This document shows, one piece after another, positions 1-64,000 of a DNA stretch of 64,000 bases. This DNA comes from Physcomitrium patens (taxonomy: Eukaryota > Streptophyta > Bryopsida > Funariales > Funariaceae). The translations under genes and the position numbers were made by a program. Every line of letters starts with the position of its first letter. Position 1 is the stretch's first letter. The notes beneath the pieces were generated by a model that was not told where the DNA came from, did no database searches, and saw nothing but the letters and a program-made list of their open reading frames with translations. The DNA is taken from contig NC_037254.1 of assembly GCF_000002425.4 (NCBI RefSeq), positions 1,312,976 through 1,376,975 of the forward strand, in the 5' to 3' direction.

Positions 1-2870
1 AGTGATAATGTTCTCATATAAAAATGTTCCTACGATGTTGGTATTATCAGTTTTCGTTGCCATCGCCTCTGCCCATTTGGTGACATAATCGGTGGCTACT
101 AGAATATAATGTGTCTGTCTATTTTGAAAGGCAGGTGCAATGGGTCCTACAAAGTCAATACTCCATTTTTCGAATGGTGCCTGTGCAAAAATTGGTACCA
201 ATGGCATTGCAGAAGTTCCAATAGGGCGATCAATTTTTTAGCAAAGATCACAATGACAAACATATTGGTGTGCATCCGAAAACATTGTTGGCCACCAATA
301 TCTAGCCATTAAAGCCTTACGTGCAGTGCTATTACCCGCAAAATGTCCTCCACAACTGTCCAAATGACATCCTTCCAAAATTGTACGAACTTCACTTTGA
401 AAGATGCAATGGCATAAAATTCCATCCTGCCCTTGTTTGTACAAGGCATCTCCAATCATGGTACATGGTGCACTTTTTAAAATCAGATGCTTCTTTAATT
501 TTTCATTATAAGAAATTGAAAAAGTCTGAAACGTTAGATATTGGATCAATTCACCATATTCGGGTGTAATGACATCCACAACAAATAGTTGTGCATTCGG
601 AAGAGCATCGTTTATCGGCTCATTATCCAATATATTAGATAAACGGGATAAGTGATCCGCATTGGCATGTTTCTTGTCGGGTCAAACGTTAATCGTAAAG
701 TTGAATTTCTGAAGAAGTAACACCTATCAAGCAATTCGTCCACTCAATTGAGGTTTATTTATCATATACTTAAGCGCATCATGATCGACATGGAATACAA
801 ATGGATATCCAAGTAGATAGTGGTGGAATTTCTATATAGAGTAGATTATTTCGAGGGCTTCTTGCTCGATAGTATTATAATTTTGTTCTGCAGCAACGAA
901 TTATCGGCTTACATAATATATGGGATGATCTAATCTTTTTTCATCCTTTTGACTGAGATTGAATCCAATAGCAATATTGGATGCGTCCACATAGACATGA
1001 AACGATTTTGTTCAACAAGATATTACAAGAATTGGAGCAGATATCAATTTCTCTTTCAATTTGTCAAATGCAAAAGTATAGTCTTTTGTCCATATTTGAC
1101 TATATCCGTCTGACAGAGGTTTCTTTAACAAGTTGATTAACGGTTGATAGATAACTGCAAAGGATTCAATAAAATGCCGATAGTAGTTGATATGGCCTAT
1201 GAAACTATGCACGCTCGACACCGTATTTGGTTTTGGTAAATCCAATATACGAGTAACTTTATTGGGGTCCATAGCGATACCTTCAACAGAGACAATGTGT
1301 CTCAATAGTTTCTTCGATAGTACGCCAAATTGATAATTCTTTGAATTTAGAGATATCTCAAACTTGTCGCATTGATTCAAATAGTTATCCAAACATGCTA
1401 GATGTTCAGCCGTTGTACTAAAGGTGCAGAAATTGTCCAAAAATATCTCTATTGATAAAAATAGATAATTTTGAAACGCTTCTATCATTATCCATTGAAA
1501 AGTAGCCGGGGCATTACATAACCCAAATGGCATTACTTTATAGGCGAATGTATCCCAATCTGTAGTAAATGTAGTCTTCAACTGGTCCTCTTCAGTAATT
1601 TTAATTTGATTATACCCCGAAAATCCGTCCAAAAATGAGTAACATTCATGTCCGGCCATTGCCTCTAAAATACTGTCTGTAAACGGTAACGAAAAATAGT
1701 CCTTCTTAATAGCTGCATTTAACTTTCGAAAATCCAGACATATCCTCATTTTTCCATTCTTCTTGGATATCATCACGATTGGCGACACCCATGCACTATG
1801 CGGAACACGATAAATAAAATCCATGTCGAGAAGTTTATCCAATTCCTCTTTCACTAAAAGAGAATATTTTGAGTTAAGTCGGTGTTGTCTTTGACAAATT
1901 GGCGTAACACCCTCCTCCAAAATAATCTGGTGCTGATACACATCGACTGGAATCCCTGTCAAATCCACATACGACCATGCAAAGGCATATTTGTGATGGA
2001 TAAAAAATTGTTTCCAAGCATCCAATTCTATACCTATAATATCAACATGTAGTGATTTAATTGTCTTCTCCTTATCTGAATATCTTATATTATCCGACAT
2101 ATGGGAACTACCCAATTCTGGTTCCAATGTGCTGACTCTATGGACTGCGGGATTGTTCATCCATTCTGCAATAGCATGATCGAAGTTTGCTGCATCTTCC
2201 AGATGAACAAAATATTTTTCGAGACCTCCACATTGGTAGACTCCTACCTTTCCTGTTGAAGTGTTTTGTCCTACCCCAAATTGTGGTGAACCTATAGCAT
2301 CATCATCTTCCTCAATCGATTGACTCTCATTGTCTGATGTAAATTCTGATTCTGGTAATTGAGATTTTCCATGATATTCTACTTAGTACATCTGTAGAAC
2401 GATCTAATCATAGTCTTTTCCAATTACCAATGTATCTCAGTCCGAATCGTTCTTAACTTTGGCTTGATAAAGCTAAGGTCTGCCCAATAAAATGGGATAT
2501 GATAATGTAGAACTCTGTAATCGAAATACAATATAATCAATTTTGTATGTCAATCTCGCGATTACAGTGGCAATATTACGTAAGATTTTCATTGACTTTA
2601 CCCGACTATGATCTGCCATTCGCAAGACCAATGTTGTAGGTAGCAATTGCTTTAGATCCAAATCCTCCATTGTATCCACATTCATTAAATTCACAGTGGA
2701 GCCACCATTGACTTGTACCTCTGGAATGAAAATGCCATTGATTGATACATCGATTGTTGGTGCTCCTGGATCTGGGTTTAAGCTAACTTCATAAATTTCT
2801 TTAGTGCAAAATCTTTGTCATATTAACGCTGAATTCAATATAGATCAACATTCCAATGCTACAACCAAAA
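1..2870 (-). pseudogene. pol: Element A pol remnant (protease, RT, RNase H, integrase)
   Basis: The polyprotein would copy the element RNA and insert the cDNA. The minus strand shows, in order, a retropepsin region (about 2473-2790), RT (1012-2160; LDFRKLN, FLDGFSGYNQ, MPFGLCNAPATFQ), RNase H and linker (about 640-1010, frame-broken), the integrase H2C2 zinc-binding region (238-400; GGHF and CHCDLC) and the start of the integrase core (1-236). The protease active site reads V-N-G-G where related element B has V-D-G-G. The RT site reads FLDN where B has FLDD. Each is one transition in a catalytic Asp codon. Several frame changes separate the blocks, so this is a pseudogene. Confidence 0.85.
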
Positions 2871-2912
2871 GTTGCTTCATTGTAATTGAAGGCTGAATAA
2901 CATCCAAATCCT

Positions 2913-5524
2913 TCAAATGTCATAGGATTCCATATTGAGAGTAATTTTTAATGCTCTTTTGCGTTTCATTGGTTTCGATTTTACTTTGTTAGGCAGCAAT
3001 TCCTTCCTGGCGATTGAAATTGCCGCTGGTAACTTTACCAATTTTTCTACTACTAAAGGTTCCTTTAATGCGAAAGATCTTTTATTGAGTTGTATAGGTA
3101 TTGGTACTTGGTCAGTTGGAATGGATCTTGATGGTCTTGAAAAATTAGCACGTGGAACCAAATTGGGTTCCTCAGTCTGTTGAGGTCTCAATATTGGAAT
3201 ACGTTCCAATACTGATATTGGTTTATTTAGCTCCATTGATGGTGCTACTTGCTCTCCTGTGATTGATTCATATAGGCCCTGAATTGGATTCTTGTCTTTT
3301 TGTTGGCCTCTGGTAAGTACTGCGTTCACTACCTCGACACGATGTATTGGTGAGTTTTGTTGAACATGAACTTTGTCCTCCACCGGTTGGCTTGTTTGTA
3401 TTTGGTGGTCCTGGTTATTATAATTAAAGGGCATATTACACTATTGATAAGTGTGACCAGACTGCTTACAATTTCGACATATTGGAGCATAGTCACCACT
3501 GGCCCTTGGATTATGACATTCACTCGCATAATGTCTGATTTGTTTACAATGATAGCAACAAAGTGGTCTCCTCTCAACTCCTTCAGGGATATTGGGTGTC
3601 TCTATTGGTATATAATGGCTAGGTCTGTTCTATGTTGGATGAGTAAAGGATCTTGTTGATCCATTGGTACTGTAGACTTTGGCATTGGCTTTGTCATGGG
3701 TAGATACTGATGGTATCCTTGTTGGTTCATTGCCAATCCATGAGTATTGGATATACCTTTTTGGTGAAATTTGGAGTTTAGGAAATTGAAATAATTCATG
3801 TTTTGTTTATTCGCTCGATTTCCATTTCAACCAAACCTATTATTCATTTGTACTTGATTGATATCCCACAAAGTTGATTGAATCATGGCCTGTTTTTTGA
3901 CTTGTTGCTTCCTTAAATTCCAGCAATTGGCAGTGGTATGCTTACCTCCACAAAATATACATTGGATCATCATTTGGGGTGGTAAAGAGCATTCAATTAC
4001 CAAATGACCTTGTCCTTTATAATTGCTGCACCAAACATCAGATCGCATATTGGTCGGTTCATGCCTTTTTTCTTTATCTTTGGCCAGATTCATAGCCAAT
4101 TCATCTATTTTTTTCGTCAATGTTAACAGCAATGATTCATTGGGATTTCTTGATACTAATACATTTGACAATTCCTTCGTAGGTATTGGTTTTTGATACA
4201 TAGAGAAAGGCGCATATGGATGTGATAATGATGGTGGTATAGCTTGCAATGGGACGGCATCCACTACTCCCTATGGAATTGTACCATAATCATTCCTTCT
4301 CAGATAACTTTCCGATGCGTCATTCCAATTTATCATTTGATAACCTCCTTGAGATGGAATCATTGTGGCTCCAACTGTTAAGTTCTGGTCTTAGTGACAT
4401 TCCTCCCATACTTTTGCTCGTTCAAGAGATGATACAATGGTGGCTAATTGGGCTTCCTTTACAAACATCTTCAATTTTGGTGGGTGTAGTCAATTAACCA
4501 ATATAGACAACACAAACGATTCCGACATTTGATTATTTAGCCATTTTCAAAGTATATCTGCTACACGACCATAATATGATTGTACCACTTCCCTTGGTAC
4601 CATTATGTTGTTCATTAATTTTTCTCTAAGACATTCTTTAAAACCAATTGGTCGAAAATGGATTAAAAATGTATTTTTTAATACCTCCTAATTAGAAAAT
4701 TGATCGACGGGTTGGCGACTATACCATTCAAATGTTATATCCTTTAATGTTGCTGGCAGCCATCTTAACCAAATATCTTCAATTCTGCCATTATAGGCTA
4801 TACATGCAGTCAAGAATTGTGATAAATATTGATTTAGATCGGCTCCTAGTAAACCTTTAAAAGTAGGTAATGGAACCACGCTAGTTGTGCGATCTCTCGC
4901 CGCACCCATTTGGACTGCAATTGGAACTGCTGGTCCTCTGGACGCCATTAAAAGTATTGGTGTTCTGCTTAATTCTTTATTAAAATAAAAACTGTCTCTC
5001 GTAAAAGTCTTTTTCAGACTTCCAAGCCTTCCCGATTGACTATTATTATCCCGAAATAATTTTACTGGTTGAATATGGGGTGAAAACAATGGATTTTGAT
5101 ATACTCTGAATTGGTCTTTATTAGCAAGTAATTTATGCCAATCTTCAGAACTAGTCTTGTTAGAATCGGACGTATCTCTAATTGAGAAAATATCCAAAGG
5201 AGTACCTAATTCCTCTGTGCCTTCTTTGCTTTCCGTTAACAGCTTCGAGAGGTATGCTGGACTATTAGCAACACTCCACGCGGGTGCTCTTAGTAATTTC
5301 TTTAATGGTGTGTACTTTTGAAATATTAGAGGTCGATCGTCTTCTGGGTATGATCGAATATGCCGACAGGCCTGCAACCATGGCTTAATCCAACTTTGTC
5401 GATGCTTCTTTTTCAATTTGTGATCTTGCTCGTTACATAACAAATTTCTTGCTTGCGATCTCTCTATTCTTTCTTTTGATTGCTTTATTTTCTTTGCTAT
5501 TAAATTTTCATTCTTAATAACCAT
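2913..5524 (-). pseudogene. gag: Element A gag remnant
   Basis: A capsid-type gag in pieces on the minus strand. The 4688-5524 part ends in a typical plant gag core (LPATLKDITFEWY). The 3827-4264 part holds a knuckle-like C-x2-C-x3-H-x4-C. A regular CCHC knuckle (CYHCKQIRHYASEC) can be read at about 3500-3560, followed by a second, broken one. The 2913-3434 part is a Pro/Gln-rich linker towards protease. The same arrangement, at higher integrity, occurs in element B. Stops and frame changes between the pieces mean no intact product. Confidence 0.75.
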
Positions 5525-5613
5525 ACTCTTTCATTATTTCTATTGAGTTTGCTTCCTAATCTCTTTTACTGCTTCGGCAATTAATTCCTAATACTTAATA
5601 ATGTTGTCAATCC

Positions 5614-5628
5614 CTCACAGTGGCGCCA
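5614..5628 (-). promoter_or_regulatory. Primer binding site of element A
   Basis: On the minus strand a TGG-initiated site (TGGCGCCACTGTGAG) lies 3 nt inside the LTR, as expected for priming by the CCA end of a tRNA. I cannot name the tRNA from memory. Element B has TGG at exactly the same spacing. This differs from the chromoviral elements here, which lack a TGG site. Confidence 0.65.
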
Positions 5629-5631
5629 AAA

Positions 5632-6398
5632 TGTGATTGTCATTTTATTTATTCTGGAAGAAACCTCCCAGAATAAACCCATATAGGGAAATTCGAACAC
5701 AGGGAAAGATTAAGCGCATGAATTTCACTTGTTAGAGTCACACAATTAACTATATTCCAAACCACTAAAATACTAAGAAACACTACAATGCTTCCTCCCA
5801 GTAACAATACTCCTTCATCAATTGATAACGACAATGTGCAAACCTGCACTCTCAAAGGACCGTTCAAAACTCAATAAATTCCATCCAATACTAGGAATAA
5901 TAGACTTCACTCCAACCAATCTGAATTCACAGAATTCTTATAATCACAGACTTTCTCTGTCGAAATACATACATACAACTATCAATAAACAACAATCATA
6001 ATCTTCCATCCATAATCAATCTTCTAATAACTTCTCATATAATTCAATCACTTAGTACTCCAATTACATAATCAATAACTCATAAATCAATCTCTGATTT
6101 ATTCTACAGACTCACTTCTTAGTATTCAGAAACTATCCATTATTCTTCAACAACAAAGAAACAAAGACGAAGCACCAAGCTTAATCCCAACTCATGACTA
6201 TCACAGTCTGGCATTTTCTTCCTCTCTCCCATCCTCCTTATATTACCCCGAGATACCAACTCCTATACTACGGATGATAACTACCTTTTCTGACTATTCA
6301 TCCATTCTACCTACTGAACCACCTTTTTAGCAATTATCTATTCCTGTTTATACTATATATTAGATATCTATATTTTGAAAATAACTACTTATTCTACA
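5632..6398 (-). repeat. 5' LTR of element A (767 bp)
   Basis: The inner edge is set by TG directly beside the primer site. The outer edge is set by a terminal TTATTCTACA like the end of element B's LTR (CTATTCTACA), after which F-family sequence resumes without a break. The partner LTR is outside the window, so the boundaries rest on this comparison only. Confidence 0.7.
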
Positions 6399-7643
6399 GG
6401 CATTTATATGGATGAACAGAGATGAATGATAAAAATCTCTACTATTATTAGCCAAAAGGCATGCTCAATGGACTTTAAGTAGGTTGATTGAGGCCTTATT
6501 AGGAATTAAGATGATTCTTTCAAGGTAATTCGAACTTAAGAGGCTATGATCAAAACATTTAGGTTTGGTATAATTTTTGTGTGATTTAGAGTTTTTATAA
6601 AAGAAATATAGATGCTCAAAATTAAGGTGTTGGTTTTGTACCTACTATTATTCTTTTGGATATAACATAAGCATAAAGAAAGAAATAAAAGTTTAGTAAT
6701 TGGGATTGAAGAGAATACTTTTTTTGGCTACACTTTCTATATATTTCTTGATAAATTCTAAGCTAGAATGAAGGAATTATAGGAAGTTGAAGTTAGTACT
6801 TGCAATCTAAGGGCAATAAGTGACCCGATTTGCTAGTGGTTGTATTTTGAGTCATATCTTGAATAATTTGATGAGGTTTTGGATAAAAAAATTCTAAAGT
6901 TGTATATTATTATAATAATAAAATTTATATATAAATTTTATAGCATTTGGAGTTTGAATTTTTGAGATGTAGAAAAAATAGTATTCAAGTACTTATAAAT
7001 TAGGGTTTAAAGTACATGCTAGGATTTCTAAGATGCCAAATAATCTATCATAGATTTATGGTTTATTTTATTATAGTAAATCATAAGGATAAATTCTACA
7101 TTATATAGAAATTTGAAAAAAATTGAATGGTTGGATCAAAAGATATGTATTTCTAAATTTTGGAGAAAAAAAATCTTTTAAAAAGAAAAAAACGTTTTGA
7201 AGGTATTTTACTATAATTTGGGTATTTTGTGCAAAATAAAGAGATTTTTTAGAGCTAAGACTTTATATATATGTTAAAGATGGAGATATAGAGCTATAGA
7301 AAAAATATGATATAAAGGTAGATATTTATAAGATGATTATCAATTTTCTTTGAACTTATGGAAAATCAAACTTATTATCAAAAAGTTGGTTATAATTTGA
7401 TATTATTAAGGATGTTAGGCCATTTATAGATGCTTTAGAAATTCTTATGTATAAGAATTTTTAAATATAAAAGGATTTTATTAATAAAATATCTTTAAAT
7501 AGTATTATATTTTTTTGGCCTTTATAATAAGAAAACATCACTTATTGGAACTTGTCTAATAAACAAAAGGTAAATTCTCTACAGCTAAATATTCAGTATA
7601 TTTTTAAATAGAAATCATGCCATATAATAATATAATATAACAA
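6399..7643 (+). repeat. F-family repeat, plus-strand copy split by element A
   Basis: AT-rich non-coding sequence that matches, in reverse complement, the block at 51071-52675, and in direct orientation parts of 60701-61960. Shared landmarks are the 'ggcatntatatggatga' start, the block around 6455 resembling 61025, and the stretch 7450-7560 that mirrors 51170-51260. No coding capacity is seen. Its left part would lie beyond element A, outside the window. The TG...CA ends of the complete copy suggest a solo LTR of an unidentified element. Confidence 0.65.
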
Positions 7644-7902
7644 CGATCTTCACTAAGTGCCTTGCGCTTGATATAATAAGATTGACTTGTAGCTACAAAA
7701 TCAAGAATTTATCAAGAGCAATATTGATCAAAATATGTAAGTAATCTAAAATAAGTTTAGTAATTCAAGTTATCTTTGTTTAGAGAAGGAACTAATTCTG
7801 CACAAATTTTGTACAATTTAAAATGAGATTATTATGCTTTAGAATTGGTACATATAATAATATCTTGAAGTCTTTGGTCTTAGAAATAGCCAACCAATGA
7901 TT
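7644..7902. other. Unassigned AT-rich spacer left of element D
   Basis: Between the F copy and the outer LTR of element D. I see no ORF, repeat match or RNA gene. The last 5 bp (TGATT) form the left target duplication of element D. Confidence 0.5.
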
Positions 7903-8411
7903 TGTCAAGGATAAGAACTCAATGAAAGAAAATAAACAAGTAAGACTTTTTCAATGAAGTATGACAAAATAAAAATAAGAAAGTATGAATATTAAAAAAA
8001 AACTAGAGACTCTTGAAATTAGATTAGAAGCAAGAAAGGAATTGATAAGAAGGCTTTACTTTTGCCTCTATGTATATTATCTATTTAAGAGCTACTTGAT
8101 AATATTCAATAGGACCTCGAAAATATATTGGCTTTCTATAATACATATCTTAATTTACAAGATAAGTTTTTTATATAAGTGATTCATAATAAGCTTGTTT
8201 TGCAAGCTATCAATATGTATGGCACATGATTAACTTATTGACAAAGTTGCTAACCTATAAATCAACTATAAATATATAAAAATTCAAAACAATGTCTATG
8301 AAGTTTCTAAGAATTTATTTTAGAAGATATTATGAAATTAATCTATTTCTATCTATTTCTACTTATTTATATTTTTTAGATAATAATTACAATATATATG
8401 TGTCCGTGATA
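7903..8411 (-). repeat. 3' LTR of element D
   Basis: Starts TGTCAAGGATAAG and ends GTCCGTGATA, homologous to LTRs of E and G read on the minus strand. It has drifted strongly from its partner at 39388-39934. Short ORFs in this stretch are chance. Confidence 0.8.
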
Positions 8412-8773
8412 TTATTCTCTTTTCTAAAGATGAATTCCATGAAAAGCAATGATTACATGTTGAAGAAGTTTAAAATGTATCAAATTATATGTTCCACATA
8501 TTTTGATCTTTGTTTCTTTTGAAGATAGTTGATAAGTCGTCTTAACCATCCGTAATATCCTATTCCACAATGAGAAGATCATCCTATTATTATATCATTA
8601 TTGAGACCTTTATAACTTCTTTCAAACAAAATATTTATAATACCATCCAAAGTCGTTCATATCTACAATAAAATCACCAAATATTGAAACTTCCTTCCTA
8701 GGTTGAAATACCAAATACATTCTATCTTACTATTTACTTGAAAAAAAAAATGTCAATCTCAAAGGTCTTCATT
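8412..8773 (-). pseudogene. Element D ORF3 remnant
   Basis: The minus-strand sequence corresponds base by base to the small extra ORF of E (33174-33600) and G (31395-31817), including the region coding for the HYRWL-type motif, but is full of substitutions. It ends at about 8773 where alignment to E jumps by roughly 1.5 kb, so the integrase C-terminus and chromodomain have been lost by deletion. Confidence 0.65.
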
Positions 8774-10081
8774 TTTATAATTGAGCTTCACCTTCTAAAA
8801 CATATAAAGGTCCCTTGAAATATAGTAGATTATAATTGAATTCAAACTTAAAAGTATCAAAAGAATTTGAAGGATTTTCTTTAATATTATGAATAACAAG
8901 ATTAATAGACATATTTGACTAAATTTGCTTAATGAAAGTTGAATCAATAATTGGTATTGATTTCATTGCCTGAAAATGAAGATGCCATAGTTTTAATAGA
9001 ATTATTCATTGTTGATTAAGATTGGCATCTTTTTCTTTTTGTATAAGATAAGATCATTTAGAGAGTATGTTTGATAAACCTTGTTATTTTTTAGTTGATA
9101 AATGATCTTAAATTTGAATCTTGATAAGGACATGCTCTAACAAGTTTGGTGATGATTCAAAATATGTAGTAATATAAAATACTTAAGATTCTTGTAATCC
9201 ATACATACGATGATTTGACTAAAAGTGCCTTCTAGATAATATTGCCATTCTTAAAATAAATCCATAATTGTAAGAAATTCTTTGTCATGGATCTTTAGTT
9301 GTTTATAGCTACTAAAAAGTTTTTGGAATAAAAAGCTACTAGGTGAAGTTTATCATCTATTTCTATTTGTAACATTACGACATCCAATGCAAAGTTTAAT
9401 GTGACTATTTCCATAAAAAATCGCTTAAAAAAGTTGATGCAATATAAAATTGGTGTAGAAACAAAGATTGTCTTTAAAGCTTCAAATGTTGCATCCGTTT
9501 CTTAACTCCATTGAAACTTGTCTTTACAAGTCAAATGCGTAAGTAATGTTCCAACTTAAGAGAAGTCTTTGATAAAAATCCAATAATAATTGATGAATTC
9601 TAAAATATATTAGATATTTTTTATTATTTTTGGGATCTTTCAATCTATAATAGTTTTATCTTTCTTAAGATCTATAAAAAGTCCATCATTTGAAATGATG
9701 TATCTTAAGAAGTCAATTTGAGTAGTACAAACTATATTTTTTTTTTTTTTAATATCTTGGCATAGAATTTCATATCTTTTAATTTTTGTAATACATGATA
9801 AATATGAAGTTTATATTCTTCTATATTTTTAGAATAGATGAAGATGTCATCTAAAATTTTTAAAAATATATCATTCATCAATCATTAAAAAGCTGCTAGT
9901 GCATTTGTAAGTCCAATAGGCATAATTTATATTTAAAATATCTATACCTAGTTTTAAACACACTCTTTCATTCATCTCTTTTTTTGATATGTATCACATT
10001 GTATGCCCTTCATAGATTCATTTTGGTATAAATTTTAACTAAATTCAATTGATTAAAAAGTCAAAATATAAAAGGTAGCAT
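8774..10081 (-). pseudogene. pol: Element D pol remnant (RT to integrase linker)
   Basis: Minus-strand remains of RT, RNase H and the linker to integrase, aligning with E at about 34965-36280. Landmarks are the RNase H region near 9250-9420 and the RT region near 9800-10060. No reading frame stays open. A poly-T run at about 9740 marks further decay. The upstream RT part continues beyond the solo LTR and element B at 24949. Confidence 0.75.
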
Positions 10082-10630
10082 TTTTATGATGTAATATGAT
10101 TAATGAATGAAAGAAATATCATATTATTAAATGAAATATCATATTATATAGATAATGTATTGATGTATTAGTTATAAATGTATATAAAATTTTTAAAGTT
10201 AATCAAATAATCAAATTAAAATATATAGAGATTTTTATTGATTGAGGTTTCAAAAATTGAAATTTGAGGGTTAGTAAGTATTTTTAAGATCTTTAGCAAT
10301 TTTTCAATTAGAATAAAAATATTTTTTTAATATAAATTTTAGACTTAATTTTTAATATTTGGATGAAATTTGAAAGAAATTCAATAATTCAAAAAAGAGA
10401 TATTGATACTAGAAATTCAACATTTAGATTGGAATAGGAAGCCACCTAATATCCAATTGGATTATCTTATATTTCTTTTAATTGATTAAAATTTGATTGG
10501 ATTTATTAAAAAATACTTGAAGTTTATTTAAGGCACTATTAGATTTAGTAGAATTATTATTGTATTTTTATTTATCTTCCATAGCTAGATGTCTAATGCA
10601 TTCTCAAGCAAGAATATATATAATACGAGA
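10082..10630 (-). repeat. K-family solo LTR fragment inside element D
   Basis: This stretch breaks element D's RT between two sequences (ending AAAGGTAG and resuming GTGGATAC) that are contiguous in element E. Its start (ATGATGTAATAT) and end (CTTCCATAGCTAG, then GCATTCTCAAGCAAGA) match the ends of the insertion at 52910-54257. It is shorter than that copy and non-coding. Orientation is uncertain. Confidence 0.6.
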
Positions 10631-10639
10631 GTGGATACT

Positions 10640-11174
10640 TATTGTTCTCATTGTGTTCAAGTTTCAGTATACCAAAGCAATTGAACTAATAGAGGTGGAT
10701 TGGAATACGAGGAAAGACTGGTTATATGAATTGGATCTATTAGTGTCACAATTGACTGTACTTTGGCTATCTGAAATAAATTATCAAACTATAAAATACC
10801 AAGGCTTACTACTTTTGTCTTCATTCAACACATAATCCATTCTACGACTATCAATTCAAAAATACTTCTCTCAATCACAATTCTTCATAAGCAAATAATA
10901 AAAGCAAAGAAAACAAAGAGGTAGCACCAAGCTTATCTTGGCTTACTACTTTCACAATCTGGCTCTCATCTCTCTTTTCTCAACCTATTTATCTTACTAA
11001 AAAGATGATTTGTCTTCCAACGGATTCCAAAGGTTATGACCCTTTGAATTCTTAACCATTTATTCCACTAACAATCTACTATTACTAGATAAACTGCCTA
11101 GCCATCAGTCCAATTCTCAAGATTATCAATAACCAATCAATAACTTACCATAAAATTCATTTGCCTATTCTACA
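10640..11174 (-). repeat. 3' LTR of element B (535 bp)
   Basis: Matches 24414-24948 along its whole length at equal size. It starts TATTGTTCTC (TG mutated to TA) and ends ATTCTACA. Confidence 0.88.
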
Positions 11175-11258
11175 TAGCTCCACTCCTAATTGTGCAGCAT
11201 CCTCACAAACATTATTTAGCATCAACTTATAAAGACGTAGCAGCTTTGGCTTCTTCAG

Positions 11259-11640
11259 TCAATGGCTTTGGCTTACCACCCTTTGAATTAGTGACCTTCT
11301 TCTCTTTATATCTTCGTCATCTGCCTCGGTGTTCGAGGGTTCTTCATCCAAACGCACCATCAGATCTTCATTCAACAAACCCAATTCTTGTACCTGAGAC
11401 TCACGTCGGGCAATTTGGTTGTCACGCTCTTCTAACATCTTTTGCCATTCTTCTGTCAATTTCAAAGGTATCTCCAAAGGTGTTGTCACTAAAACTGGCG
11501 TATTGGTCTCCACTAAATTATTGGCCTCATATGCTAATGCGGCTAATTTAGTCTGCAACATTGCAAACTCTACTTACAATCGTTCTTGCCATTCCTTCCA
11601 ATCGGTCTCCAACCTTGCTTTCTCAGACACCATGTTTGCC
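11259..11640 (-). pseudogene. Element B C-terminal coiled-coil ORF (between integrase and 3' LTR)
   Basis: A charged, Leu/Glu/Arg/Gln-rich stretch on the minus strand (MANMVSEKARLE... then ...EEWQKMLEERDNQIARRESQ...). It follows the integrase GPY/F module at the place where the chromoviruses have a chromodomain. A single TAA after KEWQERL, most simply a former CAA codon, splits it; otherwise the frame is open to the stop near the LTR. Heptad-like spacing suggests a coiled coil. Whether it is the tail of pol or a separate protein is not clear. I know no family name for it. Confidence 0.55.
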
Positions 11641-11799
11641 ATCTTCTCCTTAACCACAAAAGAAAATATGATGCTTCTCAAGAACCCTCCCTCTTACTTC
11701 TTACTATGGTCCAATCAATTGGGTCGACTCCTCCTTTATTAACAGAAAATCCGTCCCAAGTTTATGTAGAGTAAAATTTAAGCCAATTGCCATTGATCT

Positions 11800-12216
11800 G
11801 TGTCATAAATTTTGTACCCATAAAATCTTCTAATTATATGAAACCATTTGAAAATCTGTCAATAACTCGATATGGTCCATGCCATTGAACTTTAAATTTT
11901 CCTAGAAATTTTTTAAATCGACTATCATAAAGAAGTATCAAATCATTTGGCATAAAAGCCTTTGGTCTAAGCTTACTATTATAATAAGTCTTCCTTTATT
12001 TTTGTGTAGTTTCCATGATCATTAATGCATTGACTCTAATTTCATCAAATTTTTTTAATTCTTCTAAACAGTGTCATAATGAATCATGATCTCTCAAATC
12101 TAGTATCTGTAATAATTCATAAACTTTGGACTTCCAATTCAATAGGTAATATTGCTTCCTGGCCATAAACCAATTGAAAAGGAGTAGCATTGGTAGTAAC
12201 TTTATACGTAGTACGG
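11800..12216 (-). pseudogene. pol: Element B integrase C-terminus
   Basis: The minus strand reads the end of the integrase core and the GPY/F module: TTYKVTTNATPFQLVYG near 12215-12165 and KVQWHGPYRVIDRF near 11895-11865. This piece is cut from the rest of pol by element C; the frame resumes at 18764 on the other side of C after one copy of the TATGC duplication. Confidence 0.8.
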
Positions 12217-12259
12217 TATGCTGTTAGGGACATAGTCCTTAGACCTTTCTAGAGACAAA

Positions 12260-12279
12260 TTTCTAGAACCTTCTAGAAA
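12260..12279 (+). promoter_or_regulatory. Perfect four-unit heat-shock element in 5' LTR
   Basis: TTCTAGAACCTTCTAGAA is four alternating TTC/GAA units at exact 5-bp spacing, the binding site of heat-shock factor trimers. It lies 39 bp into the LTR and about 265 bp upstream of the TATA box. More GAATATTC units follow near 12315 and 12329. The 3' LTR retains the same site at 18324-18341. Function as a heat promoter is inferred from sequence. Confidence 0.75.
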
Positions 12280-12525
12280 GAAGTCTCTAGAAACTTCCAA
12301 AAGATTCCTTGAATATTCTCTTAGAATATTCTTTAAAGATTCTCTAAAGATTCTTTGAAGATTCCCTAAAGATTCCCTTAGAAGGCTCTAGAATATTCTA
12401 AGAATCTTCTAGTAGATTCTAGGAAGTTACTTGAGAAGCTTCCTAGCTCTTGAGTAGTTGCTCGAGAAGCTTCATAGTTCTTGGGAAGTTTCTTGATGCG
12501 CTTCCTTAGAACCATAGGCCAGTAG

Positions 12526-12568
12526 TATATATAGGAATCGAGGCTGAAGAGTTCTTCAATCTCGACAA
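12526..12568 (+). promoter_or_regulatory. TATA box and predicted transcript start of element C
   Basis: TATATATA (12526-12533) lies 32 nt before the 11-mer at 12558-12568, which pairs with the primer site at 12698-12708. The start is deduced from that pairing and the usual TATA spacing. The region 12539-12564 is also a 12-bp near-palindrome with a 2-bp spacer. Confidence 0.6.
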
Positions 12569-12697
12569 CACATCTCTTGAAGCTCTAGCTCAATTCTCTT
12601 GGCGTTGCTCTTGTACTCATCTGATAATCTAGTTCTTGTCATTTCTTCTTGATCTTCTTGTTTAGATTTCTTCTTTGTATTTTTGGTCCGTGACAGT

Positions 12698-12708
12698 TTG
12701 TCGAGACT
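12698..12708 (+). promoter_or_regulatory. Self-complementary primer site of element C
   Basis: TTGTCGAGACT begins 2 nt after the LTR. It is the exact complement of AGTCTCGACAA, the LTR start-region consensus; the 5' LTR has AATCTCGACAA and the 3' LTR AGTCTCGGCAA, each one transition away. No TGG-type tRNA site is present. Confidence 0.65.
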
Positions 12709-12719
12709 ACCTTTATCTT

Positions 12720-13092
12720 AATATCAGAGCTGAATCTTTCTTGTTTGAGAGCGGATTACCCTTCTTCTTGAAGGTATTCTAGCGCTTTAGGGGTTGCGGA
12801 TTACCTTCCTCTAAACTGATATTTTCTCAATCACAATATCAAAGCTTAGTTCTTTGAGGCAGAGAGTGGACTACCCCTTTCCTTGGAGATACTTGAGCGT
12901 TCTAAGGGTTGCGGATTACCCTCTCTTGGACTGATATTAATTCCTTCTTTTTGTTAAGTATAGCTAGTAAAAAAGACTGTTAACATCGATTTCAGAGCTT
13001 TGCCTTCTTGATAGAGTGCGGATTACCCCTCTTCTCGAAAGCATTGAGGCATTTTTAGAGGTTGCGGATTACCCTCCTCTAAAACTGAAATC
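12720..13092 (+). repeat. Three tandem leader units with pairing ends (element C)
   Basis: Units at 12720-12823, 12835-12938 and 12988-13092 are each 104-105 nt. Each begins (A)ATATCAG-like and ends CTGATATT-like, so its ends can pair, and each holds two GGATTACC-type motifs (one reads GGACTACC) about 40-50 nt apart. The third unit has GATTTCAG with CTGAAATC, changed on both sides so that pairing is kept. Units end about 120 nt before the gag start. Packaging or translation control is possible but unproven. Confidence 0.75.
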
Positions 13093-13212
13093 ATTTAGTA
13101 TTATTTTTTCTTTTCTCCGAGTAGGTTTTAGTGACAGTAGTGCTACAATTTTCTCCAAGAGACTTAGCAATTTCTTCTTCTCTCAAAATTTTAATCCATC
13201 TATTCTCTAAAT

Positions 13213-14262
13213 ATGGAAGTAGACCAGGTCATAGACAGTGCATCTCCACAAGTAGACAATAGAGTGGCAACTCTTGCAGATCTTCAAGGTCTTATGAATA
13301 GTGTACGAAAAGAGATTGTATTTTTTTGCAATCCAAGTAAAGAACCTCAAATTGATCTAGTGACCGAAAAAGCTAGACGCGAAATTCATAGCCTACAACA
13401 AGAGATTATTTGACTGAGAGAAGCAAGACATGTGTCACATACGACCCCTATGGATACTTCAAGGATTAGTACAAAAGAACCAAAAGCGAGTATGCCAAAC
13501 AAGTTTGACGGAACAAGAGCCAACTTCCGAGGTTTTGTGCAACAAGTACGGCTTTACCTACGCCTATACCCTTCTCGTTATCCGAATGGATTTACCCAGG
13601 TTGCTTTCATAGGTACTCTTCTATCAGGAAATGCTCGCTCTTGGTTTGCTCCACTATTGGAGAAGGATTCTCCAATATTGTACAACCTAGAGGCTTTCAT
13701 AGAGAGACTTACTGCTGCGTTTGGAGATAGCGATCGAGAAAGAGTGGCTGAAAGAAAGATACAAAATCTGCGACAAGGATCACGTTCTGCTGCAATCTAT
13801 GCTGCAAAATTTCAACAACTTACATGTGATCTTGATTGGAATGATAAGGCGTTCATGACACGATTTCGATATGGATTGAGAGATGATGTCAAGAACTTAT
13901 TGATCACCATGCCTAAGGCGGATACTTTAGAAGAACTTATATCTCAGGCAATTATTTGTGACAACCGCCTCTTTGAATTACGACAAGAAAGACGATCAAG
14001 CTGGAGAAATGATAGAGCATTTGCTACATTTTCAAAAGGTCTAGAGAATCACACCACAGATCCTGAACCCATGCAAATTGATGCGGTACATTTCATACCC
14101 CTCACAGCTGAGGAAAGGAAGCGACGGTTTGAACAAAACTTGCGTTTATATTGCGGAGAAGCGGGCCATAAAGCTGTAGATTGTCGGAAGAAACAGAAGC
14201 CTCAAACAACAAGACTCAGGAGTACAAGCATGCAGGAAAACAAGGACGCCCAGCCACAATAG
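13213..14262 (+). pseudogene. gag: Element C gag (one in-frame stop)
   Basis: Capsid/nucleocapsid protein, about 349 codons, starting at ATG 13213, the first ATG after the leader units. It is broken only by TGA at 13411-13413 after IHSLQQEII. The capsid part (PNKFDGTRANFRGF, ...NARSWFAPLLE) matches gag of G. The knuckle reads R-x2-CGEAGHKAVDC, so the first Cys of CCHC is replaced by Arg (CGT for TGT). The end overlaps pol by about 80 bp in the -1 frame. Confidence 0.88.
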
Positions 14263-17200
14263 GGACCGTGCGACTGGACATCTCAACATCCAAAATTAAT
14301 CAAGGTCCCTTTCTCTCAGCTCAACCTTCAGATTGTTTTATGGTACCTTTACATCTGGGTATTCAAGAACTACAAGTCGATGCTTTATTAGACTCGGGTG
14401 CATCCGCTTGCTTTATAGATGAAGAGTTTGTCAAGCTTCACAATATTTCTCTTGTAAAGAAACTTAAGCCTGTCCATGTAGAAGTCATAGACGAACGACC
14501 ATTGTCTTCGGGCAATGTTATCCATGAAACTAAATCATTGAAGGTACGTCTTAAAAACCATGAGAGCAATATTGTGTTTAATGTTATCAAGACCCCTTCA
14601 TGTCCTATCATTTTGGGACTATCTTGGCTTGATAGATATAATCCATTGATAGATTAGAAGTTGCGGAAAATGACATTTCCAACAAACTCCTTGAAGGTGG
14701 AATCTGCCAAGACAATGTCTAGAAATAAATCCTTGTTTATAGGTGCAAGGGCTTTCATGAAGGAAGCCAAGCAAAATACACCTCTTGTCATCTTCGCAAC
14801 TTCAACTCGAGAAGATGCAACTCTGACTTTGGTTATTCTAAAGCAGTATGAAGAATTCAAAGATGTCTTTGAAAAGAAGAATGCTGATATGCTGCCAGAG
14901 CATCGACCCTATGACTGTGCCATTGGATTGCAAGAAGGAGCACAACCACCTTTTGGACCAATCTACAATTTGTCGCAGATGGAGTTGACTGAGTTGCGGA
15001 AGTTCATTGATGAGAATCTAGCCAAGAACTTCATCCGTCATTCGAAGTCGCCAGCTGGGGCACCAATCTTATTTGTGAAGAAGAAAGATGGCTCACTACG
15101 GATGTGCGTGGACTATCGAGGTCTCAACAAGGTGACAAAAAAGAATCGCTACCCACTGCCTTTGATCTCTGGTCTTCTAGAACAACTTGGGCGTGCAAGG
15201 ATCTTTACAAAGATTGACCTAAGGGGAGCTTACAACCTTGTGCGAATTAAGGAAGGAGATGAATGGAAGACAGCGTTCCGAACAAGGTATGGCCATTTTG
15301 AATACAATGTCATGCCATTTGGTCTTACTAATGCTCGAGCGGTCTTTCAACACATGATAAATGACATCTTTCGAGAGCATCTAGATGATTTTGTTGTCAT
15401 CTATCTAGATGATATTTTGATATTTTCTAAGAACGAGGAAGAACATGAGAAGCACGTTCGTCTGGTACTCAAAAAACTATGAGAGCGAGGACTCTATGCC
15501 AAATTCGAGAATTGCTTATTTCACCAAACTAAGATGGAGTTTTTGGGATTCATCGCGACTACGGAAGGCTTGAAGATGGATCCAAAGAAGGTGGAAGCAA
15601 TCATGTCTTTGGAAGTTCCGAAGACGGTTAGGGACGTACAATGTTTTCTTCGATTTGCTAACTACTATCGGATCTTCATCAAGAATTATTCTCAAGTTGC
15701 TGCCCCCCTCACTCGGTTAACGTGCAAGGACAAGCTCGAATAGAAATCTATCGCAGAAAAAGCATTTCATGATTTGAAGATGGTATTTACTACAGCTCCA
15801 ATCTTGGTACATCCGGACTTTACAAAGGCCTTTTATTTGGAGACAGATGCTTCGGATTTTACTTTGGGAGCTGTACTTTCACAGATGGGCGTAGATGAGA
15901 AGCTCCATCCAGTTGCGTTCTATTCTCGAAAATTCTCTGCTGCGGAGATCAACTATAAGATCCACGATAAGGAATTCCTTGCTATAGTAGATTCTTTCCA
16001 AGAGTGGTGCCACTTTCTCGAAGGAACTGCACATCCAGTGACCATATATACAGATCACAAGAATTTGGAGTATTTTATGTCGGCTCGGGTTTTGAATCGG
16101 CGTCAAGCTCGGTGGAGTATGTCGCTATCTAGGTTCGACTTTGTTATTACTTATCGGCCTGGGAAGCAACAAGGGTTGTCCGATGCATTATCAAGGAGAT
16201 CATATGTCGCGCCAAAGGCTGGAGATGCAGCATTTGATCAACAGTGCACGACATTATTGAAGCCAGAGAAATTTCGGCTCAACGCAGCTATTGTACCAAT
16301 TGATGCTGACTTCCTCGACCAAGTACGGGCCGCAACCATTGAAGATTCTCTAGCCCTTGATATCAAGCAACATGCTAGTGATGATAAATTCAAGATGGAA
16401 GGAGATCTAGTATATTTCGAAGAGCGGTTGTATATCCCAAAAGGGCCAACACGACTTCGAGTTCTTCAATCTCGTCATGACTTTCCAGCTGCGGGACATT
16501 TTGGATTCAATAAGACCTTGGAACTTATTTTCCACGATTTTTGGTGGCCTCAAATGTGGAAGGATGTGAAAGATTTTGTTGTATCTTGTGACATTTGTTC
16601 AAGATCCAAAAACCCTCGACATCGGCCTTATGGACTTCTACAGCCATTGCCTATTCCGCGCCGACCATGGTCTTCGGTTTCCATGGACTTTATTACGGAT
16701 CTACCACCATCAAATTCATTTGACAGCATTTTTGTTGTCGTAGCCCGGCTTACAAAGATGGCACATTTTATCTCTTGCAAGAAGACATCGTCAAGCGAAG
16801 ACACAGCAAGACTCTTTCTTGATAATGTGTATCGATATCATGGTCTACCAGATGATATCGTATCGGATTGAGGAACCCAGTTTGTGTCAAAGTTTTGGAA
16901 ATCTCTTTTTGAAATATTGAAGGTGGATATCAAGCTTTCTTCGGCATTTCATCCTCAAACGGACGACCAAACAGAACGGGTGAATCAAGTTTTAGAGCAA
17001 TATTTATGTTGCACCATCAACTATCAACAAGATGATTGGGTCGCATATCTACCGCTAGCCGAGTTCGCATATAACAACACCCTTCATGCGTCAACTCAAC
17101 AAACGCCATTCTTTTCCAATTATGGATACCATCCAAAGCTTGACTTATGGAGTTCGTCAACGATTAACAATCCGGCAGCTGAAGGATTGGTGAAGGAGCT

Positions 17201-17741
17201 TTCGCAGCTTCAAACTACATTGAAGCTTCAATTTCAAACTGCCCAAGAATCTTACAAGGCGTCCAAAGACAAATTTCGGAATCAGGCACCTAAATTCACG
17301 ATTGGAGACAAAGTTTGGCTGCTTCGACGAAATATTAAGACCAAGCGGCCATGTGAAAAATTGGACTATCAGAGATTGGGACCATTTGTTATCCAGAAGC
17401 AGATCAATCCTGTAGCGTATCGTCTGGAGTTACCAGCTACTATAAAGGTACATCCTGTCTTTCATGTTTCTTTGTTGGAGCCTTATCGAGAATCGTCTTT
17501 TCTTGGAAGAGTACAATGTCCACCACCTAGCATAGAAATAGAGAACCACGAAGAATACGAGGTGAAAAAGGTCCTAGATTCACGGCAAAGACGGGATAAA
17601 TTAGAATACTTTATGCATTGGAGCGGTTACGATATTAATGAACGAACATGGGAGCGGGCCGAAAATCTCGCGAATGTGCCGCAAAAGGTACAGGAGTTTC
17701 ATCGATGATATCCTGAGAAACCCAAGCCGGTTCGACGATAG
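14181..17741 (+). pseudogene. pol: Element C pol with chromodomain (five in-frame stops)
   Basis: One frame spans protease (DSGAS at 14391), RT (YLDD near 15405), RNase H (ETDASDF near 15840), integrase with H2C2 (near 16480-16600), core (MDFITDLP, QTDDQTERV), GPF module and a chromodomain (about 17560-17700; EYEVKKVLDSRQ, MHWSGYDINERTWE). Stops are TAG 14655, TGA 15480, TAG 15741, TGA 16869 and TGA 17706. Comparison with G indicates lost Trp or Arg codons at each. Without the last stop the frame ends at TAG 17739. No frameshift was found over 3.5 kb. The conserved integrase GQTERV reads DQTERV. Confidence 0.92.
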
Positions 17742-17886
17742 CTTCTTACTGAAGCTTGCTCATCCAGAAAACAGAAAAGATGAGAGAGCACCACCAAAAT
17801 CCATAGTTGATGTAGTCATTCTCTCCAAGATAGTATAGAACTTTGTTAGTAGCCCAAGTTTGTTCTTATTGTTTTAGCCTTTGAAT

Positions 17887-18204
17887 ATGGATAGCCAAGA
17901 TACTACACTTGTCATGTCATCTCAAGCAACTAGCTCACGAAGACGATCGCGAGATGAAGAATCGCTTGCACCACAACGACGTCAAAGGATTCCGAGCAAT
18001 AGATCGCTGGTGATTGTATTTGAGGTCGAGCTTGCCTACAATGGTCAGCCAGAAGGAGTGTTTGCAGGACAATTTCACAATGAAGACACGGAGGTTCATG
18101 CTTGGTCAGAAGTTGAAGGCGTGGGCCACTACCGTTGGCTTCAAGGACCATTGAATCACTTGCCTCGTGAACAACAATTGGAGTTCATAGCAGAGGTTAT
18201 GTGA
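17887..18204 (+). CDS. Element C ORF3, conserved extra protein of unknown function
   Basis: Intact 105-codon ORF between pol and the 3' LTR, starting at ATG 17887 (MDSQ) and ending TGA 18204. It has a basic N-terminus (SRRRSRDEE) and a conserved C-terminal part: SLVIVFEV, then GVGHYRWLQGPLNHLPREQ. The counterpart in G has MESQ, SRRRNRDED, CLVILLEV and GMGHYRWLRGPINHLRREQ at the same relative places. No signal peptide or membrane segment is seen, so it does not look like an envelope protein. I do not recognise the family. It is the only coding part of C without a stop. Confidence 0.75.
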   Translation: MDSQDTTLVMSSQATSSRRRSRDEESLAPQRRQRIPSNRSLVIVFEVELAYNGQPEGVFAGQFHNEDTEVHAWSEVEGVGHYRWLQGPLNHLPREQQLEFIAEVM

Positions 18205-18270
18205 CAGATCTTCATTTTCTTGCGTTGGTATTGACTGACGATAACATTGCTTCTTGGAGACCTCGAAGCT

Positions 18271-18284
18271 AAAGGAGGAGGTGA
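18271..18284 (+). promoter_or_regulatory. Polypurine tract of element C
   Basis: AAAGGAGGAGGTGA abuts the 3' LTR, the expected place for plus-strand priming. Confidence 0.8.
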
Positions 18285-18758
18285 TGTTAGGGACATAGTC
18301 CTTAGACCTTTCTAGAGACAAGTTTCTAGAACCTTCTAGAAAGAAGTCTCTAGAAACTTCCAGAAGGTTCCTTGAATATTCTCTTAGAATATTCTTCAAA
18401 GATTTCCTAAAGATTCTTTAAAGATTCCCTAAAGATTTCTTTAGAAGGCTCTAGAAGATTCTTAGAATATTCTAGTAGATTCTAGGAAGTTACTTGAGAA
18501 GCTTTCTAGCTCTTGGGTAGTTGCTCGAGAAGCTTCATAGTTCTTGGGAAGCTTCTTGATGCGCTTCCTTAGAACCATAGGCTAGTAGTATATATAGGAG
18601 TCGAGGCTGAAGAGTTCTTCAGTCTCGGCAACACATCTCTTGAAGCTCTAGCTCAATTCTCTTGGCGTTGCTCTTGTACTCATCTGATAATCTAGTTCTT
18701 GTCATTTCTTCTTGAACTTCTTGTTTAGATTTCTTGTTTGTATTTTTGGTCCGTGACA
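18285..18758 (+). repeat. 3' LTR of element C
   Basis: Same length as the 5' LTR (474 bp) and same ends (TGTTAGGG, GTCCGTGACA). It keeps the perfect heat-shock element at 18324-18341. Followed directly by the second TATGC. Confidence 0.95.
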
Positions 18759-18763
18759 TATGC

Positions 18764-19624
18764 CCATAAAGCTGCGAACAATTTAGTGTCCCAATTCGTT
18801 CCCGCTCCTGAAATTGTTTTTGTTAAGATTTTACATGAAATTCCATTAGTCTTTTCTATTTGTTCATTGGCTTTAGGGTAATACGGTGTAGTCTTCGAAT
18901 GTTTTATCTCGTATTTAGCTATGAGTGCTTAGATTGTACTATTTAGAAAATGAGTTCCTCGATCACTAACCAATTCTCGTGGACAACCGAAACATGTAAT
19001 AATATTTTCATACAAAAAAGTGGCTACTGTACTTGCACTGTCGATTTTTGTAGCTACTACTTTAGCCCATTTTGTTACGTAATTTGTTGCTACCAATATA
19101 TACCGTTTTTTTCCATTTCTCGAGGCTGGTGCAATTGGTTCCACAAAATCAATTTCTCATTTTTCAAAAGGTACTTGAGCAAGAATTGGTACCAATGGCA
19201 TTGTTGAAGTTCTAATAGGTCGACCCGTTCTCTGACATAGGTCACTATGATGGACAAATTGGTGGGCATCTGCAAACATTGTTGGCCACTAATAACCAGC
19301 TTATAAGGCTTTACGAGCCGTGCTGTCCCCCGCAAAATATCCACCACAATTGTCTAAGTGGCAACCTTCCAATATAGTATGCACTTCACTCTGATAAATA
19401 CAATGTCGCAAAACTCCATCCTTGTCTTGTTTATATAAAGCTTCACCAATCATCTTATAAAATATATATTTTAATATTAAATGTCGTTTAAGCTTTTTAT
19501 TGAAATTAAGTGGGAAGGTTTGAAATATCAAATATTGAATTATTTCACTATATTTCGGAGTAATTACATCTACCGCAAATAGTTTTGCATCGAATAGTGC
19601 ATTGTTAATGGATTCATTACCCAA
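18764..19624 (-). pseudogene. pol: Element B integrase (zinc-binding region and core)
   Basis: Minus strand: H2C2 region around 19301-19400 (HLDNCGGYFAGDSTARKAL) and core around 18929-19144 (YILVATNYVTKWAKVVATK; CPRELVSDRGTHF, which holds a catalytic Asp). The frame is broken between the two by stops. The remainder of the core and the C-terminus are at 12216-11800 beyond element C. Confidence 0.85.
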
Positions 19625-19894
19625 TATATTGCATAACTGAGATAAATGGTCTACATTGGAATGTGATTTCCTTGGTCTTACCTGAATAGTAAAGTCAAAT
19701 TTCTATAAGAGTAGAATCCATTGTGCAATGTGACCACTCAATTGAGGCTTATTAATCATATATTTTAAAGCATCATGGTCGACATGGAAAACAAATTTAT
19801 AACCAAGAAGATAATATCAAAACTTTTATATAGAATAAATCATCTCTAATGCTTTTCTTTTGGTTGTTGTATAATTTCTTTCAATTGCTACCAA

Positions 19895-21307
19895 TTAATG
19901 ACTTGTATTATAAATAGGGTGATCAAAACCCCAGTCATCTTTCTGGCTTAGCATAGAATCAATCGCGATATTAGATGCATCTACATAAACTTGGAATGAT
20001 TTTCTCCAACAAGGTGCCACCAATATTGGTGTTGAAACCAATTTCTGTTTCAATGTTTCGAATGCAATTGTACATTCCTTTGTCCAAAATGGACTAGTCC
20101 CATCCGTTGGTGGTTTCTTTAAGAGATTTATCAAAGAAAGGCATATAACTGCGAATAGACAGATAAATCACTAATAATAATTGACATGGCCGACAAATGC
20201 TTGAACACCCATAACAGTGTCTAGTTGCTTTAATTCTACTATAATCTTTATTTTATGTGGATCTGTAGCAATGCCTACCATCGAAACTATATGACCCAAT
20301 AGTTTACTAGAAGGTACACCAAATTGGCACTTTTTCAAATTTAAAGAAATTCCATATTTGACACATTGATTTAAACATTGATCAAGACATTCTAAATTTC
20401 TGGCTCTCATACTAAATATATAAAAATCATCTAAAAATATTTTCATTGAAATTCGTAGATAATCTTGGAATGCTTACGTCATTATCCTTTGAAATGTAGC
20501 TGGTGCATTACAAAGTCCAAATGGCATAACCTTATAGGCAAAGGTCCCCCAATCCATAGTAAAAGTAGTTTTTAATTGGTCTTTTTTTACAATCTTAACT
20601 TGATTATAAGCAGAGAATCCATCAAGAAATGAATAACATTCATATCCAGCTACAGCATCCAATGTACTATCCGTGAATGATAAAGGAAAATAATCCTTCT
20701 TGGTAGCCACATTAAATTTTTGAAAATCTTGATAGATGTAAACTTTTTAATTCTTTTTTGGCACCATAAAAATAGATGAAATCTATTCACTGGAAGGAAC
20801 TGGATAGATAAATCCAACCTCTAAGATTTTATCCACTTCCTCTTTTATCATAAGTGAGTATTTTGGATTAAGTCGATGTTGTCTTTGGCATATTGGTATA
20901 GTGTTCTCCTCCAATATAATTCGATGCTCACAAATTTTAGCTGGAATTCTTTTCAAATCTGCATACGACCATGCAAAAGCAGTTTTATATGTTAAAAAGT
21001 AATCCATCCAAATTTCTTTCTTCTTATCTTTTACACCATCGTAAATCTGAATGATTTGAGGAGCCTCCCATGTACCTAAATTAATTGGTTGACATTGTAG
21101 AATTTCAAGTGTCTTTGGAATAATGTTATACTCAATTCCAGAATCTTTCATAAAATCCGATATATTAGAACTTTCCAACTCCAATTCCATAGCACTAATT
21201 TGATTAACATCCCATCTATTCATCCAATATACAATCATATGATCAAAATCATCAATAACATCTGGAGGAACTAAGTACTCTCCTGGTCCTCTGCATTGGT
21301 AGTTCAT
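19895..21307 (-). pseudogene. pol: Element B reverse transcriptase and RNase H
   Basis: Minus-strand blocks: pre-RT (20783-21307), RT fingers/palm (20474-20710; KKDYFPLSFTDS, FLDGFSAYNQ, MPFGLCNAPATFQ), RT catalytic site and thumb (20171-20446; FLDDFYIFS, with both Asp residues present) and RNase H start (19895-20134; VYVDASN). The F-x-DD signature and surrounding motifs are those of Athila/Tat-type plant gypsy elements. Stops separate the blocks. Confidence 0.87.
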
Positions 21308-21580
21308 TCTTATGTGCTAAACAACTTGCCTTGTATCTGCATAAATTGGGTCAGGTTCACCAATTTCTTTTTCTGTAGACTCATCTTCACAATCCAACGT
21401 GAATTTTGTATTGGCAATTTGAGTTTCTCCATGATATTGGACATAGTATATTTGAAGCATAATTTTACCATTACATTTTCCAATTGTCAATGTACCACGG
21501 CCCTAGTCATTTCGAGCTTTAGCTTGATACAACCATGGTTGCCCCAATAAAATTGGATATGACAATATAGAGCTTCGTAA

Positions 21581-21967
21581 TTAGAAAAAAATATTATCAA
21601 TTTTGTAGGTAATCCCCACAATTATTGTATCAATACTTCGTAAAATACCCATAGGTTTAACTCGACTAGAGTGAGCCATTCTCAAAATTAGTGTAGTAGG
21701 CAATAAGTGATCCAAACCCAACTCCTCCATTGTAGCGACATTCATAAGATTTACACTAGATCCTCCGTCTACTTGTACTTCTAATAATAATACTTCATCA
21801 ATTAAGACATCAATCATTGATACACCCGGATCGGGATTCAAACATACTTCTTGGATTTCTTTATTTTGAGATCTGCAATAAATTAATGAGGAATTCAAGA
21901 TAATTTGGCACTCAGGTACTACCGCCAATAGTTGCTTCATAGAGATCGTGGGCTGTATGGTGCCCAA
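21581..21967 (-). pseudogene. pol: Element B protease region
   Basis: Retropepsin-like domain on the minus strand. The active-site segment reads VQVDGGSSVNLMN, D-G-G replacing the usual D-S/T-G; related element A reads VNGG at the same place. The domain ends near LTYKIDN. It lies between gag and RT as expected. Confidence 0.7.
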
Positions 21968-22008
21968 ATCTTTTAGAATGTCATATGATTCTGTATTAGT
22001 GGTAATTC

Positions 22009-24171
22009 CTAATGTCCATTTTTTCTTCCCAATTCAAACACCGATGTAGGTAAATTGGTTTTCTCTATATTGAAAATTGGTAAAGCTACTGGAACTGAAT
22101 TTGACAGAGCTTGTAAAATCGATTCTTTTAACGGGTAAGATTGTTCTCTCAATTGAACAAATATTGGTTCTTTAGAATTCATGCCTATGGGAGGATCTTT
22201 CAACGAAAATGATGTTTTCTGAAACTGTGCAGAGAACGGAACAGCTTGACATGGAACCAAAGCCTTTGTAATTGATACCTCATTGGGATGCACAACCAAT
22301 TAAGGTTTTATATTGAGTAAGGGGCCTATGTCAGGACCTGGATTGGATAGCCCCATAATTGGGTCCAATTGGCCCTTCGCTTCAAAGTCACCCAAATGTT
22401 GAATTGGTCTTTTTTCTTTTATTGACTTCTTGTATGGATAGCTTGGACTACTTCTACCCAATGAATTGGTGATTCTTGTGTCCCGTTATTTTTTTCCTCT
22501 ATAATTTACACAGTCAATTATATCTTCTAATCATAATTATTAGGGTTAAATGGAATATTACATTGATAATCAAAATGACCCGATTGCTTGTAATTTTGAC
22601 ATACTGGAGCATATTCATCTATAAACCTTGGATTAGGATATTCACTAGCATAATGACCAATTTGTCGACACTGATAGCAATGTTGTAGTTTTCGAGCCAT
22701 ACCGTCAGGTACACTTGGAGTCTCCACTGGAATATATCTACTAGGCCGATTCTATGTAGCCATAGTAAATGATCCTAGTTGACCAGTTGCTACTGGTCGA
22801 GAATTCGACTACTGAATTGGTATAATTTGGGGATTACCTCCTTGATTATTTCCACCGTTCTGCATCTTTGTTCCATAAACCGGATTATAATTAGTATTTT
22901 GAAAATTTCCAAAGCCATGATTAGGTCGATTTGAGCGATTACTATTCCAACCACCCATATTTCTAGTCTGTACTTGATTAACATTCCATTGAATTGGCCA
23001 TATTGTCTAGTTATTGAACTATTGTTGCCTTTGTAAATGCCAATTTTGGATACGGTGCTTTCTTCTACAAAATATACATTGAACACCCGTTTGTCTGGGT
23101 GATGGACATTCCATATCAAAATGACCTTGTCCCTTATAATTATTATACCATACATTAGGTCTCGTATTAAAAGGCTTATGACATTTCTCCTTATCTTTAG
23201 CCAAATTCACGGCCAATTCTTCCATCTTCTTTGTTAGATTTAATAACAAGGCTTCATTTGGATCTTTAATAGTCACATTTGTGAACAACGCTGATTGTTG
23301 ATAGATTGGTAATGTAAAATAAGGTGTCATTATTATTGGCACTATTACTTGGAGTAGTGTAGCATTAATTGGTTGTTGCAACATAACATTCTTCACATTG
23401 GAGGCAGCCATTTGTGGATAATTATCCATCGACACATTTCTCGATTGTATTTGTTGGCTTCCTGAACTTGGAATCATCGTGGCCCCTATTGTAAACAATT
23501 GGTCATAATGACATTCTTCCCACACCTTTGCTCATGCCAACCATGCCTCTACCGTAGTTAGTCGAGCCTCTTTTACAAACATTTTCAATTTTGGTGGATG
23601 TAAACCGTTAATTAATATCGACAATATAAACGCATCTGGCATTTGATTATTTGACCATTTACAAAATATATCTGCAATTTGGCCATAATAAGACTCCATT
23701 GATTCCCTCGCAAATATCTTGCTATCTATAAAACTTTCTCGAAGCTGATGTTCAAATCCAATTGGTCTAAAATGGGTTAGAAAGGCATTCCTCAAGGCCT
23801 CCCAATTAGAAAATCTACCCACTGGTTGCCGAATATACCATTCAAAAGCTATATCTTTTAAAGTTGTTAGCAACTATCTCAACCAAATGTCTTTAGTTCT
23901 ACCATTATTAGCTATGCAGGCTGTCAAAAATTGAGATATATGGTGATCGGGATCAAAGCCCGACCAACCACTAAAAGTAGGTAATGGTGCCATACTTGTA
24001 GTTCGGTCTCCTACTTTTCCCATTTATACCGCAATTGATATTTCTAGTACTCTTGGGGCCATTAGTGTTATCACTTGTCTCTTTACTATTTGAATCTGAA
24101 TTTTTCTTCCTTTGGTTTTTCTTGGACTTGCAATTCCTTTTTGTCATTCCCGAAGGATATTTCTTATGCAT
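22009..24171 (-). pseudogene. gag: Element B gag remnant
   Basis: Minus-strand pieces: N-terminal basic region (23971-24171), capsid-type gag (23532-23873; LKDIAFEWYIRQPVGRFSNWEALRNAF), nucleocapsid with knuckle-like C-x2-C-x3-H (23019-23525), a CCHC-like knuckle with final Cys replaced (22527-22727; CYQCRQIGHYASEY) and a Pro-rich linker (22009-22299). It matches gag of A piece by piece. Frame changes and stops disable it. Confidence 0.78.
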
Positions 24172-24397
24172 AATCGCTCTTGTCTTTTTTTCTCTTGTCG
24201 ATTAATTCTTTGATAATCCTCCCTCTCATAATTATCACTCATAATCTTTCATTCTTCTTTACAAAATCAATACTCCCTTGAATTATAACTCACATATTTG
24301 TAACTCTAAAACTGACTTTTCTCACATTCTCATTTAACATATAATTCCATCTCCCATACAATCAATTTCTAACATTTCATATTGTTATCATTTTTTT

Positions 24398-24410
24398 GGC
24401 AGCAGCACCA
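24398..24410 (-). promoter_or_regulatory. Primer binding site of element B
   Basis: On the minus strand TGGTGCTGCTGCC lies 3 nt from the LTR, the same TGG spacing as in element A and typical of tRNA priming. Confidence 0.6.
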
Positions 24411-24413
24411 AAA

Positions 24414-24948
24414 TGTTGTTCTTGTTATGTTCAAGCTTCAGTATACCAAAGCAATTGAACTAATAGAAGTGGGTTCGAATACGAGGAAAGATTGGTTATA
24501 TAAATTGGGTCTGTTAGTGTCACAATTGATTGTACTCTGGCTATCTGAAATCAATTATCAAACTATAAAATACCAAGGCTTACTACTTCCGTCTTCATTC
24601 AACACATAATCCATTCTATGACTATCAATTCAACAATACTTCTCTCAATTACAATTCTTCATAAGCAAATAATAAAAGCAAAGAAAACAAAGAGGTAGCA
24701 CCAAGCTTACCTTGGCTTATGATGCTCACAGTCTGGCTCTCATCTCTCTTTCCTCAACCAATTTATCTTACCAAAAAGATGATCTGTCAGCCAGCGGATT
24801 CCAAAGGTTATGACCCTTTGAATTCTTAACCATTTATTCCACTAACAACCTACTGTTACTAGATAAACTGCCTAGCCATCAGTCCAATTCTCAAGGTTAT
24901 CAATAACCAACTAGTAACTTATGACAAAGTTTATTTGCTAATTCTATA
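24414..24948 (-). repeat. 5' LTR of element B (535 bp)
   Basis: Starts TGTTGTTCTTG beside the primer site and ends ATTCTATA, where element D's RT resumes. Equal in length to the partner at 10640-11174. Confidence 0.88.
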
Positions 24949-26028
24949 GTACCTATTCTTGATGGTGATCTTATTGAAAACTTGATAATTCATACACATC
25001 TGTAATGATTCATTTTTTTTCTTTACAAATAAAATTAGAGCTCTTATTGGAGATTTGAAATAGAGTATGAAATTTGTGGCTAGATTTTCTTCAATATATT
25101 CTTCAAGTTTATCCAACTCATTTTATGGCAAACTTTAGATTGGTCCAAATGGCCATTGAGATCCTTCTTGAAGGTCAATTGAGCACTTATAGGAACAATG
25201 TTTTGGAAGAATATCTATATTTTTTTTTAAATACATCTTAAAAATCTTGGTATTGGCTAAAAATGCCATTTGAAGTCTTTTCATAATTAAAAATAAGTGT
25301 GGCATAAATGACTTAAGGTGATCATTTTTTTGTGGCATGCAAAAAAGTTCTTGCACCTACAAATACATGTTTAATTATAATAGACTTATGTCTTTTTACT
25401 TGATTAATTATACTCTTAATTATACTTTAAAAAAATTTAAGGCTATGAGAAATCCAATCTATTTGAAGATTGTACCTTTTAAACTAAATAAACCTAATAT
25501 AACTCAATTAGAAGGAGATCTGATGATATTAAATACTACAAAACTACTATCACCATTAATTATTACTTTTAGAGGAAATATTTTATAAATAACTTCTTTA
25601 GAGGATAACGGATGACCATTTATGACTTCTACATGAACAAGTTTTGCTTTCTTTATGAAAGGTATGTTATATCTTTTAAAAAAATCTTCATTTAAAAAAT
25701 AAATTGAAGCTCTTCAATCTAATAAGGCAAAGACTTTATAATGTTTAGGTTCTTAACTAATATCTTTTGTAAAACAAAGAGAGGATTTTGAGAAGAAAAT
25801 AGGACCTTTATTAGGTGTTTTATAAGATTCAAGCCACATTGTCTCTTTTGTAGATAGACAAATTTATTTTTCGACATATTGTCTTTTTTGATAGTCATAT
25901 TTTTTATTTTATGATTGCATTGCTTCTTTAAACAATTTTGAGTAATGTGCCTTGATTTTCTATGATATAAATATAATATTTTCTAGCAACAAGGATCTTT
26001 TTTTGCTTAATAAGAGGTTTGAAATGTA
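24949..26028 (-). pseudogene. pol: Element D pol/gag remnant (RT start, protease, knuckle)
   Basis: Minus strand: RT start (24949-25116; [23 protein letters not shown]), linker with the '[16 protein letters not shown]'-type segment of G (25135-25356), protease (about 25400-25740) and the end of gag with the knuckle (about 25900-25990). Every part aligns with G or E, but stops break it. Element G interrupts it at 26034. Confidence 0.8.
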
Positions 26029-26033
26029 CCTCA

Positions 26034-26586
26034 TGTCACGGCCATAATCATATAAGCTAATAATTACATATAGAAATAGGTAGAAGTAAGTAAAAGTAGA
26101 TAAAAGTAAGTTAATTGTATAATATTTAATATAGAAGCTTCTTAGAAACTTCCTAGATGCTGCTTTAACTTCATAGGTGTCTTTAATTGACTTTTTGGAT
26201 TAGAAACGTGGTCAACAAGTTGGCCATGTGCCACACATGTTGTTAGCTTGAAGATCAAGCTAACTATGTGGCCCACACGTAGAAAAACTTGCCTTGTAAG
26301 TCAAGGCATGTGTCCTACAAAGTCAACACATATTGGAGGTCCTATAGAACGTCGCCACGTAGCCCCTAGTTAGATAGTATATATAGAGACAAGAGTGAAG
26401 GCTTCTTCACTCTTGTCAACTCCTTTCTTGCTTCTAGTCTAGTTTCAAGGGTCTCTAGTTTTCTTGTATTTTGGCAATAGCCATTCCAGTTTCTTTCTTA
26501 ATATACATATTTCTATTTTATCCTATTTCTTTTTCGAGAAAAGTCTCACTTACTCTTTAGCTTTCATCGAGTTCTTGTCCTTGACA
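26034..26586 (+). repeat. 5' LTR of element G
   Basis: TGTCACGGCC ... GTCCTTGACA, 553 bp. Related in sequence to LTRs of E, D and the right-hand copies, but not to LTRs of C. Confidence 0.96.
26378..26419 (+). promoter_or_regulatory. TATA box, start-site palindrome and predicted transcript start of element G
   Basis: TATATATA (26378-26385) lies 31 nt before ACTCTTGTCAA (26409-26419), the exact complement of the primer site at 26589-26599. A perfect 13-bp inverted repeat (26388-26400 and 26405-26417, 4-bp spacer) straddles the start. The start itself is predicted from the pairing and TATA spacing. Confidence 0.65.
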
Positions 26587-26588
26587 GA

Positions 26589-26599
26589 TTGACAAGAGT
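26589..26599 (+). promoter_or_regulatory. Self-complementary primer site of element G
   Basis: TTGACAAGAGT starts 2 nt after the LTR, the same spacing as in C, E, D and the LTR at 47950. It pairs over 11 of 11 nt with the predicted transcript 5' end. Tf1/sushi elements prime minus-strand DNA from an 11-nt self-primer in this way. Confidence 0.7.
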
Positions 26600-26606
26600 A
26601 CACTTA

Positions 26607-26714
26607 CAATATCAGAGCTTTGTCTTTTCTTGATTAAGAGTGGATTACCCCTTTTTCTTGATAAGACATAAGCGCATTAGAAGTTGCGGATTACCCTCTT
26701 TTAAACTGATATTG
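26607..26714 (+). repeat. Leader hairpin unit of element G
   Basis: A single unit of the type found three times in C: 9-nt arms CAATATCAG and CTGATATTG pair perfectly, and GGATTACCC occurs twice inside (about 26643 and 26688). It lies 85 nt upstream of the gag ATG. Confidence 0.75.
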
Positions 26715-26798
26715 TTCTTAGTATTTTCTTTGTTATCAATTCCTCTCTTCTATTTGTTTTGAGCGTTATTAGACATCTTCTCTTTTCTAAGTGCTACT

Positions 26799-27806
26799 AT
26801 GGCAGAGCTTGTTGAAATGAAGAGTACAATGGCACAGATGCAAGAACAATTGAGGGAGTTAATGCTTGCGATGCATCAACTCAATTTACCACCACAAGGA
26901 GCAACAAGAATGGTAGGAAGTGAAGATATAGAGATGATTGGGGCTGCTTCAACATCTGCACCAAACCATGTCCCTTCTCCCAGAATGGAACACCCTTCGA
27001 GTGTTAGAGAACCGAGAGTTGCCTTGCCCGAGAAGTTTGATGGTACCAGATCCAAGTTTCGAGGATTCATCAATCAGGTCCAACTAGTGATTGAACTTCA
27101 ACCCCAGAGCTATCCAACTCCAGGGTCACAAGTTAGATTCATTGGTACACTTCTTTCAGATTCAGCATTGTCATGGTTTTCATCTTTTCTTGAACGACGA
27201 GATCCAATATTGGATAATCTGGAGGCTTTTTTGGCGGAGTTTCGATCCATGTTTGGAAAACATGATGCAATTCGTGTTGCAACCAACAAGATCCGTATTT
27301 TGCGACAAGGCAATCGATCAGTAACATTATATGCTTCGCAATTTCGACAACTTGCAACTGATATCAAGTGGGATGATGCCGCACTTGTGAGTCAATTTCT
27401 CTACGGATTACAATATGAGGTAAAGAAATTGATGCTTAATTTACCTGATCCTCAAACATTGAGTCAAGCAATTGACTTTGCTGTGAAGTGCGACAATCGA
27501 CTTTTTGAATTTCGATCCGAGAGTCGCACATGTGGGCCTCAACGTTACTACAATTCAATGGCAACACCGACGTCTCCTCAACACATACCTTCAGAAGTAG
27601 AGGATATGCAAATTGATGCGGTACGTTTCAAACCTCTTACTGAGCAAGAAAAGTCTCGTCGTCGACAAGAAGGATTGTGCTTATATTGTGGAGAACCTAA
27701 GCACACTGCTCAACATTGTCCAAAGAAGCGACGTAACTACAAGATGAGGAGTACGGCTGTCAAAGAAGACAGTATGTCAGAAAACGAGTACGTCCAGCTA
27801 CAATAG
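26799..27806 (+). CDS. gag: Element G gag, intact
   Basis: Structural capsid/nucleocapsid protein, 335 aa, starting at ATG 26799 (MAELVEMKS); E starts the same way. An N-terminal Met/Gln/Leu-rich region (1-30) looks like a coiled coil. The capsid part runs about 77-240 (EKFDGTRSKFRGF; ALSWFSSFLE). The zinc knuckle C294-x2-C297-x4-H302-x4-C307 is intact. It ends TAG 27806; pol is read in the -1 frame from upstream of this stop. Confidence 0.93.
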   Translation: MAELVEMKSTMAQMQEQLRELMLAMHQLNLPPQGATRMVGSEDIEMIGAASTSAPNHVPSPRMEHPSSVREPRVALPEKFDGTRSKFRGFINQVQLVIELQPQSYPTPGSQVRFIGTLLSDSALSWFSSFLERRDPILDNLEAFLAEFRSMFGKHDAIRVATNKIRILRQGNRSVTLYASQFRQLATDIKWDDAALVSQFLYGLQYEVKKLMLNLPDPQTLSQAIDFAVKCDNRLFEFRSESRTCGPQRYYNSMATPTSPQHIPSEVEDMQIDAVRFKPLTEQEKSRRRQEGLCLYCGEPKHTAQHCPKKRRNYKMRSTAVKEDSMSENEYVQLQ

Positions 27807-27811
27807 GGACC

Positions 27812-30800
27812 GTGCGGCTGGAATCTTGTACAACTTCTAATGAAGGTCCTATCCTCTCCTCAGAACCATCTCCTTGTTTTATAATAGATGTGCGTTTAGG
27901 ACCTAATAATTACAAAGCCTCTGCCTTGATAGATTCAGGAGCCTCAGCTTGTTTTTTAGATGAAGAATTTGCTAGATGTCATAGAATATCATTAATACAA
28001 AAAACTAAACCTATACACGTAGAAGTCATAGATGGTCGTCCGTTGTCTTCTGGAGATGTAACTCACGAAACACTTCCTGTAGATGTAGTAATAAATGGTC
28101 ATAGTAGTTGCGTAATTTTTAATATAATTAGATCTCCCTCTAATCCAATAATTTTAGGCTTATCATGGTTAGAAAAGTATAATCCTCGAATAGATTGGAT
28201 TTCTCGTAAACTTGATTTTCCTCGGAGCATTAGTAACAGTTCTATTAATCAAGTAAAAAACCATGAGTCTAGTATAGTAAAACCCGCACTTATAGGTGCA
28301 AAAGCATTTATACATGCAGCAAAAGAAGGATCAACTTTTGCTATTTATGCTGCACCTATTCCTGAAAGCGTAAAGACTTCAAGTGGCATTCCAAGTCAAT
28401 ATCAAGATTATCAAGACGTTTTTGAGAAAAAGAATGCAGATATTCTTCCTGAGCATCGCCCATACGATTGTTCAATCGATCTCAAGGAAGGAACTCAGCC
28501 ACCATTTGGACCAATTTACAGTTTATCGCAAGATGAGTTGGCTAAACTCAAGACGTATATTGACGAGAATTTAGCGAAGAATTTCATACGCCATTCAAAA
28601 TCTCCAGCAGGAGCTCCAATTTTATTCGTAAAGAAAAAAGATGGATCTTTACGAATGTGTGTTGACTATCGAGGACTCAACAAGATCACAATCAAGAACA
28701 GGTATCCATTACCTTTGATATCAGGACTCCTTGACCAGTTAAATCAAGCTAAGATCTATACAAAAATAGATCTAAGAGGAGCATATAATCTAGTACGGAT
28801 CAAAGAAGGAGATGAATGGAAGACTGCGTTTCGAACCAGGTACGGACACTTTGAATACAATGTCATGCCTTTTGGACTCACGAATGCACCAGCTGCTTTT
28901 CAACATCTCATGAATGATGTATTTCGTGAATTCTTAGACAATTTTGTCGTTTGCTACCTAGACGATATCCTGATTTATTCTAAGAATGTTGAAGAACATG
29001 AAATACATGTTCGTCAAGTATTACAAAAACTTAGAGATGCAGGATTGTACGCCAAGATAGAAAAGTGTGTATTTCACACTACTCAAGTTGACTTTTTAGG
29101 ATACATCATTTCAAATGATGGTCTTATGATGGATTCTAAGAAAGTCCAAACAATCATGGATTGGAAGATTCCAAAGACTGTAAGAGATGTCCAATGTTTC
29201 TTGGGATTTGCGAATTACTATCGGATCTTCATCAAAGACTTCTCACGAGTTGCAGCTCCACTTACACGCTTGACAAGTAAAGATAAATTCCAATGGAATC
29301 AAGAAGCGGAAGCAGCATTTGAAGCCTTGAAGACATCGTTTGTCTCTGCACCAGTCTTATATCGTGTTGACTTTTCCAAGGTATTTTTTATGGAAACAGA
29401 CGCATCGGATTTTGCCTTGGGTGCAGTTTTATCACAAATGGGAACAGATGACAAACTTCATCCGATAGCTTTTCATTCAAGAAAATTCTCAGCAGCCGAG
29501 ATCAATTATGAGATCCACGATAAAGAACTTCTTGCAATCGTGGATTCTTTTCAAGAATGGCGTCATTATCTAGAAGGTGCTTCTAGTCCAGTCACTGTGT
29601 ATACAGATCACAAGAACCTCGAGTATTTCATGTCAGCACGCGTGTTGAATCGTCGTCAAGCTCGTTAGAGTATGTCTTTGTCAAGATTCGACTTCATTAT
29701 CACTTATCGGCCAGGAAAACAACAAGGTTTGTCCGATGCCCTGTCTAGACGTTCTTATTTTGCACCAAAAGAAGGAGATGCAGCTTTTGAGCAACAAAGA
29801 ACGGTCCTCTTGAAACCGGAGCAATTTCATCTCCGAGCAGTGAAATCAACACTGACTGTTGATTCAACTTTTTTCAAGCAAATCCAGTCCAGTATGTCCT
29901 CAGACCCTCTTGTTCATGATATCGAGAATAATTCTTCCAAGTCTCATGATTCTTCTAAGTTCGAGTTCAAGAATAATCTATTATATTTTGAAGGACGCCT
30001 ATATGTTCCAGAAGGAAAAGCACGTTTGCGTGTTCTTCAAGCACGTCATGACTTTCCAGCAGCAGGTCACTTTGGATATAATAAGACTCTGGAACTCATA
30101 TCAAGAGATTTTTGGTGGCCACAAATGTGGAAGTCAGTCAAAGACTTTGTACAATCATGTGATATTTGTTCAAGATCAAAAATTCCTCGACATCGACCTT
30201 ACGGACTTCTTCAGCCATTACCTATACCAGAACAACCATGGTCTTCTGTTTCTATGGATTTCATCACAGATCTTCCAAACTCAAGATCTTATGATTCTAT
30301 ATTTGTGATAGTAGATCGTTTCACCAAGATGGCACATTTTATGCCATGTACAAAATCTATCACAGGTGAAGAAACAGCTAAGCTTTTCATTGATAATATC
30401 TATCGCTATCATGGATTACCTAAAGATATCATATCGGATAGGGGAACTCAATTTGTGTCGAGATTCTGGAGGACTCTTTTCAAGATTTTAAAAGTGGACA
30501 TAAAGCTATCTTCAGCTTTCCATCCTCAAACTGATGGACAAACAGAGCGCGTAAACCAAGTCTTGGAACAGTATTTAAGGTGTACCATCAACTACCAACA
30601 AGATGATTGGACAATCCTTCTGCCATTGGCAGAGTTTGCTTATAATAATATAGTACATTCTTCCACGCAACAAACACCTTTCTTTGCCAATTATGGCTAT
30701 CATCCACGACTTGATACTTTTGATTTTTCAAAAGTTGATAATCTTGCAGCAGAAGACATGGCAAATCGGTTGTCAGAGTTACATGCAATAATGAAGGTGC

Positions 30801-31300
30801 AGTTGAAGAAAGCTCAAGAACGACAAAAGATAAATGCAGATGTATATCGTAAAGAGCATCCACAACTCAACGTGGGTGATAAGGTATGGCTACTTCGTCG
30901 CAATATCAAGACCACTCGACCTTGTGACAAATTGGACTATCGTAGGCTTGGCCCCTTTTCTGTTTCTGAACAGATCAACCCAGTTGCATATCGGTTACAT
31001 CTACCGGAGTCAATGAAGATCCATCCTGTATTCCACGTGTCTCTTCTTGAACCATATAAGACAGTGGATATAGAAGGAAGAAGACAAATGCCACCGCCTC
31101 CTATAGAAGTAGATAATAATGAAGAATTTGAGGTGGAAGAGATATTAGACTCAAGGCAGCGCCGAAATAAGCTGGAATATCTTGTTCATTGGCGCGGATA
31201 TGATATTAGTGAGCGCACATGGGAGCCATCCAGGAATCTAGCAAATGCATCAGCTAAAGTCAAAGTTTTTCATCAACGACATCCATCAAAACCAAGATGA
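27812..31300 (+). pseudogene. pol: Element G pol: protease, RT, RNase H, integrase, chromodomain (single stop)
   Basis: About 1162 codons in one frame. Protease D41-S-G; RT with [22 protein letters not shown] and YLDD 382-385; RNase H with acidic residues D530, E572 and D599. Integrase follows: H2C2 (HDFPAAGH ... CDIC), core MDFITDLP, DRGTQF and QTDGQTERV, and GPF module. A chromodomain closes the protein (EFEVEEILDSRQ to HQRH), which could target heterochromatin. The one defect is TAG at 29666-29668 in QAR*SMSLSRF, where C has Trp (TGG), a single G-to-A change. 27812 is the first start-like codon (GTG); the frame is open further upstream, overlapping gag. Confidence 0.93.
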
Positions 31301-31394
31301 AAACCTCTGTTATAAAAGAGACAAGATTGAGGTAAGATAACATTCAATTTCCTATCCTTGTTTGTAACTTCTTTACATTTGTGACGCTAATTAG

Positions 31395-31817
31395 ATGGAG
31401 AGCCAACAACCAGCGGATTCAACTCAAGAACCTTCGTTTGCTGACCTGCCGGACGAGACATTACGATTGTCACAACCTTCAAGACGACGCAATCGAGATG
31501 AAGATCTTCAAGAACGACATGTTCTTCCTCGAACAGATGGTGAGATACAACGCGTTTGGTATCACGATTTGGGAAGGGACTCCCGATGTTTGGTGATTTT
31601 GCTAGAGGTAGGAACAACTCCTGATGGTGTTCCGAATATTCTATTCGAAGGAAGTTATGAAGGCCTCAATAATGATCAAATAACTGGGTGGTCTTCTCGC
31701 CCTGGTATGGGACACTACCGATGGTTGAGAGGCCCTATCAATCATCTTCGAAGAGAACAGAGATCAGAGTATGTGGCGAATATAATTCGTCGCATCATAG
31801 ATTTCCTCAACATATGA
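31395..31817 (+). CDS. Element G ORF3, conserved extra protein of unknown function
   Basis: Intact 140-codon ORF from ATG 31395 (94 nt after pol) to TGA 31817, ending 41 nt before the 3' LTR. It begins MESQ, has an Arg/Asp-rich segment SRRRNRDED, then CLVILLEV, GVPNILFEGSYEG and GMGHYRWLRGPINHLRREQ, and a C-terminal IRRIIDFLNI. C (105 aa) and E carry homologues at the same place, D a remnant. No membrane or signal segment is apparent. Translation would need a subgenomic RNA, reinitiation or splicing. I do not recognise the family. Confidence 0.82.
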   Translation: MESQQPADSTQEPSFADLPDETLRLSQPSRRRNRDEDLQERHVLPRTDGEIQRVWYHDLGRDSRCLVILLEVGTTPDGVPNILFEGSYEGLNNDQITGWSSRPGMGHYRWLRGPINHLRREQRSEYVANIIRRIIDFLNI

Positions 31818-31844
31818 TGACCGCTCCTCGTGGAACTCGTCTCT

Positions 31845-31858
31845 AGAAGGGGGGGTAA
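31845..31858 (+). promoter_or_regulatory. Polypurine tract of element G
   Basis: AGAAGGGGGGGTAA directly precedes the 3' LTR. Confidence 0.85.
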
Positions 31859-32411
31859 TGTCACGGCCATAATCATATAAGCTAATAATTACATATAGAA
31901 ATAGGTAGAAGTAAGTAAAAGTAGATAAAAGTAAGTTAATTGTATAATATTTAATATAGAAGCTTCCTAGAAACTTCCTAGACGCTGCTTTAACTTCATA
32001 GGTGTCTTTAATTGACTTTTTGGATTAGAAACGTGGTCAACAAGTTGGCCATGTGCCACACATGTTGTTAGCTTGAAGATCAAGCTAACTATGTGGCCCA
32101 CACGTAGGAAAACTTGCCTTGTAAGTCAAGGCATGTGTCCTACAAAGTCAACACATATTGGAGGTCCTATAGAACGTCGCCACATAGCCCCTAGTTAGAT
32201 AGTATATATAGAGACAAGAGTGAAGGCTTCTTCACTCTTGTCAACTCCTTTCTTGCTTCTAGTCTAGTTTCAAGGGTCTCTAGTTTTCTTGTATTTTGGC
32301 AATAGCCATTCCAATTTCTTTCTTAATATACATATTTCTATTTTGTCCTATTTCTTTTTCGAGAAAAGTCTCACTTACTCTTTAGCTTTCATCGAGTTCT
32401 TGTCCTTGACA
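31859..32411 (+). repeat. 3' LTR of element G
   Basis: 553 bp, nearly identical to 26034-26586, followed by the second CCTCA. Confidence 0.96.
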
Positions 32412-32575
32412 CCTCATCAATTTGGATATCATCTACTTCTAAAGATATGTATTGAAAAGATGCTGGTATTGCCATTGAATTAATGTCGAGGCCTACTTAT
32501 CCATTGTAATAACATTGAGACCTACTTATGTGATTTTTAGATCAAAATACAAAAAATTAATTGTCACACTTTATG
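32412..32575 (-). pseudogene. gag: Element D gag fragment between elements G and E
   Basis: Minus-strand sequence aligning with gag of G around 27490-27620 (the region coding NSMATP, then VEDMQIDAV). Its left 5 bp are the CCTCA duplication of G and its right 5 bp the CTTTA duplication of E. Confidence 0.8.
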
Positions 32576-33132
32576 TGAAGAATAAAAACATGATAAAGAC
32601 AAATAAACAAGTGAGACTTCTCTCATAGAAAGATGACAAAACAGAAATAACTTTATGTATATATTAAGAAAGAAACTGGAATGGCTAATGTCAAAAGCCA
32701 AGAAAACTAGAGACACTTGAAATTAGACTCGAAGCAAGAAAAGAGTTGACAAGAGTGAAGAAGACTTCACTCTTGTCTCTATATATACTATCTAACTAGG
32801 AGCTATGTGGCAATGTTCTATATGACCTCCAATATGTGTTGACTTTGTAGGACACATGCCTTGACTTACAAGATAAGTTTTTCTACGTGTGGCCTACATA
32901 TTTAGCTTGGTCTTCAAGCTAATAACATGTGTGGCACATGGCCAACTTTTTGACTACGTTTTTAATCCCAAAAAGTCAATTAAAGACACCTATAAATTCA
33001 AAGTAGCATCTATGAAGCTTTTAGAAAGCTTCCATATCAAATACTATAGAATTAACTTATTTTTATCTACTTTTACTCACTTCTACTTATTTATACATGT
33101 AATTATTGGCTTACATGCATATGTCCGTGACA
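32576..33132 (-). repeat. 3' LTR of element E
   Basis: Starts TGTGAAGAATAAAAAC and ends GTCCGTGACA. The preceding CTTTA is the target duplication; a TGTCAC 12 bp earlier belongs to element D and is not the LTR start. Confidence 0.88.
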
Positions 33133-33173
33133 TTATCCTCCCTTCTAGGAACGAGTTCGACAAAGAGCGGTAA

Positions 33174-33600
33174 TCATATGTTGAAGAAATCTATGATGCG
33201 ATGAATTATATTTGCCACATATTCTGATCTTTGTTTTCTTCGAAGATGATTGATAGGGCCTCTCAACCATCGGTAGTATTTCATACGAGGGCGAGAAGAC
33301 CACCCAGTTATTTGATAATTGTTGAAGCCTTCATAACTTCCTTCAAATAAAACATTTGGAATACCATCAGGAGTTGTTTCTATCTCTAGTAAAATCACCA
33401 AATATCGGGAGTCCCTTCTAAAGTCGTGATATCAAACGCGTTGTATCTCGCCATCTATTCAAAGAAGAATATGTCATTCTTAAAGATCTTCATCTCGATT
33501 GCGTCATCTTGAAGGTTGTGACAATCGTAATGTCTCGTTTGACAGACGAGCAAACAAAGACTTTTGAGTCGAATCTGCTCGTTGTTGGTTCTCCATTTAC
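33174..33600 (-). pseudogene. Element E ORF3 (frame-broken)
   Basis: The C-terminal 75 codons are open (33174-33401; MVILLEIETTPDGIPNVLFE, RWLRGPINHLRRKQ). The N-terminal half is recognisable at nucleotide level to about 33600 but is not in the same open frame. Amino-acid similarity to ORF3 of G is high. Confidence 0.75.
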
Positions 33601-33825
33601 TGAGTGTCACAACTACAAAGAAGCTAAAAACAAGGATTGAAAGTAGAATGTTATCTTGTCTAGATCTTGTTTCTTTTATAAGGAAGGTTTTCATCTTGAT
33701 TTTGATGCATGTCATCAATGAAAAGCCTCCATCTCCTTTGCTGTATTTGTAAGATTCTTTATTGGCTCCCATGTACATTCACTAATATCATATCCATGCC
33801 AACGGATAAGATATTCCAATTTATT

Positions 33826-36800
33826 TCAGCATTGCCTTAAATCTAAGACTTCTTCCACTTCAAACTCTTCATTATTGTCTACTTCTATAGGAGGAGGTGG
33901 AGCTTGTCTTCTTCTTGATATGTCCACTATCTTGTATGGTTCAAAAAGAGACACATGGAATACTGGATGGATTTTCATTGACTCTGGTAGAAATAAACGA
34001 TATGCAACTGGATTGATTTGTGCAGAAATAGAAAATGGTCTAAGACTTCGATAGTCCAACATGTCACAAGGACGAGTGGTCTTGATATTGCGATGAAGTA
34101 ACCATACCTTATCATCCATGTAGAATGGTAGTTGTTCATTTTGATAGACATCCGCATTGACCTTTTGTTGTTCTTGAGCTTCTTTTAACTTTGCCTTCAT
34201 CGTTGCATGTAGCTCTGACAAATGAATTGCCAAATCTTTCACAGCAGGATTATTAACTTTTGAAAAGTCAAAAGTATCAAGTCGTGGATGATAATCATAA
34301 TTAGCAAAGAAAGGTGTTTGTTTTGTAGAAGAATGTATCGTGTTATTGTAAACAAATTCTGCCAATGGCAAAAGAATTGTCAAATTATCTTGTTGGTAGT
34401 TAATGGTACATCTTAAATATTGCTCCAAAACTTGATTAATACGCTTCATTTGTCCATCGGTTTGAGGTTGGAATACCAAAGATAATTTTATATCTAATTT
34501 TAGAATCTTGAAAAGATTCTACCAAAATCTTGATACCAATTGAGTTCCCCTATCTGATATAATATCCTTGGATAATCCATGATAGCGATAAATATTGTCA
34601 AGAAAGAGCTTAGCTGTTTCTTTACATGTGATAGATTTTGTACATAGTATAAAATGTGCCATCTTGGTAAAACGATCCACTGTCACGAATATAGAGTCAT
34701 AAGAACTTGAGATTGGAAGATCTATGATGAAATCCATAGAAATAGAAGACCATAGTTGTTCTGGAATGGGTAATGGTTGAAAAAGTCCATAAAGTCAATG
34801 AGAAGGAGTTTTTGATCTTGAGCAAACATCACAAGATTGTACAAAATCTTTGACTGCTTTCCACATTTGTGGCTACCAAAAATCCCTAAATATTAGTTCC
34901 AAAGTTTTATTGTATCCAAAATGTCTTGCTGCTGGAAAGACATGACGAGCTTGAAGAACACGTAATTGAGCTTCACCTTCTGGAACATATAGGCCTCTCT
35001 CAAAATATAGTAGATTCTTCTTCAATTCAAACTTGGAAGTATGATGAGACTTTGAAGGATTTCTCTTCATATCACGAATAAGAGAATCAGAAGACACATT
35101 TGACTGAACTTCCTTAATGAAAGTTGAATCAACAGTTAGTGTTGATTTCATTGCTCAAAGATGAAGATGCTCTGGTTTCAAGAGAATTGTTCATTGTTGA
35201 TCAAAAGCAACATCTTCTTCCTTTGGTGAAAGATAAGATCGTCTAGAGAGTGCATCTGACAAACCTTGTTGTTTTCCGAGTTGATAAGTGAACTTGAATT
35301 CAAATCTTGATATAGTCATATTCCAACAAGCTTGGCGACAATTCAAAACACGTGCTGACATAAAATATTCAAGGTTCTTATAATCCGTATACATTGTGAT
35401 TGGATTAGAAGCACCTTGTAGATAATGGCACCATTTTTAAAATGAATCCATGATTGCAAGAAGTTCCTTGTCATGGATCTCGTAGTTGATCTTGATTACT
35501 GAAAATTTTTTAGAATGAAAAGCTATTAGGTGAAGTTTATCATTTGTTTCTATTTGTGACACTAAGGCACCCAAAGCAAAGTCTGATGCGTATGTTTCCA
35601 TAAAAAATGGCTTAGAAAAATCGACGCAATACAAATTTGGTGCAAAAACAAAGGCTGTCTTCAAAGCTTCAAATGCTACTTCTACTTCTTGATTCCATTT
35701 AAGTTTGTCTTTGCAAGTCAAATGTATAAGTAGAGTTGTAACTTGAGAGAAGTCTTTCATAAAGATCCGATAGTAGTTGACAAATCCCAAAAAGCATTGG
35801 ACATTTCTTACTGTTTTTAGGATCTTTCAATCCATAATAGTTTGAACTTTCTTAGGATCCATCATAAGTCCATCATTTGAAATGATGTATCCTAAGAAGT
35901 CGAATTGAAGAGTGTAAAATATACACTTTTCTATCTTGGCATAGAGTCCTGCATCTCTTAGTTTTTGTAATACTTCATGTTCACCAAGAACATAAAGTTC
36001 ATGTTCTTCTGGGTTCTTAGAATAGATTAAGATGTCATCTAGATAACAAATAATAAAATCATCTAAAAACTCTCGAAAGACATCATTCATTAGATGTTGG
36101 AATGCTGTTGGTGCATTTGTAAGTCCAAAAGGCATGACATTGTATTCAAAATGTCCATACCTCGTTCAAAACACAGTCTTCCATTCATCTCCTTCTTTGA
36201 TGCATACCAAATTGTATATTCGCTGTAGATCTATTTTTGTATAGATCTTACCTTGATTCAACTGATCAAGAAGTCTAGATATCAAAGGTAGTGGATACAT
36301 ATTTTTGATAGTGATTTTATTGAGTCTTCGATAATAAAAACATATCTGCAATGATCCATCTTTTTTCTTCACAAATAAAATTGGAGCTCCTATTGGAGAT
36401 TTGGAATGGCGTATGAAGTTCTTGGCCAAATTCTCTTCAATATATTCCTTGAATTCAGTCCACTCATTTTGAGATAAATTGTAGATTGGTCCAAATGGCG
36501 GTTGTGCTCGTTCTTAAAGGTCAATTAAGCAGTCATAGGAACGATATTGTGAAAGAGTATCTACATTCTTTTTCTCAAATACATCTTTAAAATCTTGATA
36601 TTGGCTTGGAATGCCACTTGAAGTCTTTCCAACAATAGAAACAAGTATGGCATAAATGACACAAGGTGTTCTTTCTTTTGCAGTATGTAAGAAAGCACTT
36701 GTACTTACAAATATAGGTTTAATTATACTAGATTTATGACTTTTTACTTGATTAACTACACTCTTAGTTATACTTTTAGAAAAGTCAAGACTACGAGAAG

Positions 36801-37189
36801 TCCAATCTATTTTAGGATTATATTTTTTTAGCCATGATAAACCTAAAATGATTGGATTAGAAGTAGATCTAATGATATTAAATATTATAAAGCTACTATG
36901 ACCATTAGTTACTATTTCTATAGGAAAGATTTCATGAGTAACATCTCTTGAAGACAACGGATGACTATCTATGACTCCTACATGAACAGGTTTAGTTTTT
37001 TTTTATTAAAAATATGCTATGTCTTTTAGCAAATTTTTCATCTAAGAAACATGCTGAGGCTCCTAAATCTAGCAAGGTAGAGGCTTTGAGATGTTTAGAT
37101 CCTAGAATAACATTTATCATAAAACATAGAGAGGGTTCTGAGGAGATGATAGGACCTTCATTAGACATTGTACAAGGTTCCAACCGCAT
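33826..37189 (-). pseudogene. pol: Element E pol remnant
   Basis: Minus strand in order: protease (36514-37189), RT (36166-36429 and 35827-36135; YLDDILIYS kept), RNase H (35437-35790) and linker (35191-35394), integrase zinc region (34873-35151), core (34519-34737; DRGTQ kept) and C-terminus with GPF-like module and start of the chromodomain (33826-34479). Blocks are separated by stops and small frame changes. RT has gained a short in-frame duplication-like insert after EEHELYV (LGEHEV). Confidence 0.9.
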
Positions 37190-37709
37190 GGTCCTTATTG
37201 TAGCTAGACAAATTCGTTTTCTGACATGCTATCTTTTTTGATCGTCGTACTCCTCATATTATGGTTACATCGCTTCTTTAGACAATGTTGAGCAATGTAG
37301 TACTATTATGGTTTTCAGCAAAGTTAGATTCATTGGTATGCTTCAATGCTGAAAGAAGCATACCAATGAATCTAACTTGCGATCCTGAAGTTGGATAGCT
37401 TTGGGATTGAAGTTCAATCACAAGTTGTACTTGATTGATAAATCCTCGAAACTTGGATCTGGTACCATCAAACTTCTTAGTTAGGATAATTCTTGGTTCT
37501 CTAACAATGGAAGGGCATTCTACTATAGGAGAAGGGACATGATTTGGTGCAGATGTTGAAGCAGCTCTAATCATTTCTATATCTTTACTTCTTGCCAATC
37601 TTGTTGCTCCTTGTGGTGGTAAATTGAGTTGATGCATCGCAAGCATTAACTCCATCAATTGTTCTTGCATTTGTGCCATTGCATTCTTCATTTGAACAAG
37701 TTCTGCCAT
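37190..37709 (-). pseudogene. gag: Element E gag, central part deleted
   Basis: Gag starts at ATG 37709 (MAELVQMKNAMAQMQEQL) and follows gag of G to about residue 118 (SQVRFIG). It then runs into a fold-back repeat at 37322-37379. Beyond it only the knuckle region is recognisable (about 37200-37300), so roughly 550 bp of the capsid region are missing relative to G. Confidence 0.85.
37322..37379. repeat. 24-bp perfect inverted repeat at gag deletion of element E
   Basis: Arms 37322-37345 and 37356-37379 are exact reverse complements with a 10-nt spacer (AATGCTGAAA). The right arm is normal E gag; the left arm is an inverted copy placed where the deleted segment should be. Confidence 0.9.
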
Positions 37710-37795
37710 GATAACACTTAGAAAAGAGAAGATGTCTAATATCGCTCAAGACAAATAGAAAATTGGACTTGAGAACAAAGAAAATACTAAAGACA

Positions 37796-37905
37796 ATATC
37801 AATTTAAAAGAGGGTAATCCACAACTTCTAATATGCTTGTGTCTTATCAAAAAAAATGGATAATCCATTCTTAATTAAGATTAGACAAAGCTCTTATATT
37901 ATAGG
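37796..37905 (-). repeat. Leader unit of element E
   Basis: One copy of the leader unit of G on the minus strand, with GGATTATCC/GGATTACCC-type motifs at both internal places. The pairing ends have drifted. Confidence 0.6.
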
Positions 37906-37908
37906 TGT

Positions 37909-37919
37909 ACTCTTGTCAA
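37909..37919 (-). promoter_or_regulatory. Self-complementary primer site of element E
   Basis: On the minus strand TTGACAAGAGT, 2 nt from the LTR. The 5' LTR start region (38096-38106) reads ACTCTTATCAA, one transition from perfect complement; the 3' LTR keeps the perfect form. The TATA box ends at 38137, 31 nt from the predicted start. Confidence 0.65.
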
Positions 37920-37921
37920 TT

Positions 37922-38482
37922 TGTCAAAGACAAGAATATGATAAAGTCAAATAAACAAGTGAGACTTCTCTCATAGAAAGATGAAAAAATAGAAATAACT
38001 TGATATATATATATTAAGAAAGAAATTGGAATGGCTATTGCCAAAAGCCAAGAAAACTAGAGACCCTTGAAACTAGACTGGAAGCAAGAAAGGAGTTGAT
38101 AAGAGTGAAGAAGGCTTCATTCTTGTCTCTATATATACTATCTAAGTAGGGGCTACATGGCGACGTTCTATAGGACCTCCAATATGTGTTGACTTTGTAG
38201 GATACATGCCTTGACTTACAAGGCAAGTTTTTCTACGTGTGGCCTATATAGTTAACTTGGTCTTCAAGCTAAGAACATGTGTGGCATATGGCGAACTTGT
38301 TGACCATATTTCTAATCCCAAAAAGTTAATTAAAGACACATATAAAGTCAAAGTAGCATCTATAAAGCTTCTAGAAAGCTTTCATATTAAATACTATAGA
38401 ATTAACTTATTTTTATCTATTTTTACTTACTTCTACCTATTTATATATGTAATAATTGGCTTACATGCATATGTCCATGATA
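37922..38482 (-). repeat. 5' LTR of element E
   Basis: TGTCAAAGACAAG ... GTCCATGATA, homologous to 32576-33132 and followed by CTTTA. Confidence 0.9.
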
Positions 38483-39290
38483 CTTTATAATAAAATCAAT
38501 TGCATGACTCAATGTTTGAGGATCAAGTAAATTGATCATTAATTTTTTTAGTTTATATTATAATCCATAAAAAAATTTGCTAATGAGTGCAACATCATCT
38601 CACTTAATATGAATGGCAAGTTGTCAAAATTGTGAAGCATACAATATTACAAATTGATTTCTTTACTGCAAAATATGGATCTTATTTGTTGTAACATGAA
38701 CTACATCATGTTTTTCATATATAGATTGAAACTTTATAAAAAAAAGCTTTGAAATTGTTCAATATTGGATCATGCTATCTAAGAATAGATGAAAACCATA
38801 ATAACACAGAATCAAAAAGTAGTGTTCTAATAAATCTGACTTGTGATTTTGGAATTGGATAGCTTTGGAGTTGAAGTTCAATTACCAATTATATTTTATT
38901 GATGAATCTTTGAAACTTTAATCTTGTACTATTAAACTTCTTAAGTAAAGAATTTTTTTGTTCGATAGCACTTGAATGATATTTTATTATAAGAAAAGAG
39001 ACATGATTTGGTACTAATATTGAAGTAGCTCCAATCATCTCTATATCTCCACTTTCTATCATTCTTATTCTTCTTTGTGGTGGTAAATTGAATTGATGCA
39101 TTGCAAGCATTAGTTCCGTCAATTATTCTTGTATTTGTACTATTGTACTCTCTATTTCAACAAGCTTTGTCATAATAATACTTAAAAGAAAAGAGATGTC
39201 TAATATTACTTAAGACAAGTAATAAAAAATGAAGTTGAGAATAAAAAAAATATTAAAAATAATATTAAATTAGAAAAAAGTAATCCAAAA
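38483..39290 (-). pseudogene. gag: Element D gag N-terminal part
   Basis: The minus strand aligns with gag of G from its start region (39122-39175; LMLAMHQFNLPPQ) to the segment matching DPQTLSQAIDF near 38500-38530. Many stops and A/T-biased changes. The remainder of gag is at 32412-32575. Confidence 0.8.
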
Positions 39291-39387
39291 CTTTTAATAT
39301 ATTTATGTCTTATCAAGACAAAGAAGTAATCTACTCTTGATCAAGAAAAGACAAAGCTTTGATATTATAAATGTACTCTTATTAATT

Positions 39388-39934
39388 TATCAAGAACAAG
39401 AATTTGATGAAAGCAAATAAATAAGTAAGACTTTTTCAATGAAGAATGACAAAATAGAAATAAGGAAGTATGTTTATTAAAAAAAAATTGGAATGACTAT
39501 TGCCAAAAGACAAAAAAACTAGAAACCCTTAAAATTAGACTAGAAAGAAAAAAATAATTGACAAGAGTGAAGAAGGCTTCATTATTGCCTCTATATATAC
39601 TATCTACGTAAGAACTATATGGCAACGTTCTATAAGACCTCTAAAATGTGTTGACTTTGCACGACATATATCTTAATTTGCAAGGCAAGTTTTTTATATA
39701 GATGCCACATAGTTAATCTGTTTTATAAGCTATCAATACATGAGACATGTGGGCAATTTGTTGACTAATCTTCTAATCTATCAATCAACTAAAAACTCAT
39801 GTAAAGTGAAAAAAAATGTCTATAAGCTTCTAAGAAGCTTTCTTAGAAGATATTATAAAATTAATCTATTTTTATCTACTTCTATTTATTCATATTACAT
39901 AGGTAATAATTATAGTATATATATATCTATGACA
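39388..39934 (-). repeat. 5' LTR of element D
   Basis: Starts TATCAAGAACAAG (TG drifted to TA) and ends TCTATGACA; followed by TAATT, the right-hand target duplication. The primer site (39375-39385) reads TTAATAAGAGT on the minus strand, two transitions from the family site. The start region at 39558-39568 still reads as the family consensus. Confidence 0.83.
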
Positions 39935-42325
39935 TAATTATACCAATGATTGAATACTCGCAATTCATAATAGATAGAAGAGAAGATAAAGTCAATCCTA
40001 CACTATGTTAGAAACATGTGGAAAAGCTTATTCAATTCACTCACACTTTCTATAATATCAATCTAATTGTTGGCATATATAGCAAGTACATGCAAAGGCC
40101 TCAAATCTTTGATTTGAAAGCAATCAAACAAACCTAGAGATATCATAATAGTACATGGGATGAAATAAACTTCTTTGTAAAAAAAGAAAAACCAACTGTC
40201 ACAAGTTATATAAATTTTGATAATGTTAGAAATACTAAAAAAAGATGGCCAAAAATAGGTTTTATTTTTTAAGTTGGCAACAATTCAATCTCTTGGCACC
40301 TAAAGCACTAACCAATTCTATCACTATTGAGTATAGATGCTAAATACATATCACTATTTGTCTAAATCAACACATTATTGCCAAATCTTAAGATCAAACA
40401 AAAAATCTCCATCATTATCTTCTATGATAATGAAAGCTCCATTAACTAAGTCATTATCTAGTATTTCACCAACAAAGAAAGGACATTTCAACATACTATT
40501 ATTACTCAAGAGAGACAATCAAGAACAAAGAGATCCAAGCTCTCTTCAAACCTTCATGCAAAGAACAAATTGATGTGTTTACAAAGTCACTAAGCAAATT
40601 TAAAGAAAATCTATACTTAATAAGTACCAAACTTATAGGTGCTTCATCATTAGATCAACTAGTATTGTAGCATAGCCAATTTTTATTAAATTACTACAAA
40701 CTAGAACAAAATATATCTACTTCTTCTCTACTCCAAAAAAACCTTGAATTTTGCTTGAATTTTTCTCCACAGAATCCCTTCACATCCTTTTCACAATCTC
40801 TCTAAGATAAATAGATACCTAGGTGGTACTTCCATCGAACGGCATAGAATTTGGAAGAACGACTTTGGAAGAACGATGGAGCTGTGTTGAGGAGAGTGAG
40901 TGCTGCACAATTACGACGTGGTCAACAACAGCTGTCCTCGTCCAACTCCCCAAGTGCTACGATTATTCTCTGTGCCGATGATGATGCGAGATTTTGATCT
41001 GTGCATATCATGATCTGGCTCCCCAACCATGTCAGATTCCACGATGCTTCTCGCAGCGATGGCATCGGTGGTGTTGACCAGACCAGTTCATCGAAACATG
41101 TCATGGAGGTGAGGAGGAGGATAGATTGGTAGCCACGCTTTTCATTACCAGGCTCTGAAATTCGTATCATCGCATGGTGCTGTTCAATCTTGACAACAGC
41201 CTCAGAGGAGATCGACGGAGTGAACAAGTGTGGGATACTTACTGAAACACACACACACACACACACAAAAACCCCCTTTTTCCGTGACTGATCCACGTCT
41301 ACAAGCAGAAATGAGTATGCCGTTGTTGCCAAATTTGGAAGTTAGGGAGACCTCGGTCTTGTTACAGTTACCGTTACTTCGTCGACGTACTACTGCTCTT
41401 GGTCTGTGTGCCCATTAATCATAGTTGTGGTTTTGTTAAGGAGATCCGCGTAGGGAGGATTGAACCAGAGAAACAGAAGCAAAACTGCACTTGTGGGTGT
41501 AGGGGTGCGGAGGATTTCTGTAGGAAGCCACAAGGAAGATCTGGACGGCCATGCTATGACTAGCCGTTGGAGCTGCCAAGCCTGGTGGATTGAACCACCA
41601 ATGAAGTCCTCACTGAATTTTAGCTCTCGATCTCAGTCAGCGATCAAGCTGAATCTTTTGCATCTTTCTCTAAGGCATCGCAACCACCACGTGTGCTGCC
41701 CGTGTCCTCCTCTTCATCCTCATCTCCTCGAATCACATTTTAACCATTCCTTCCTTACCTCCCCATTCCAGGTCAATCACTAGACAATCATGATGTAATT
41801 CCTCCCGCTTCCCTGGTGATTTGGACTCACGCTTTCTTTCCTGATATATTTGTCGTTTTGGAAATATATTGCAGCTCGTTAACTGCAACGCTTAAAAAAA
41901 TATAGTTAGAAGCGGAGCGGAGAAGGGGAACTTATTTTTTTGTCAACAGATTGCCAGATGGCGAGAAAAGCTGGTTTGGATTTGTGACAATTGACGTTGA
42001 TCGAAGATTCGATTACTGAGAAACTCACTCAACAAAGTTGGGTGGAATGCTTGCCGAAGTGACATCTTCTCCCTCAACCAATAGCATCTTATCACCAGGG
42101 AAGCTAAAAAAAATATCTAGTCAATCTAGGAACGAAACGAGGCGGAACACCACCTAACTGAACAGGCCAGAGGAGCTGCCAATCACTGAAGGACACTCTT
42201 GCGAATCTTTCTTTTGCTAGACCTGTCAAAGCACGGTTGGCATCCACGAATGTATGCCACAGTATGCACTGTGCGCAAGTTAGCAGGAGGTTCTTAGGTT
42301 GGAGCTTGTAAGGGTTTCTTGAGTC
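39935..42325. other. Flank of the nest and upstream region of the malate dehydrogenase gene
   Basis: 39935-40750 is AT-rich with no gene I can support. From about 40800 the base composition rises, suggesting gene-associated DNA. Notable are an (AC)9-type repeat at about 41250-41267 and a G-box (CACGTG, 41688-41693), 633 bp upstream of the malate dehydrogenase ATG; light-responsive plant genes often carry such boxes. No start site could be fixed, and an upstream untranslated exon cannot be excluded. Confidence 0.45.
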
Positions 42326-43726
42326 ATGGACGTGAAGACCATGGCTCAAGCTGCAGGGAAATTGGTTTCTCCTGCAGCTGATAGCGTGAACAGCAATAGG
42401 TTTCCGAAGGTTGAGAGTAAGGCAGTTGGAAACGTGTTATCTAGTTCGTTTCGTGGTCGTAGGTTGGTGACTAGTATTCCCGTGAAATTTGTGGAGACGC
42501 CCCAGCATTTGCAGAGCAGACGAGGTGTGATCGCTTACTCTGCTCCTGCCACGGCCAAGAAACCTGTGAATGAGCCCGCGAAGACTGCGAATAGCGTTGC
42601 AGAGAGTCAGAAGGACGGGCAATGCTTCGGCGTGTTCTGCGTAACCTATGATTTGAATGAGAGCGAGAGACCCAAGACATGGAAGAAGATGGTGCGCGTC
42701 GCCGTATCGGGAGCCGCCGGCATGATTTCCAACCACTTGCTGTTCAAGCTTGCCTCTGGGGAAGTATTCGGCCAAGACCAGCCCATTGCGCTGAACCTCC
42801 TGGGGTCGGAGAGGTCTAGGGGAGCTCTGGAGGGAGTGGCTATGGAGTTGGAGGATTCTCTGTTTCCTTTGTTGAGGGAAGTGAACATTGGAATTGAAGC
42901 CGAGGAAGTCTTCGTCGACGCAGATTGGGCGCTACTCATTGGCGCCAAACCTCGGGGCCCAGGCATGGAGCGAGCAGATTTGCTCGACATCAATGGGCAA
43001 ATCTTCGCGGAGCAAGGGAAGGCTTTGAACAAAGTGGCGAGTCCAGACGTGAAGGTTCTGGTGGTGGGTAACCCGTGCAACACGAATGCGCTCATTGCGC
43101 TGAAGAACGCGCCCCGTCTCAACCCTCGGAATTTCCACGCCCTCACCAGGTTGGACGAGAACCGAGCCAAGTGCCAGTTAGCTCTCAAGGCTGGTGTTTT
43201 CTACGACCACGTTTCCAACGTGACCATCTGGGGCAATCACTCTACCACCCAAGTCCCCGACTTCCTGAACGCTAGAATACTGGGAGCGAGCGCGGTGGAC
43301 GTGATCCAGGACGAGAATTGGCTCAAAGAAGAGTTCACTCCGCGAGTGCAGACGCGAGGTGGGGCGCTTATCCAGAAATGGGGCCGATCCTCCGCCGCCT
43401 CCACGGCCGTGTCGATAGCAGACGCCATCAAGTCGCTCGTCACCCCGACTCCAGAGGGGGACTGGTTCTCATCCGGCGTGTACACGAACGGCAACCCTTA
43501 CGGCATCGCTGAGGATCTTATCTTCAGCATGCCGTGCCGCTCCACTGGGGACGGAAACTGGGAACTGGTCACCGACTGCTATGTGGACGACTACTTACGC
43601 GACCGCATCAGGAAGAGCGAGGATGAGCTGATTGCGGAGAAGAAGTGTGTTTCGCATCTCATCGGCGCCCCGAATGGTGTCTGTGAGCTTCCCGACGGTG
43701 ACACTATGTTGCCCGGTGAGCAGTAA
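42326..43726 (+). CDS. Chloroplast NADP-dependent malate dehydrogenase, intronless
   Basis: 466 aa, reducing oxaloacetate to malate with NADPH in the chloroplast stroma (malate valve). Residues 1 to about 85, Ser/Ala/Val/Arg-rich, look like a transit peptide. The nucleotide fold starts GAAGMI (129-134), with NADP-type LLGSERS (158-164). Substrate and catalytic parts are [21 protein letters not shown] and GNHSTTQ with His305. Both redox pairs are present: C100/C105 (CFGVFC) and C441/C453 before the tail ending MLPGEQ, so thioredoxin control is expected. Length is usual for the plant enzyme. The frame is uninterrupted, whereas angiosperm genes have many introns. GC content is far above the surroundings. 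The ATG chosen gives a normal transit peptide. Confidence 0.95.
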
Positions 43727-46700
43727 CGGTCCCTCCATCTGAAGCTTTCGGGGCTCAAATCTAGATATGGAATTCAGGTGAGATTTCGTCGGCTGACTGC
43801 AGGAATGGCAACTTGGGTCCTCCAGCAACGAAAATCACCGCAATTGTAGAGTCCTCCCCCCTCGCTTTTTTTCTTCTTCTTTTGGCTTGAAGTCCTTCTG
43901 TCCAGGTGCTTCCAATTTGACGCAGCGATTTTGTCAAAGAACAGTGCTGTGACTGCTCTGGATCCTTCCTCGCTCATCACCTGATTCCAACATCGCTTCA
44001 CATTACCGATTTGAGGGCAGCAGCACAGGATCGATGAGGAACGTTGCGATTGTTGACATACACTGATAGACGGAACCTGAGAGGAAAGAAAAGAACTCAG
44101 TGAATGGAGGAAAAAAAGAAAAAAAGAAAAACCTTCAAAAAAGAGAAGCAGATTGATGTGAGGAAAACTTCAAAATCGAAGTTGGTCGAAGTGGCAACTT
44201 CCCTACTTGTTGTGTCACACCGACAGCACCTTTTTGAATCTACACACACTTTGCATGAAGCTCGGCTGTAGTAGTAATTGCCTGATGGTTTCTCAGTGTG
44301 AAATGAGAAATTGAGATATACTCAAAAATTAATATATTTTAATCAATGATCCCCAATGCAATGTGTTTTTTTTCCTAAAATATAATCAGATATGGTTGGG
44401 CCCAACCATCACCTGCACAGATAGTAGCATCTGTTTTGATGTAATTTTAAATTTTGAGAGAAAGGGAGGCTGATTGAGAATGATTCAACTTAAGAAATAA
44501 ATTACTGAATGAAAAAATCTGTTCCTTGTATTTGATGTTTGAAGATTTTATGTGAGCAGGTTCTTGAAGCCATGATATTCGTGAGGGAAAAGTGAGGGTT
44601 AAAAGTCATGTTTGATACATGTAGACTACATATTCTGATATTACTTGTACACTTCTTTCAAAGTGACAATTGACTTCTATAATTTGACACAATAAATGTT
44701 CTGGGATATGTAAAGGAAGGTTTAACGCCATATAAGAGCGACTAAACCGAATTGTGAATTGTAGCATAAAACTTGTGCATGATAAAATTGGAAGCCCTAT
44801 GTGTCAAACAATGTGTATTGAATTTGATGTTTATTAAAAGTGCTGAAATATATAACAAGGGAATATTAAATTGATCTATCTAACTCTAAAATTGTCCCTC
44901 TGTTCATAAAATACAAGTAATTTTTAATCAGTTTCATTAATTGGCATATTTAGAATTTTCTCTGGTCATATCTCCCTTGTCAACTCTTCTTCACAATTCA
45001 CCTCTAAAGCTTTTTCAATATCCCTTTAATGTAAAATAGTCTTCTTGCTGCTTGTTTCTACCTACTTAGCTCACCTCTCACACTCAAATTCCTTACTATT
45101 TGAAGCTATTCCATTACAACTGTTTCCAAGAAATTCATTCTCTACTTCTTTAACCCCCTTGTGAAATCAGCACATCACAAAGTGCAATATTGAGAGATCA
45201 ATGGTGTACAAAGTTTAGACATTAAAGGATTGGAGCAAAGTGGAGACATGAGGGTCAATATAAGTTTTAAATGGATTGATTTAATATTCTCTCATATGCA
45301 TATATAAAAATAAAGAAATAAATATATACAGTAAATATGAAATTATACATATTATAATTCAATTTAAAGAAAAATATTCTATTGTGATATTTTAGGATGT
45401 AATTAATTTAGCTACAACAATCTATTTGGACAAAAAGAACTTTTAAAATAAATTTAAAATATATGTAATTAAAAAAACTATTAACAAGAGCTTTAAGTAC
45501 TATTATGTTGTTTTAATTTTCTTAAGAAATTCAATAATTATTTTTATTTTAAAAAATTAATGTACATCTAAAAGATTTTTAAGTTTTTAATTTTTTATTG
45601 ATTACTCCTACTATTATACAATATTTTGAAAAAAGAATTAATTATGGATTTTTTAAAGTATCAACTACATTAAAATTTATATTTTTTAAAAACTATTATA
45701 AAATATTTAAAATATATTGATGTATTAAATATATATATATATAGATATTAGAGAAAATCTATTTTTCAAGCTAAATGATTGTATAATTGTCGTAATAACC
45801 TTAAAGCACTGATATTTGTATAAAATAGAGATTTTTTTGTAAAGAAAATTTATTCTAAAAAAGTTATCAAAAATTATTGCAATTTGTACAAGTTGTCTAA
45901 TAGTTTTTTGGTTGAAAATGAAGTTTATATAATAATTAAATTCTTCTCAATAATTTAAATTAATGAATGAACACATATTAATAAATCGATTTATTGTTAC
46001 TTTTATATGAGTTAATTTTTTTAAAAAAATCTTTGGAAAAATCCAAATTCATATACAATATACATTTAAGATGCAATAATTAAAAAGAACTTCATCTATA
46101 AAATTATGGAAGCTACTACAGTGTATATGTATATTAAAAATTTATTTAAATATATATATATTTTTTACTTATCTCTAAAGAAAATAAATAAATAAAGAAG
46201 ATAATTTTAAAACTTTAAAAACTTACTTTAGTATTTTAGAATTGTTATTTGTAGCATATGTGCTATCATAGTACTAACAACCTCAATCAATTAATAATTT
46301 TTATGGATGTATAAATAGATATATATGTTTTAATACTATAAATTACCATCTTTTATAACATTTAAAAAAAATAGTTTAGATTGTAAGTTTTATTGAATTA
46401 TATTTTAATATTTATTAGTCAATTTTTTATATAACAAATTTATTTTAGTTTTTTTTAAATACTTTTATAGTGAGATTATATGTGTTTTTTTTTTTAAATA
46501 ATTTTAATTTCATTATAAACTAAAAATTAAAAAATCATGTTAATTTTTTTGTTTATTTTTTATATTTTCTATTTTAATATTTTTTATTATATATTTTTAA
46601 TATTAATTATTAGCATTTAGTTAACGATAATATTTGACAGTATTTATTTTTATTTTTATCTATAAGTCATTATTTTCTTTAAATTTTATATTAGATGATA

Positions 46701-47949
46701 TTAAAAGGGATTAAGCTATAAGTACATCCTAATTTATTATATATACAACTCATATTGCTATATATACATCCAAAAAAAACTGCTTTTGATTGGCTAGATG
46801 TTGTTATATAAACCTTGCCACCTAAGACTCCTATGAAAGGATTAAAGAGAGCAATAACCCCTTCTCTAGTATTCTTGTTAATTAGTCAATAAGTAAGGAT
46901 AAGAAGGGCTACTCTTTGCAAGAACCTCCATAGGTAAAGCCCCCAAAAGAAAGTTCAAAATTTATACTTTTTCTTGATGGTTCTTTTGCTAATTTTCAAA
47001 TATCATTAGTTATCAGTAGCATCGACTCTTGATGTAGTTACATGTATTTGCACTATCAAGGTACTTCATATACCTCTTCTTTCAAGTCTTCATAACCTTT
47101 CTAAAACCTTAACATCAAATCAAAGAGCAAGAATTCTCCATTGACTCTTTAAAAGAGTAAGTGTTGTGTTTCACAATTTCAACACAAATAAATGCATTAA
47201 TAGTAGGTTGATATGTAATTTTTGGAAGTATTTGAAGTTCTTCTTGAAGTAGAGCTTTTAAGAAATGAATATTAAATTATTTTTATATATGTACATATTA
47301 TTCTAATTGAAATTATAGTTGAAAGATGATAATATATAAGTCAAATTTCTTCAAATTTTAGATTTTATTATCTAGTTAGGATTCTAATTTGTATCATTTT
47401 TTTTAAAAAAAATATACAAAAAAGTAGTAAATACCATCTTATAAAGAATATTGTATAATTTGTGAATATTTTTTGTATAAGCCTAAAGGTTTGTTTATGC
47501 AATTACAATATAAATTGCAATACTAAGTTGATTTTTTTTTATTTTTTTTTCTATCTTTCTATTTTCTCATTAAATCACTATACGGCATCACAAATCAAAA
47601 ACAAACTATCTAATTTCATATCTTTTTTTAATATAATAAGTATAGATAAGTATTAGTAGTGAAAGCATGTACATTGCCAAAAGTGAAAGCTACCTTTGTT
47701 ATTATCATCTAAATGATCACCTTCAAAGAGACGAGTAGTATAGAGTTGGATTATTCAATGATCAAATTAATAGCAACAATAACTACAATATTGGCCTTGT
47801 TCTTCATTCCTTTGTAAAGAGATACATATAACACATCTCAATCTTATTGTATATGTAGCAACTTAGAATGTATTTATAGCAAGCCTATTAAAAGATATAA
47901 ATTTTATATTTTAAATTTTTATATTTTATTTCTAAAATACACAAGGTGA
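43727..47949. other. 3' flank of the malate dehydrogenase gene and AT-rich intergenic DNA
   Basis: 43727 to about 44300 is moderately GC-rich and probably includes the 3' UTR; an A-rich stretch lies at 44105-44133. From 44300 on the sequence is AT-rich, extremely so at 45300-46750 with long A/T runs. No ORF with recognisable domains, RNA gene or clear repeat match was found. Small ORFs (such as 47462-47656) are low-complexity. Confidence 0.5.
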
Positions 47950-48470
47950 TATCATAGACATATATATTTATTTAAATAATAAGTATCTAGTAGAATATAA
48001 ATATAGGTAGATTTAATATTATCTCATGACAAAGCTTCTTAAAAGCTTCATAGTTGTATATTTGATTTTATACATATTTATAGTTAATTGGCAAGTTAAA
48101 AACTTGGCCTACAAGTTAGCCATGTCTCGCACATGTGGATAGCTTATGGTAGAAGCTAACAATGTAGTGTACATATATGAAACTTACCTTACAAGTTAAG
48201 ATATGTGTCTTATAAATTAGTCACTTGTTAGAGGTTATATAGAACGTTGTTAGATAGTATATATGGAAGCAAGAATGAAGCCTTCTTTACAAAATACTCT
48301 TTTCAATATATTTTTTATCCTTAGTCTTATTTGACGACTTTTTAGTCTTCTCATTTTTAGCAATAACCATTCTAGTATAATATTATACCATCTTTGAATG
48401 ATTTTTTAGTCTTTTTGAATGACATAAGAGTGTATTGAACTTTTAGTCTTTTAAATTCATATCCTTGACA
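47950..48470 (+). repeat. LTR of decayed chromoviral element H
   Basis: Starts TATCATAGACATA (from TGTCACGGACATA) and ends ATCCTTGACA. It is followed after 2 nt by a perfect primer site TTGACAAGAGT (48473-48483), as in G and E. The plus-strand TATA region near 48255 is followed by the family's 'gcaagaatgaag' block. Confidence 0.8.
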
Positions 48471-48959
48471 ATTTGACAAGAGTGCTAACTCATAGTTCTT
48501 GTTTTGTTCTTAAAAGTGAGTGGATTATTTTACTTTTATTATTATATTTTGAAGATTGTAGATTATTCACTTTTAAACCAATTATTAATTTTTTAATACT
48601 AATTTTTTTCTTAAAAAAAGTAGACTACTCTACTTTGCAAAAAAATTCATTTGATATTAGAAGTTATAGATTATTTTTGTCTAATTTTACTTGTGAATTT
48701 ATTTAAATTTTCTATAAAAAGAAAAATTATAGATGTTATTCTTAACAAAAATAAAAATAGATTTGTAACTATTACAAATCTTTATGATCTTGTCAATACT
48801 TTTAGAATGAAGATCTCATGTATTTCTAATATGAATCATAGAGGTATTATTTCTATGCCTATAGAAGAAATCAATAATCAAGTTTAAAGACTATGCTAAG
48901 AAGTTGTGTAATTGAGAGAAGTAAGTAGATCAAATTTACAATCAAATTCAAGTATGAAA

Positions 48960-49004
<45 letters not shown>

Positions 49005-50193
49005 TCTAATATTTACCTATATGATTAAGTAAAAGTAGATAAAAATAAATTTATTTTATAATATTTTCTATAAAAGCTTCTTAGTAACTTCATAGATGTT
49101 TTTTTGACTTTACATGTGTTTGTAGTGGATTGATAGGTTGGATACTTGGTCAACAAGTTAACCATATGTAGTAGCTTGCAAAACAAGCTAACTATGTGGT
49201 GTACATATAGAAAACTTGCCTTGCAAATTAAAATACATATTTTGCAAAGTCAATACATTTTGGAGGTCATATAGAACATCGCCATATAGCTTCTTGTTAA
49301 AGAACATATATGGAGGCAAGAATCAAGCCTTTTTCAATCTTATCAATGCCTTTTTAGTCCTTAGTCTTCTTTCAAGTCTTTTTAATCTTTTTATCTTTGG
49401 CAATAATCATTTTAGTTTAATATTATATCATCTTTGAGTAATTTTCTTTTCTTTTTGAGTGATATAAGAAGGTATTGATATTTTAGTTCTTGGAGGTTCA
49501 TATCCTTGATATTGAAAAAGCTTGCTACTTTAAATATGAAAGACACAAGGATAAGTATTTTGAAGAGTTTTGATGGAACACGATCAAAATTTTGAAGGTT
49601 TTTACAATACATGAAGTTCTATCTAAGATTGCATTCTTTCCAATATCTTAATAGATTAGGAGTTATATAGTGATATTCTATAAGATATCTAATATGTAAT
49701 CAAGTCGGATTCATAGATGCACTTCTATTTGGAAGTATTCTTTCTTGATTTGCACCTTTGATGAAAAAAGATTCACAACTACTCTATGATTTGAATTCAT
49801 TATAAGAAGTATTTATAGCTATATTTGAAAAAAATGACTGAAAATGAATAGTAGAGATAAAATTCATATCTTTAAAATAAAGATTATGTTCAACTATCAT
49901 ATATGCTGTTAAATTATAAAACCTTACCTATAATATAGAATGAAATAACAAAGTTCTTATCAATCAATTTTGATATGGATTGAAAGATAATATTAAGGAT
50001 TTATTGTTTAAGATATTGAGAGAAAATTCATTAGAGCAGTTTATTGCTTAAGCTATTGCATGCAATAATGAATTTTTTAAAAGATATCAAGAATAAAGAT
50101 TTATTTAAAAAAATACAAATCAAATCATGGCAATACCTTCTAAGTTTTTAAAAGCTTATTCATTTAGATTAGAGCCTATGAAAGTTAATATAA
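48471..50193 (+). pseudogene. gag: Element H leader and gag remnant, split by a solo LTR
   Basis: After the primer site come two degenerate leader units (GGATTATTT-type motifs), then gag remains. 48651-48887 covers the N-terminal region, similar to 60071-60262 and to the start of gag of C. 49513-50193 carries the FDGTRSKF-like capsid start and later capsid parts. Stops are frequent. It ends where another LTR begins at 50194. Confidence 0.7.
48953..49512 (+). repeat. Solo LTR inside element H
   Basis: An LTR of the same family lies within gag of H with gag sequence on both sides and no internal region. It includes an (AT)n microsatellite at about 48963-49003. It ends ATCCTTGATA. The exact start and the target duplication are uncertain. 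Confidence 0.65.
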
Positions 50194-50733
50194 TATCATA
50201 GACATACATATTTATTCTAGTAATAACCTATATGATTAGATAGAAGTATATAAAAATAGATTCATCAGATAATATCTTATAGAAAAGCTTCTTAAAAACT
50301 CTCTAGGTGTGGCTTTGACTTTATATAAGTTTTTAGTTGATTAATAGGTTAAAAAATTGGTCAAAAAATTAGCCATGTATTGTACATGTTAGTAATTTTT
50401 AGAACAAGATAATTATGTGGCCTACATATAGAAAACTTATCTTGTAAGTTAAAATATGTATCTCATAATTTGGACACATATTAGATATCTTATAGAATAT
50501 TACTATATAACTCCTAATTAGAAAGCATATATATAAGCAAGAGTGAAGTTTTTTTCACTCTTATCAATATTTTTTTAGTCTTTAGTCTTGTTTCAAGAAT
50601 TTCTAGTCTTTTTTGTTTTTAGCAATAGCTATTCTAATTTAATATTATACCATCTTTAAATTATTATTTTTTCTTTTCAAGTGACACAAGAGTATTTTGA
50701 TCTTTCAATTTTTTAAGATTTATATCTTTAATA
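50194..50733 (+). repeat. LTR of decayed chromoviral element J
   Basis: Starts TATCATAGACATACATA, ends ATCTTTAATA, with a drifted primer site (TTTATAAGAGT) after 2 nt. The following leader, gag and pol belong to the same plus-strand element. No partner LTR was found. Confidence 0.72.
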
Positions 50734-51070
50734 TTTTTATAAGAGTACTAATTTATTATTCTTTTTTTGTCCTAAAAATGAGTGAGTTATTCTACTTATA
50801 TTATTGTATTTTTAAAGGTTGTAGATTATCTATCTTAAAGAGAAAAGATTATTTATCTTGGTAGAAATTTTTATTTGATATTAGTGGTTGTAAATTACTA
50901 TTTTCTAATTTAATTTTTAAATTTTTTTTGACTTATCTATTGAAGGAAAAATTGTGGATGCTACACTTGACAGAATTGAGAATAGATTTATAACTATCAC
51001 AAATCTTTACAACCTTGTTAATATTTTAAAAATGGAAATCTTATGTATTTTTAATATAAATCATAGACAT

Positions 51071-52607
51071 TGTTTTATAATGTGATTTTCTATCTAGAAA
51101 TACATTAGGTATTTAGCCATAAAAATTTTAGCTTTAACTTATTGGACAAGTTTGAATAAGTGATGTATTCTTATTGTAGAGGCCAAATAAATATAATAGT
51201 ATCAAAAGATATTTTATTGATAAAATCCTTTTATATTTAAGAAGCTTTATATATTAGGCTTTCTAAAGTATCTAAAAATATCCTAATATCCTTTGCTATA
51301 CCAAATCATAACTAATTAATTGCTCATGAGTTTGATTTCCCATAAGCTCAAAGAAAATCCATAATCTTCTCACAAAAATTCAACTTTATATTATGAAGTT
51401 TTTTATAATTCCATATTTCTATATTTTATTATATATAAAGTCTTAGCTTCCAAAAACCCCTTTAATTTGCATAAAATATCCAAATTATAACAAAATATTT
51501 CTAAAATATTTTTTTCTTGTAAAAGACTTTTTCTCTTGTAAAAGACTTTTTTAAATTTTAGAAATTCATATTTCTTAATTCAACCATTGAATTTTTTTTA
51601 AATTTCAAGATAATTTAGAATTTATTCTTAAGCTTTAACACAAAAAAATAAACCATAAATCTACTACAAATCGTTTGGCAATTAAGAAACTCTAGTATGT
51701 GCTTTAAATCCTAATTTATAAGCACCCGAGTATTATTTTTTCTATATTTCAAAAATCCAAACTCTAAATTCCACAAAATTTAAATATAAAGTTTAATAAC
51801 ATGATAATACATATTTTTGGGAATTTTTAGCTAAATTCTTATCAAATTACTTCAGATATAGCTTGAAACACAACCACTAGTAAATTGGGTCATTTACTGC
51901 TTTTAGATTGCAAGTACTGACTTCAACTTCCTATAATTCTTTCATCCAAACTTAGAATTCATCAAAAAATCTATGAAAAGTATAGAAAAAGAAATGCTCT
52001 CTCCAAACTCAGTTGCCAATCCTTCATTGCTTTTTGTACTCGCATATTATGTCCAAAAGAGTGATAATAGGTACAAAATCAATACCTTAACTTTGAGCAC
52101 CTATATCTCTTTCATAAATATTCCAAATTATATAAAATTTATACCAAAATCATATTTTAAAATCTAAATTCTTTGATACTAGCCTCTTTAGTTCAAATAA
52201 CCTCAAAAAAGTAATTCTAATTCCTAATAAGGCTTCAAGGACCCTCATTAAAGTTCATTGGGCATGAATTTTGGCCAATAAGAATAGAGATTTTCATCAT
52301 TAATCTCCATTCATCCATATAGATGCCTTAACTACTCTTTTTGCTATCAAAATTCCTCTCCAATTCTTTTTTTTTAATAAGATTTAAATGATATATGTCC
52401 AAAACTTCAAATAAAAGAAATAAAATAAAATTCCAAAGGTCACCAATATCTAATAAAGATGGCTCTAAATATATAAAACTATTATCAATATAAAATCAAC
52501 CTCAATAATAGCTCTTTTAAATTAACTACTTCAAAGTAGTAATCTAACTATATTTTATAACTAATTAAAATCTAATAATGTGGCTCTCACCACATTGTAT
52601 AGCAAAT

Positions 52608-52643
<36 letters not shown>

Positions 52644-52675
52644 TATTATTTTCACATAGTAGCTGAATCACAACA
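51071..52675 (-). repeat. F-family repeat, complete minus-strand copy (1605 bp)
   Basis: Bounded by TGTTTTATAATG and CACAACA, with GACA on both outer sides one base away, suggesting a short target duplication. It holds an (AT)n run at 52607-52640. Homologous to 6399-7643 and 60701-61960. No coding capacity; likely a solo LTR or a non-autonomous element. Confidence 0.65.
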
Positions 52676-52909
52676 TGACAACGTATTATTCCTATTCATA
52701 TGGAAGAAATCAACAATAAAGTTCAAAGTCAATACCAAAAAGTTGTGTAGTTAAGAGAAGCAAGTAAATCAAGTTCATAACTAAATTCAAGAAATCTTGC
52801 TACTATAAATATGAAAGTGACAAGAATAAGTATGTTGGAGAAGTTAAATGGAATAAAATCAAAATTTTGAGGGTTTCTACAATAAATAAGGTCCTATCTA
52901 AGGTTATCT

Positions 52910-54257
52910 TGTCATGATGTAATATAACTATATAGTAAAACTATAATCAAAATTGAATTTCTAATTAATATCTAATTATCTTGGTTCAATAATAATTTGA
53001 AGTATCTAAACATGGCTTTTATAAAATCCCCTTAGATTATTTTCTTATCTTAATAATTAGTAGGTTGAAGGTTAATTAGTAATTTTACCTTCTAAGCTGT
53101 AGAGATTCTTTTATTACCTTAAAAAGACCATTAATTGATAAAATCAGATTAGAAGAGATAAATAATTAATATAGTTGATACTAGGCTCAAATTAAAGATA
53201 GGATTGGACTAAAAAATCCTTAAGATAGGTTAGATTGATATTCAGGGGTCAATCATTTGTGATATAGGGTTGAAATCAAACCTTTGGACATTAAAACGAT
53301 TGCCTAGGATAAAATAGGATTTCAAGATTGGAGATTTGAGATTGGAGATTTGAAATTGGAAATGAGGATTTGAGAGCTAAGTTAGAGCTTGTTTTAGAGA
53401 CATAAGGTTGATTTTGGTAGGATTAGAGAAAGATTAGCAATTTTTGTTTGAAGTCAAGGTTTATATTGACAACTTGGGATTTATGCAATGAAATTAGGGC
53501 TAGCACTCTTGGCTAATTCGTAAAAATGGTATCACATCTATAATTCAAATTTTGATAGTACTTAGATAATTAGGTGTTCTAAGCATATATAAAATTTTGT
53601 GGTAATTCAATGGTGCAATTGAGAGATATCTAAGTTTTGATACAAGAACATATCGGAAGTTGGCAGTTTGGGGTTGAGTAGGATTTCTATGATATCTGGA
53701 GTTCTACTAGTTGGATCAAGGTGAAATTTGGCATGGTAATGAAAAACTTAAAGATCAAGCTACACACCAATTTTGAATTGAAGTTAATGATTAAAGAAGG
53801 AGAAATCACTACTAGAACTTTTGCTTTACCTTTTAAATTGGTAGCCGAGTGATAGCAGTGTAGTTTTTGGAGGTTTTCTCAAAATCAGTAAGTTAGATTA
53901 GGCTGAAAATTCTTGAGCATATAGAAGACTTATATTGACAATTGCATGCAAAATTTTACATCAAGTAAATGGTCAAATTAGAATTTATAGCTTGTCAAAG
54001 CTCATTGATTAGAGTTGGAGCTTACAAGAAAAATCTAAATTGCTTAAATATGAAAGTAAAAAGATAATTGAGGTTTATGTGTAATTGAAGCTACTGAGAA
54101 GAGTAATTTTTAGCAATTTTGAATTAGAATTTGGATTATATTCTTCTCATATTGATGATACTTATTAGGATTTTTTGGATGTTTGTGAAACACAACCTCA
54201 CCTTCCATAGCTAGGTGTTTGGTGCATTCTTAATCAAGAGAACTTGTAATATGATAG
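52910..54257 (+). repeat. K-family insertion (about 1.35 kb)
   Basis: Breaks gag of element J; flanks TATCT and CATCT look like a one-mismatch target duplication. Starts TGTCATGATGTAATAT. Its last 100 bp match the end of 10082-10630. No ORF is seen. TG start and size fit a solo LTR. Confidence 0.6.
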
Positions 54258-54960
54258 CATCTTTCTCAATACTTTAATGGATTCACTCAAGTTAAATTCA
54301 TAGGAGCACTTCTTTCTAAAAGTATTTTTTTTATTTATATCTTTGATAAAAAAAAAAAATTAAGATTATTTTATAATTTAAATTCATTCTTAGAAGTATT
54401 TATAGCTATATTTGAAGAAAGTAATTGAAAAATAATAGTAAAGATTAAATTTATATCTCTACAATAAAGATCACATTTAGCCACCATATATGCAATTAAA
54501 TTTCAAAACCTTGCTTGCAATACAAATTCAAATAACAAAGCCCTAATCAATCAATTTTGATATGATTTAAAAGATAATGTCAAAGATTTATTATTGAGAA
54601 TGCCAAGAGTAGGCTCATTAAAGAAATTTATTATTTAAGTCACTGCATGCAATAATTAACTCTTGAAAAGACATTAAGTATAATGATTTGATTTGAAAGA
54701 TACAAGTCAAGTCATAGTGACATCTTTTAAGTTTTTTGAATCTTATTCATTTAGACGAGAGCCTATGCAAATCAACACAATACATTCTAAATCTCTTATT
54801 AGAAAAAAAAAAATAAGATTCATCATCATCAAGAAAGTTTGTGCCTATATTATAGAGAATCCAAGCATGTTATTTAACATTATCCAAAGAAATAACATAA
54901 TTACAAAATGAAGTGCTTAGTTGCCAAAGAAGATGATGTATCAAAAAATAAGTTTTTTTT

Positions 54961-57030
54961 AGCTACCATAGGGACTATGTGGCTAAAATCTTATATGACA
55001 TCTAGTAAAGGTTATATTCTTTCTTCAGATTTCTTACCTTATTTTATAATAGAAGTTTGTTTAGAACTAAAAATTTACAAAGTCTTAGCCTTGTTAGATT
55101 TATAAGCCTTAGCTTGTTTTATAAGCAAAGACTTTATTAAAATATAAGAAATATCTTTACTTAAGAAAATCAAATCTATACATGTAAAACTAATAGATGA
55201 TTATTTTTAACTTTTGAAGTTTTTATCTATAGAATTATTCTTTTAGATGTAGGAATTAGTGGTTATTATAATTTAATAATATTTAATATAAATAGGTCTC
55301 TTTTTAATATAATTATTATAGAATTATTGTGGCTAAAAAAATATAATCCTTAATTAGACTAAATTTCTTATAATCTTGATTTTTCCTAAAGTTTAGTTCA
55401 AGATTCTACTAGTTGAGTAAAATTCATAAGTTGAATTCATCTAAATTTTTATTGGTAGGTGCATGAGTTTTTATATATATTGCAAAGCAAGGATCAACTT
55501 TTATTATATATACCATATCTATTTTTAATAGAAAAAAGACTTCAAGTGGCATTCTAAGCCAATACCAAAATTGTTAAGATGTTTTTAAAAAGAATAATGC
55601 TGATATTTTTCTAGAGCATCGTTTCTATGATTGTTCCATTGAACTTCAAGAAAGAGCTCAACTACCATTTGGAATAATCTATAGCCTATTATAAAATAAG
55701 TTAGTTGCACTCAAGATATACATTGATAAGAACTTGGCTAAAAACTTCTTATACCATCCTAAAACTCCAACAAGGGTTCTTATCTTATTTGTAAAAAAAA
55801 AATATGGATCTCTAAGGATATAAGTAGACTATTAAAGACTCAATACAATCACTATCAAGAATAAGTATTCTCTACCTTTGATATAGATCTTCTTAATTAA
55901 CTCAATCAAGCAAAGATCTATAGAAAAATAGATCTATAAAGAATATATAATTTGGTAGGTATTAAAAAAAAGATGAATAAAAAACTATATTTTGAATCAA
56001 GTTTAGGTATTTTGAATATAATATCATGTTGTTTGAACTCACAAATATATTAGATACATTTTAACATCTAATGAATGATGTCTTTTGTGAGTTTTTTAAT
56101 TATTTTATTATTTGTTATTTGAATAAAATATTATTTTATTTTAAAAATATTAAAAAATAAGAACTTCATATTTATTATGTATTATAAAAACTAAAAAATA
56201 CATGATTATATACCAAGATAAAAAATAAAAAATAAAATAAAAAAAGATATGTAGTTTACACTATTCAAGTTGATTTCTTAAGATACATTATTTTAAATGA
56301 TGGCTTTATGATAGATTCTAAGAAGCTTCAAACTATTATAGATTTGAAGATCCCAAAATCAATCAAAAATATGTAATTTTTTATGGAATTTATCAACTAT
56401 TATTAGATTTTTATTTAGAATTTTTTTTAAGTTGCAACTCTTCTTATATGTTTAACATATAAAGTCAAATTTGAATAGAATAAAGAAATTTTTTGAAGCT
56501 TTTGAAGCTTTAAAGGTAACATTTATTTTTTTAACAATCTTACATCATGTTAACTTTTTCAAGGCATTCTTCATAGAAATAAATGCATTAGACTTTGCTA
56601 AAGATGTTTTTTTGATAAAAATAGGAATGGATGATAAGCTCTTCCTAGTAGCTTTCAATTCCAAGAAATTTTTAGCAATCAACATCAACTACAAGATCCA
56701 TGACAAAGTACTTCTTACAATCATAGATTTATTTTAAGAATGGTGTCATTATCTAGAAGGTGCTTCTAGTCCAATCCTTATATATATGAAGCACAAGAAT
56801 CTCAAGTACTTCATGTTAACACATATTTTGAATTGTCGCCAAACCTATTGAAACATGTCTTTATCAATATTTAATTTTAAGATCACTTATTGATTCAAAA
56901 AACAAAAAAATTTGTCAAATTTATTTTTTAGATATTCATATCTTATACCAAAAAAAAAATATAACTTTTAATCAACAAAGAACAATTCTCTTGAAGCCAA
57001 AGCATTTTCAAGCATGATTTTTGAGTATGG
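54961..57030 (+). pseudogene. pol: Element J pol remnant (protease to RNase H)
   Basis: Plus strand, aligned by eye to pol of G: protease (about 54965-55420), linker (55560-55640), RT (55680-56330), RNase H (56471-56737; MDDKLFLVAFNSKKF, INYKIHDKVLL) and start of the integrase linker (to about 57030; 'caacaaagaacaattctcttgaag'). Alignment to G stops there, so integrase, chromodomain and ORF3 are missing. Stops throughout. Confidence 0.78.
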
Positions 57031-59330
57031 CACTTTTTTGAATGATAAATAAAATAGTTAATTTTAATATACATATTTGATAAATTTGATATTATTAGAA
57101 GAAAAAAATGAAGTCCAAGAAGTAACTTTGAATAAACAAGAAGTGTCTTTAGATAGATAAGAGCAATACGAAATTATTGAATTATTAGATGTTTATAGTT
57201 CTTATGTTACTAAAATTTGAGGACTATTGTATAATTGATTATATTTTGTAATGTATAGTAGTAAAATCCTATTTCCAAAATTATTTGAGATTAAGAAGCA
57301 AGTGAAGGTATAGTTTGAAATATATTTAGTATCATATAATTATTTTAAACTAAATTTGAAGNNNNNNNNNNNNNNNNNNNNNNNNNNNNNNNNNNNNNNN
57401 NNNNNNNNNNNNNNNNNNNNNNNNNNNNNNNNNNNNNNNNNNNNNNNNNNNNNNNNNNNNNATAATAATAAAAATATCATTATTAATATGCCAAAAATAA
57501 TATATCTGATAATTTAGCTATTTATAATGGTAATTATATTTTTTAAAATATATTTATATTTATTATTTAAGAATTTAATATAATAATAATATATTTTTAT
57601 AATATATAAAATTATGAAAAAAATTTAAATTCTAATGCTTGCATTGGAATTATAATTCAAAATAAAAAAATTATTAATTAAATAATATCATATAAATATT
57701 AATAAGATATAATTTCTTTAAAAATTACAAATTTATATGTAAGATAAAAATTAATATTTAAATTTCTTAATTTAGATTAAATATAATTTTTTAATCTAAA
57801 AGTAAGTATATATATATATATACATATACATATGATGTTTTTATTTATACAACAACTTTTGTGACTACCACCTTAAGCACCTATTTACTATATACCACTT
57901 TTATTCAATACCTTTCAAATCATTTGATTAATCATAATTTTTAATTGAAATAAAAAAATTATAAATTATAAAAATATGACAAGTGGATGGTATATTCTTA
58001 TAATGGTAGCAATAATTATACAGCATTAGTAATACTATATAAATATCTTTATTATTTTTATAATTTATAGTATATTTTTTACTTAATTTAAGAAATTATT
58101 GTTATAAATGTTATAGTTTATGCTTCCATTTAAATCTATTAAGAAATTTAATTTTATTATTCAAAAAATATTATTGATGGTTTTTAAGATTATTTTGATA
58201 TTAAATATGCTAAATATATTATAGATGTTTTAGAAAAAATCTTGATTTTAAAATAAAGAATTTTTTTAAATCTTACCTAAATAATTAAATAATCTATGTC
58301 CAATATAACAAATGATAATCTTTACTTAACTTGAACTATAAAATTACGAAAAAAAAATTATTTTTACTTTGTTACAAAAGACAACAATAAAATTTTACCA
58401 TTTATATCTATTAATATATATTTTTTAATATATAAAATTAAATTTCTATATTTAAATTTATTATAGGTTATAATTAATCTAAAATATATTAAAAAAACTA
58501 ACCTATAATATATAAAAATAATTTATTATAGGTTAATTTTTATATGTTATAATTTATTACATATTACAATTTATTATAGGTTAATCTTTTTATAAATTAT
58601 TTTTATTATTGGTTCTTTTAATTATTTATTTAGATTATTTTATTAATCTTTCAATTAACTATATAGCAAGAAAATCATGAAATCTAAATCATCTATCTAA
58701 ATCCAAATATAAATTAAATTTTTTTTAATGAAGATTTTCTTAAATTATTCTTATCAAATATCATAAATTTTATTATATCTAATATATGATTTTTTCTTTA
58801 TTGATCGATTTTATTTGTTGCAAAAATAATATTAATTATTAAATATTAAGTACTTATATAAGTACTTACTCTTATTAATTAATAGTAATTTATATCTCTT
58901 TAAAATACTTAGAATGTTTCATATATTTGATTTTTAATTTTTTTTTAATTTTTTCTATATCTCTTAGTAACACCATCTAATTCATCTCATAACTAAATAA
59001 TTGATATTTTTTAATGTATTCAATTGCATGTTTACTTCAAAAACTTTATCTATGAATAGAATAATATTATTTATATATTTTTTTAATATTTTTTTAATAT
59101 AAATTATTTTTCTTTTTATTAAATAATTATAATTATATACGTATAATAATAATACATGTGTTTTTTTAATGATTATTTGAATTCATATGTATGTATGTAT
59201 ATATGTATGTATGTATATATATACAATAAGAATAAATAATACTTCAAATGTGATGACTGATTGTTACTTTAGTTTAAAGATTATTTTATTTTAATTTCAT
59301 ATAAGGCTTTTAATATCATATGTGTTGTCA
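57031..59330. other. AT-rich DNA with a 100-base assembly gap
   Basis: 57362-57461 is N. The left part (57080-57240) has a short Glu/Lys-rich coding-like stretch with stops that I cannot place. 57462-59330 is extremely AT-rich. It contains recurring 'ttattataggtta' words at 58460-58590 and a (TATG)n-type microsatellite at 59188-59222. No gene seen. Confidence 0.5.
57362..57461. other. Assembly gap, 100 N
   Basis: Exactly 100 unknown bases, the conventional size for a gap of unknown length. The true distance between the flanks is therefore not known. Confidence 0.97.
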
Positions 59331-59854
59331 TATCACGGACATACATATTTACTCTAATATTTATCTATATGATTAAATAGAAGTAAGAATAGATTTATTC
59401 CATAAAAATTTTAAAAAAAACTTCTTAGAAGCTTCATAGACGTTGCTTTGACTGTATATGTGTTTATAGTTGATTGATAGATTAGGTACTTAGTCAACGA
59501 GTTAATTGCACATGGTAGCTTGTAGAATAAGCTAACTATAAGGCATACATATAGAAAACTTGTCTTGCAAGTTAAGATATGTGTCTTGTAAAATCAATAC
59601 ATTTTGAAGGTTCTATAGGACATTGTTACATAGCTCCTAGCTAAGAATATATAGAAAGGCAAGAGTAAAGCCTTCTTTATTCTTATCAATACCTTTTTTA
59701 TCTTTAGACTTATTTTAAGACTTTTTAGTCTACTTGTCTTCAAGAATAGTTATTTTAGTTCAATACTATATCGTCTCGAAGTAATTTTTTAGTCCTTTTG
59801 AGTGACACAAGAATGTATTGATATTTTAGTTCTTTGAGGTTCATCGCCTTAGTA
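59331..59854 (+). repeat. LTR of decayed chromoviral element L
   Basis: Starts TATCACGGACATAC and ends CGCCTTAGTA; the primer site 2 nt later reads TTGATAAGAAT, two transitions from the family form. Same family as the LTRs at 47950 and 50194. Confidence 0.78.
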
Positions 59855-62330
59855 ATTTGATAAGAATCCTTACTCATTTTTTTTTGTCTTGTTTTAGAAC
59901 TAAGTAGATTATTTTACTTCTATTATTGTATTTTGAAGATTATGGATTATCCACTTTTAAATAAACTATTAAATTTTCTAATACTAATTTTTTCCTTAAA
60001 GGAAGAAAATTATCTCTCTTTGCAGAAATTTTCATTTAACATTAAAGGTTGCTGATTATCCTTCTTTAATTTGGCTCGTGAATTTGTTAAATTATTTGAA
60101 GTAAAAGAAAAAATTATAAATTCTATATTTGATAGAAGTGAAAATAGATTTGTAACTATTGGAGATCTTTATAAACTTGTTAGCACTCTTAGGATGGAAA
60201 TTTTATGTATAAGTAGTATCAATCAAGGAAACAGTAATCCCATACTTGTAGAAGAAGTTTAGAGTCTACATCAAGAAGTTGTATAGTTGTAGAAAGCAAG
60301 TAGATCAACCTTACATTGAAATGCAATTTTTTTTACTTTTAAAATTATTATGGAGAAAAGGATTACTATACCCAAGAAGTTTGATGGAACAAGATCAAAA
60401 TTTTAAGGATTTTTACAACAAATCATGCTCTATCTAAAGTTGCATCTTTTCTAATATCCTAATAGATTTACTCAAGTTAATTTTATATGTGTATTTTTAT
60501 TTGAAAGTGCTTTCTCTTGATTTGTATCTTTGATGGAAAAGAATTCATGATTTTTTTATTATTTGAAATCATATTTAAAAATATTTATGGTCACATTTCA
60601 AAAAAAAATTAAAAAAGAATAGCATAGCTCGAGCTCTTATTCTACGACAAGGATCATGGTTAGCCACCATATATATTATTGAATTCCAAAACCGTGCTTG
60701 TGATGTTATTATATTATAATCATTTTTAGTATGTAAAAATAAATTAAAATAGATAATATATTTTAAAGTGTTGATGTACTTTAGAATGGTTAGTAGGTTA
60801 ATTTAGAGAGAATTGATGTAAGAAAATTTATTTTGAGATTTATCAATGTTGATTATAGTATTTGAAATATATAAGATTTAGATATCTAATATAAAATTTA
60901 AGGAGAAGATTGGAGCTCAAAGATGAAGATCCAAACTTCTAAAACGCTTATTTTAGATAAGATGAAGGCAAGATATAGATAGATGAAGGCAAAAGATAAA
61001 TATCTTCATCCCTATTGGTCGAAGGCCATGCCCAATGGGCATTCAGCAGGCTGTCTGCAACGATAATAAGGGTTTTGATGACTTCAAAAAGAAAATTTGA
61101 TAATAAAAAGCAAGGATTTTAAGGTTTAAAGTGTGGACTACAATTTTTGCACAAATTTCAGAGGATTTGAAGTTAAGGTGATAAATTTATAGCCGTTTGA
61201 AGTTAAGGTGTCTTTTTAAGATATACTATTATTGTTTTGAGGATATAAGAAATTTTATGATAGATTTGGAAATCAAGAGGTGCAACTACAAAGGTGATTT
61301 TAAGATCTATATCTATTAAGAAAGAATTTATATATTTAGAGATTATATGGAGAAGTAATAGAGTATTGAAGACAGTACATGTAATTTAGAGGTAGTAAGT
61401 GAGTCATTTTGTTGATAGTAATGGTTGGAACCATATCTTGAGATTTTCAATAAATATTTTTTTCAAAATTTCTAAAAATGTGTGTTATTAGGTTAAGAAG
61501 CTATATATCAAAGTTTTATGGTATTTAAATATTTATTTTGTGAGATATGAAGAAATTTGCACATGGGTGTATATAAGCAAGGATTTGAAGCTATTGTTAG
61601 GATTTTGGCAATATCTCAAGATCTATAATAAATTCACAATTGAAATTTGTTATAGTAGCTATTAAAAGTATATTGGTTCTTCATACAAAATTTAGATTTG
61701 TTTGGATGGTCTGATTATGAGATATGAGTTGTTGAAATTCAAGAAAAATTCACCTTAAGGATATACAAGGTTTTATAATATTTTTATCTTACTTTTGGTG
61801 AGCTTTGGTACTTAAGACTTATGTATTAATGTAATTACTCCTATAGGAAAAATTTTATATATAGACTTGGTATTTTCTTTATCTAGAGGCTTGATTGAGC
61901 ATTTAGTGATAGCCAAAAGCCCAGTATTTTTTTAAGGAAAATTCTCTCTACCATGACAATGTAGATTGGAATAACAAAGTCCTTATCAATCAATTTTGAT
62001 ATGGATTGAAAGTCAATGTCAAAGAATTATTATTAAAATTTCCAAAAGTAAAATCTTTGAAATAATTTATTGTTCAAGTAATTGTATATAATAATCAATT
62101 ATTTGAAAGGTATTAAGAGCAAAGATTTGGTTGGAAAAGAACAAGTCAAGTAATGATGAAAACCTCCTTGCGTTTTTAAAAAATTATTCATCAAGGCCAA
62201 AATCAATACAAATTAATATGGTATGTTTTAAAATTCTCACTAAGAAAAAAAAGATTCATTGTTGTTAAGAAGGTTTGTGCCTATATTATGGAGAATCCAA
62301 ATATACTACTCAACATTATTTAAAGAAGCA
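59855..62330 (+). pseudogene. gag: Element L leader and gag remnant, with F insertion
   Basis: Two decayed leader units (GGATTATCC-type motifs) precede gag. The N-terminal part (60071-60262; NRFVTIGDLYKLVSTLRMEI) matches the gag start of C. The capsid start PKKFDGTRSKF follows at about 60370. The F copy at 60701-61960 splits gag, which resumes at 'ggaataacaaag' and reaches a knuckle region at about 62265-62330 with both C-terminal positions lost. Stops present. Confidence 0.72.
60701..61960 (+). repeat. F-family repeat, plus-strand copy in element L
   Basis: Interrupts gag of element L between segments that are contiguous in J and H. Similar to 6399-7643 around 61010-61060. It is more divergent and richer in G than the other copies. 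Ends are approximate. Confidence 0.55.
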
Positions 62331-63647
62331 ATGTAATCACAAAATGAAGAGTATGGTTGTTGAAGAGGATAATGTATCAAAAAACAAGTTTTTCTAACTA
62401 CAATAGGGATTGTGCGATTGGAACCTTATGTAATTTCTAGTAAAGGTCTTATTCTCTTCTTAAATTTCTAATCTTACTTTACAATAGAAGTTTTTTTAAG
62501 ACCAAAAAATCACAAAATAAGCCTTCTTATATTCAAGAGCCTCAACTTCTTTTATAGAAAAAGACTTTGTTAAAAAATAAGTTGTATGGTTAGTTAAAAA
62601 AACCAAACTTGTGCATGTCGAAGTAACAGATGGTCGTTAATTATCTTTTAGAGATGTTACTTATAAAACTATAGATGTAAAAGTAGAAACTAGTTATTAT
62701 AATAGTTTAATAATATTTAATATTATTAGATCTCTTTTTAATCAAATTATTTTAGGATTATTGTGATTAGAAAGATAAAATCCTAAGATAGACATGTTTT
62801 CTTAAAATCTTGATTTTTCCTATAGTTTAGTCTAAGATTTTGCTAGACAAGTGAAAATCCATAAAATCAATATTTCCAACCTATTATTATTAGGTACAAG
62901 AACTTTTATGCATACTACAAAAAAATGGTCAACTTTTGCTATATATGCTACACTTATTGTTGATAGAAAAAAGATTTCAAGTGGCACTTTAAGCCAATAC
63001 CAAGATAATGAAGATATATTTAAAAAAAAATATGCAAATATTCTTTTAAAGTATTGACTTTATGATTATTCTATAGATCTTCAAGAAGGAGCTCAACCAC
63101 CATTTGGACTAACTTATTGCCTATTACAAAATAGGTTGGCTGTACTCAAGGAATAAATTGATGAAAATTTGGCTAAAAACTTCATACCCCATTTTAAATC
63201 TCAAAATGGAGCTCCTATCTTATTTGTGAAGAAAAAAAACAAATCTTTGCGAATGTGTATAGACTATCAATGACTCAATAAAATCACCATCAAAAAGAAG
63301 TATCTTCTATTCTTGATTAATTGAATCAAACAAAGATCTATACAAAAATAGATCATTAAAGAACATATAATCTAATATGCATTAAAGAAGGAGATAAATA
63401 AAAAATTACATTTCAAACCAAATATAGTAATTTTAAATATTATGTCATGCCTTTTAGATTCACAAATGTGCCAATTTCTTTTCAAAATTTAATGAATGAT
63501 ATCTTTTACAAGTTTCTTGATATTTTTTTTATATATTATTTAGATGACATCTTGATTTATTCTAAGAATACAAAAGAATATAAAGTTTATATTTTTTGGA
63601 TGTTAAAAAATAAAAAATATAAGATTATATACTAAGATAAAAATAAA

Positions 63648-63681
<34 letters not shown>

Positions 63682-64000
63682 TTATTTTATATTACTCAAG
63701 TTGACTTCTTTGGATATATTATTTCAAGTGATGGTCTTGTCATGGATCCTAAGAAGGTCCAAACTATCATAGATTAAAAGATTTCAAAAATAATCAAAGA
63801 TATATTATATATTTTGAAATTTTTCAATTATTATTGGATCTTCATCAAGAACTTTTTTCAAATGGCGGCTCTTCTTATACATCTAACATGAAAAGATAAA
63901 TTTCAATGGAGCAAAGAAATTGAAGCACCTTTTGAAGCTTTAAAGACAATATTTATCTTTATATCAATCTTGTATCATATCAACTTTTTGACGGCATTCT
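62331..64000 (+). pseudogene. pol: Element L pol remnant, runs off window
   Basis: Plus strand: start 'caatagggattgtgcgattgg', as at the gag-pol border of G and C; protease (about 62480-62790); linker (62851-63057; SSGTLSQYQDNEDIFKKK); RT (63180-63860, with MPFRFTNVP and a kept [11 protein letters not shown] at 63447-63600); RNase H start at the right edge. Frames are broken several times. An AAAAT-rich run at 63640-63680 is a local expansion. Confidence 0.78.

What the first reader, a model, noticed from the sequence alone, without database searches (positions are those of the whole stretch)
26378..26599. Tf1/sushi-type self-priming in plant chromoviral elements, supported by covariation
Seen: in G the 11-mer ACTCTTGTCAA lies 31 nt after TATATATA, and its exact complement TTGACAAGAGT sits 2 nt after the LTR. 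In C the pair is AGTCTCGACAA (consensus of both LTRs) with TTGTCGAGACT, at the same spacings (32 nt and 2 nt). The two sequences differ between families, but pairing is kept. E, D and the LTR at 47950 keep the primer site at the same place. Known: Tf1 and sushi elements use the first 11 nt of their own RNA as primer. Athila-type A and B in the same window instead have a TGG tRNA-type site. Inference: these elements self-prime.
Basis: partly seen in the sequence, partly recalled or inferred. Interest (0 to 1): 0.88.

Follow-up and report, generated by a model that had tools for sequence, protein, structure and literature searches.

The report
Self-primed moss retrotransposons with masking hairpin
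Jumping genes in this moss-like genome, and relatives that are probably from a water fern, appear to start copying themselves with the first 11 letters of their own RNA instead of a host tRNA, and next to that primer they carry a hairpin that may hide every other copy of it.

Summary
In element G, ACTCTTGTCAA starts 31 nt after TATATATA and its exact complement lies 2 nt after the LTR. Element C has AGTCTCGACAA/TTGTCGAGACT at the same places, exact in 31 of 39 other genomic copies, one mismatch in 8. No TGG lies in the 30 nt behind either LTR. Three of 11 positions differ between families, all compensated. Self-priming of moss and club-moss chromoviruses (Tcn1 clade) was already predicted in print (Neumann 2019, PMC6317226), so that part is not new.

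Apparently new: (1) the end of U3 carries an inverted copy of the primer, forming a 12-13 bp, 4-nt-loop hairpin that holds primer nt 1-9; U3 arm, primer and PBS co-vary between families. (2) The same anatomy, with a third sequence (AAGGCGAACAA/TTGTTCGCCTT), occurs in contaminant contigs of an Azolla-symbiont assembly, probably fern; an earlier PCR survey thought ferns more likely lack the Tcn1 clade. (3) Folding predicts a switch: RNA starting at the inferred site pairs primer with PBS; RNA carrying U3 mostly or wholly masks it.

Proposed, inferred role: only the RNA 5' end can prime. Start sites, priming and hairpin function are untested experimentally.

The parts
26034..26586 (+). 5' LTR of element G (3' LTR 31859-32411; TSD CCTCA)
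   Evidence: 98.9% LTR identity; TG..CA ends and 5-bp duplication read
26378..26385 (+). TATA box of G
   Evidence: 1 difference in 250 aligned bases for 26378-26387, 25 of 28 loci
26388..26400 (+). U3 arm: inverted copy of CTTC plus primer nt 1-9
   Evidence: 13-bp stem, -21.3 kcal/mol; differences 0.062 per base against 0.127 in the U3 body and 0.310 in the loop
26401..26404 (+). 4-nt loop of the U3/R hairpin
26405..26417 (+). right arm of the hairpin (CTTC + primer nt 1-9)
26409..26419 (+). inferred start of RNA/R and self-primer ACTCTTGTCAA
   Evidence: differences 0.022 per base
26589..26599 (+). primer binding site TTGACAAGAGT, 2 nt after LTR
26608..26722 (+). leader stem module with two GGATTACC motifs
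26799..27806 (+). gag ORF of G
   Evidence: Pfam Retrotrans_gag
27812..29668 (+). pol piece of G: protease, RT, RNase H
29672..31300 (+). pol piece of G: integrase, SH3_Tf2-1, chromodomain; separated from the previous piece by one in-frame stop
32203..32244 (+). TATA, U3/R hairpin and second primer copy in the 3' LTR of G
12222..12695 (+). 5' LTR of element C (3' LTR 18285-18758; TSD TATGC)
   Evidence: 95.4% identity; ends read
12537..12566 (+). U3/R hairpin of C (left arm 12537-12549, loop 12550-12553, right arm 12554-12566)
12558..12568 (+). self-primer of C, 5' LTR copy AATCTCGACAA (1 mismatch to PBS)
12698..12708 (+). PBS of C TTGTCGAGACT
12720..13100 (+). three leader stem modules of C, with GGATTACC motifs
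18600..18629 (+). U3/R hairpin in the 3' LTR of C
37909..37919 (-). PBS TTGACAAGAGT of the minus-strand element E
38096..38106 (-). primer position in the 5' LTR of E (ACTCTTATCAA, 1 change)
32746..32756 (-). primer copy in the 3' LTR of E (ACTCTTGTCAA)

Best explanation
G and C are Ty3/gypsy chromoviruses, most likely of the Tcn1 clade inside the Tf1/sushi group. Their RNA starts about 31-32 nt after the first T of the TATA box. Its first 11 nt fold back onto a complementary PBS 2 nt behind the LTR; cleavage after nt 11 frees the primer (this step recalled from Tf1 work) and reverse transcription starts. Because the PBS is complementary to the element's own R, every other copy of R is a competitor: the R at the RNA 3' end, read-through RNA, and plus-strand strong-stop DNA. 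The last bases of U3 pair with primer nt 1-9 in a local 12-13 bp hairpin and hide the primer wherever U3 is attached, so only an RNA beginning at the start site primes. Shown: positions, complementarity, covariation of three parts, predicted folding. Inferred: start site, priming, masking role (I give the masking role about 0.5, self-priming about 0.9).
For: Exact 11-nt pairs in G, in C-type L037 and in 31 of 39 other C copies. A third pair AAGGCGAACAA/TTGTTCGCCTT in 4 contaminant loci, primer 32 nt after TATAAATA, PBS 2 nt behind the LTR end (these 4 were found by searching for exact complements, so their exactness is ascertained). U3/R hairpin in all three families with 4-nt loop, 9 of 11 primer nt in the stem and AA outside it. 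A sequence-blind TATA+hairpin scan of the 54 loci gave 6 hits: 5 of this family and one ATGT repeat; Markov control 0.0 per set (run after the hairpin had been seen). The fern stem pair outside the primer is G-C, G-U or A-U in different loci. C copies: 3 double compensated changes against 0.67 on shuffling, 89 of 5000 shuffles. Predicted switch: RNA from the inferred start gives P(primer:PBS) 0.93 (G), 0.93 (L037), 0.61 (window C, one mismatch), 0.92-0.95 (4 fern loci); with the whole U3 arm it is 0.00 (G, L037, window C, L081, L111) or 0.21-0.31 (L082, L083). As a separate strand, a 3'-end piece takes the PBS (0.76-0.95) without U3 and not (0.00) with it, in 3 of 3 cases tried. Tree. Few differences in primer and PBS (0.022, 0.018 per base) against 0.065 in the rest of R-U5 (25 of 28 loci; both sites in the query).
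Against: No transcript ends or cDNA. The extra duplexes of the Tf1 'pretzel' structure were not found: flank pairing no better than shuffles. Within the G family the arms show no covariation beyond shuffling (641 paired cells against 641.6; both-side paired changes 1 against 2.05). The C-family double changes fall partly on sites that also change singly, so hot spots can contribute. 8 of 39 C copies and 9 of 28 G loci have mismatches between primer and PBS, read as decay. Possible self-primed relatives L085 and L101 have no U3 arm, so the mask is not universal. In L082 and L083 masking is predicted to be incomplete. Under DNA parameters G's primer:PBS pairing without U3 is only about 0.5, so the DNA side of the conflict is weaker in G than in L037 (0.94). 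Folding ignores proteins.
Confidence: 0.8

Rival explanations
1. Self-priming is right, but the U3 arm is a by-product: reverse transcriptase copies one arm of a near-palindrome from the other, so the hairpin stays perfect without selection.
For: Double changes in nearly identical C copies are what such copying gives.
Against: Arms co-vary between families but also show G-U pairs kept by many copies (C pair 7; G subfamilies with GGCAAGAG; fern pair 11), which arm-to-arm copying would turn into perfect pairs. The loop changes fast while the arms do not.
Confidence: 0.25
2. The hairpin acts at the DNA or promoter level (start-site choice, transcription factor or cruciform) or as a 3'-end RNA signal, and matches the primer only because it overlaps the start site.
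For: It lies exactly between TATA and the inferred start.
Against: Its sequence differs between families while pairing is kept, and the pairing stops just before the last two primer bases in all three.
Confidence: 0.2
3. Reverse transcription is primed by a tRNA, half-tRNA or other host RNA and the complementarity is coincidental or structural.
For: TATCAGAGC, 9 nt of the iMet site recalled for plants and seen in L117, starts 24 nt behind the LTR in G and 27 nt in C.
Against: No TGG in the 30 nt behind the LTR of G or C; TGGTATCAGAG is absent from the window and from 200 kb of moss samples; matches to TATCAGAGC with up to one mismatch are at chance level in the window (14 against 13.8); three families have three own-RNA-matched sites. 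Half-tRNA sites were not tested.
Confidence: 0.05

Closest known systems
Tcn1 clade of plant chromoviruses (Novikova 2010 PMC2864245; Neumann 2019 PMC6317226)
   Same: Moss hosts, chromodomain with aromatic cage, self-priming predicted for the majority of members by Neumann (passages).
   Different: The passages seen describe no U3/R hairpin. Novikova found neither a tRNA site nor self-priming in Selaginella SM-Tcn1 and, after a PCR survey that included Salvinia natans, thought ferns more likely lack the clade; here a relative occurs in an Azolla-symbiont assembly.
Tf1/Tf2 and other fission-yeast elements, Tj1 (PMC10085805, PMC4600332)
   Different: Tf1's two further duplexes were not found here; a U3 arm is not mentioned in the passages seen. 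Tf1 sequences were not compared.
Vertebrate sushi-like elements
   Same: Integrase groups near an Anolis relative.
   Different: Their LTRs were not available.
GalEa Copia elements with a Conserved Hairpin Site (PMC5445492)
   Same: Hairpin near the place of reverse transcription start (passages).
   Different: Copia; hairpin directly behind the 5' LTR; its authors found no complementary U5 sequence.
TAR-lineage Copia elements of plants, predicted self-primed (PMC6317226)
   Same: Self-priming predicted in plants.
   Different: Other superfamily.

Membership tests
Tf1/sushi group | Ty3/gypsy pol with RT-RNase H-integrase order and chromodomain | tested here: met
   Pfam RVT_1, RNase H, rve, SH3_Tf2-1, Chromo
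Tf1/sushi group | PBS complementary to the RNA 5' end | tested here: met
   the RNA 5' end itself is inferred from the TATA distance
Tf1/sushi group | Phylogenetic grouping with Tf1/sushi, apart from tRNA-primed plant chromoviruses | tested here: met
   FastTree of 57 integrase pieces, midpoint root: moss and fern elements lie with Anolis and Absidia inside a split of support 0.978; all 8 tRNA-site loci lie outside it. Only two named references; Tf1 itself not included; inner nodes partly unsupported.
Tf1/sushi group | Three-duplex 'pretzel' leader structure (described for Tf1 and several others) | tested here: inconclusive
   central duplex predicted; flank duplexes not better than shuffles in a simple test
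Tf1/sushi group | RNase H cleavage after nt 11 and primer extension | not testable with these tools
   needs biochemistry
Tcn1 clade | Chromodomain with aromatic cage | tested here: met
   F-W-Y in G, Y-W-Y in C and in L079-L082, L111 at the positions recalled for HP1
Tcn1 clade | Clade membership against named Tcn1 sequences | not tested
   no named Tcn1 sequence at hand
tRNA-primed plant chromoviruses (Tekay, Reina, CRM, Galadriel) | TGG-type tRNA site behind the LTR | tested here: not met

The most novel reading that the evidence does not exclude
Self-primed land-plant chromoviruses carry a start-site check: a U3-encoded complement of the self-primer masks every primer copy that is not at the RNA 5' end, in RNA and in plus-strand DNA, keeping priming and second-strand transfer in order. 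It is shared by moss and fern lineages with three-way covariation of U3 arm, primer and PBS.
Probability: 0.45. Interest if true: 0.75.

Novelty: new variant of a known kind. Interest (0 to 1): 0.62.

Why it matters
An element that primes on itself has a built-in conflict: its RNA and DNA intermediates carry further copies of the primer. A local, co-evolving hairpin would be a simple answer and makes the question testable in a model moss. It also gives a sequence signature (TATA, hairpin, primer, LTR end, PBS) that can recognise such elements without tRNA assumptions, and extends the group to a probable fern host.

Tried and rejected
Pretzel side duplexes in the leader: not supported. iMet PBS relic (TATCAGAGC behind the PBS): left open; absent from the four fern loci, and at chance level in the window with up to one mismatch. 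Rfam: no match in the window at gathering thresholds. Relatives in viral contigs: none confirmed in two scans. Within-family covariation in G: none. L085 and L101 as further self-primed cases: L085 has an 11-nt complement behind CCTGACAGT without TATA at -31; L101 a 9-nt complement 44 nt after TATA; neither has a U3 arm; both uncertain. L079 also holds a decayed LTR copy near its 5' end, not counted. The other 9-13-nt complements listed were not followed one by one; those looked at (L089, L092, L100, L103, L120) lacked the TATA-hairpin anatomy.

Literature searches behind the statement that no U3/R mask was found in print: (one search failed). Only listings and passages were seen; the classic Tf1/sushi papers (Levin, Lin, Butler) were not opened.

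Full report
Setting. The window is G000:C2:1312976-1376975 of a 470-Mb genome in 101 contigs. Size and content suggest the moss Physcomitrium patens, where an abundant chromodomain family RLG1 is transcribed (PMC7466625, passages); the species, and any identity of G or C with RLG1, is inference. Element G has LTRs 26034-26586 and 31859-32411 (98.9% identical) and a 5-bp duplication CCTCA; element C has LTRs 12222-12695 and 18285-18758 (95.4%) and TATGC. Gag and pol pieces of G carry RT, RNase H, integrase, SH3_Tf2-1 and chromodomain. One in-frame stop splits G's pol; described only.

The observation. G pairs 11 of 11. C in the window has one change in each LTR, but 31 of 39 other C copies are exact and 8 have one mismatch (the PBS lay in the query, the primer did not). 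The difference between families is three positions, all compensated. A blind scan gives G in the window (Markov controls 0, 0, 1) and one C-type site in 200 kb of unselected moss DNA (controls 0, 1, 5), so exact 11-mers alone are weak evidence and the strength lies in position and recurrence.

The U3 arm. Between TATA and the inferred start lies a hairpin: GACAAGAGTGAAG-GCTT-CTTCACTCTTGTC in G, GTCGAGGCTGAAG-AGTT-CTTCAGTCTCGAC in C copies. The right arm contains primer nt 1-9, the last AA stays outside. Across 25 of 28 G loci (L019, L020, L024 dropped for low alignment score) differences per base are 0.127 in U3, 0.062 in the arm, 0.310 in the loop, 0.022 in the primer, 0.018 in the PBS and 0.065 in the rest of R-U5. 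Within G the arms do not co-vary beyond shuffling. In the 39 C copies, 3 double compensated changes stand against 0.67 expected (89 of 5000 shuffles); in the overlapping set (38 LTR copies, with older ones but without L133-L141) 4 against 0.69 (3 of 2000). Mutation hot spots and arm-to-arm copying can contribute.

Another host. A scan of bacterial and archaeal assemblies with an integrase alignment returned 54 loci encoding relatives, which I take as eukaryotic contamination. Fifteen of the 54 lie in an 'uncultured Trichormus' MAG of run ERR2144891, that is the Azolla symbiont (the link recalled), so these contigs are probably Azolla DNA; an Azolla metagenome study exists (PMC5901025) but its text does not name that run. 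Four loci (L081, L082, L083, L111) have primer AAGGCGAACAA 32 nt after TATAAATA and PBS TTGTTCGCCTT 2 nt behind the LTR end; they were found by looking for exact complements. Five (with L079, 3' LTR) have the hairpin: GTTCGCCTTGAT/ATCAAGGCGAAC in L079 and L111, GTTCGCCTTGGT/ATCAAGGCGAAC in L082 and L083, GTTCGCCTTGGT/ACCAAGGCGAAC in L081, so one stem pair outside the primer is A-U, G-U or G-C. The hairpin scan of all 54 loci found these five and one ATGT repeat; Markov controls gave none. Eight of the 54 loci carry the tRNA-type TGGTATCAGAG site; none shows a complement of 9 nt or more of its PBS region upstream or a hairpin above the scan threshold, but two of the eight have no TATA in the upstream stretch examined, so this contrast is partial. 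In the integrase tree of 57 pieces the moss and fern elements form a group (support 0.984, with metagenome and further Trichormus-MAG sequences) near Anolis, three further MAG sequences (L089, L090, L092) and Absidia, where several joining nodes have no support; the 8 tRNA-site loci lie outside the wider split (0.978). Novikova 2010 found no Tcn1-like clones in ferns and thought absence more likely (passages); Neumann 2019 names moss and club-moss hosts and its main text does not contain the word fern.

Mechanism. Leader RNA starting at the inferred site pairs primer with PBS (0.93 G, 0.93 L037, 0.61 window C, 0.92-0.95 fern). With the whole U3 arm present the primer pairs with U3 instead (0.97-1.00 G, 0.79-0.81 L037, 0.72-0.75 window C, 0.67-1.00 fern) and primer:PBS falls to 0.00, or 0.21-0.31 in L082 and L083. 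DNA parameters give the same switch for the plus-strand strong-stop end of L037 (0.94 to 0.00) and a weaker one for G (about 0.5 to 0.00). When a 3'-end piece is offered as a second strand (G, L037, L081), it captures the PBS if it starts at R (0.76-0.95) and not if it carries U3 (0.00); the 5' primer then holds the PBS with 0.63-0.90. Hence the proposal: the U3 arm masks all primer copies except the RNA 5' end. A second point follows from the mechanism (established knowledge of PBS copying, recalled): the PBS of a new copy is templated by the primer itself, so primer/PBS covariation is partly automatic, whereas covariation of the U3 arm is not and needs selection or arm-to-arm copying.

What is known and what is new. 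Self-priming was shown for Tf1, proposed for Tj1 and predicted for the majority of Tcn1 elements of mosses and club-mosses. I found no description of the U3/R hairpin in the searches listed under Tried and rejected, but the classic Tf1 papers were not opened and Tf1/sushi LTRs were not compared. Verdict: observation confirmed, interpretation supported but already published for this clade; the masking hairpin and the probable fern member are the new variant.

Noticed in passing
12720-13100, 26608-26722, 37790-37910 (minus): Leader stem modules (AATATCAG...CTGATATT) holding GGATTACC motifs, one module in G, three in C; GGATTACC occurs 11 times in the window against 1.08 expected, 8 of them in leaders by position. 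Possibly a packaging or dimer signal; absent from the first 330 bases of fern L081.
   Followed up: partly
26610-26618, 12722-12730: TATCAGAGC behind the PBS equals 9 nt of the tRNA site seen in L117 and others; relic or chance.
   Followed up: partly
42326-43726: Uninterrupted 466-aa ORF with lactate/malate dehydrogenase domains and, by eye, a plastid-like N-terminus, amid retrotransposons.
   Followed up: no
L053, L057, L073, L042: C-type copies with both arms of the hairpin changed in a compensating way.
   Followed up: partly
L117, L113: The same Trichormus MAG also holds relatives with a TGGTATCAGAGC tRNA site, so two priming types may share one host.
   Followed up: no
L079-L132: Bacterial and archaeal assemblies hold many contigs that encode chromovirus integrase, probably eukaryotic contamination (54 loci).
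   Followed up: no
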